This document shows, in pieces, positions 1-37,891 of a stretch of DNA of 37,891 nucleotides. The stretch is from a virus, in IMG/VR virus record IMGVR_UViG_3300042463_000966, positions 1 through 37,891 of that record. The stretch is one strand, 5' to 3'. The stretch's first letter is position 1. Every line of letters begins with the position of its first letter. The position numbers and the translations under genes are program-made. The notes under the pieces were generated by a model. It worked only from the letters and a program-made list of their open reading frames with translations, ran no database searches and was not told the origin of the DNA.

Positions 1-138
1 GATATGATTCAAATGTGTATTGAAATGATTAAATTAAAAGATGACCAAGCAACTTTGAAGGATATGGCTGAAATTAAAGCTAATCACAGTAAAAAATGGG
101 ATGACTATTTTGCTGAATTAAATATTGAAAATGAATAA
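1..138 (+). CDS. C-terminal end of a hypothetical protein (5' partial)
   Basis: The reading frame is open from the first base of the window to a TAA at 136-138 and gives 45 residues ending in AELNIENE. It is lysine- and aspartate-rich, looks helical, and has no recognisable motif. The next small gene starts inside its stop codon (TAATG), which is the coupling style seen throughout this strand. The start lies outside the window, so the family cannot be judged. Confidence 0.6.
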   Translation, partial: DMIQMCIEMIKLKDDQATLKDMAEIKANHSKKWDDYFAELNIENE

Positions 139-224
139 TGAATGTATTTATAATTTTAGTCTTATTAGTTGTAGCAAATGCTTTTTTAGAGATGAGAGTA
201 AAACAGAGACGGTATCAAAACTAA
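138..224 (+). CDS. 28-aa single-pass membrane microprotein
   Basis: ATG overlaps the stop of the upstream gene (TAATG). The product begins MNVFIILVLLVVANAFLEMR and ends with a basic tail (VKQRRYQN). It therefore has one hydrophobic segment of about 16 residues followed by positive charges, consistent with an N-out/C-in inner-membrane peptide. Function is unknown. It is one of several such microproteins in this early region. Confidence 0.5.
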   Translation: MNVFIILVLLVVANAFLEMRVKQRRYQN

Positions 225-225
225 T

Positions 226-279
226 ATGGGCTTACCAAAGCTTGACTCAAACGGATGCTTAATTTTAAAAAAAATTTAA
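226..279 (+). CDS. Possible 17-aa peptide
   Basis: A very short frame (MGLPKLDSNGCLILKKI) fills the gap between two coupled genes, with its ATG two bases after the previous stop. Position is the only support. It could equally be leader sequence for the next gene. Confidence 0.2.
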   Translation: MGLPKLDSNGCLILKKI

Positions 280-280
280 T

Positions 281-487
281 ATGTATAAAATAACAAGAAC
301 AGTGATAGATTTATCTTCTATCCCAGTAAAATTAAGAGAACATTCTTTAATACCTAAAATTAAGTATTCATATGCTGAGTTTCACTATAGTAAAGAAGAT
401 AAGGATGATGAGTTAACAACTTATTTAATCAAGACTTATCCTAGTCTTAAACGTAAAATATCATTTTTAATTTATATAGATATATGA
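281..487 (+). CDS. Hypothetical protein, 68 aa
   Basis: ATG follows an A-rich leader (aaaaaaaatttaat), typical of starts here. The protein is basic, with an acidic KEDKDDE stretch in the middle and a hydrophobic C-terminus (FLIYIDI). No family was recognised. Its stop overlaps the next gene's start (ATGA), implying translational coupling. Confidence 0.55.
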   Translation: MYKITRTVIDLSSIPVKLREHSLIPKIKYSYAEFHYSKEDKDDELTTYLIKTYPSLKRKISFLIYIDI

Positions 488-570
488 AAAAAGTACTTGT
501 AGCATTAGCGGCATTCATAATTGGGTATATAATTGCAAGCTTAATGCTTTATGATATAATACATCACTAA
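484..570 (+). CDS. 28-aa single-pass membrane microprotein
   Basis: The start overlaps the preceding stop (ATGA at 484-487). The sequence MKKVLVALAAFIIGYIIASL has a KK start and one hydrophobic span of about 20 residues, then a short DIIHH tail. It could be read as a signal-anchor membrane peptide. The partner or target is unknown. Confidence 0.5.
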   Translation: MKKVLVALAAFIIGYIIASLMLYDIIHH

Positions 571-572
571 TT

Positions 573-1085
573 ATGGCAGAATATGATGAAGACAATGTCA
601 AATTTATAAGAGCACTGGTAAAAATATCTAGTGCTCTTTATGATATTGATGAAATGAAAAAGAATAAAAAGTTTAAGTATGCATTAAAGAAAGATGTATC
701 TGAATGGCATGAATGGTCTGAAGAGTATATTAAAGAACCAATGAATGTATTTGGTAATACTGATGCTAATGCTTTAATGACCCTAATACAAATTTTTGAT
801 GATTATAGTCATAAAATTCACATAAAAGATGAATTTAATACTAGATTAAACTTATTTTTAGCTAAAATTGCATCAGCAAGATGGGATTTAATCCAACTTG
901 AATTTGATAATAAATCAAGAATGAGTTTATTAATTAAGAATATAGAAACATTAACTGGTAAAGGTTACTTTAAGTCTTACACAGACTATGTAGATCCATA
1001 TGGTAAAGGTTTTACTGATATTGTTGAGTCCATGAATAAAGTAGGAAACACAATAATAGTAGGAACTAAGGAAAATAATTTGTAA
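573..1085 (+). CDS. Hypothetical protein, 170 aa
   Basis: A soluble, mostly helical protein with charged residues throughout and no cysteine pairs, membrane segments or nucleotide-binding motif. It starts two bases after the membrane microprotein and is followed 16 bases later by the ClpS-like gene, so all are probably on one transcript. I do not recognise the family. Composition and codon use match the neighbours, which supports it being a real gene. Confidence 0.65.
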   Translation: MAEYDEDNVKFIRALVKISSALYDIDEMKKNKKFKYALKKDVSEWHEWSEEYIKEPMNVFGNTDANALMTLIQIFDDYSHKIHIKDEFNTRLNLFLAKIASARWDLIQLEFDNKSRMSLLIKNIETLTGKGYFKSYTDYVDPYGKGFTDIVESMNKVGNTIIVGTKENNL

Positions 1086-1101
1086 ATTAATATATATAAA
1101 C

Positions 1102-1350
1102 ATGGTTTTGGAAAAGACACATAAAATAACATTATACAATGATGATCACCATGATTTTTTATATATCATAGCTTGTCTCATTAAAGTATGTAAACATACA
1201 CCTGATCAAGCAGAACAGTGTGCTGTAATAGTAGATAATATAGGTTCATATGATATTAAATCCGGTGGCTTTGATGACATCTTTAATATATATAACCAAT
1301 TATCTGATCTAGAATTAAATGTAGAGATAGGTGAAAGTCAAATGCATTAA
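1102..1350 (+). CDS. clpS: ClpS-like Clp protease adaptor
   Basis: An 82-residue protein matching the ClpS core. The motif LYNDDHHDF (residues 11-19) is followed by a helical region (CLIKVCKHTPDQAEQC) closely resembling Bacteroidota ClpS. From NDD it aligns without gaps to my recollection of E. coli ClpS residues 34-69. ClpS delivers N-degron substrates to ClpA/ClpC: the NDD motif and a His (E. coli His66) hold the substrate alpha-amino group. Here the His position is Asp45 (codon 1234-1236). The flexible N-terminal extension that engages ClpA is nearly absent: only 12 residues precede NDD. The protein may therefore be an altered-specificity adaptor, or an anti-adaptor that occupies the host Clp unfoldase. 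Family assignment is fairly sure; function in infection is inference. Confidence 0.75.
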   Translation: MVLEKTHKITLYNDDHHDFLYIIACLIKVCKHTPDQAEQCAVIVDNIGSYDIKSGGFDDIFNIYNQLSDLELNVEIGESQMH

Positions 1351-1594
1351 TTCAAAAAATAAACCCAATAAGATTCCTTTAAGTCAATGGCTAGTAGAAG
1401 ATCAATTCTACACAGTGGTCAGAGTAATAAATATGGGTATTCAAGCTAACACATATGGATATGAGTTAGAAGAAATAAACCTTAATGGATGTTTTCCTTA
1501 TGAATATTATAATGCTAATAGATTTGCTGTAGTAAGTACAAGCAAGACTAAGAAAGCAGAAGAGGTTCTTGAAGAAGATTTTGCATTAGTTTAA
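1331..1594 (+). CDS. Conserved hypothetical protein, 87 aa
   Basis: The start lies 20 bases inside the end of the ClpS-like gene, in another frame, so the two are probably translationally coupled. The sequence begins MKVKCINSKNKPNKIP and includes EEINLNGCFPYEYYNANRFA. This layout is familiar from small beta-rich proteins of Bacteroidota and their phages, with an SH3-like feel. No catalytic motif is visible. Tail residues are acidic. Function unknown. Confidence 0.6.
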   Translation: MKVKCINSKNKPNKIPLSQWLVEDQFYTVVRVINMGIQANTYGYELEEINLNGCFPYEYYNANRFAVVSTSKTKKAEEVLEEDFALV

Positions 1595-1605
1595 CTTAAA
1601 TAATT

Positions 1606-2298
1606 ATGGAAAAAAATATACACATATTACCAACAGAAGGAGAAAGTAATCTCTTTTATGCTGATAAAGGAAAAGAATTATGTTACACTAGAAGAAGTAC
1701 ATTTTATGTAACAGGTCAACACATCTACATCACTTCTGATGAAGATATAAAAGTTGGTGATTGGTGTCATACTATTGGAACTTCATTATTTAATACACAA
1801 ATTGGTAGAGTAACTGAACAAGTAATTTCTGATAATGGAAAATATGGTATTGTATTTAAAAAAATCATCCTAACAACAGACAAAAAGCTAATTGCTGATG
1901 GTGTACAAGCAATAGATGATGAGTTCTTGGAGTGGTATGTGAAGAATAGTTCTTGTGAGTTTGTTAGAATAGAAAGTTGGGAAACTAAAGGAGAATGGGA
2001 TTTATATTACAAAATCACTATACCACAAGAAGAACCTAAACAAGAAACATTAGAAGAAGCTGCTGAAAGACATTACATAAACTGTATCCCATCAGATAGA
2101 CATTCATTTATTAATGGTGCTTTATGGCAAGCTGATAGAATGTATACTGAGGAAGATATGAAAACACTAATTGATATAATTAATTGGTATGATGAAAACT
2201 CTGATGTATGTCCAAATTTTGAAATACCTGAAATAAAAAAAGGTGTAGCTTTAATTGACTGGTTTGTAGATTTTGAAGAACAATTTAAAAAGAAATAG
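1606..2298 (+). CDS. Conserved hypothetical protein, 230 aa
   Basis: The N-terminal half (residues 1-145) is beta-rich, with many aromatic and glycine residues. The C-terminal half has helical stretches such as LEEAAERHY and FINGALWQADRMYTEEDMK, followed by an acidic/aromatic segment. The C-terminal pattern (AAERHY...F..GA.WQA) is common as an appendage in Bacteroides phage and prophage proteins of unknown function. It starts after an A/T-rich leader (aaataATTATGG) and ends at the start of the next membrane protein. Confidence 0.6.
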   Translation: MEKNIHILPTEGESNLFYADKGKELCYTRRSTFYVTGQHIYITSDEDIKVGDWCHTIGTSLFNTQIGRVTEQVISDNGKYGIVFKKIILTTDKKLIADGVQAIDDEFLEWYVKNSSCEFVRIESWETKGEWDLYYKITIPQEEPKQETLEEAAERHYINCIPSDRHSFINGALWQADRMYTEEDMKTLIDIINWYDENSDVCPNFEIPEIKKGVALIDWFVDFEEQFKKK

Positions 2299-2299
2299 T

Positions 2300-2473
2300 A
2301 TGGAAAAAGAAAATGTATTTGCTACAAGCTTATTTATATATATATTTTGTACTCAGTTATTTAGCATGCATTTTTGGTATTTATGGTCTCAAAATCACGG
2401 GTTCTTAAGTACTGTATTTGTAGGTCCTATAGTAGCTGAGATTAAAGGATTTTTGTTTCCATTTTTTATTTAA
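2300..2473 (+). CDS. Small membrane protein, 57 aa
   Basis: I chose the ATG at 2300, which overlaps the region just after the previous stop (tagtATGG), over an in-frame ATG at 2273 inside the upstream gene. The product is strongly hydrophobic, with aromatic-rich spans (SLFIYIFCTQLFSMHFWYLW and TVFVGPIVAEIKGFLFPFFI), suggesting two membrane segments. No lysis signature was recognised, so holin is only a possibility. Confidence 0.5.
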   Translation: MEKENVFATSLFIYIFCTQLFSMHFWYLWSQNHGFLSTVFVGPIVAEIKGFLFPFFI

Positions 2474-2478
2474 ATATT

Positions 2479-2934
2479 ATGGAGTACACTAAAGATGATA
2501 TAGTAAAAGAATTATTAAAAATTAAGAGTGAACCAAAAACAAAAGAGCCTTATGTTATAGATAGGAGAAACTATTTAATAGCTATTTTACATTATACTTT
2601 TAATGTAAAAGAAAAAGAAATCTTTACTTATACTAACTTAACTTCAACAAGTACAGTAAATTATGCTAAAAGAGCAGCATATAATATGTATAAGATTAAG
2701 GATCCGTTGTTTTTGAAAAATGTTAATGAATTTATAAAGCTGTATCCAGCTGAATTTAATGATTTTGATGTAAAAAAAAGAGAATATAATACTACTGCAT
2801 CAACGGTATCAATAACATTAACACATAATCAGTTAGCAAGTTTTTCAAGATATATGCAATTTAAAAAGATTGATAAACCTGAAGTAGCTGCTAAACAATT
2901 AATCTTATCAGTATTAAAATTATGGGAAGAGTAA
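2479..2934 (+). CDS. Hypothetical protein, 151 aa, possible DNA-binding
   Basis: Residues 30-75 (KEKEIFTYTNLTSTSTVNYA) could form a helix-turn-helix of the kind found in sigma-like or DnaA-like domains: a predicted helix, a turn, then a polar recognition helix. The C-terminus is a predicted helical segment rich in Lys/Leu. This is pattern reading only. The next small gene starts within its last codons (ATG at 2922). Confidence 0.5.
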   Translation: MEYTKDDIVKELLKIKSEPKTKEPYVIDRRNYLIAILHYTFNVKEKEIFTYTNLTSTSTVNYAKRAAYNMYKIKDPLFLKNVNEFIKLYPAEFNDFDVKKREYNTTASTVSITLTHNQLASFSRYMQFKKIDKPEVAAKQLILSVLKLWEE

Positions 2935-3065
2935 AACAAATATATATTGATTTAATTAATCAGTACGGACATGTGGATGACATTCCACTAGATATTGAAA
3001 TTGGAGATTATATAGCTAAAAAAAGAGAATATGAAGAAGAAAGAGAAGAAACTGGAGATCAGTGA
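2922..3065 (+). CDS. Small hypothetical protein, 47 aa
   Basis: ATG sits 13 bases before the upstream stop in another frame. The product starts MGRVKQIYIDLINQYGHVDD and ends in a Glu/Arg/Lys-rich helix (EYEEEREE). The following zinc-ribbon gene begins inside it, so three frames overlap here, as expected for a compact translationally coupled cluster. Confidence 0.5.
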   Translation: MGRVKQIYIDLINQYGHVDDIPLDIEIGDYIAKKREYEEEREETGDQ

Positions 3066-3201
3066 TATCAAAACACTATGCTGTAATGCAGGTTGGTACA
3101 TAAGATCAAGAGCTAATTACAGATGTGAGAAATGTGATGATGATGTTACATTACATATTGTATTTGCTAATATGGCAATTGATGAATCTGAAAAGAAATA
3201 G
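3031..3201 (+). CDS. Small zinc-ribbon protein, 56 aa
   Basis: The frame runs from ATG 3031, inside the upstream gene, to TAG 3199-3201. It contains LCCNAGWYIRSRANYRCEKC: a CC knuckle and a CxxC knuckle spaced like a minimal zinc ribbon, preceded by a Lys-rich start (MKKKEKK). It ends two bases before the next zinc-ribbon gene. Such proteins bind nucleic acid or proteins. The target is unknown. Confidence 0.55.
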   Translation: MKKKEKKLEISDIKTLCCNAGWYIRSRANYRCEKCDDDVTLHIVFANMAIDESEKK

Positions 3202-3203
3202 TT

Positions 3204-3485
3204 ATGACTATACAAGAATTTGAAGCAAAATTTACAATTGATCCCGCAAAAGATATTGAACCTCATTTTAAACTTGATAAAACTTTAGATATTGATACTA
3301 CACAAAATAAAGGTTGTTATAGTTGTAAAGATCAAGTTAATCAAGAAACATTGAAATCTATACCTTGGACAGGATTAGTATATTGCTGGAAATGTAAAAC
3401 ATTAAATGTAATCTATTTCTCAGATAGAATGGGAGGAAATCATACAGATAGAGTTGAGTGTTATGTAGAATTTAAAAAGAAATAG
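3204..3485 (+). CDS. Zinc-ribbon hypothetical protein, 93 aa
   Basis: Two cysteine pairs, CYSC (residues 38-41) and CWKC (residues 61-64), bracket about 20 residues, which fits a zinc-ribbon fold. The N-terminal 35 residues are acidic and the C-terminus is basic (EFKKK). It follows another small zinc-ribbon gene and precedes the DUF1566 gene with two-base spacings, so all are on one message. Function unknown. Confidence 0.6.
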   Translation: MTIQEFEAKFTIDPAKDIEPHFKLDKTLDIDTTQNKGCYSCKDQVNQETLKSIPWTGLVYCWKCKTLNVIYFSDRMGGNHTDRVECYVEFKKK

Positions 3486-3487
3486 TT

Positions 3488-3838
3488 ATGGAAGTAATAA
3501 TAGATGGAATAGTATATGTTCCTAAAGAAAAAGATAAAGAACTAGAATCAATTATTGTAGAACAACATTATAAATTTGAAGTACATCCTGAAGAATTAGG
3601 TAAAATGAATTGGGAAGATGCTGTAAAAGCAGTTAAAGAATTAGGAGATGATTGGAGATTACCAACTATTGAAGAATGCTTTATTATGTATAATCATAAA
3701 GTAATTACTACTGACAGCTATTGGAGTAGTACGGGGACCAACTACGGCCTCGCGTGGTCCTTCCTCTTCAACTATGGGAATGCCTACTACTACAATAAGA
3801 ACTTCACAAACTATGTGCGTGCGGTTAGGTCAATTTAA
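3488..3838 (+). CDS. DUF1566/C-type-lectin-fold protein, likely DGR target
   Basis: The protein is 116 residues. Residues 37-116 match the DUF1566 (Lcl C-terminal/FGE-like) pattern: MNWEDAVKAVKELGDDWRLP, then YWSST (78-82), then AW, F, G and K landmarks ending in YVRAVRSI. In known DGR target proteins this C-type-lectin-like fold displays variable residues on its surface to bind ligands. Its last 114 bases are unlike the rest of the genome: GC-rich and with NNC codons at the expected variable positions. No reverse transcriptase or template repeat was found in the window, so the diversifying partner must be elsewhere or lost. The N-terminal 35 residues are probably an attachment or partner-binding segment. 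Confidence 0.75.
   Translation: MEVIIDGIVYVPKEKDKELESIIVEQHYKFEVHPEELGKMNWEDAVKAVKELGDDWRLPTIEECFIMYNHKVITTDSYWSSTGTNYGLAWSFLFNYGNAYYYNKNFTNYVRAVRSI
3719..3832 (+). repeat. Candidate DGR variable region (VR)
   Basis: From the TAT-TGG of YWSST to the AGG of VRAVR, base composition jumps to about half GC in an AT-rich genome. Codons at the surface positions are acc, aac, tac, ggc, ctc, tcc, ttc, ctc, ttc, aac, gcc, tac, tac: third base always C, first two bases varied. This is what adenine-specific mutagenesis of AAC codons in a template repeat produces. The invariant end (gtgcgtgcggttagg) would be the initiation-of-mutagenic-homing segment. The template repeat is not in this window. Confidence 0.7.
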
Positions 3839-3842
3839 AAAA

Positions 3843-4037
3843 ATGAAGCATTTTTTAAAATATCTTACAGTGTGGATTAGTCAAAATTTGGCTATTCCAT
3901 TCTGGACAGTTGGGCATTTACATCTTATGGTAAATGTTTATGAAGATATTATAGAAGTTGTTGCATCATGTGGCATGAATTTAATAGTTGCTACAGGATT
4001 TATTATTGATTATATAGAACAGAGAAAAAACCGTTAA
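3843..4037 (+). CDS. Small hydrophobic protein, 64 aa
   Basis: I start it at ATG 3843, after the DUF1566 stop. The upstream in-frame ATG at 3774 lies in the variable region and is unlikely to be used. It begins MKHFLKYLTVWISQNLAIPF and has a second hydrophobic stretch (CGMNLIVATGFIIDYI), so two weak membrane spans are possible. The C-terminus is basic (EQRKNR). Holin-like size, but without a diagnostic motif. Confidence 0.5.
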   Translation: MKHFLKYLTVWISQNLAIPFWTVGHLHLMVNVYEDIIEVVASCGMNLIVATGFIIDYIEQRKNR

Positions 4038-4047
4038 AGTAAATAAT

Positions 4048-4275
4048 ATGGGTTTACAGGAAGAATGGAATGAGAGAAGAAATACTGTAAAAATGCATAA
4101 TCAAGTAGTTAAAAAAAATATAATAAAAAAAAGTATTACTTTTGATGAAGCTGCTTTAGATAAATGTTTTATGCATTTAGGTTGGAAAAACACAACTGAT
4201 GCTTTTTATAATCTTGATTACACACCTTTTATGGTAGTTCTTAATGATTATATGGCAAAGTTGATTAAAAAATAA
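4048..4275 (+). CDS. Hypothetical protein, 75 aa
   Basis: A basic N-terminal half (many Lys/Arg/Asn) is followed by a compact globular segment (ALDKCFMHLGWKNTTDAFYN). The segment FMHLGW...AFYNLDY resembles short domains that recur in small phage proteins of this region (compare MTELGWQ in the 13942-14337 product), but I cannot name it. Leader is A/T-rich (taaataATATGG). Confidence 0.5.
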   Translation: MGLQEEWNERRNTVKMHNQVVKKNIIKKSITFDEAALDKCFMHLGWKNTTDAFYNLDYTPFMVVLNDYMAKLIKK

Positions 4276-4280
4276 ATATT

Positions 4281-4352
4281 ATGATGGTTTTATTGTTAAT
4301 AGTAATTGTAGTAGTATGTATTATTTATTATCAAATTAAAAATAGTGACTGA
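4281..4352 (+). CDS. 23-aa single-pass membrane microprotein
   Basis: The product is MMVLLLIVIVVVCIIYYQIK followed by NSD. It is almost entirely a membrane span with a short polar tail. ATG follows an aaataaatatt leader five bases after the upstream stop, and the next gene begins right after its TGA. Function unknown. Confidence 0.45.
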   Translation: MMVLLLIVIVVVCIIYYQIKNSD

Positions 4353-4353
4353 T

Positions 4354-4566
4354 ATGGAAGATTTATATGGAGTTGTATTAATGCTTAAATGGTTAAATTA
4401 TAAGGTGATAAATAAAACAAGTAAGTTGAGAAAAGCAAAAATAATAAAAAGATCACCTGTAAATAATTCTATGATAATTAAAAAACATAATCATAGAAAA
4501 TTACACAGAGAATACATAGAAAAAAAAGCAAGCACAGGATTTTACACACAAACAATTAATTATTAA
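4354..4566 (+). CDS. Basic hypothetical protein, 70 aa
   Basis: I prefer ATG 4354 over an in-frame GTG at 4345 because it immediately follows the microprotein stop (tgatATGG). After a hydrophobic start (MEDLYGVVLMLKWL) the sequence is highly basic (Lys, Arg, His), suggesting nucleic-acid binding or membrane-surface interaction. No family was recognised. Confidence 0.45.
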   Translation: MEDLYGVVLMLKWLNYKVINKTSKLRKAKIIKRSPVNNSMIIKKHNHRKLHREYIEKKASTGFYTQTINY

Positions 4567-4582
4567 CTTGGTCAGTAGTAAT

Positions 4583-4771
4583 ATGAAGACAAAATATAAA
4601 ATATTAAAATCACAATACTCATATGGTGGGTATTTTGTACAAACTAAAGAAGGCTTTTTTGGCTTTTGGAGATATAGTAGAGATTCACAAGGATTTATTA
4701 TACTATTCTCTACAGCAATGGAGGCTGAAGATTATATTGATAAGTTAATAGAAAAAAAATTACAAAAATGA
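4583..4771 (+). CDS. Hypothetical protein, 62 aa
   Basis: ATG 4583 was chosen over an upstream TTG at 4568. The protein has an aromatic/Gly-rich beta-like core (SYGGYFVQTKEGFFGFWRYS) and a helical tail (AEDYIDKLIEKKLQK). Its stop overlaps the next start (ATGA). This layout is frequent for small phage beta-alpha proteins of unknown function. Confidence 0.5.
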   Translation: MKTKYKILKSQYSYGGYFVQTKEGFFGFWRYSRDSQGFIILFSTAMEAEDYIDKLIEKKLQK

Positions 4772-5025
4772 AACAGCAAGAATTAACTGAAGCAGGATTT
4801 GATAAAGTAATTGTTACTAAAGAAGAATCCGGTGACAAAAATGATTATTACTATTACTCATATGAAATAAACTCTGATGTAATACTAGTATCAAATGAAA
4901 GTGATGAGATAAATAATAATCAGTGGAAAGTATATGAACACTCTTGGGGTGTTGCTATGACAGACATTGAAGATGTAATATTAATTATTGACTTATTTAA
5001 GAAATGGAGTAAAATACCATTATAA
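4768..5025 (+). CDS. Hypothetical protein, 85 aa
   Basis: The start is coupled to the upstream stop (ATGA). The protein is acidic, with a tyrosine-rich segment (DYYYYSYEI) and a C-terminal helix (IEDVILIIDLFKKWSKIPL). It belongs to the type of small beta-rich phage protein that recurs in this strand. Unrecognised. Confidence 0.5.
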   Translation: MKQQELTEAGFDKVIVTKEESGDKNDYYYYSYEINSDVILVSNESDEINNNQWKVYEHSWGVAMTDIEDVILIIDLFKKWSKIPL

Positions 5026-5043
5026 CCTTTAAAACAAACCAAC

Positions 5044-5430
5044 ATGTTTAGTGCAAAATTTATTAAGAAAAACGGAAAACTTACCTACAGAACTGAAAAA
5101 GAAAGTTTAGCTTATGCTGAATTTGTAAAATTAGTAGAAGAAGGTGAAGAATTGGAAATGTTTATTAGTATTCAAGGTAAAGCTGGATCTTATGCACAAA
5201 TCTCAAAAATACACGTATGTATTAGAGAAATGGCAAAAGAATCAGGATATACATTTGATGAAATGAAAAAGCTTGTTAAAACACAAGCAGGATTATGCTT
5301 TGATGTAAATGATGAAGGTAAAAAGCTTGAGATGTGCAAATCATTTGCTGAGTGTTCAAGTGATGAGCTATCCCAAGCTGTTCAAGCATGTATAGAAATA
5401 GGAGCGGAATACAATATTAATCTAGCGTAG
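5044..5430 (+). CDS. Hypothetical protein, 128 aa, weakly NinB-like
   Basis: The middle and C-terminus (IHVCIREMAKESGYTFDEMK, then KSFAECSSDELSQAV) follow the order of NinB-type recombination mediators: an H/R helix, a Gly-Tyr-Thr turn, a Lys helix, a K-S-x-x-x-x-S-x-x-E/D loop, then a terminal helix and an aliphatic end. This similarity is from pattern memory and is weak. If right, it would act on ssDNA in recombination next to the UDG/helicase cluster. Its end overlaps the end of the - strand gene by 14 bases. Confidence 0.5.
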   Translation: MFSAKFIKKNGKLTYRTEKESLAYAEFVKLVEEGEELEMFISIQGKAGSYAQISKIHVCIREMAKESGYTFDEMKKLVKTQAGLCFDVNDEGKKLEMCKSFAECSSDELSQAVQACIEIGAEYNINLA

Positions 5431-5737
5431 GCTCAACATAACCTTCATCTGTAGGTTCAAGTACCTCTTTCTCATCAAAAAGATTTTGCTCTAAAGCAAG
5501 TCTCTCAATTTCAGCTATCATTAAAGTAACAGTATAAAAAGATTGCTCAACTTGAGACATCTTTGAGTAATCTGCTTCTTTAATAGTTTCAAATGACTTT
5601 TCAGAAGCTTCTGGACCAGCCAATTGAATTTGATTGTATAAATAAAACAAGTTATTCTTCAACATGAAGTAATATGCTTTGTTTACTGGGACACTGATTT
5701 GAGCATCATCTTTTAATTCTTTTACTTTTATAGCCAT
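5417..5737 (-). CDS. Conserved hypothetical protein on the opposite strand, 106 aa
   Basis: It reads MAIKVKELKDDAQISVPVNK, then a helical core (FMLKNNLFYLYNQIQLAGPE), with a strongly acidic C-terminus (EPTDEGYVEPTLD). Protein-like composition and fit between its neighbours (14-base tail overlap with 5044-5430, 20 bases from the UDG start) support it being real. It is the only - strand gene in the first 24.9 kb. Being on the same strand as the giant virion proteins suggests late expression, but this is inference. Function unknown. Confidence 0.7.
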   Translation of the reverse strand: MAIKVKELKDDAQISVPVNKAYYFMLKNNLFYLYNQIQLAGPEASEKSFETIKEADYSKMSQVEQSFYTVTLMIAEIERLALEQNLFDEKEVLEPTDEGYVEPTLD

Positions 5738-5757
5738 GGCTTAAAATTTTAATTAGT

Positions 5758-6471
5758 ATGACAACAAATATAAACATAAATGAAATAAAAGAGAAATTAA
5801 ATACAAAACTAATTGAATCAGGATGGGCAAGAGTTCTCAGAGGATTTATATTTAGTAGTGAGTTTGATACTATTTTATTGACATTGATAAAAGATTCACA
5901 GGAAGATAGACGGTTCACTCCATTTATGAAGTATGTGTTTAGAGCATTTGAAGAATGTCCATATGATGAACTCAAGGTAGTGCTTATTGGACAAGATCCT
6001 TATAATGGGATTGAGCAATCTGATGGACTTGCCTTCTCATGTGCTTTTGAAAAGAAACCATTACCAGCATTGGAATATTTATTACAAGCTGTTAATGATA
6101 CTGTATATGAGTCTGAGAGCATTTCTACTGACAAAGACTTAAAGAGATGGAGTAACCAAGGTATTCTAATGTTAAATAGTGCCCTTACTACTACAATAGG
6201 CAAACCAAATTCACATGTGAAATTATGGAGACCAATGATGGCATATTTATTAGATTACCTTAAAATCTACAATCCTGGATTATGTTATATTTTGATAGGA
6301 AGAACTTCAGAACAGTTAATTGATTACTTATCTGAAAAAGATCCTTTATTTATTTTAACTCATCCTATGAATGCTATATCTTTAGGTAAAAAGAAATGGC
6401 CCTGTGATGATGTATTTAGAAAAACTTCTGAGATTACAAAAAAGAATTATAATTTTGATATAAAATGGTAA
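5758..6471 (+). CDS. ung: Uracil-DNA glycosylase (family 1)
   Basis: A 237-residue protein with the UDG water-activating motif GQDPY (residues 78-82, catalytic Asp80), the uracil pocket segment LMLNSALTT (137-145), the SH and W of NSHVKLW (151-157), and motif B LTHPMNA with His202-Pro203, where cellular enzymes have HPS. It removes uracil from DNA, leaving an abasic site for repair. UDG is a standard member of crAss-like replication modules. The small 20-base gap to the divergent gene leaves little room for a promoter. High confidence in activity type; the altered HPS loop could affect product release. Confidence 0.92.
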   Translation: MTTNININEIKEKLNTKLIESGWARVLRGFIFSSEFDTILLTLIKDSQEDRRFTPFMKYVFRAFEECPYDELKVVLIGQDPYNGIEQSDGLAFSCAFEKKPLPALEYLLQAVNDTVYESESISTDKDLKRWSNQGILMLNSALTTTIGKPNSHVKLWRPMMAYLLDYLKIYNPGLCYILIGRTSEQLIDYLSEKDPLFILTHPMNAISLGKKKWPCDDVFRKTSEITKKNYNFDIKW

Positions 6472-6472
6472 T

Positions 6473-7063
6473 ATGGATGAAATTTTTAATTTATTAATAA
6501 AGAAACAGTTGAGTCCAAATCAATTGTATATACTCTATTGTATTAAGCATAAAATTAAAACTAATGATTTTATCAATGATGCATTAGAGGTAAAACGCTT
6601 ACAGTCAACAGACTGGTTAGAAGCTGATATGAAACTAGCAGGTAAGGCAATTATTCTTTTACAAGAACTAGAGTCTTATTTCAAGAATAGCAAAAAGAAA
6701 ACAAGTGCAACATTGATGGGTGATAATTTTATGGAAAATATTGATGTTTATTTAGATATTTTTCCTAAATTTAAGCTACCAAGTGGTAAATATGCAAGGT
6801 CAGATAAAAAGAATTTAGAGAATAACTTTAGATGGTTCTTTGAATCACATACTTATACATGGGAAACAGTAATTAATGCTACAAAGACATATGTTGATGA
6901 GTATGAAGCAACAGGATATAAGTATATGAGAACATCTCAATACTTTATTAGAAAGCAAGGCTCAGATAAAACTTATGATTCTGAATTAGCAAATTATTGT
7001 GATATGTTATTAAATGGGTCAGATGATCCATCACAAACACATTTTAAAGAAAGGGTAGTATAA
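6473..7063 (+). CDS. Hypothetical replication-module protein, 196 aa
   Basis: A soluble, helix-rich protein. The N-terminus (LLIKKQLSPNQLYILYCIKH) looks like a winged-helix/MarR-type start. The middle (KYARSDKKNLENNFRWFFES) is basic and aromatic. It sits between UDG and the DnaB-type helicase, where phages often place a replication initiator or helicase loader. That is context, not recognition. Its stop overlaps the next gene's start (TAATG). Confidence 0.6.
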   Translation: MDEIFNLLIKKQLSPNQLYILYCIKHKIKTNDFINDALEVKRLQSTDWLEADMKLAGKAIILLQELESYFKNSKKKTSATLMGDNFMENIDVYLDIFPKFKLPSGKYARSDKKNLENNFRWFFESHTYTWETVINATKTYVDEYEATGYKYMRTSQYFIRKQGSDKTYDSELANYCDMLLNGSDDPSQTHFKERVV

Positions 7064-7239
7064 TGTATAAATCATCCAGATTAATACTAGGGTTTTGTGC
7101 CATAGTAGGAGTTCTATTAGGATATTTAGTTACTAATACATTTATTATTGAGATTAATATAATCCCGTTTATATTAATTGAGGTATTAATTAGTGTATTA
7201 CATACTACATATAATAGAGTAAAAGTAAAAATTATTTAA
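7063..7239 (+). CDS. Small membrane protein, 58 aa
   Basis: Two hydrophobic spans, LILGFCAIVGVLLGYLV and INIIPFILIEVLISVL, with a basic N-terminus (YKSSR) and basic tail (NRVKVKII), suggest a two-pass hairpin with both ends inside. It is coupled to the upstream gene through TAATG and lies just before the helicase. Function unknown. Confidence 0.5.
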   Translation: MYKSSRLILGFCAIVGVLLGYLVTNTFIIEINIIPFILIEVLISVLHTTYNRVKVKII

Positions 7240-7248
7240 TTATTGTAT

Positions 7249-8253
7249 ATGGCACTTAAGCAAACTACTAATTCTAAATGGGTTAGTCAAAAAGAAGGTT
7301 TTCAAGAATCATTACATTATTTAAAAGGCAGAATGGTAGGTGAGATTAAAAGTCTTAGAACACCATGGCCTAAGTTTAATGATGCAATGACTGATGGTAT
7401 TGAATGGAATACTATGACTGTAATTGGAGGAAGACCTGCTTCAGGAAAGACTTTAATAGTTGAGCAGATTATAAGAGAATCTTTTATTCTTAATCCTGCA
7501 GAAGACTTTAGAGTATTACAGTTTCAATTTGAGATGTTAGCTAGGTCATCTGCAATTAGAGAATATTCAAGTATTATTGGTAAGTCATACAAGTATTTAT
7601 GTAGTGCAGATGGTCAATTATCAAATGAAGATTTACAGAAATGCTATGATTATGCTAAGCAAAAGATTAAGTATCCCATTGATATAGTAGAAAAACCATG
7701 TACAGTAGATGAATTTATCAGAACTATACATGAGTATATGTCACATTATTCTGAAGTAGATGAAGAAGGTATAAGAAAATATAAAAAGACTTTAATTTCT
7801 CTTGACCATTCCTTACTTGTAAAAAAAGCACAAACTGAAAGAGATAAGAATGAAACTTTAAATAACCTTGGTGAAGCATTAACAAATCTTAAAAGAGTTT
7901 ACCCGATAGCATTCATTATATTAAGTCAATTAAACAGAAATATAGATAATCCTGAGAGATCAGAAGATGGAAAGTATGGTAATTATGTATTAGAATCAGA
8001 TATATTTGGTGCTGATGCTTTATTACAACATGCAGATACTGTAATTGGTATTAATAGACCAGCTAAACAGAAGATCAGATTCTATGGTCCTGATAGATAT
8101 ATAATTGAAAATGATAGGGTAATGGTATTACACTTTCTTAAATGTAGAAATGGTGATACTAGATTAAGTTTCTTTAAAGCTGAATTTGAGAAAATGAGTA
8201 TAGCAGAAATGAATACTCCAGCTCAACAAGAAAAAAGAATTGGAACCAAATAA
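7249..8253 (+). CDS. DnaB-type replicative helicase, RecA-like domain
   Basis: A 334-residue protein from ATG 7249 (an in-frame TTG six bases upstream is less likely). Walker A is GGRPASGKT (60-68). A Walker B-like strand is KTLISLDH, and ILSQLNRN matches the DnaB motif H3 region. The C-terminus has HFLKCRNGDTRLSFF, the usual DnaB end (K.R.G..g...l.f). It lacks the DnaB N-terminal primase-binding domain and is shorter than cellular DnaB (about 460-470). It would unwind DNA 5'-3' at the fork with the separate TOPRIM primase at 10306-11292. Confident. Confidence 0.9.
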   Translation: MALKQTTNSKWVSQKEGFQESLHYLKGRMVGEIKSLRTPWPKFNDAMTDGIEWNTMTVIGGRPASGKTLIVEQIIRESFILNPAEDFRVLQFQFEMLARSSAIREYSSIIGKSYKYLCSADGQLSNEDLQKCYDYAKQKIKYPIDIVEKPCTVDEFIRTIHEYMSHYSEVDEEGIRKYKKTLISLDHSLLVKKAQTERDKNETLNNLGEALTNLKRVYPIAFIILSQLNRNIDNPERSEDGKYGNYVLESDIFGADALLQHADTVIGINRPAKQKIRFYGPDRYIIENDRVMVLHFLKCRNGDTRLSFFKAEFEKMSIAEMNTPAQQEKRIGTK

Positions 8254-8260
8254 TTAATAT

Positions 8261-8815
8261 ATGGCATTAACAACAAAAGACACCAGTAATAATGCTGGTT
8301 TTAACAGAAAAGAAAAAACTGAAGAGCTGGTAAAACACCATCAAAAAGTATTTGATGCATTAGGTATAAGTAGTCCACTATATATTCCTAAATGTGCTTA
8401 TAGACCATATGGTAAAGATGATTTATATATGGGATTCTTTAAGAGTGAATTATCAAAAGGAGAAGACATCTATACTGAATACGTAAGTATTGCACTAGAT
8501 TCTGAAGACCCAACAAGAACACTGTATAAATGGAGTTATAATTCATTTTATGATGAGGAGTATGAAACTACAGATGCTAATGCAAATGGGCATGTAAGGT
8601 ATCTAATTCCTGTATCTGAACTGATAAAAATTAAACCTGAAACTAAAACTGAAACTAAGAATACTGAAACGCAAGGGTTATTTCCTGATTTTGATGATTT
8701 AATGGATTCAGATTTAGATGCTCCTTTAAGCAGTTTAACTGTAAGAGATCTAGCTGCCATTCTATTAAAGAAGCCAGTAAGTAATAAAAAATGGTTAAAT
8801 GATTTAATAAAATGA
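8261..8815 (+). CDS. Hypothetical replication-module protein with acidic linker, 184 aa
   Basis: It starts MALTTKDTSN, sharing the MA(I/L)xTKD N-terminus with the SSB-like protein (9568) and the DUF932-like protein (23565). The middle (KSELSKGEDIYTEYVSIALD) looks beta-rich. A Thr/Glu-rich linker (about 126-138) is followed by FPDFDDLMDSDLD, then a short helical domain (LTVRDLAAILLKKPVSNKKW). The terminal helix may be a partner-docking domain. Lying between helicase and Sak4-like ATPase, it is probably a replisome accessory. No enzyme motif seen. Confidence 0.6.
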   Translation: MALTTKDTSNNAGFNRKEKTEELVKHHQKVFDALGISSPLYIPKCAYRPYGKDDLYMGFFKSELSKGEDIYTEYVSIALDSEDPTRTLYKWSYNSFYDEEYETTDANANGHVRYLIPVSELIKIKPETKTETKNTETQGLFPDFDDLMDSDLDAPLSSLTVRDLAAILLKKPVSNKKWLNDLIK

Positions 8816-8819
8816 AAGT

Positions 8820-9548
8820 ATGAGTGAAGGATTAGTATTGCCCACTAAGAAAGTGAGTGCAACAAGAGTCAATCCAAAAAGATTAATTATTTATTCTAAA
8901 CCAAAGACAGGTAAAACTACTGCATTTGCTGGTTTAGAAGATAATTTAATTATTGATTTGGAAAATGGGACTGATTATGTAGATGCATTAAAGGTTAAAG
9001 CAGGTAATCTTAAAGAGTTGCTAGCAATTGGTAAACAAGTAGTTGAAGCTGGTAAACCTTATAAGTTTATTACTATTGATACTGTAACTGCATTAGAAGA
9101 AATGGTAATGCCATTAGCTGTCAAAAAGTATAAAGCCACTAGTATGGGTAAAAACTTTGATGGAGATAATGTAATTACTTTACCAAATGGAGCTGGTTAT
9201 TTATATGTGAGAGAAGCATTTTTTGATGTTTTAAACTATGTAGATACTTTAGCTGACCATATTATTCTATCTGGGCATATCAAAGATAAGCAAGTAGATG
9301 ATAAAGGTGAAATGGTTATGTCTGCTAATATAGATTTAACTGGTAAGATCAAGTCTCTAATCTGTGCAAATGCTGATGCAATTGGTTATATGTTCAGAAA
9401 AGGTAATCAAGTATTCTTATCATTTAAAACTAATGAAGAAACAACTTGTGGTGCAAGACCTGAGCATTTAAGAAATGCAGAAATAGTTATTAGTGAAGCT
9501 AATGACAAAGGAGAAATAGTTACTCACTGGGATGAGATATATAAATAA
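8820..9548 (+). CDS. AAA_24/Sak4-like RecA-fold ATPase
   Basis: A 242-residue single-domain P-loop protein. Walker A is SKPKTGKTT (26-34), with the following DLENGTDYVDA. Walker B-like strand is FITIDTVTALEE (about 83-94), and a third strand is HIILSGHIKDK. This is the layout of AAA_24 proteins, which include Sak4 single-strand annealing ATPases that work with a phage SSB. The next gene encodes an SSB-like protein, the usual Sak4 partner, which supports the role in recombination-dependent replication. Size fits Sak4 (about 230-250). Confidence 0.82.
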   Translation: MSEGLVLPTKKVSATRVNPKRLIIYSKPKTGKTTAFAGLEDNLIIDLENGTDYVDALKVKAGNLKELLAIGKQVVEAGKPYKFITIDTVTALEEMVMPLAVKKYKATSMGKNFDGDNVITLPNGAGYLYVREAFFDVLNYVDTLADHIILSGHIKDKQVDDKGEMVMSANIDLTGKIKSLICANADAIGYMFRKGNQVFLSFKTNEETTCGARPEHLRNAEIVISEANDKGEIVTHWDEIYK

Positions 9549-9567
9549 TAAATAAAAAATAAGAAAA

Positions 9568-10248
9568 ATGGCAATTGGAACAAAAGATGTAGGAACAGGT
9601 GGAAGTGGAATACCTAAAACAATTACTCCAGGTAATCACAAATTAAAACTTAATAGTTTAGTAGGTGAAGATTTTAAATTTATCCCAGGTGGTATAAGTT
9701 TAGTACTTAATGTTGAGACTGAACCTCTTGAAGGATTTGAAGGATTCATGTTGGATAAAGAAAATCCAGATGCTGGTCATTACAAAGGTCAAATTGGTAG
9801 AGTAAAATCTGGTCAATATGCATTTGCAGATGGAGTAACTAAATCAGGTGTACAAATCTCTAGAGATAATAGTATATTAGTATTTATTAAATCATTATGT
9901 ACTACATTAGACATAGTAGATTGGTTTGATGCTCAAGATAATAAGCATAATACAATTGAAGAGTTCATCACTGCATTTGATAAAACAGCACCTTATCAAG
10001 ATAAGTATTTAGATTTCTGTATTGCAGGAAAAGAATATGAAGGTAAAACGGGTTATACAAATTATGACTTATATTTGCCAAAATCTTCTAGAGATGGTTT
10101 TGCATATGCTAAACTTGGATCTGGTAAACAGTTACTATATTCTGAAGCTCTACATCTTAAAAAATTAGAAGCTAAGAAAGTAGAAACTTTTGGTGAAGAT
10201 GATTTTGAGGTATCAACTAAGGTTGGCTCAGACTTTGATTTAGACTAA
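9568..10248 (+). CDS. Predicted single-stranded DNA-binding protein
   Basis: The 226-residue protein has a beta-rich body with alternating hydrophobic/aromatic residues and Gly turns, and an acidic C-terminal tail (EDDFEV, then DFDLD), the hallmark of phage and bacterial SSBs that recruit partners. It follows the Sak4-like ATPase by 19 bases and ends before a strong terminator, so it closes this transcription unit. The N-terminus MAIGTKDVGTGGSG is shared in part with two other replication-module proteins. No single motif proves OB-fold, so the call is from composition plus context. Confidence 0.68.
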   Translation: MAIGTKDVGTGGSGIPKTITPGNHKLKLNSLVGEDFKFIPGGISLVLNVETEPLEGFEGFMLDKENPDAGHYKGQIGRVKSGQYAFADGVTKSGVQISRDNSILVFIKSLCTTLDIVDWFDAQDNKHNTIEEFITAFDKTAPYQDKYLDFCIAGKEYEGKTGYTNYDLYLPKSSRDGFAYAKLGSGKQLLYSEALHLKKLEAKKVETFGEDDFEVSTKVGSDFDLD

Positions 10249-10255
10249 CAATAGT

Positions 10256-10290
10256 TTAAAAGGGAGTCAGGAAATGGGCTCCCTTTTTAA
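10256..10290 (+). terminator. Rho-independent terminator
   Basis: The segment aaaagggag-(12-base loop)-ctccctttttaa forms a stem of about nine pairs followed by a T run. It begins about ten bases after the SSB-like stop and ends 15 bases before the primase start, so primase must be transcribed by read-through or from a promoter in or after the T-tract. Confidence 0.75.
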
Positions 10291-10305
10291 TTAAAGTTAA
10301 AAGAT

Positions 10306-11292
10306 ATGATTTCAACTAAAAATGTGATTAGATTCCAAGATGTACCAACAATCTGGATCTTTGAGAATTATTTAAATCTTACTGAACAATTAGACGGACA
10401 GCAGATAAAGATTAAATCTGTATTTAAAACTGAAAAGACTCCATCAATGATTATTTATATGGATGCTGCAACAATGACATATAAGTTTAAAGATTTTTCA
10501 TCAGGTTATCAGGGAGATTCTATAGCTTTAGTACAATATATATTTGGTATTAAAGATAGAGGAGAAGTTTCTTATAAAATAGTTAATGACTATGTTAAAT
10601 ACTTAGATGATCATAAACCTTATAAAGCTCCTGAAATTAAAACTTATGAAAATTATAAAGTAACTGATTATACTATTAGGCATTGGTCCAACTTTGATCA
10701 GAAATACTGGGGACAATATCATATTGGTTCTAAAATGCTAGAAGCATATAATGTATCTGCATTAGAATATTATAAGATGACCAGACTTGAACTTAATGGT
10801 ACTACATCTGAAATTATTATTACAGGCTTAAATCTGTATGGCTATTTTAAAAAAGATGGTACATTGTATAAGATTTATCAGCCTAAGAATATGAATAAAA
10901 AATTCTTAAAGTTAGCTAATCATATACAAGGATCACAACAACTATCACTTACAGTAGATTATTTAGTTATTACTTCTTCATTGAAAGATATAATGGCTTT
11001 TAATAAGCTTGGCTTTAAGGATATAGAGTGTATTGCTCCGGATAGTGAAAACACTATGATTAAAGAGCAGAGCATAAATAAACTTAAAGAAAAATATAAA
11101 AAGATATGTGTACTATTTGATAATGATGAAGCAGGTATTAATTCTATGAAAAAATATAAAGAAAGATATAATCTTGATTTTATTATTCTTGATATGGAGA
11201 AAGATGTGTCAGATGCTATTAAAGTGCACGGTATTGAAAAAGTAAAAGAAGAAGTATTATTATTACTTAATAAAACATTATATGAAAGGTAA
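10306..11292 (+). CDS. DnaG-type primase with TOPRIM domain
   Basis: A 328-residue protein. Residues about 35-80 (VFKTEKTPSM, FKDFSSGYQGDSIALV) match the DnaG/T7-type zinc-binding domain fold, but the cysteines that bind zinc are missing. The TOPRIM core is at about 218-295: ITSSLKDIMA (where DnaG has a Glu in this loop) and VLFDNDEAG (269-277) with the DxD acidic pair. It synthesises RNA primers on the lagging strand, partnering with the DnaB-like helicase at 7249. Shorter than cellular DnaG (about 580). It follows a terminator. The next gene overlaps its last 11 bases. Confidence 0.85.
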   Translation: MISTKNVIRFQDVPTIWIFENYLNLTEQLDGQQIKIKSVFKTEKTPSMIIYMDAATMTYKFKDFSSGYQGDSIALVQYIFGIKDRGEVSYKIVNDYVKYLDDHKPYKAPEIKTYENYKVTDYTIRHWSNFDQKYWGQYHIGSKMLEAYNVSALEYYKMTRLELNGTTSEIIITGLNLYGYFKKDGTLYKIYQPKNMNKKFLKLANHIQGSQQLSLTVDYLVITSSLKDIMAFNKLGFKDIECIAPDSENTMIKEQSINKLKEKYKKICVLFDNDEAGINSMKKYKERYNLDFIILDMEKDVSDAIKVHGIEKVKEEVLLLLNKTLYER

Positions 11293-11515
11293 GATTAAAA
11301 TAAATTATGAGTTTGATAAAGAGGCACCAGAAAAGTTTACTACAAATTTAAAGATAAGTGGAGTTACTCCTGCACATCTTATACATGCAGTAGTATTATT
11401 GATAGAGACTATTGAAAGAGAAGGTGGTATCAATGTAAAAGAAACATTAACTGAGGTATTCTCAGGTAAATTTATACAAGAACGTAGCAGTATTATACCA
11501 CAAGGTGATGCTTAA
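11282..11515 (+). CDS. Hypothetical protein, 77 aa
   Basis: Starts 11 bases inside the primase end, so it is translationally coupled. The central helix (TPAHLIHAVVLLIETIEREG) resembles a packing helix of small dimeric proteins. No known domain. Coupling to primase suggests a replication role. Confidence 0.55.
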   Translation: MKGKIKINYEFDKEAPEKFTTNLKISGVTPAHLIHAVVLLIETIEREGGINVKETLTEVFSGKFIQERSSIIPQGDA

Positions 11516-11526
11516 ATTTTAAAATT

Positions 11527-11946
11527 ATGAGTTGGATATATAAAGGTAAAATTTTTACCGAAGATATGATTCCTGAAAATGCAATAGGTTTTATTTATAA
11601 TATGACTGCAATAATAGATGGAAAATCAATTAGTTATATTGGTAAAAAGAATTTTTATGCAGATATTAAAACAAAACTGAGTAAGAAGGCTATGCCAACT
11701 GATAAGAGATTGAAGACATATAAAAGAGTAAGAAAAGCTACTTATCAAAATTATTACAGTAGCAATGAAGTACTGAAAAAAGCACACAAAGATAATGTAA
11801 AAATTAAAAGAGATATACTAATGATATGTACTACTAAATTAGAATTATCATACCAGGAAACTAAACATCAATTTGTATTAGGAGTACTTGAGTCTGATAG
11901 ATATTTAAACGGTAATATATTAGGTAAATTTTATAAGTTTAAATAA
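11527..11946 (+). CDS. GIY-YIG nuclease (phage Seg/DenA-like)
   Basis: The 139-residue protein has the catalytic GIY-YIG strands GFIYNM (21-26, with F instead of I) and SYIGKKNF (36-43). These are followed by a Lys/Arg-rich segment and the YYSSNEVLKKA motif (cf. Y.GS...L), and a Glu-containing helix (SYQETKHQFVLGV) that would carry the metal-binding Glu. This arrangement is typical of small free-standing phage GIY-YIG nucleases. It could process DNA ends or act in host DNA degradation. No sign of being inside an intron. It differs from the intron-encoded GIY-YIG protein at 16430-17179, which has NUMOD-type repeats. Confidence 0.75.
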   Translation: MSWIYKGKIFTEDMIPENAIGFIYNMTAIIDGKSISYIGKKNFYADIKTKLSKKAMPTDKRLKTYKRVRKATYQNYYSSNEVLKKAHKDNVKIKRDILMICTTKLELSYQETKHQFVLGVLESDRYLNGNILGKFYKFK

Positions 11947-11955
11947 TAAAAAGTT

Positions 11956-12348
11956 ATGGATGAAAATAGACTAGAAAAAATAATGTTTGGCTTAGTTAAT
12001 CATGGTATTAAAAAAGTTGTAGTACATTATGAAGGTGCTGGAGATAGTGGAGCAATTGAATATGTTCATGCTACTCAAGATCCAGATATAGGTTATTATG
12101 ATTTAGAAAATTGGGATCAAGAATACTTATTAAATGATATTGATAGTGGATTAAGTACTTTAATTGAAGATTACTGTCAAGAGATGTTATTAGATGATAT
12201 AGAAGACTGGTGGAATGATGAAGGTGGTCGTGGTTATGTTTATATTGATGTAGAACTTGGTACATATACAATTAATAATAGTGTCAGAGTAACTGAGTAT
12301 GAAGATTATCATCATGAAGGTAATTTAAAAGATAAAAATAAGAAATAA
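11956..12348 (+). CDS. DUF6878-like acidic protein, 130 aa
   Basis: The pattern KKVVVHYEGAGDSGAIEYVH, then LIEDYCQEMLLDDIEDWWND, GGRGYVYIDV and RVTEYEDYHHE corresponds to the DUF6878 family as I remember it: a beta strand with an S-x-D-S-G turn, helix, Trp-rich strand and terminal His cluster. The protein is very acidic, hinting at DNA mimicry or metal binding, though neither is shown. Its stop is adjacent to the start of the next gene (TAATG). Function unknown. Confidence 0.6.
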   Translation: MDENRLEKIMFGLVNHGIKKVVVHYEGAGDSGAIEYVHATQDPDIGYYDLENWDQEYLLNDIDSGLSTLIEDYCQEMLLDDIEDWWNDEGGRGYVYIDVELGTYTINNSVRVTEYEDYHHEGNLKDKNKK

Positions 12349-12752
12349 TGAATAAAAAACAAGAAATAGAAAAAATGGAAATTGATACTGGATATCTTGA
12401 TTATGAGTTTTCAAAACAATTAAAAGATTTAGGCTATGATGGAATGAGCCTTATGTTGTATATTAAAGATGCTCATGTTGGCTGGTATTCAAGATACATA
12501 ACAAATGAAATTATTGACAAGTTAGAAAATACAACTGAAAAATCTTGTGTTGCGGCACTTAGACCTTTTGTATTTAATTGGTTTGATGAAAAAACAGATT
12601 GGTTAATTTCAATACAACAAGTTGGAAAAACAGAATTTGGATTTACTATTTCTTTTGATGAAGAAAATGTAATAAAAAGTTTTTCCTATTCTAATAGAAA
12701 AATAGCTGAAGAAACATGTATAATAGAACTTATTAAAAAATACATTAAATAA
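12348..12752 (+). CDS. Hypothetical protein, 134 aa
   Basis: Coupled to the DUF6878-like gene by TAATG. It contains YEFSKQLKDLGYDGMSLMLY and WLISIQQVGKTEFGFTISFD, an alpha/beta layout with aromatic residues and no motif I can name. It ends just before the truncated DUF6915-like gene start. Confidence 0.55.
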   Translation: MNKKQEIEKMEIDTGYLDYEFSKQLKDLGYDGMSLMLYIKDAHVGWYSRYITNEIIDKLENTTEKSCVAALRPFVFNWFDEKTDWLISIQQVGKTEFGFTISFDEENVIKSFSYSNRKIAEETCIIELIKKYIK

Positions 12753-12753
12753 A

Positions 12754-12885
12754 ATGAGTCATCCAATAATGCATGCCAAATCTGCTGCAAAAAGGTGGGG
12801 AGGAACATGGGAAGATTACATACATTATAAGATTTATTATTGTATATTTGTAATGTACAATACTAAATCTTATGGAAAAATATAA
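12754..12885 (+). pseudogene. Truncated 5' end of a DUF6915-like gene, cut by the HNH element
   Basis: The first 23 codons (MSHPIMHAKSAAKRWGGTWE, then DYI) align with the start of the intact gene at 13458 (MAHPLQHCKSSVKKFGGQIS, then DYE): same HP, H, K, S, K, GG, DY landmarks. After codon 23 the frame leaves the family and reads the hairpin at 12829-12871, stopping at 12883-12885. The rest of the gene lies after the HNH ORF. I read this as the original 5' end, now separated from its body. It could alternatively be a decayed paralogue. Confidence 0.65.
12829..12871 (+). promoter_or_regulatory. Hairpin directly against the HNH start codon
   Basis: Arms aagatttattattgta (12829-12844) and tacaatactaaatctt (12856-12871) pair over 15 of 16 positions with an 11-base loop. 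The 3' arm ends at the base before ATG 12872. Such a stem would bury the leader of the HNH message and limit its translation, as hairpins do for T4 intron endonucleases. It could also mark the left edge of the insertion. Confidence 0.7.
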
Positions 12886-13483
12886 ACTAAATTATGAACC
12901 TGGACAGGTTATCTACACATCAACAGAAAAAGCAACTTTCTTTACTTATCAAGGTGAAGCAGGTGTTAGTACCGGAAACAAAAGACTAGTGCTTGTGCAA
13001 TGCAGATGTAAAAAACTTTTAAAAGTACAACTGACTAATATCAGAAATGGTAATTCAATTTGTTGTGGAAAAACTCCCTGCAGAACAAATAAGCTTATAG
13101 GTAAACGGAATAAAGACACTAGCTATAATGCATTACTTTACTCTTATAAAAAACATGCTCGAGAAAGAGGTTTATCTTTTGACTTGACATTTGATGAGTT
13201 TAAAAAGCTTCTTAGTAAGAACTGTATTTACTGTAAAGTAGAACCTTTTGCTGTTTATCAGATATTAAATTCTACTACAAAAGCTGTTAGAGCCGGTATA
13301 CCTGTAATGTATAATGGTATTGACAGAGTAAACTCTCAAAAAGGATACACTCTTGATAACACTGTCAGTTGTTGTAAAATCTGCAATAGAGCAAAAAGTG
13401 ATTTACCCTTAGCAGATTTTCTAAAATGGATAGAAACTGTCTATAATAACACAAAAAATGGCACACCCCTTACAACATTGTAA
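12872..13483 (+). CDS. HNH homing endonuclease
   Basis: A 203-residue protein. Residues 40-70 (CRCK, SICCGKTPC) form a cysteine-rich DNA-binding element typical of phage HNH enzymes. The HNH core is at 118-175: CIYC, then NGIDRVNSQKGYTLDNTVSC and CKICNRAK, with D-R, the Asn and the metal/structural cysteines present. Such enzymes nick or cut a target site so that their own gene is copied in. It is free-standing: no intron core is visible. Its last codons overlap the first 26 bases of the DUF6915-like gene and are effectively read from that gene's start in another frame. Codon use and base composition are like the surroundings apart from slightly higher GC. Confidence 0.88.
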   Translation: MEKYKLNYEPGQVIYTSTEKATFFTYQGEAGVSTGNKRLVLVQCRCKKLLKVQLTNIRNGNSICCGKTPCRTNKLIGKRNKDTSYNALLYSYKKHARERGLSFDLTFDEFKKLLSKNCIYCKVEPFAVYQILNSTTKAVRAGIPVMYNGIDRVNSQKGYTLDNTVSCCKICNRAKSDLPLADFLKWIETVYNNTKNGTPLTTL

Positions 13484-13805
13484 AAGCTCAGTAAAGAAAT
13501 TTGGAGGACAAATATCTGATTATGAGGCAATTCACAACTGGTTTGATGAAACTAAAGCTTGGATAGGTCATAGTAAACACAGAATGTTCCGTCACCACAG
13601 TGAAGGTATATTTGAATGTGAAAAAGTATTTGGAGCATCATTTATAAATTCAGATGGTAAAACTGTATATACAAGATATGTTGGAGAACAACATGTAAAA
13701 GAGGATTGTAATAACTATATTCCTACTGCTAAAGAATGGGTTGATATGATATCATCAGGTAAACCTAAAGAATGGGCAATAAAAACTTTAAAAATAGAAG
13801 ACTAA
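13458..13805 (+). CDS. DUF6915-like protein, 115 aa
   Basis: Matches the small DUF6915 family pattern as I recall it: HP..H..S..K.GG...DY..IH.WFDETKAWIGHSKHRMFRHHSEGIFECEKVFG in outline, with a His-rich core (GHSKHR, RHHSEGIFECE). Function is unknown; the conserved His/Glu cluster could bind metal. Translation starts inside the HNH gene. Its first 23 codons are a divergent version of the fragment at 12754-12822, suggesting that they arrived with, or were rebuilt after, the HNH insertion. A membrane microprotein follows via TAATG. Confidence 0.7.
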   Translation: MAHPLQHCKSSVKKFGGQISDYEAIHNWFDETKAWIGHSKHRMFRHHSEGIFECEKVFGASFINSDGKTVYTRYVGEQHVKEDCNNYIPTAKEWVDMISSGKPKEWAIKTLKIED

Positions 13806-13942
13806 TGAAGATTATTGGAATAATAGTATTGGTTATACTAGGAATCAGTTTATTACTTTTAACATGCATGGGTTTGTATGCTCTTTGGTTTATGGCTTTT
13901 CCTGAATGGATTAATAAAATAAAAACTAAAATTAAAGACTAA
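13805..13942 (+). CDS. 45-aa single-pass membrane microprotein
   Basis: Product starts MKIIGIIVLVILGISLLLLT and continues through an aromatic interface (LYALWFMAF) to a basic tail (INKIKTKIKD). One long hydrophobic span with a positive cytoplasmic end. Both its start and the next gene's start use the TAATG overlap. Function unknown. Confidence 0.5.
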   Translation: MKIIGIIVLVILGISLLLLTCMGLYALWFMAFPEWINKIKTKIKD

Positions 13943-14337
13943 TGGAAGAAAATGCATTTACACAAAAAGTATATGCTACACCTAAGATTGATGTTATAAT
14001 GACAGAATTAGGTTGGCAAAAACCTCTTGATGAAGTACCAATTTTTGTAAAAGAAAACACAAATTATAATAAAGATGCTTATGGTTTTATTATGACTTTT
14101 CCTGTAGATTTTCATGGTCATTACGGCATATATGAAAAATGGATTAATGAAAGTCATGATGTTAAAAAAAATTTAGAAAGCATACTAGTAAGTTGGCCTA
14201 AAATGTATGTAGCAAAAGAAGTATATCAAGAATCACTTTTATTACTTGCAACAGATTTTTATCGTCACCAATATGATTTAGCAAAAGCATCTGAATGGCA
14301 AATGAAGTATGAAAAAGAAACAGGTAAATTATATTAA
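13942..14337 (+). CDS. Hypothetical protein, 131 aa
   Basis: Contains MTELGWQKPLDEVPIFV, FPVDFHGHYGIYEKWINESH and a C-terminal helix (TDFYRHQYDLAKASEWQMKY). The N-terminal segment resembles the IFHLGW-type motif seen in the 4048-4275 product. No enzyme motif. It lies in the accessory run between the HNH element and the metallopeptidase. Confidence 0.55.
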   Translation: MEENAFTQKVYATPKIDVIMTELGWQKPLDEVPIFVKENTNYNKDAYGFIMTFPVDFHGHYGIYEKWINESHDVKKNLESILVSWPKMYVAKEVYQESLLLLATDFYRHQYDLAKASEWQMKYEKETGKLY

Positions 14338-14349
14338 AACAGAAAACTA

Positions 14350-14757
14350 ATGGAAAAAGTAGTACTGAATAGAGAGAGTGTTGAAAGTATATATGAAATG
14401 TATAATTCTCCTGATAAAGAGAATCATGTTGTTGCAAATGAAATACTAAATAATTGTGATATTGATGCATCTGAAGGATGGTTAATCATATTTTATGGTA
14501 TGAGTTTAAAAACTGAAAGTTATTGGCGTGAAAATATACCTAATGCTTTTGAAAAAATCAGTGAATTAGGTATTCAAAGTGAGTATAAGTTAAGTGCAGC
14601 ACAAATTGTTAATACCTTAATTACTGCAGCAGTAGAACCTGAAATTATGGATTACTATTTAAAAATTCATGTTGAAGAATTAAAAACTGCAATGTCAAAC
14701 TGGGGTTATCCAATTAATAAATTAAATTACTCAATAACATTGAAAAATGAAAAATAG
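14350..14757 (+). CDS. Hypothetical protein, 135 aa, shares a domain with the 18270-19523 product
   Basis: Residues 10-40 (ESIYEMYNSPDKENHVVANE) align with DSLCEMFKSSDNDNHTMAME in the 417-residue protein at 18270, about 12 identities in 30 with no gaps. The remainder is helical and ends near the metallopeptidase start. The two genes flank the metallopeptidase/MoxR pair on both sides, suggesting that this domain interacts with that system. Its stop overlaps the start of the next gene. Confidence 0.6.
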   Translation: MEKVVLNRESVESIYEMYNSPDKENHVVANEILNNCDIDASEGWLIIFYGMSLKTESYWRENIPNAFEKISELGIQSEYKLSAAQIVNTLITAAVEPEIMDYYLKIHVEELKTAMSNWGYPINKLNYSITLKNEK

Positions 14758-15937
14758 AGAAGATAGTTTAGCAAAAACCAGTAAAGACTTGATGTTAAAG
14801 GAGCCCTATTATGGGTTCTTTTTAATCATGTTAAATAAAGTATGGAATAATAAAATAGTTCCTACTGCTGGTGTAAGTAAAAATAATATTAATTATCAAC
14901 TTACAATTAATGAAGATTTCTGGACAAGTTTATCTGAAGATCATAGATTAGGTTTACTTAAGCATGAATTACTTCATATAGCTTTTGGTCATCTTACTAT
15001 GTATTTTAAGTTTAGTGATAAGAGATTAGCTAATATTGCTATGGATATGGAGATTAATCAGTATATCTTAGATGAATTACTACCAGAAGGTGGTATTAAT
15101 ATAGATGATTATCCTGATTTAAATCTTGATAGAAAAGCAGGTTGTAGATATTATTATGATAAACTACAACAGGCTAAAGAAGATAAAGACAAAAGTGGCA
15201 CAAGTGGTGATGATAATTTTGATAAGTTAGCTGATCAAATGGATGCTGGAGATGAAATGGCCAGTGATCATCCTACTTGGGCTGATTTTGAAGACATGAC
15301 TGAAGCTGAGCAAAAGCTAATTGAGAAACAATTAAATAAGATTCTCAATGATGCTAAGGAAATGACTGAAAAGAAAAGAGGTAATATCCCTGGAGAAATT
15401 GAGGGTTTACTTGAAATGGAAGAAATCAAGCCTGCTAAATTTGATTGGAAAGGATATATCAGAAGATTTACTGGTGTGTCATCAAAAGTGTATACTAAAA
15501 AGATAAGGAGAAAAGAGAATAGAAGATATTCTGAGAATCCCGGTCTTAAAATTAAAATGAAACAACATATGTTGTTGGCTATTGATACTTCAGGATCCGT
15601 ATGTGATCAAGAATTACATGAGTTTATGAATGAGATATTACACATCTATAAACAAGGTGTTGATATTACCATAGTACAATGTGATACTGCTATCAAAAGC
15701 ATAGAGCCTTATAAAGGTAAAAATGAAATTGAGATATATGGAAGAGGTGGGACAGAATTTGATCCCGTCCTTGAATATTATAATGAAAATATAAGAAAGT
15801 ATACTAGCTTAGTGTATTTTACTGACGGTGAATGCTGTACAAGTGTAAAGCCAAAAGCTCCTATATTGTGGGTGCTGTCTGAGCAATCTGGTATGAATAC
15901 AGATTTACCGGGAAAAGTTATTAAGTTAGAAATTTAA
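14747..15937 (+). CDS. VWA-domain metallopeptidase-like protein (partner of MoxR ATPase)
   Basis: A 396-residue protein with two modules. The N-terminal module has KHELLHIAFGHL (HExxH, His73/Glu74/His77) and a downstream MEINQYI that could give the third zinc ligand. It matches the putative metallopeptidase family PF13203 with its usual LMLKEPYYGFFL start. The C-terminal VWA-like module has LLAIDTSGSV (MIDAS Asp280, Ser282, Ser284), RGGTEFDP (Thr336) and FTDGECC (Asp360). A low-complexity acidic/Lys linker separates them. Such VWA proteins pair with MoxR AAA+ ATPases, which are encoded directly downstream, to remodel or activate other proteins. Substrate unknown. Confidence 0.85.
   Translation: MKNREDSLAKTSKDLMLKEPYYGFFLIMLNKVWNNKIVPTAGVSKNNINYQLTINEDFWTSLSEDHRLGLLKHELLHIAFGHLTMYFKFSDKRLANIAMDMEINQYILDELLPEGGINIDDYPDLNLDRKAGCRYYYDKLQQAKEDKDKSGTSGDDNFDKLADQMDAGDEMASDHPTWADFEDMTEAEQKLIEKQLNKILNDAKEMTEKKRGNIPGEIEGLLEMEEIKPAKFDWKGYIRRFTGVSSKVYTKKIRRKENRRYSENPGLKIKMKQHMLLAIDTSGSVCDQELHEFMNEILHIYKQGVDITIVQCDTAIKSIEPYKGKNEIEIYGRGGTEFDPVLEYYNENIRKYTSLVYFTDGECCTSVKPKAPILWVLSEQSGMNTDLPGKVIKLEI
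14798..14824 (+). other. Terminator-like hairpin inside the metallopeptidase gene
   Basis: Nine-pair stem with two G-U pairs (aaggagccc / gggttcttt), six-base loop and a following T run at the start of the gene. It overlaps coding sequence for the conserved KEPYYGFFL segment, so it could be a coincidence. If functional it would attenuate transcription into the MoxR-VWA pair. Confidence 0.3.
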
Positions 15938-15950
15938 AAAATTAAAAAAG

Positions 15951-16373
15951 ATGAGTCAAGTTCAATTAAATGTAGATGAGTTAAAAGGGTTTTTAAAACA
16001 CATAGTTGGTAATAATCAATATATCCAAGCTGAAGGTAAAGTGCCTGTTGCAATAAATGTAGAAGGTGACGCTGGTCTTGGTAAGACTTCAGCTGTTAAG
16101 CAATTAGCAACTGAAATGGGTATGGATATTATTAAATTAAATCTTTCTCAGATAGAAGAGTTAGGTGATTTAATTGGTTTTCCATTCAAAGAATTTGAAA
16201 TGGTTAGAGAAGATGGTTTTACTAAATGGGTCCAAGAATCTTTAATGGAAACTTACATTAAGAATAAATATAAACCTACTAGTAATAGTAGAATGTCTCA
16301 TGCTGCTCCAGAGTGGATTCAAGGTAAAGGTGAAGGTGGTTTCTTGATTTTAGATGATTATACACGTGCGGAT
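15951..16373 (+). CDS. MoxR-type AAA+ ATPase, exon 1
   Basis: Encodes residues 1-141. Walker A is GDAGLGKT (39-46), then GFPFKEFEM (pore-loop region), and Walker B is GGFLILDDYTRAD at the end. The reading frame stops at TAA 16374-16376 if unspliced, giving an inactive half protein. Splicing at 16373 joins GAT to CAC of exon 2 and restores D-H-R-F-M-Q, giving 391 residues in total. It belongs with the VWA protein 13 bases upstream. MoxR ATPases use ATP to remodel partner complexes. Confidence 0.88.
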
Positions 16374-17420
16374 TAACAAAATATGCAGTCTAATTGTGTT
16401 AGTGTGAATAATTTGATTATCTTTATGATATGGAAAAATTAAACATGCAAACACTTAAGATAGCATTAAAGTGTGTAGGAATCTATAAAATTAAAATTAA
16501 TGATAAAGAGTACATTGGTAGCTCTTGTAATATTGGTCACAGGTTAAAACATCATTTGTGGTCTCTTGAAAATTTAAAGCATCATAATAGAACAATGCAA
16601 AACTTATATAATAAATATGGTAAAAATGAAATTTACTTTAATGTTGTAGAGGAATGCACTGATGATATTTTAATTGAAAGAGAAGCTTATTATATTAACA
16701 CAATTATTCCTTATATAAATCATATACTAGATCCACAAACATTAGTGAGAGATGATATATGTAAACAAAGGATAAGTGATGCTAAGAAAAAAGCTTATGC
16801 AAATGGTTTAAAACCTCATAATCTTAAAGCAGTACATATGTATTCACTTGATAAAGGTGAGTATTTAGAAAGTTTTGAATCTCTTACAGCTGCTGCTAAA
16901 TCTATTAATGCTAAAAGTATTAATGGTATAAAAGCAGTTTGTAAAGGTAATACATCTTCTGCAGGAGGATTTATATGGTCTTTTACTTATAACATTAATA
17001 TGTTATATAGATTGAAAGAATATAGATTAGAACCAGTATTACAATATACTACTGATAATATTTTTATCAAAAAATGGGAGTCTATAAAACAAGCAAGTAA
17101 AGAACTTAGTATCTCTAATATTAATAGAGCAATATCTAAAGACTTAACAGCAGGTGGTTATAGATGGAAAAAAGCATAAAGTGGCTGGTCCGCAATAAAT
17201 TCTGTGAACTCAGGGAAACTCCAGAGATGGACAATCCTGAGCCAAGCCTTACAGGGATGTAAGGAAGGTGCAACGACTAGTATATGGAGCCTAGAACAGG
17301 CAGTAAAATACCAAGAGCGCAGAACACATAGAAATATGTGATGATATAGTCTGAACTGTAGATATAATCTAAAAGAAACTACAGAATCATAGGATAAAGA
17401 GCCTATGAGATAACATAATG
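16374..17420 (+). ncRNA. Group I intron (IA-like) interrupting the MoxR gene
   Basis: 1047 bases. The 5' exon end tgcggat (16367-16373) pairs perfectly with the guide gtccgca (17188-17194), with the required U-G wobble at the splice site. The 3' end is G at 17420. Core elements: Q-like caatcctgagccaagcc (17232-17248), P6 stem 17248-17263, R-like gtgcaacgactag, P7 (gacta 17275-17279 with tagtc 17347-17351), P8 hairpin 17325-17340 with a GAAA loop, P9 stem 17356-17361 with 17379-17384, and a further stem 17388-17393 with 17402-17407. The stretch between R and S allows P7.1/7.2, so subgroup IA is likely. The guide is after the endonuclease gene, which therefore lies in the P1 loop. Confidence 0.88.
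16430..17179 (+). CDS. GIY-YIG homing endonuclease encoded in the intron
   Basis: A 249-residue protein. The catalytic domain is at the N-terminus: GIYKI (17-21), KEYIGSS (26-32), an Arg-containing helix (IGHRLKHHLWSL), YGKNEIYFNVVE and ILIEREAYYINTI, with the catalytic Glu. The C-terminal half holds NUMOD1-type DNA-binding repeats (VHMYSLDKGEYLESFESLTA and a second copy at about residues 200-235, VLQYTTDNIFIKKW). It would recognise and cut the uninterrupted MoxR gene to spread the intron. Starts at ATG 16430, and the stop lies eight bases before the guide region. Similar to I-TevI-type enzymes. Confidence 0.88.
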   Translation: MEKLNMQTLKIALKCVGIYKIKINDKEYIGSSCNIGHRLKHHLWSLENLKHHNRTMQNLYNKYGKNEIYFNVVEECTDDILIEREAYYINTIIPYINHILDPQTLVRDDICKQRISDAKKKAYANGLKPHNLKAVHMYSLDKGEYLESFESLTAAAKSINAKSINGIKAVCKGNTSSAGGFIWSFTYNINMLYRLKEYRLEPVLQYTTDNIFIKKWESIKQASKELSISNINRAISKDLTAGGYRWKKA

Positions 17421-18173
17421 CACCGCTTTATGCAAGCAACAATGGAATTGATTGATCAGCAAGAATATATTTCTTGGAAGTTACCAAAGAACTGGCACAT
17501 AATATTAACTTCAAATCCAGACAATGGAGATTATAATGTAACTGCATTAGATGTAGCTCAAAAGACTAGATTTATCTCAGTTGAAATTAAATTTGATATT
17601 AATGTATGGGCTAAGTGGGCTGAACAAGTAGGAATTGATGGTAGATGTATTAATTTTATGTTGATGAATCCAGAAGTAGTAACTCAAAAAGTTAATCCAA
17701 GAGCTATTACTACTTTCTTTAATGCTATTAGTTCTATTGAAAAGTTTGAAGAGCAGTTGCCGTTAATTCAAATGATTGGAGAAGGTTCAGTAGGACCTGA
17801 ATTTTCTAGTATGTTCACTATGTTTATTAATAATAAGATGGATAAAATTATATCTCCAGCTGATATTATGACTAATGTAAATGAAGCATATGTAGTTGGA
17901 GCATTAAATGGAGCAATAGGTACTGGAGATGAATTTAGAGCTGATATCAGTAGTATTATTACTACAAGACTTATAAATTATTCATTGACACATGCAGCTA
18001 ATCATTCTATAAGTGATGCTATGATAAACAGATTAGTAAAACTTACTACAGACTGTGACGCATTTACTAATGATCTTAAATACTATTTAGTGAAAGAGTT
18101 ACTAGCAGGAAATAAACCTAAGTTTTCTAAGCTAATGATGAATCCACAAGTAGTAAAGATGGCTGTAAAATAG
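17421..18173 (+). CDS. MoxR-type AAA+ ATPase, exon 2
   Basis: Encodes residues 142-391, beginning HRFMQATMELIDQQEYISWK. Sensor 1 is ILTSNPDNGDYNV, followed by ALDVAQKTRF, a likely Arg-finger/sensor region, and a helical lid domain. The frame appears to start at ATG 17418, but that ATG is the last three bases of the intron, and only splicing yields the full ATPase. The intron sits between Walker B and sensor 1, a conserved part of the gene. It ends about 57 bases before a terminator stem. Confidence 0.88.
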   Translation, partial: HRFMQATMELIDQQEYISWKLPKNWHIILTSNPDNGDYNVTALDVAQKTRFISVEIKFDINVWAKWAEQVGIDGRCINFMLMNPEVVTQKVNPRAITTFFNAISSIEKFEEQLPLIQMIGEGSVGPEFSSMFTMFINNKMDKIISPADIMTNVNEAYVVGALNGAIGTGDEFRADISSIITTRLINYSLTHAANHSISDAMINRLVKLTTDCDAFTNDLKYYLVKELLAGNKPKFSKLMMNPQVVKMAVK

Positions 18174-18230
18174 TAAAAGCATAAAACTGTTTCCCATAAA
18201 AAGGAGCATAAACACAATTAAAACAAATAT

Positions 18231-18256
18231 AAAGCGGTGTAAAAGCCGCTTTTTTT
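18231..18256 (+). terminator. Rho-independent terminator after MoxR
   Basis: Stem aaagcgg (18231-18237) with ccgcttt (18246-18252), eight-base loop and a T run. It closes the metallopeptidase-MoxR transcription unit. The next gene starts 13 bases later. The remaining 57 bases after the MoxR stop hold no gene. Confidence 0.75.
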
Positions 18257-18269
18257 AAAATTAAAATAT

Positions 18270-19523
18270 ATGAAAGAAATATTATTTATAGACATGAGTC
18301 TTGTAGATACTGATTGGTATGATTCTTATGATATGAGCAAGTTAGCTTTTAAATTTGAAGTAGATATTAAATTATGTGATTTTGATAATGTGAATAATAA
18401 TAAAATATTCAATACAATATCAACAGGTTATACACCTGTATTAAATGATAAATTATTTTTTGCAAAAGGAGTTAATATTCCAAGAGTAAAACTTAAAAAT
18501 CTTACAAAGGATTACAAAATTAAATCTACTACTAATTTAGCAGATGCAACAGCAATGTTTGTTTCAGAAAATAGTAATTCTAAATATACTACTCATGGAT
18601 GGACATATACTGTTAATACTGTTGATTTTAAACAATATTTTCAAGATTACGTAGCTTTAGATTCAGGTGATACTTATTATAATGAAAAAGTAGATGATGC
18701 ATTAGAATTTTATACTGAAGAATTAATTGCAATTTCTTATAATACAAGAGGTTTTCTTCAAAATGGAAATATTCCATTTAGATTAACATCTGGTACTAGT
18801 TATTCTTCTATAAGATATGATTATATACTAGATGAATATCTTAGTGCTTATCATGAAATAAATAATTCAGCTTTACCAGTATATGATGAATCAGAATTAC
18901 TAAAACATCTTAATGGAAATGAAGCATTAGGTATTGATTCTGATATGTATGACAGCTTATGTGAAATGTTTAAAAGTTCTGATAATGATAATCACACAAT
19001 GGCTATGGAAATTATGGCTAATTCAAATTTTGAAGATAGTGTGTTGTATCTTAGTTTACTATTTTATTCATACTCTGATAAAATGCAACAATGTAGAAGT
19101 AAAGGGCATGTAAATTTTAAATCATTATTATCTTTAATGACATTACCAAATTCATATTTTAGAATGAATATTGATGATGTTATGAATAAACTGAAAAAGC
19201 ATAAGCAATTAACTAAAGAAAATATTGATATAGTGCTAAAGCTACACGGGGATGATATAACTAGAGGAGGTGATTCTATGTTTTTTAGAGTAAAAACTAT
19301 TACTTTATGTACTGAATATCTTGAAGTTATGGATTTTAATTATACTTTTGTAGTGCAAGAAGACTTTATTGCATCATCCCCAGAAATTGAATTACCTGAT
19401 TTAGAAGAAGAAGCAGTTGTTGCATCTATTGCAACAGAACCTGAAAAAATAAATAAAATCTTAATTGACTTTGATAATGTGAATCTAGAATTAAAAACAA
19501 ACACTGATGACTATCTCTTATAA
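18270..19523 (+). CDS. Hypothetical protein, 417 aa
   Basis: The N-terminal part (MKEILFIDMSLVDTDWYDSY) is beta-like. A segment at about 218-290 (DSLCEMFKSSDNDNHTMAME) is shared with the small protein at 14350-14757. The tail is acidic and Ser/Glu-rich (EIELPDLEEEAVVASI). No catalytic motif was recognised. It is the first gene after the MoxR terminator, and its end overlaps the nuclease gene by 17 bases, so it is co-transcribed with it. Possibly a replication or recombination accessory. Confidence 0.65.
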   Translation: MKEILFIDMSLVDTDWYDSYDMSKLAFKFEVDIKLCDFDNVNNNKIFNTISTGYTPVLNDKLFFAKGVNIPRVKLKNLTKDYKIKSTTNLADATAMFVSENSNSKYTTHGWTYTVNTVDFKQYFQDYVALDSGDTYYNEKVDDALEFYTEELIAISYNTRGFLQNGNIPFRLTSGTSYSSIRYDYILDEYLSAYHEINNSALPVYDESELLKHLNGNEALGIDSDMYDSLCEMFKSSDNDNHTMAMEIMANSNFEDSVLYLSLLFYSYSDKMQQCRSKGHVNFKSLLSLMTLPNSYFRMNIDDVMNKLKKHKQLTKENIDIVLKLHGDDITRGGDSMFFRVKTITLCTEYLEVMDFNYTFVVQEDFIASSPEIELPDLEEEAVVASIATEPEKINKILIDFDNVNLELKTNTDDYLL

Positions 19524-20514
19524 TGAAGAATTAAATCAATTTTATAACAGTGACTTTTATTTTAGTTACTCAAGTATTAATAAGCTGTTGTATTCACCAG
19601 CAGCTTTTTATAGACACTATATCTTAAATCAAAGAGAAGATATGGTTGATGCTCATTTAGTAGCAGGGAAAGTAGTACATTGTTTATTACTTGAACCAAA
19701 GAATTTTGATAAAGAGTTTATAGTAATACCTAGTAATCTTCCAAAAGATAACAACAGGTTATTAGTAGATGAAGTCTTTAAGGTTTATCAATCACAACCT
19801 GATACTGATTTAACATTAACTGATTTCCCTGATTCAATAATTAATGTACTTGCAGGTATTAACTTGCACCAATCATTAAAAAATGATGAAGGTAGAATTG
19901 CAAAAATGGCAACTGAACAAAATATGCAATACTTTGAATTTTTAAAAGTAAAGCAAGGTAAAACTATTGTGGATCAAATCACATTAGACACAGCAAAAGA
20001 ATCTGTAGAGTTATTAAGAAAGCATCCAATTGTGAGTGAGTTGATGCAACTTAATGGTGATATAGATGAGAATATTAAAATCTTTAATGAAGAAGGTGTA
20101 CAGATAAAATCAAGTAAATATAAATTTGGTTTTAAAGGTATCTTAGATAATGTAGTCATGGACTATAATACTAAGACTTTATTCATTAATGACTTAAAAA
20201 CAACTGGTAAGCCTATTCAGGATTTTCCAGACTCAGTGCAATATTACAAATATTGGATACAGGCCGTCATGTATAAACAATTGAGTTTGGGTAAATATCT
20301 TAAGGGTTTACCTGATATGCCTGAATGGAAAATTGTTATTACTTTTATTGTGATTGATAAAGCTAATTTAATTTATCCTTTTCAAGTATCAACAGAAACA
20401 TTAAAGGTGTGGGAAGAAAACTTTAGAGAAATATTGACAGTTGTAGACTATCATTATACTAATAAGGATTTTACTCTTCCATATCAATTAGCAACCGGTA
20501 ATGTAAAATTATAA
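19507..20514 (+). CDS. PD-(D/E)XK nuclease (RecB/YqaJ-type exonuclease)
   Basis: A 335-residue protein. GKVVHCLLLEP (54-64) gives the N-terminal His/Glu motif. The catalytic core is FKGILDNVV (209-217, Asp214) and LFINDLKTTG (225-234, Asp229/Lys231), the D-x(n)-D-x-K pattern of the superfamily. A Q/Y helix follows (FPDSVQYYKYWIQAVMYKQL), as in RecB-like exonucleases. It probably resects DNA ends for strand annealing with the Sak4/SSB pair. The start overlaps the upstream gene by 17 bases. Confidence 0.85.
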   Translation: MTISYNEELNQFYNSDFYFSYSSINKLLYSPAAFYRHYILNQREDMVDAHLVAGKVVHCLLLEPKNFDKEFIVIPSNLPKDNNRLLVDEVFKVYQSQPDTDLTLTDFPDSIINVLAGINLHQSLKNDEGRIAKMATEQNMQYFEFLKVKQGKTIVDQITLDTAKESVELLRKHPIVSELMQLNGDIDENIKIFNEEGVQIKSSKYKFGFKGILDNVVMDYNTKTLFINDLKTTGKPIQDFPDSVQYYKYWIQAVMYKQLSLGKYLKGLPDMPEWKIVITFIVIDKANLIYPFQVSTETLKVWEENFREILTVVDYHYTNKDFTLPYQLATGNVKL

Positions 20515-20519
20515 CAATT

Positions 20520-21089
20520 ATGAGTATTAGTGCGCTTTATAAGAATTACTTTCAAAAGTCCAAGATATTTGTATATCCACTCTTGGGAATTAAAAAAGGT
20601 TCAAGTGTCACTCCAGTTCAAACTTATTTTGGCTGGAATGATTATGTAAAACCTGAGGATATGAAACTAGTAGCAATTTTTCATGAAAGAAAAGATCAAG
20701 ATTATCTTAATTTTGAGAAAAATGTACTGTTAAAACATAATAGACTAAGTGATTATATTAAACTAAATGATACTGAGGTATTATATACATTTGATTTTTC
20801 TGATATGAAAGATGATTGGATGCATTTAATCAATGGTAGATATAGTAAGATGAATCCCACAGTTAAGCGCAAAATAAGAGACCATTTTGATAAGAATGGA
20901 AGCAATTTCATGTATATGGATAGTTTTTTATTTCCTGAAAAGTATTTTAATATTTATTCTGAGTTACTTGATATCCCAGAAGAGACATTAAGAAGTGTAG
21001 GAGAATTATGTACTATACCAGACATGGAAAAAGAAATATTAATAGTAAATGTAGAAGAGTTACAAAAATTAAATAAAGATTTAAAATAA
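20520..21089 (+). CDS. Hypothetical protein, 189 aa
   Basis: Begins MSISALYKNYFQKSKIFVYP. It has an aromatic, mixed alpha/beta sequence with FHERKDQDYLNFEKNVLL and a long C-terminal helix. No named domain seen. The 5-base gap to the nuclease and 5-base gap to the next gene indicate an operon ending in the terminator at 21492-21524. The crAss-like order nuclease-hypothetical-hypothetical-polymerase fits. Confidence 0.6.
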   Translation: MSISALYKNYFQKSKIFVYPLLGIKKGSSVTPVQTYFGWNDYVKPEDMKLVAIFHERKDQDYLNFEKNVLLKHNRLSDYIKLNDTEVLYTFDFSDMKDDWMHLINGRYSKMNPTVKRKIRDHFDKNGSNFMYMDSFLFPEKYFNIYSELLDIPEETLRSVGELCTIPDMEKEILIVNVEELQKLNKDLK

Positions 21090-21094
21090 AAATT

Positions 21095-21481
21095 ATGACA
21101 GGAGAAAACACAATGACATTAATTAGTTCAGAATGGAATGGCCATAGTACATTCAGAATGATCCCAGTATCTAATGATTCACCTTATGTAGAGTGTATCT
21201 ATGATTTGACATCAGGATTATTTGTTATCATAGGTAAAGTAACTAAAACTACATTACACATGTTACCAAAACTAGATGAAAATGGAGACCCTACTGCTAC
21301 TAAAGCATTGAGACCTAATGGTAGAAATGTAAAAGAAGAAAGAGTGTCAAGTGAAACATTTCAAGAGTACTACTTAGATAACAAGTTAGATATTAAAAAT
21401 CTAATTAACTATATAGGTATTAATGCTAAAGAGTTTGACTTTCAGACTACATTAGCTAAAGCAGTACAACCTGCAAAATAA
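21095..21481 (+). CDS. Hypothetical protein, 128 aa
   Basis: Beta-rich N-terminal half (SSEWNGHSTFRMIPVSNDSP, DLTSGLFVIIGKVTKTTL) with Gly/Ser turns, then a helical tail (EYYLDNKLDIKNLINYIG). A second Met five residues in could also be the start. Unrecognised. Last gene before the terminator that precedes DNA polymerase. Confidence 0.6.
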   Translation: MTGENTMTLISSEWNGHSTFRMIPVSNDSPYVECIYDLTSGLFVIIGKVTKTTLHMLPKLDENGDPTATKALRPNGRNVKEERVSSETFQEYYLDNKLDIKNLINYIGINAKEFDFQTTLAKAVQPAK

Positions 21482-21491
21482 TTAAATAATT

Positions 21492-21524
21492 CACAGAGTG
21501 TCATTACTGATGCTCTGTGTTTTT
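21492..21524 (+). terminator. Rho-independent terminator before DNA polymerase
   Basis: cacagag (21492-21498) pairs with ctctgtg (21513-21519) around a 14-base loop, followed by a T run. The 38 bases to the polymerase start include a G-rich patch (agggggaaacagctta) that is repeated imperfectly over the start codon (gggagaaacagctaag, 21565-21580). Confidence 0.7.
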
Positions 21525-21562
21525 AACTAAATAGGGGGAAACAGCTTAACTGAATATGGATT

Positions 21563-23563
21563 ATGGGAGAAACAGCTAAGACCCACTGGGTAATGGATTA
21601 TGAAACTATGATTGACTGTTTCATAGGATGCTTTGAAAGCATAAAATCAGATGAAAGACATGTATTTGTTGTACATGATTTACAAAATGATTTTGATGAT
21701 TATATTCAATTTATTAAAAGAAATATATTACATGATGAATGGCATGTATCTTATAATGGATTAGGATTTGATGGTCAGATAACTGAATATATAATTCAGA
21801 ATGCTGAAAGTCTATCCTATATGTCAGGTAGTGAAATTGCTAACTGGATATATGATAAAGCACAGCATGTAATCAATAAACAAAGTAGTGGAGAATTTCT
21901 AGATTTTTATGAAAAGACAATGAGCATAAAGCAAGTAGATGTCTTTAAGTTAAATCATTGGGATAATCCAGCTAAAAGAAGCTCACTAAAGTGGATTCAG
22001 TATAGTATGGATTGGGAAAGCATACAGGATATGCCTATACACCATACTACCAAAGTGACCACATTTGATCAGATTGATGAGATAATTGGTTATTGTTGGA
22101 ATGATGTAAAGTCAACTAAGCGTATAATGATGCTTAGTAAAAGTCAAATTGCTTTACGGAAGACATTAACTGAGGAGTATAACATTCCTTTATTCAGTGC
22201 ATCTGAGCCAAGAATTAGTAAAGAGTTATTTTTACATTTCTTGAGTGAGAGTACCGGTATTAAAAAATATGACTTAAGACAATTAAGAACTAAAAGAGAA
22301 AGTATTACAGTAAAAGATATAATACTTGATTATACTGAATTTAAAACTGCAACTTTTCAAAAACTATTAACAAGATTTAATGAAATAATTGTATATCCAG
22401 AAAACACAAAAGGAGGATTTAAATATAGTCTGAATTATAAAGGTGTTAAAACTGATTTTGGTTTAGGTGGTATTCACGGTGCAAGGAAAAGTGGTATATA
22501 TGAGTCTGATAAAGATGTTATTATTATGACAAGTGACGTAGTATCATATTATCCTAACTTAGCAATCAGAAATGGTTGGTCTCCTGCACATTTACCAAAA
22601 GCAGAGTTTTGTGAGTTATATGAATGGTTCTTTAATGAAAGAAAAAAGATAAGTAAAAAAGATGTAAGGAATTATGTATATAAGATTATTCTTAATTCAA
22701 CTTATGGATTAAGTAATGATGCTAATAGTTTTCTGTATGACCCAGAGTTTACTATGCAAATTACAATTAATGGCCAGTTAAGTTTATGCATGCTATATGA
22801 GATGATATGTGAGGAGATTCCTGATGCATATCCTTTAATGCAAAATACTGATGGTCTAGAAACTATTATACCTAGAGAATATCAAGATAAATATCTAGAG
22901 ATTTGCAATAGATGGGAAAAGATAACTAATCTTCAATTAGAACATGATACTTATAGTAAAATGATTCTTGGAGATGTAAATAACTATATAGCAATACATG
23001 ATTACAAACCTGTAGACATAGATAAATATAATGAAGTAAAGCAAGAGAACCCGCATTATCTTTTTAAAGAAGAAGGTGATAAGTTCTATTATGCTGCAAC
23101 TAAGTGTAAAGGTAGATTTGAGTTTAATAATCTTGCCTTACATAAGAATAAAAGTTTTTTAATTATACCAAGAGCAATATATTATCATTTTGTACACGGT
23201 ATTAAACCTGAAGCTTTTTTACTTACTCAGACTAATGTGTATGATTATTGTGGAGGAGTTAAGATCAAAGGTGACTGGGAATTTATTGAAGAGAAAATAG
23301 AAAACTCTGAGTATTCAGCTACAAAACTACAGCAGACTATTAGATATTATATATCTGAGAAAGGGTCTAAAATTATTAAGACAAATAAAACTGATGGTAG
23401 AAAGATACAAGTTGAAAGTGGTAAGTGGATGCAAACTGTATTCATTAACTATGTAGAAAAACCTTTTGATGAATATTTAATCAATAAGCAATTCTATTTA
23501 CAAAAAATCAATAAAGAAATTAACCAGTTAGCACCAAATAGTAATCAATTAAAATTATTTTAA
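21563..23563 (+). CDS. Family B DNA polymerase with 3'-5' exonuclease
   Basis: A 666-residue protein. Exonuclease: Exo I MDYETM (Asp12/Glu14), Exo II YNGLGFD (Asn65-Asp70), Exo III YCWND (Tyr177/Asp181). Polymerase: motif A SDVVSYYP (Asp325), motif B KIILNSTYG (Lys374-Gly382), motif C NTDG (428-431). Motif C has Asn where most family B enzymes have Asp (DTD); the catalytically essential last Asp430 is kept. The template-binding KCKGRFE region follows at about residue 520. Short for family B and without an obvious TPR1 protein-primed insertion, so RNA priming by the TOPRIM primase is expected. Replicates the phage genome with proofreading. Confidence 0.9.
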   Translation: MGETAKTHWVMDYETMIDCFIGCFESIKSDERHVFVVHDLQNDFDDYIQFIKRNILHDEWHVSYNGLGFDGQITEYIIQNAESLSYMSGSEIANWIYDKAQHVINKQSSGEFLDFYEKTMSIKQVDVFKLNHWDNPAKRSSLKWIQYSMDWESIQDMPIHHTTKVTTFDQIDEIIGYCWNDVKSTKRIMMLSKSQIALRKTLTEEYNIPLFSASEPRISKELFLHFLSESTGIKKYDLRQLRTKRESITVKDIILDYTEFKTATFQKLLTRFNEIIVYPENTKGGFKYSLNYKGVKTDFGLGGIHGARKSGIYESDKDVIIMTSDVVSYYPNLAIRNGWSPAHLPKAEFCELYEWFFNERKKISKKDVRNYVYKIILNSTYGLSNDANSFLYDPEFTMQITINGQLSLCMLYEMICEEIPDAYPLMQNTDGLETIIPREYQDKYLEICNRWEKITNLQLEHDTYSKMILGDVNNYIAIHDYKPVDIDKYNEVKQENPHYLFKEEGDKFYYAATKCKGRFEFNNLALHKNKSFLIIPRAIYYHFVHGIKPEAFLLTQTNVYDYCGGVKIKGDWEFIEEKIENSEYSATKLQQTIRYYISEKGSKIIKTNKTDGRKIQVESGKWMQTVFINYVEKPFDEYLINKQFYLQKINKEINQLAPNSNQLKLF

Positions 23564-23564
23564 A

Positions 23565-24827
23565 ATGGCAATAAGAACTAAAGACTGCACAAAAGAATAT
23601 TTAACTAGTGTAGCATTACCAAATCATGCAGAGTCATATACTGTTATCTCACATGAATTTATTATTAATCATACTATGGAGCAATTAACTCTCCATGGTT
23701 TCACTGTAGAAAAAGAAACATACAGATCTAATTCTGATGGCTCTATTGCTCAAGGTATATATTATATTAATTATGATAAAGATCCTGAGATAGGATTAAT
23801 GTTTGCATGGTCTAATAGTTATAATAAACTAATGAGATTTAAATGTGCAATGGGTGGTTATGTGTTTATATGCATGAATGGTGTAGTAGCCGGAGATATG
23901 GGTTCATATGGAAGAAAACATCTTGGAACTGCAGACACTGAAACTGTTAAAGCAATCATTGAGCAAATTAGTAATGCAGATGTATACTTTGACAGAATTG
24001 TAGCTGATAAAGATACAATGAAGAAAATTACTATTACTGAAAGAAAACAAGCTGAATTATTGGGTGTATTATACGCAGAGTATGAACTTCTTACTAATGA
24101 GCAGATATCTATTGTAAAACAACAAATGGATAAACCAGGTTATGACTACAACTGTGAGATAAATTCATTGTGGGCATTTTATAATCATGTTACTTATGCA
24201 TTGAAGAAATCACATCCAAGAGACTGGATGGATGACCAGAGAAAATTTCACTGGTTTATTGCATTTGAATTTGATTTAATTAACTTTGTTGAAGATGCAG
24301 AATTAGTTTCTGTAGATCCATTAGAGTTAAACTATGGTCAACCTGAGAATCAGTTAAACATTCTTACTGAGATTGAAAAAGCTGAAGTAGATGCTGAGTT
24401 ATTACAAGTTGTTGAAGAAAGGGAAGAAGCTGAAAGAGATGTTCTATTCTATGAAGATCCAGCAGGTAATACTTTTGAAGCACCTATAGTTGATGATATT
24501 GAGATTCACATTGAGTCTGATGAAGAGTATAATGCTAGAGTAGCTGCAATAGAAGGTGAACCTGAATTAGTTGAACCAGAAAGATTATCTTTAGATGATA
24601 TTCTAATAAGAATACCAAATGCTGAGAAAATAGCACTTGAAGAAACACTTGAAGTAGAAGAGGTTAAACCTGCTGAAGCTGAGGAACTTATACAACTACA
24701 AGAAAAGTTAGATAAAAGAGAAATTAAAGTTATAGCAAAAGGTATACTAGAAGATGATGATTTTAATTTTGATTTTAATCTAGATGATACTGATGATGAC
24801 ACATTAGGAGGAGAGTTCTTCCTATAA
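23565..24827 (+). CDS. DUF932-like protein with acidic tail, 420 aa
   Basis: Residues 1-240 follow the DUF932/phage-plasmid family layout: beta-rich start, RFKCAMGGYVFICMNGVVAG (92-111), HLGTADTETVKAIIEQI, then a helical region. Residues 250-420 are low-complexity and very acidic (Glu/Asp), ending DDDFNFDFNLDDTDDDTLGG. It starts MAIRTKD like two other replication-module proteins. The gene is 2 bases after DNA polymerase, so it is co-expressed with it. The acidic tail looks like a partner-docking or DNA-mimic segment. Function of DUF932 proteins is not established. Confidence 0.72.
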   Translation: MAIRTKDCTKEYLTSVALPNHAESYTVISHEFIINHTMEQLTLHGFTVEKETYRSNSDGSIAQGIYYINYDKDPEIGLMFAWSNSYNKLMRFKCAMGGYVFICMNGVVAGDMGSYGRKHLGTADTETVKAIIEQISNADVYFDRIVADKDTMKKITITERKQAELLGVLYAEYELLTNEQISIVKQQMDKPGYDYNCEINSLWAFYNHVTYALKKSHPRDWMDDQRKFHWFIAFEFDLINFVEDAELVSVDPLELNYGQPENQLNILTEIEKAEVDAELLQVVEEREEAERDVLFYEDPAGNTFEAPIVDDIEIHIESDEEYNARVAAIEGEPELVEPERLSLDDILIRIPNAEKIALEETLEVEEVKPAEAEELIQLQEKLDKREIKVIAKGILEDDDFNFDFNLDDTDDDTLGGEFFL

Positions 24828-24871
24828 AAGCACTTGCTCCAAGGGAGTATAGTTAAACAAATATATCAATT

Positions 24872-24902
24872 AGGAGGTACAGCAATGTATCTCCTTTTTT
24901 AA
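24872..24902 (+). terminator. Terminator 1 at the convergence point
   Basis: Stem aggaggta/tatctcct with a short loop and a T run (ctcctttttt), 45 bases after the DUF932-like stop. Points towards termination of + strand transcription from the polymerase unit. Confidence 0.7.
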
Positions 24903-24934
24903 ACTTGATATATTTAAATAATAAAGATTTAAAC

Positions 24935-24973
24935 TTAAAGGAGAGAGCCATAACGGTTCTCTCCTTTTTTTTT
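24935..24973. terminator. Terminator 2, probably bidirectional
   Basis: aaaggagagagcc / ggttctctccttt form a stem of about 13 pairs, one of them G-U, around a five-base loop. There is a nine-base T run on the + side and A-rich sequence on the other, so it can also stop - strand transcription. The - strand small basic gene ends two bases beyond it. This marks the border between the early (+) and virion (-) blocks. Confidence 0.8.
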
Positions 24974-24974
24974 C

Positions 24975-25109
24975 CTACTTGCCTTGCCCCCGATAACCTT
25001 TCTTATAGAGCTTTGATTTCTTAAGCTTAGATGTACCATTCTTAGAGTGTACACCTGGTCTTGATACTTTTACTGAAGCACTTGCGCTTCCTGTTGTTTT
25101 ACCTGTCAT
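24975..25109 (-). CDS. Small basic protein, 44 aa
   Basis: Product starts MTGKTTGSASASVKVSRPGV and is rich in Lys, Ser, Gly and Arg (HSKNGTSKLKKSKLYKKGYR), ending GQGK. It is highly basic with no hydrophobic core, suggesting a nucleic-acid-binding or virion internal peptide. It is downstream of the 1104-aa gene by five bases on the same strand, and its stop lies at the terminator. I believe similar short basic proteins occur at this position in crAss-like phages, from memory only. Confidence 0.6.
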   Translation of the reverse strand: MTGKTTGSASASVKVSRPGVHSKNGTSKLKKSKLYKKGYRGQGK

Positions 25110-25114
25110 TGTGT

Positions 25115-28100
25115 TTATTTTAATAGTGTAGCTTTAAATGATTTAACTGCTGCTTCTGGATTAAAATTATATCCAGAGAAACCCATTAGTTTAAGAAAGT
25201 ATGCCCAAGATTTATTATCACCTTTATTCCATACACCTTCTTTTCTTTGATAACTTAATTTTTCAGGACTCCATGTAAATAAAAATTGATCAACAAATTT
25301 TGTCATTCTTTCTATTGTACTAACCATAGCTGATGGAGATTTAACAGTACGATAAGCATCTTGAGGAGATATATATGATGCAGTTTCAGATTGCATTCTA
25401 GATAATTCATACAACATAAAATTGTATACATATCCTTTTTTCTCATCATCATCATCACCAAAAGCATGCATTAATAACATTATAAAAGCAGTTGTTCCAA
25501 ATATGATTACTGTTTCAGCCATTACTCTTTTGATTTGTGCTTTTTCAAAAGGTGTATATGTTGACCAGTTCTGCATCATATTAAGTTTCAGCTTAGCCAA
25601 ATCTTTTAACATTGTATTATAAAAAGTTATATAGTAACCTTCAGTTACAGCACCAAGTTCTTGATCTACTTGAAGTTTACCATATCTTCTTTTATAACCA
25701 GGTATAAGATGTTTTCTATACATGATAGCTAATCTACCTACTGAATATCTTTGTGCAGTACCTTTATCAAAATCATTATAGACACCATGTAATTTTTTAC
25801 TTATTGCATGTATTCTATTTTGTAAGTCAAGTTTCTTTGTATTATTGAAATCTGTATTTTTATCAAGTTCTTTAATGCCGTATTTAGTATATGCATCTAA
25901 AAGAGAAATTGTTTCTCCAGTATTAGTATCAGTTACTTTAGTTGCTTCCATTAATGCAAACATTGCAGATACTTGTATCTCATGCTCACCAAAATGCTGA
26001 TTAAAGAATAGTGTATCTGTTCTCATTAACTTAGCAAATACACTACCTGAAACATTTTTACCATACTGATCTTTATAGTTACCTTGCATTGGGTCATAAT
26101 GATTTACAAGATTACCTACTAATGAATCAGGTGTTGGTTTACCAAAATCAGAAAGAAATGAGGTTACATTTTTTGCATAATACAATTTACCTTTTCTTAA
26201 ATCTTTTCTACTGAAAAATTCAGATGAGTTAGCTTCAATAATTAATTGGATATTACCTTGTAAATTATTTGCAACACCTTTAAGTAAATCTGCAGCAATA
26301 CTTGTTATAGCAGAATAACTTAAAGCAAGATTTGTTAATTTACCCATAGAATAACTTCCAATTACTTCAGCTTTTTGCATTTCATTATATAATTGCATAT
26401 TTATAAATGCATCTACATGTTTTTTAGAATTTGCTTCACCTTGTTTTTTAATAGTAGATTTAATACCAAGTTTATTTGCAAGTGCATCTAATACTTTAAC
26501 ATCTTTAGAAGTAGTTACAGCAACTTCTCTATCTCCTATAATGGCTTTAAACATTGATGTTTCTGCTGAGATATTATTTACTGATTCATATTTATTTGCC
26601 ATTTGAGAATAAAGTTCTACAGATCTTATTAAATCTAAACTTACTTCATCAGCATCCATATCTTGAGTATAGTATACGGGTATAAACTTTGCACTTTCAT
26701 TAGATAAATCTGAAACACCAAATTCAGGTTCATCTCCTCTTATAGTTGTTGCATCTTCAAATTTATCTTTTATAACACTTTTAATACTACTTCTTTCTAT
26801 AGTACGTTTATGTATTGATGGTAAAACATAACCCATTTTTTGAGTATCTGGTACTTTTTCTTGAGCATCAAGATATAGATTTAATAAAAATGAATGGTAT
26901 TCCCCTTTAGCATTTTTAGGTTTATCATTTTTATCATACAAAGCTTCCCATTTTTTATTAAGATATTTATCAGCTGGCTCACTAAATTCTTTCATATAAA
27001 TCTTAGTACCATTATCTAAGATTTTTAAAACAGATTTATGCCATTTATCATAATCTTTTTGATTCCAAGCACCAGAATTTAGTAATTTATTTTTTTCAGC
27101 AAGAATTTTATCAATTTCTGCATCACTTTTCTTTTGTGCATTCTCAGCATACCAGTCTCTTATTATAGTAGTTTTATTAGCTTCATAATCAGATTTTGCT
27201 CTTAATTGAGCAGGTGAAAGATCAGTACCTTTAATTGGATTAGTATATATTTTATTTAACTCTTTATTATAATCACTCATACGGTATTTTTGTACAAAAG
27301 CCATTTTTTTAGTAATAACAGGTTCACCATTCTTATCTGTACTATAAGATGATAATACTTCATATAAACCTTCATTAAACTTAGCTGGATTGTCTCTGCT
27401 TTCTGCTTGACTATCTTTATATTTTGTAAATGCTTTACCTGCAAGTTTTGCTATATCTATATCCAATTGTCTTGCACTTTCAAATTCTGTTTTAACTGCT
27501 CTTGCAAATAAACCTAATGAAGCATCTGCATTAGTTATTAATGGTCCAAACCAAAATTCCATTGAACCTTCATCTTTAGCAGCAAATTTTAATAAATCTT
27601 CCATTGACTCTTGAGTCTGTGTAAAAGATCTATATTTAGTAATTCTATCTGTTATCTGTTTAATTTTTTTATCATTAGCATTTGCAGATGTTTTTTCAGC
27701 TTCTAATTTTTTTATTAATGCATTTACTTCATTATCAATTGCTTCATCTAAATTTAAATTTTTATAATTAAGTAAAAATGAGGCCATTAATGGTATACCC
27801 TGTCTTATATATTGTTCTTTAACTGCTTTTTTTATTGAGATTGCATCTGTTAACATTTCTCTTATAGTTTTACCAGTTTCTTCAGAGACTTGTTCTTCTC
27901 CTTCTTTTGCAGTAAAAAAACTATATATATCAGCTTTAGAAATTTCATCAAGAATACTATAACCACTAGCAAAATTATTTAACTTAGTAAGTTCAGCAAT
28001 TTGATTTTTTTTAAAATCATCTGTGCCATCATCTTTTTTATTAATGATAGCTTTCATTAATTTTTCAATTTCTAAAGCTTTTTCATAACTGTCTTTAACA

Positions 28101-28429
28101 AACATGTTAATAGAATTAATACCTTCAAGATGTCTAAATTCTTCAATTAATTTTTTTTGTCTTTCTTCTTTTTCTTCTTGATTAATTAATTTTTGACCTT
28201 GAAGTATTTTTAATTGTTTTTCTAAATATCCCCAAATACTATCCACCATAGTAGATATATCATCTTTTTTTACTTCAGCATTATCAGTTAATTCATCAGG
28301 TATATAATTTAAATCTTTATTATTAGCAAAACCTTGTTTAATCCATTCTTCTTCAGCTCTAGTATCATTTCCATTTACTGAGTTAAGTATTTTTACATAT
28401 TCTTTGCTGGTTTTAATTGGGCAATACAT
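25115..28429 (-). CDS. Large virion-type protein, 1104 aa
   Basis: A long, mostly helical, charged protein that starts MYCPIKTSKEYVKILNSVNG and carries Lys/Glu-rich coiled segments (e.g. LIEEFRHLEGINSINMFVKD). Near the C-terminus (bases about 25450-25525) there is one hydrophobic helix (AETVIIFGTTAFIMLLMHAF) followed by an acidic DDDDEKK. By size and place beside the RNA polymerase gene it resembles the internal cargo/ejection proteins of crAss-like phages, thought to be injected with the DNA. No enzyme motif was seen. Placement in the virion is inference. Confidence 0.68.
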   Translation of the reverse strand: MYCPIKTSKEYVKILNSVNGNDTRAEEEWIKQGFANNKDLNYIPDELTDNAEVKKDDISTMVDSIWGYLEKQLKILQGQKLINQEEKEERQKKLIEEFRHLEGINSINMFVKDSYEKALEIEKLMKAIINKKDDGTDDFKKNQIAELTKLNNFASGYSILDEISKADIYSFFTAKEGEEQVSEETGKTIREMLTDAISIKKAVKEQYIRQGIPLMASFLLNYKNLNLDEAIDNEVNALIKKLEAEKTSANANDKKIKQITDRITKYRSFTQTQESMEDLLKFAAKDEGSMEFWFGPLITNADASLGLFARAVKTEFESARQLDIDIAKLAGKAFTKYKDSQAESRDNPAKFNEGLYEVLSSYSTDKNGEPVITKKMAFVQKYRMSDYNKELNKIYTNPIKGTDLSPAQLRAKSDYEANKTTIIRDWYAENAQKKSDAEIDKILAEKNKLLNSGAWNQKDYDKWHKSVLKILDNGTKIYMKEFSEPADKYLNKKWEALYDKNDKPKNAKGEYHSFLLNLYLDAQEKVPDTQKMGYVLPSIHKRTIERSSIKSVIKDKFEDATTIRGDEPEFGVSDLSNESAKFIPVYYTQDMDADEVSLDLIRSVELYSQMANKYESVNNISAETSMFKAIIGDREVAVTTSKDVKVLDALANKLGIKSTIKKQGEANSKKHVDAFINMQLYNEMQKAEVIGSYSMGKLTNLALSYSAITSIAADLLKGVANNLQGNIQLIIEANSSEFFSRKDLRKGKLYYAKNVTSFLSDFGKPTPDSLVGNLVNHYDPMQGNYKDQYGKNVSGSVFAKLMRTDTLFFNQHFGEHEIQVSAMFALMEATKVTDTNTGETISLLDAYTKYGIKELDKNTDFNNTKKLDLQNRIHAISKKLHGVYNDFDKGTAQRYSVGRLAIMYRKHLIPGYKRRYGKLQVDQELGAVTEGYYITFYNTMLKDLAKLKLNMMQNWSTYTPFEKAQIKRVMAETVIIFGTTAFIMLLMHAFGDDDDEKKGYVYNFMLYELSRMQSETASYISPQDAYRTVKSPSAMVSTIERMTKFVDQFLFTWSPEKLSYQRKEGVWNKGDNKSWAYFLKLMGFSGYNFNPEAAVKSFKATLLK

Positions 28430-28447
28430 ATTGTTTAGAATTTTTAA

Positions 28448-29206
28448 TTAACACAAATTTTTAAGTACTTTAACCATTATTTTGACTAACTCAGATTCAG
28501 TAGTAATTACTTCTAATTCATCAAATATATCATTAATGTCAATACCTTTATAAGCAAGTTGTTCTTCTGTAAATAGATTTAACATAGTATCATTTACAAA
28601 AGAATTAAATGCTTTTTGATTATATGGTTTTAAAGATACTGGTTCTTCTACTAATTCCATAGTATCTAGGTCAATATTTTTTAATAATACTATTTTACCT
28701 GATAAATCTGTTATATCATATGTATCATTATTATTTAAAATAGCTTTTGAACCACCAATTATAACTGATTTTGGTTTTTTACCAGTCTTCTCAAATTCTT
28801 TTTTATATTCAGTTTGAATAGGGTATTCTTCTATGTATTCTTCATCTACTTCTATTTCTGCTTCTTCTCTATTTTCCTGATCAAATAAAGCTTCATCACC
28901 ATTATAAAAACTAATATCTCTTTCATCAAAATCTACTTCACCAGACATCATTGCTAACTCTTCTTCTATTTGTAATTGAGCATTATATTTTTCATCAACA
29001 ATACTATCAAGAACTTTTTCAGAAATGTTTATTACAACTATATCTTTATCAAAAACACTTTTACTAGCTAGTTTAGGATATTCATTATTAATATCTTTTA
29101 AGATTCTTTCAGCATTAAAGTCACTATGTGTAGTATCTCTATACCCACCTAGTTTTTTATCAATTTCTTTATTTAAATCTTCTTTAATTTGTAGTTTACA
29201 AGCCAT
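28448..29206 (-). CDS. Acidic hypothetical protein, 252 aa
   Basis: Starts MACKLQIKEDLNKEIDKKLG. An acidic Glu/Asp segment in the middle (REEAEIEVDEEYIEEYP) is followed by a beta-like region and a helical C-terminus. It lies 10 bases after the giant gene and 18 bases before the 1104-aa gene, in one - strand unit. Likely a third internal or assembly protein of this block, or a polymerase-binding factor. Unrecognised. Confidence 0.6.
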   Translation of the reverse strand: MACKLQIKEDLNKEIDKKLGGYRDTTHSDFNAERILKDINNEYPKLASKSVFDKDIVVINISEKVLDSIVDEKYNAQLQIEEELAMMSGEVDFDERDISFYNGDEALFDQENREEAEIEVDEEYIEEYPIQTEYKKEFEKTGKKPKSVIIGGSKAILNNNDTYDITDLSGKIVLLKNIDLDTMELVEEPVSLKPYNQKAFNSFVNDTMLNLFTEEQLAYKGIDINDIFDELEVITTESELVKIMVKVLKNLC

Positions 29207-29216
29207 AATATTATTA

Positions 29217-32200
29217 TTAACAAGATTTTTTATAAAGTGAAGCTGCTTCTAATATTCTTTCTTTAGTTAAAGAATTTAATACAGATTCATCACCTACAGT
29301 TTTTCCAGAATCAATTATTCTATTATCTGAAAGCACATAATAATTTTTTTTATCAAAGGTAGACACTCTTAATGTACCATCTTGTAATTCTTTTCTAATA
29401 TACACTTTATTTTTAATAGTTTGTTCAGTTAATTCTTTACCGTTACCATAATATATTTTACCATCTGGTTTAATTGTGAAAGTATATTGATTTACTATTA
29501 TATTTCTTTCTTCTGGTACTGGATTTTCAGTTGTGCCTTCTCCAGTTTGTCCATCTGGTTCTTCTTCAGTTACTGAAGCTTGTCTTTTTGCAACTGTTTG
29601 TATTTTTTCAAGTGCAGGTAAATTTGGATAAATCTTTTTAAGTTCAGCATGTAGTAGAGTTGAAAGGTAATTTCTATTTTCTTCCCATATATTTAAATCA
29701 AATTCAGGTGTACCATATATAAGATTTTCATTTCTAAATCGCTTTTCTATAAGTAATATTAAACCTTTCATTTTATCTGAGCTTTTAGTAAGAACAGTAT
29801 CAAGTACATCTTTACTAATTCTATAATTATTTAGTAAATCCTCAATTTTAATAAATAATGAATTAAATTTACTAGCCGGTATGACTGCTTTAAGTTTTTC
29901 ATAAGGTATTTTATAATTATAATCAAAAACTTTACCTACTGGAGCTTGTTGTTGAGTAGATGGTTGAGTAGTAGGTTTAAATATAATTGAACCATCAATG
30001 TAATTATTTACATTAGGGTCATTAGCAATCATCATAGCTGCAATTTTATCAAAAGTAGATGTATTCATCTTATTAGAAATAAATTCTCTAGATGCTGGTT
30101 CTACTATTTCAAAGTATGTAGTATCAGGAAGAACATAACTAAGACCATATTTAGTGTTACCTACTCCATTCTGTAAAACAGATATAAGAGGTAATATCTT
30201 AAACATGTCTGATATTTTTTTATTCTTAACTGGATCTTTTACTTTAATAACATTTTCATCAGCAAGATCAATTAAGTTTTGATGATAACTATCAGATAGT
30301 GCTCCTTTTACTACAGGTTTATTGTTTAATGTTAATACAGATATCTGACCTTTAATTTGCTTAGTTTTAGAATCAAATATATTTACCGGTACATCAGTAA
30401 TCTGTTCTAGTACTGAATACAATTCTTTTAAGTGAGTATTTTCACTTATCATACTCATAAATCTAGTCACATATGCTTGGTGATTTAAAGAATTAAATAA
30501 TTCTGGTACACCTGGGAATGACTCTTTAGTAGTTATTATCTCATTTAATCTGTTTTGATAAATATAATTTACCATTGCTTGTTTAAATGATGTGATAAAA
30601 TTAGTTATGCCATCTGCTCCTTCACCAAATTTAAGTGGAATGTTATTATTATTAATATAATTAAGTAAATAATCAGATACTCTTTTATCATCTGTTAATG
30701 GAAATAAAGGTTCTACTAAATCTTGAGTAATAACATTATCAAAGAAAGATCCTAATATAGACTCTTCTCTTAATTTTCTTACTAAATCTTGATCTATTTT
30801 AGATGACCTAGATAAAATATCTAAACCAATTTTTCTTTGCATGATCTCCTGTATAGTTTTAGAAGTAGCAGTATCAGGATTTGACTGTCTTTTAAGATCA
30901 GCCATATCTTTTATTTGCCTTTCATATTCTAGGTAATGTAAGAACATTGCAATAGCTTTTGGACTTGTAGTATCATTACTTTCCATTGTCTCTTTTAAAT
31001 CAGCTGTAGTAAACTTATCCATACCTTCAGTTGCTGCAAGTACAACATCTTTATAGTTTGGAGTAGACATTGGGTGATAAAACGCATTATTAGGATCTGC
31101 AATTATACTTTTAAATATTACATTACCTTTAATATCAAGTAATGCATCAGTATAGTCTAATTTAATCTCACCTTCAGTAATAAATTTTTTAAATTCTTTA
31201 ACAGTAATTTCAAATGAATCTTTATTATTTTTTGGTTTTACTTTTATAATAGTATTAGGATTAAGATTATCTAATGTATTATTTAATCTATTTTCATTTG
31301 CTTTAAAAATAGCTTGACTAATATCAGTTTGTTTTAATGTAGCTTGAAGAGCATTATATTTTGCATTTTCATCAGGTAATGTTTCTTTACCAGTAAGATT
31401 TGCATATGTACTAGCATATAGTCTTTGTTGATTTGCATATTCTTTTACTAATGGTTGAGATATAAAATAAACTGCTTGTCTTTTTGGGACACCAGCTTTA
31501 AGTAAATTCAACAACATTGGTATAAGTTCTTTATTAGCTTGAATAAAGAAAATCCATGCATCTTTCTCAACATCCACAGAACCATTCATTAAATGTGAAA
31601 ATAAATCTGCTATTTTATCTTGGCCATCTACACTATTAATACCTGATAAAGAAATTCTTCCATCTTCAGTTTTATTATGATCAAGTAATAATCTCATATC
31701 ATAGATTATACTTTTATCATCTTCATATTTTTTAGTCCTTTTATTTTTAACTGAACCATAATATGTTTTTGGTAAAGCAGCACCTAATGCTGTATACAAT
31801 GGATGTAATGCATTTTCAAGAGCAATAATACCTAATACATCTTTCCCTGTCATATTATAATCATGTTTAGCTAGATTATAACCTACCTCTAATGTATTTG
31901 TTGGACTAATAGTTTTATATCTTCCATATTCAGGTGAAGAGTCTACTAACTCATCTGCAATATCTTTCATTAAGTAAGTTTCATTTGGTCTTACTAATGT
32001 AGCATAATTATCAGGTAGTTGTAATATACCTCTGATAGAATCAATTAATCTATTTTCAATTGCTTTTTTCTGTAATGCAATTAATTTAACTACTTCAGCT
32101 TTATCACCTTTAGATTCTGCATTTGCAATTAATTTTTTTAATGTTTCCTCAGATATATTAGATGTTACATAATTACCATTTTCATCTATATTAGGCATGA

Positions 32201-35200
32201 ATGTAGTAAGCTTATCAACATCATAATCTGCTCCTGATTTAGCAACAATTTCTGATGGAGGAATAATAATAGAACCTGCAGCTGGATCTAAAAATTCATA
32301 TACTTCCATAAACTCCATAGAGTTCATTCCTTGTACAGGGATCCTTACAGCTGATAAAGTAACAGATTTCCGGTTATTGCCTTTATTTAACCACTCATCA
32401 TTTTTAATTAATACATTTAATCTTTCTCTTGTACCTATTTCTACACCATCAAGATCTTTCAGTTTTAAAAGATTTTTAAAATCACCTTGTAATGCAATAG
32501 CAACTTTCATTGCAGATGTATTACCATTTTCACCTGGATTATAGAAAGGTAAGTTATTAGTACCTAAGTATTTTTCTATTTCTGCAGTTTGAGCTTTTTC
32601 AAATTTAAAACCTGAATCCCATAATCCATTAGTTAAAGAACTAGCAACCTGTACTAATGCTTCACCTTTTACTTTTTGTTTTATGATTCTTTTTTCAACA
32701 AGTGATGTTATCATTTTTTCAATGTCTCCTGAAAGCATATGTAATGATAAATCTTTTGTTAAAACATTATTAGAACCAACTTGAATATAGTCAATTAAAT
32801 GTTCTGGTAAATCTTTTCTAGTAAGTTCTCTTTGAACTACATCCATGAATTTAGTTATATTACCACTAACATATTTACCATCTTTATATTCATAACCAAT
32901 TTCATTTAATAATTCAGTTTTTAGTATTTCAGTATAACCATTTACAGCATCTTCATAAGCTTTAACAAATGGTGCATATTCTTGATTAACTAATTTACCA
33001 TTCTCATATAAACCTTCAATAATAAGTTTTCTTAACTGAGTAGAGAATACTGTTTTACCTTTTAATTTAATTGGAACAGCTGTAACATTTTTAAGATATG
33101 CTAAGTATATTGTATTTGGAGTAAAAGCAATATCTGATTTTAATGTTTTTTGAGCACCATTATCATCATATATCTGATCTGCTACTGCTTTACCATCTTT
33201 ATTTAATTGAGATGTTACACTACCTACTTTAGAACCAGTTTGGAATGTAGCATATTGTATATTACCTTTCATCATTTGGTGATGTAATGACTCTAAATCA
33301 GAACCAACAATAAGTGATGGAATTAATGGCATCAATGCAAATTTATGCATTGCATTAACCGGTAATGGTGTATTAGCTAAATGGCCAAAGTGTTGTAATT
33401 TATATACAGGAAAGATTTGTGTTATATCTTCAGTACTAACTTCTTTACCACTAATTACTTTTTGGAATAAATCTTCTTGTTCAGATGACCAATTCTTTTC
33501 AGCAAGTCTTAATAGACGGTATGCATCAATAGTTATATAACCTTGACCATCACCCTCTTCCATATCTTTATATGGTTTTAATTCTTTAAGAAGTCTTTTA
33601 TCAATTTCTGCTTGAGATAATCCTCTGTTTTTATAATCTTCTCTTAGACCTTTTTCAATATTTTTAACATATACTGAACTTCTTTTAACTTCCTGCATAA
33701 TAGCAGTATTATAAGTGTTACTGTAACTAAATGGAGCATAATCACTACCAAATTCATCCATAGTTGCAAGTTTAGCACCATATGATGTACCTTTAATTAA
33801 GTCACTATTTAAAAAGTTTTGAGTATAAAGATCATCCATGAATCCTCTACCACCTGAAGTAGAACCTGGATTTCTTTTATGTAATTCTTGTTTAGCATGA
33901 TTATACTGTACAATATCACCATATATTAAACTAGCAGTCTCAAAATTATGAATCCATGCATTCATTGTATGTGCTTTAATAAGCGTAGTTTCTTCATCAT
34001 CTGTTGATAATTCATAAACTTTTAATTTATTTGTTAATGCTGGGTCAATCCATTTAGATTTTTGAAAATCTTTCTTGTTATCAGCAGACTGTCTTTCAAA
34101 ATATGCACTTACTTGCTCAGTTATATCTTCTTTTAATTTAGGGTCTGACTCTAAATAATCAAGTAATTTACCATCTTTTACTTTTTCAATTATCTCTTCT
34201 TTAGTATCTTTAGTTAATATATTATCAAATGCAGTAAAGAACTCACCAGCCATTCCAAGAACAGTTTTACCATCTGCAGATTTAATTTCTCTATTATAAC
34301 CTACATATTTTTTATACTCTTCTTTATTTCCTCTTATTTTTTGTATTCTAAGTAACTCAGCTTGGATATAACCTAAAAATATATTATCAACAGCGTATTG
34401 ATTAGCATCTCCTCCTGGTTTAAATTTTTCAATGTCAACATATAAGTTTAACTTATTAGACTTCATACCAAATGATGATGACTTAGAAGCATGTCTCATA
34501 AATTCTTGGAAACCTGATTTTAACATCATGTTTAATTCTTGAATATATTTACTATGTACATCAAGAGAAGTAGTATTAGCACCATCAAGATTTACTATTT
34601 GAGTACCAGACACCATTACAAGATCTAACTTAGCATCTCCTCTTCTTGCCCATGTATTTTCTTCAACCTCAAATATACTTTTAAGTAATTGTGATTGCTC
34701 AGTAAAACCGTTTATCAATGGATTAAGGTAACTCATATAGTTATATCCTTTATTCATCCATAAATCTCTACCATTTTTAACATTGTTAATAGCATCTACT
34801 ATCATAGTAACACTACTATCTTCTGTAAATTCATTTACAAGTTTTTTCTCTGCATTTAATACACTAAAACTTGCATAATTATTACCATATTTACTTTGTA
34901 ATTTTGCTAAGTTTTGTATTACAGCTTTTTCACTTGTAGTAGTTTTATATATACCTGCAGGTATTTTACCATATAATGCATCAATAGGATTATCTATGAA
35001 TTTTTTAATAAATTCTTTTTGCTCATTATTACTAAGTTTAGAATCTTTATTTAATGTATCAACTGCTTTTGCAATTTGATATATATAAAAAATACTATAG
35101 TCTTTAGAACCTAATTCATCTTTAATACTTTTTAAATCTTGTAAACCAATTCCTAATGCATTAACAAATTCAATCTGTTGTGCAGGTAAAGCAATAGATG

Positions 35201-37891
35201 CAGTAGTAGGAAAAGCTTTAATTAGTGTATCAAGTTTTAATGCTGATTTATTATTTTCATTTTTACTGATATATTTAGTTTCTGCAGATGAATTAAATGC
35301 ACTCTTAAAACTATTTATAATATTTTTAAATTCAATTGAAGCATCAGTTACTTCAGATTTATAATTACCTGTTTCTTTATCTGTATCAACTGTTAATTGA
35401 ACATATCTTATTAAAGGTTTTTTAAAATCTTGCCAAAATGCTGCTTTGATATTAAATTCTTGTAATGTTTTAATATTTCTTGGATCTGGGAATTTATTAT
35501 TTACAAGTTGTGCTAATTCTGGATAAAAAGGTATAGCTTCTTGAAGTTTAAGATACATTTTAACTGGATTCTTTTCACCTCCAATTACTTTAGTAACTGT
35601 ATTCCATATTTTACTAAAGTCAACTAATTCTGGAAAACCTAATGGCCCTTCTACTTGTTTACCATCAACTATTTTAAATAGACTTTTTAGAATGTAAAGA
35701 GTTTCTTTTTCAGCTAATTGTAATAATGATTTTTCACCTACTTCACTTTTAGATACTGCTTCAGATTCTTCAACAACTTCTGTACCAGTTTTATCTTCAT
35801 CTATTTCAGTTTCTTCTTCATTTATTTCAATGTACTTTTGTTTAATTAAATCAAATGTACTGTGTTCTTTATGAAACTCTAATACATTATCCCAATTAGC
35901 AAGTGCTTCTTCTATTATTCTTATTTTATTATTTAATAAACTTCTTTTATTAAAATCTTCTTGAGGAGTAGTTTCTAGTTCTGTTTTGAATTTATCAAGT
36001 CTTTTATTAAATCTTAATTCAATTCTAGCATAAGCTTCTTTTTTATTTTTATCAATAGTTAATATCTGAATAGTTCCAGTTTTATTTACTGTTACTATAT
36101 TTCCTGCTAGATCTTTAACTTTATTAATATTTTTATTAAGTCTATCATTATACACTTCATCAATAATCTGTGATAAAGCAGAATCAATTTGATTTGATAC
36201 CTTAAGACTATCTTGATAATTTAAAACAAGTTCTTTTGTTTCAGTGTTGACTATACCTCTTGCTCTATTAAGAGTGTTGAACATATGGTTATCAACAAGT
36301 GGAGTATATTTGTTTAAAAGCTTAGGGTTTTTACTTGCAAAAAATAATTTCTCAAATAACTCATCTTTAGTATTTTGTTTACCAAATAATGCTTTAATGA
36401 AATTCCAGATTTTTCTGAATAAACTATTTCTTGTTGGCCCATCTTTTATAGTTTGAGGATTTTTAGCATAATCTCTAAAGTCTTCAGCAATAATTTCTTC
36501 TACTTCAATTGGAGAAAGATCATAGTTATTTAATCTTTTTCTTGTCTCAGCATATAACTTAGTTTTTTGATCCTTAGTTAAATATAATTGAGAAAATGCA
36601 TGCCAAGCTTCATGGTATAAATCTACAGCAGAACTACCAGTAGCAGTATCTAATTGTATTTTAGTATCCTCTAATCTTTTACCTGCTATAATAAATCTTG
36701 CATAAACATCAGAGTTAACAATGTTAGCCATGTGCTCAAGTTTAATAAGTTTAGATAATGGAGAATTATCCCACCATTCTTGAGCAGCAGTAATTTCTTC
36801 TTGAGTAACATTATTAGGTAATTTAGCAGATCTATTTAAATCAAATGCATCACTTATACCAGTTGTATCATCAGCTTGACCAACTTTATCTGGATTAGTA
36901 AGTGGTTTATCTTTTTCAGCTGCTTTTTGTTGTGGAGTAACAGTTGCTTTAGGAGTTTTTGGTTTTAAGGTAAAATCAGTTTGACTTACTTGACCTATTT
37001 TTTTATCTCCTTTATATATTGATATCACATCAGTTATAGTAGGAGATACATCATTAACTATAAATGTTACCGGATCACCAATTTTTATACCTGCAATTGG
37101 TTTACCATCCTCATATCTACCTTCTACACGTACACCATCTATCATCATTTCAAATGTAGCATCTGTAAGTGCTTTACCACTGTATATAGTACCAGATAAA
37201 TCTTTATTAACTTTTAATTTAGCAACAAGGTTATCTTTAGTTTCTTTAATTTTATCTACAGGAGTAGATGTTGTTGCTTCTTTAACTTCTTCTGTTTCAG
37301 CAATAAAATCTTTATCAATTCTAAATTGAAAATATGGATTATTTACTGCTTTATCTTTATCATTTTTTTCAGTATCTGGTTTTAAAACTTTTAAGTCTAA
37401 TCCATTAAGAAAATCTTTATATGACTTAGCTATAAGTTTATCAGTAGTACGGTCATATGTATAAAATTTACTGACACCTTTACTTATAAGTAAATCTTTA
37501 TTATAACCCATGGTAGTAGCATAAATTTCTGTTTCACCATTAGTTTTAACATATGTACTTTCATACAATAAACTGTCAATTATAATTTTTTCAGCACCAG
37601 AAGCTGATAAATCAAATAATTGAGCACTTTCAGAAGACTTAGTTCTATATTTAGCTGTTAATTCTTTTGTTACTGAATCATAAAATACAAGTAATTTTCT
37701 TTTATCTCTATTAATATTATTATTAGTAAACTGTAAATAAAAATTATTTTTCTGTTCATTAGTTAATTTAGGATTTACTAATACAGCAGCAATTTGATTT
37801 ATGTATTCTTCAGGTAAATTAGGTCTATCAATTGTATAATAAGTATCATTTACATATACTTGAGCAGTAAATTTATCTGGATTAATTTGAA
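29217..37891 (-). CDS. Giant RNA polymerase with N-terminal zincin domain (5' partial)
   Basis: The frame is open to the right edge of the window: at least 107 codons continue upstream of base 37568 without a stop, so the true start is outside and the protein exceeds 2,800 residues. HEAWH at bases 36600-36614, with EEIIAEDF downstream, is a zincin/gluzincin motif. SGADYDVDK, with its DxDxD motif at bases 32214-32228, follows PVQGMNSMEFMEVYEFLD and PPSEIVAK. This is the double-psi beta-barrel metal-binding signature of the single-chain RNA polymerases of crAss-like and YonO-type phages. Long flanking regions are unrecognised. It is thought to be packaged and injected to transcribe early genes. 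The protease could mature the virion cargo. Confidence 0.87.
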   Translation of the reverse strand, partial: QINPDKFTAQVYVNDTYYTIDRPNLPEEYINQIAAVLVNPKLTNEQKNNFYLQFTNNNINRDKRKLLVFYDSVTKELTAKYRTKSSESAQLFDLSASGAEKIIIDSLLYESTYVKTNGETEIYATTMGYNKDLLISKGVSKFYTYDRTTDKLIAKSYKDFLNGLDLKVLKPDTEKNDKDKAVNNPYFQFRIDKDFIAETEEVKEATTSTPVDKIKETKDNLVAKLKVNKDLSGTIYSGKALTDATFEMMIDGVRVEGRYEDGKPIAGIKIGDPVTFIVNDVSPTITDVISIYKGDKKIGQVSQTDFTLKPKTPKATVTPQQKAAEKDKPLTNPDKVGQADDTTGISDAFDLNRSAKLPNNVTQEEITAAQEWWDNSPLSKLIKLEHMANIVNSDVYARFIIAGKRLEDTKIQLDTATGSSAVDLYHEAWHAFSQLYLTKDQKTKLYAETRKRLNNYDLSPIEVEEIIAEDFRDYAKNPQTIKDGPTRNSLFRKIWNFIKALFGKQNTKDELFEKLFFASKNPKLLNKYTPLVDNHMFNTLNRARGIVNTETKELVLNYQDSLKVSNQIDSALSQIIDEVYNDRLNKNINKVKDLAGNIVTVNKTGTIQILTIDKNKKEAYARIELRFNKRLDKFKTELETTPQEDFNKRSLLNNKIRIIEEALANWDNVLEFHKEHSTFDLIKQKYIEINEEETEIDEDKTGTEVVEESEAVSKSEVGEKSLLQLAEKETLYILKSLFKIVDGKQVEGPLGFPELVDFSKIWNTVTKVIGGEKNPVKMYLKLQEAIPFYPELAQLVNNKFPDPRNIKTLQEFNIKAAFWQDFKKPLIRYVQLTVDTDKETGNYKSEVTDASIEFKNIINSFKSAFNSSAETKYISKNENNKSALKLDTLIKAFPTTASIALPAQQIEFVNALGIGLQDLKSIKDELGSKDYSIFYIYQIAKAVDTLNKDSKLSNNEQKEFIKKFIDNPIDALYGKIPAGIYKTTTSEKAVIQNLAKLQSKYGNNYASFSVLNAEKKLVNEFTEDSSVTMIVDAINNVKNGRDLWMNKGYNYMSYLNPLINGFTEQSQLLKSIFEVEENTWARRGDAKLDLVMVSGTQIVNLDGANTTSLDVHSKYIQELNMMLKSGFQEFMRHASKSSSFGMKSNKLNLYVDIEKFKPGGDANQYAVDNIFLGYIQAELLRIQKIRGNKEEYKKYVGYNREIKSADGKTVLGMAGEFFTAFDNILTKDTKEEIIEKVKDGKLLDYLESDPKLKEDITEQVSAYFERQSADNKKDFQKSKWIDPALTNKLKVYELSTDDEETTLIKAHTMNAWIHNFETASLIYGDIVQYNHAKQELHKRNPGSTSGGRGFMDDLYTQNFLNSDLIKGTSYGAKLATMDEFGSDYAPFSYSNTYNTAIMQEVKRSSVYVKNIEKGLREDYKNRGLSQAEIDKRLLKELKPYKDMEEGDGQGYITIDAYRLLRLAEKNWSSEQEDLFQKVISGKEVSTEDITQIFPVYKLQHFGHLANTPLPVNAMHKFALMPLIPSLIVGSDLESLHHQMMKGNIQYATFQTGSKVGSVTSQLNKDGKAVADQIYDDNGAQKTLKSDIAFTPNTIYLAYLKNVTAVPIKLKGKTVFSTQLRKLIIEGLYENGKLVNQEYAPFVKAYEDAVNGYTEILKTELLNEIGYEYKDGKYVSGNITKFMDVVQRELTRKDLPEHLIDYIQVGSNNVLTKDLSLHMLSGDIEKMITSLVEKRIIKQKVKGEALVQVASSLTNGLWDSGFKFEKAQTAEIEKYLGTNNLPFYNPGENGNTSAMKVAIALQGDFKNLLKLKDLDGVEIGTRERLNVLIKNDEWLNKGNNRKSVTLSAVRIPVQGMNSMEFMEVYEFLDPAAGSIIIPPSEIVAKSGADYDVDKLTTFMPNIDENGNYVTSNISEETLKKLIANAESKGDKAEVVKLIALQKKAIENRLIDSIRGILQLPDNYATLVRPNETYLMKDIADELVDSSPEYGRYKTISPTNTLEVGYNLAKHDYNMTGKDVLGIIALENALHPLYTALGAALPKTYYGSVKNKRTKKYEDDKSIIYDMRLLLDHNKTEDGRISLSGINSVDGQDKIADLFSHLMNGSVDVEKDAWIFFIQANKELIPMLLNLLKAGVPKRQAVYFISQPLVKEYANQQRLYASTYANLTGKETLPDENAKYNALQATLKQTDISQAIFKANENRLNNTLDNLNPNTIIKVKPKNNKDSFEITVKEFKKFITEGEIKLDYTDALLDIKGNVIFKSIIADPNNAFYHPMSTPNYKDVVLAATEGMDKFTTADLKETMESNDTTSPKAIAMFLHYLEYERQIKDMADLKRQSNPDTATSKTIQEIMQRKIGLDILSRSSKIDQDLVRKLREESILGSFFDNVITQDLVEPLFPLTDDKRVSDYLLNYINNNNIPLKFGEGADGITNFITSFKQAMVNYIYQNRLNEIITTKESFPGVPELFNSLNHQAYVTRFMSMISENTHLKELYSVLEQITDVPVNIFDSKTKQIKGQISVLTLNNKPVVKGALSDSYHQNLIDLADENVIKVKDPVKNKKISDMFKILPLISVLQNGVGNTKYGLSYVLPDTTYFEIVEPASREFISNKMNTSTFDKIAAMMIANDPNVNNYIDGSIIFKPTTQPSTQQQAPVGKVFDYNYKIPYEKLKAVIPASKFNSLFIKIEDLLNNYRISKDVLDTVLTKSSDKMKGLILLIEKRFRNENLIYGTPEFDLNIWEENRNYLSTLLHAELKKIYPNLPALEKIQTVAKRQASVTEEEPDGQTGEGTTENPVPEERNIIVNQYTFTIKPDGKIYYGNGKELTEQTIKNKVYIRKELQDGTLRVSTFDKKNYYVLSDNRIIDSGKTVGDESVLNSLTKERILEAASLYKKSC

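Follow-up and report, generated by a model that had tools for sequence, protein, structure and literature searches.

An orphan DGR variable repeat in a crAss-like phage matches a template in a Chitinophagaceae genome and is probably diversified in trans

The DGR of Bordetella phage BPP-1 has its reverse transcriptase (RT), Avd and template repeat (TR) beside the target gene, mtd, whose product is the tail fibre tip. Its machinery has been shown to act on a target placed on a separate plasmid (PMC12875486). DGRs are also present in crAss-like phages, including crAssphage LMMB and the epsilon and zeta groups, where the phage encodes the RT and the target is a tail protein (PMC7290462, PMC11054128, PMC12386605). 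In Thiohalocapsa PB-PSB1 the DGR has remote targets, and a perfect match at the non-adenine positions is used as the criterion for activity in trans within one bacterial genome (PMC10907252). Gut prophages with second, distal variable repeats carry their own RT, and such second repeats have been reported close to counter-defence genes (PMC12629997). Our searches of the open-licence literature gave no paper in which a DGR encoded by the host diversifies a phage target, which does not in itself prove novelty. The locus described here has a C-type lectin target, as the phage systems above do, and machinery that could serve it was found in a bacterium.

The window, that is, the whole stretch of DNA analysed, is the 37,891-base virus record IMGVR_UViG_3300042463_000966, which is classed as linear. 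Its first 25 kb form a block of early and replication genes on the + strand, encoding a uracil-DNA glycosylase, a DnaB-like helicase, a Sak4-like annealing protein and a DNA polymerase, and three large genes on the − strand follow. These three genes (25115-37568; 1104, 252 and 2783 aa) have no Pfam match and occupy the position where crAss-like phages have giant proteins. A 73.9-kb record, G001, overlaps the window by 37.8 kb at 99.995% identity and encodes two crAss ring proteins (CrAss_Ring_1 and CrAss_Ring_2) as well as the crassvirus muzzle protein (crAss_MUZ). Because this overlapping, near-identical record has the crAss ring and muzzle proteins, the window phage is classified by sequence as a member of Crassvirales. 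A 52.7-kb record, G1088, overlaps and extends G001 with 99.8% identity over 21.9 kb, and the two together give about 105 kb of the phage species. About 14 kb of the species is unsequenced, as estimated from the colinear relative G1090, and none of the viral records is classed as complete. Many of these records are presumably from freshwater, judging by their sample numbers.

The ORF at 3488-3838 on the + strand encodes a protein of 116 amino acid residues. It matches PF07603 (Lcl_C) with an E value of 1.4e-11, and the predicted model has a C-type lectin fold with a mean pLDDT of 80, for which the best PDB match is 8q4e, the C-terminal domain of Legionella Lcl (E 1.6e-5). According to profile and predicted fold, the protein is thus a C-type lectin (Lcl_C/DUF1566). 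No relative of it was found in the cultured-phage collection. The gene lies among early and replication genes, in agreement with the original prediction, which had put it among early accessory genes and considered a non-tail function. This position suggests that the lectin is not a classic tail fibre and may instead act, for instance, as an exported adhesin, an anti-defence protein or a decoy.

The target gene consists of a constant 5' part (3488-3715, + strand) and a variable repeat (VR) at 3716-3829 (+ strand). Homology to the bacterial template described below spans this last third of the ORF. The DGR block originally placed at 3719-3832 is real, with slightly different limits. The VR starts with one NNC codon followed by TAT TGG AGT AGT and ends with TAT GTG CGT GCG GTT AGG. 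Its GC content is 48% compared with 28% for the window, and less than 0.1% of 114-base windows are as high. NNC codons account for 18 of its 39 codons, compared with 6.1% of the 4110 codons in the other + strand genes; a GC-rich NNC block in an AT-rich genome, as claimed, is indeed there. At least 18 NNC codons were also seen in a few other stop-free 39-codon windows in any frame, and among these must be windows that cover the VR itself at an offset. The invariant 3' end of the VR is GC-rich (TATGTGCGTGCGGTT, 3812-3826, + strand). It is the same in the bacterial TR and VR, and it is common to the phage VRs too except for the final bases. By analogy with BPP-1, it may act as an IMH-like element. 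The end TATGTGCGTGCGGT is likewise common to the window VR, the bacterial repeat and the phage VRs. A stem-loop in the DNA downstream of the VR was considered but is not claimed: an AT-rich hairpin is present in the window and in the related phage loci L004 and L006, and it is weak or absent in L024, L034, L042 and L049, so that no 3' stem-loop is conserved across the phages compared.

A single scan of 84,980 genomes of bacteria and archaea with a DNA pattern made from the reconstructed template gave one matching contig. This contig (CANNJE010000181.1, hereafter L059) is 4.5 kb long and belongs to the Chitinophagaceae MAG ZH-Oct18-54, whose name we take to point to a lake sample. It encodes, in order, a T9SS sorting-domain protein (Por_Secre_tail), an Lcl_C target of 321 aa with a VR, bAvd, the TR, an RVT_1 protein and a TetR_N regulator. 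The TR is full of AAC codons and the RT has YVDD; The cassette of TR, RT and Avd is intact and has its own VR. Because the DGR is flanked by the T9SS and TetR genes, the contig is read, from its gene content, as chromosomal in character. A template with A at the variable sites and an adjacent RT, which the original prediction proposed to look for, thus exists; its assumption of a Bacteroides context was not supported, since no tie to Bacteroides was found and the matching DGR is in Chitinophagaceae.

The L059 TR and its own VR are equal at 62 of 62 non-A positions. Compared with the window VR, the TR is equal at 61 of 62 non-A positions and 17 of 43 A positions are changed; the sole non-A difference is GAC in the TR and AAC in the VR. 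The VRs of the phage loci L004, L006, L024, L042 and L049 are equal to the TR at all 62 non-A positions. Across all these comparisons with the TR, between 13 and 20 of the 43 A positions differ. As a comparison set we used nine further bacterial TRs from the wider family, obtained by searches at the family, order and phylum levels. The next best of the bacterial templates has 8-13 mismatches to these phage VRs over 84 columns, compared with 0-2 for L059. Since the nine other TRs fit far worse, the match between the phage VRs and the L059 TR is specific. The exact TR sequence by which an L059-type template can be identified is GCGTGGAACTTCAACTTCAACAATGGGAATGCC, and one bacterial genome with this exact TR was found. 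The sequence common to the phage and the L059 bacterium is limited to the VR framework, about 105 bases. CRISPR-type evidence for the host was also sought by comparing the window DNA with 396 genomes of the family Chitinophagaceae. Only matches of 36-99 bp with 73-92% identity were obtained, several of which fall on identical parts of the query in more than one genome, and they were rejected; no CRISPR or other link of the phage to the L059 lineage was found in these 396 genomes.

Three phage loci, L004, L005 and L006, were found by protein search and so are independent of matching to the VR framework. Most of the flanking sequence that can be aligned between L004 and the window has 98-99.6% identity; in one stretch the value falls to 91%. 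Within the VR, the window differs from L004 at 25 of 43 template-A sites and 1 of 62 non-A sites, from L005 at 21 of 43 and 2 of 62, and from L006 at 16 of 43 and 1 of 62 (Fisher p from 1e-6 to 1e-11). The 228 bases of the 5' part of the gene show 8 differences from L004, L005 and L006. Because near-identical phages differ almost solely at template-A sites, 3716-3829 is, on this sequence comparison, a real DGR VR, and the adenine mutagenesis claimed at the outset is seen as changes concentrated at these sites. The hypervariation bears the signature of DGR mutagenesis and is recent. The VRs of the window and G001 are identical. Most of the other phage VRs were retrieved by requiring identity at the first 18 bases of the framework, which therefore match by construction; the argument rests on the window with L004-L006 and, for the other phages, on positions outside these 18 bases. 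The pooled test gives p of about 1e-120, a value obtained after a filter of at least 57/62 and from sequences that are not independent.

When the VR was masked, the phage loci fell into four groups without DNA similarity, and all four have VRs of the L059 framework. Group 1 is that of the window, with a short early-region lectin. Group 2 is large and has longer targets; in L024 the target lies near terminase- and portal-like genes, as read from the translations. Groups 3 and 4 are L047 and L050, respectively. At the protein level only L047 stands separate, and the remaining groups are linked by some translated matches. The 79-kb contig G029, which carries L047, has two tandem lectin target genes (L099 15656-16333; G029:C1:75656-76333), and one of its VRs matches the L059 TR while the other is nearer to the G144 and G685 TRs. 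In L009, a relative with about 75-84% identity to the window phage in most of the stretches that align, the second of these VR types is present as well (TGG AGG CAG; 3367-3726). As this other type is in the same gene, the target gene may switch between host templates. The VRs of the more distant relatives L007 (10235), L008 (314) and L010 (10235) have in common a slightly different framework, AGTTCGGAG ... AAT ... GCTTGG, which suggests a further, unseen template. In L046 (3702-5783), on a 296-kb contig, a target of 694 aa has an L059-framework VR with a small insertion, and no RT is present. We also looked at 32 Crassvirales contigs found via a structural protein; these had no VR and no TR, and therefore the target gene is not universal in Crassvirales or lies outside those fragments.

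Of the parts of a complete in-cis DGR, the window phage has a VR at the 3' end of its gene and adenine-limited change, and no TR or RT was found in the sequence available. What marks a remote DGR target, a VR-TR match at non-A positions and an intact source cassette, was seen on both counts. We therefore consider that a chromosomal DGR in the bacterial host probably acts in trans to diversify the orphan phage VR. The host would be a member of Chitinophagaceae or a close relative, and its DGR would be of the kind seen in L059. The host RT-Avd complex would reverse-transcribe the host TR RNA, putting random bases opposite adenines, and the cDNA would home to the phage VR via the matched repeat and the 3' end TATGTGCGTGCGGTT. 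Some progeny would in this way gain a new ligand-binding surface on the lectin, and the phage itself would not need TR, RT or Avd. We infer here that the host encodes an L059-type DGR, that the cDNA homes into phage DNA and that the lectin has one of the early-region roles suggested above. A DGR target need not lie on the replicon of its machinery, as experiments with the BPP-1 DGR have established (PMC12875486). Several results speak against this reading: the exact TR was found on one 4.5-kb MAG contig, the search for a link between the phage and that lineage gave none, the window VR has one non-A difference, the shared sequence is confined to about 105 bases, and the phages compared have no conserved stem-loop after the VR.

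The same pattern could arise if ready-made variants were acquired by homologous recombination with the target VRs of the host or with other phages, without retrohoming. The phage VRs and the bacterial VR agree at 62 of 62 non-A positions, which is enough for short-patch exchange, and the Sak4-like annealing protein of the phage also speaks for this. We regard it as unlikely, however, because in all groups the exchange is bounded by the same repeat ends even though the lectin domain beyond them is also homologous at the protein level, because none of the phage VRs seen equals the bacterial one, and because recombination between TR and VR occurred only rarely when the BPP-1 system was reconstituted (PMC12875486).

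Another source of the machinery would be a TR and RT on a different mobile element, such as a prophage, a plasmid or a co-infecting phage, rather than on the host chromosome. Phages in a mixed infection occupy one cell, and the viral collection does include phages that have complete DGRs. When two TR patterns were run over its 2.9 million viral contigs, however, no TR of the L059 type was detected, compared with more than 30 viral contigs having VRs of the L059 framework. The viral collection also yielded no close relative of the L059 RT, the cultured-phage collection had no relative of the TR, and the sole TR found sits between T9SS and TetR genes. A mobile source is accordingly very unlikely. 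Four TR-like viral contigs, L207-L210, were rejected because their DGRs have another framework; each has an RT or a fragment of one, and they were kept as positive controls. L208 also has a gene resembling a bacterial biotin synthase, and some of the four may be bacterial.

It is also highly improbable that an RT and TR of the phage's own lie in the unsequenced stretch or have a form missed by the searches. In favour of this, about 14 kb is missing and none of the records is classed as complete, other crAss-like phages have DGR cassettes (PMC7290462, PMC12386605) and one crAss-like group has an unusual RT motif (PMC11054128). Yet the VR-bearing relative G005, which has the same gene, runs from the target across the ~14-kb gap without an RT. 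The RVT_1 profile, which in the same search does detect the L059 RT, found none in the window or in 70 further viral records that are VR-bearing or Crassvirales (71 in total, 3.1 Mb, up to 296 kb each), and G001 and G1088 have no RT. A DGR-RT profile run over 2.0 Mb of viral sequence matched only in the four positive-control contigs. No TR was found in 32 VR-bearing viral records, which are not complete genomes. The 37.9-kb window has no second copy of the repeat, and the prediction that it would lack both such a copy and an RT was correct. That the VR is a fossil, whose diversification ceased after an ancient capture of the lectin genes from an ancestor with a DGR, would fit the identical VRs of the window and G001 but is hardly credible, because L004 differs at 25 template-A sites despite its near-identical flanks and because silent positions of the framework have been retained despite a genomic GC content of 28%. 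In the drifted homologues L026, L036 and L057, by contrast, the VR region has AT-rich codons and these positions have been lost.

Beyond diversification in trans, we lean slightly towards the view that unrelated phages evolved 'landing pads' that copy the template frameworks of bacterial chromosomal DGRs, thereby exploit hypermutation by the host and are tuned to particular host templates. Tuning to the template is considered because the G029 contig has two pads of two types and L009 has the other type. Should targets fitted to host templates be a regular feature of phages, surveys based on the RT would underestimate the extent of viral hypermutation. The diversification system of a bacterium would in that case serve its parasites as well, and the matched template itself would predict phage-host pairs.

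Like BPP-1, the window phage has a C-type lectin target, a 3' VR rich in NNC codons, a GC-rich invariant VR end and adenine-restricted change. Unlike BPP-1, it has no RT, Avd or TR beside the target, which is a small early-region protein and not a tail fibre tip. The BPP-1 machinery can also reach a target outside its own replicon, as would be required here. With the crAss-like DGR phages it shares membership of Crassvirales and an adenine-diversified C-type lectin target, but those phages encode an RT and diversify a tail protein, whereas the window phage was found without RT or TR and has its target beside replication genes. In Thiohalocapsa PB-PSB1 the TR and its remote targets are in one genome, whereas here they are divided between a bacterium and a phage; and the gut prophages with second VRs, unlike the window phage, bring their own RT. 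The C-terminal domain of Lcl from Legionella pneumophila (PDB 8q4e) has the same Pfam family and fold as the window target, but it is part of a bacterial and not a phage protein.
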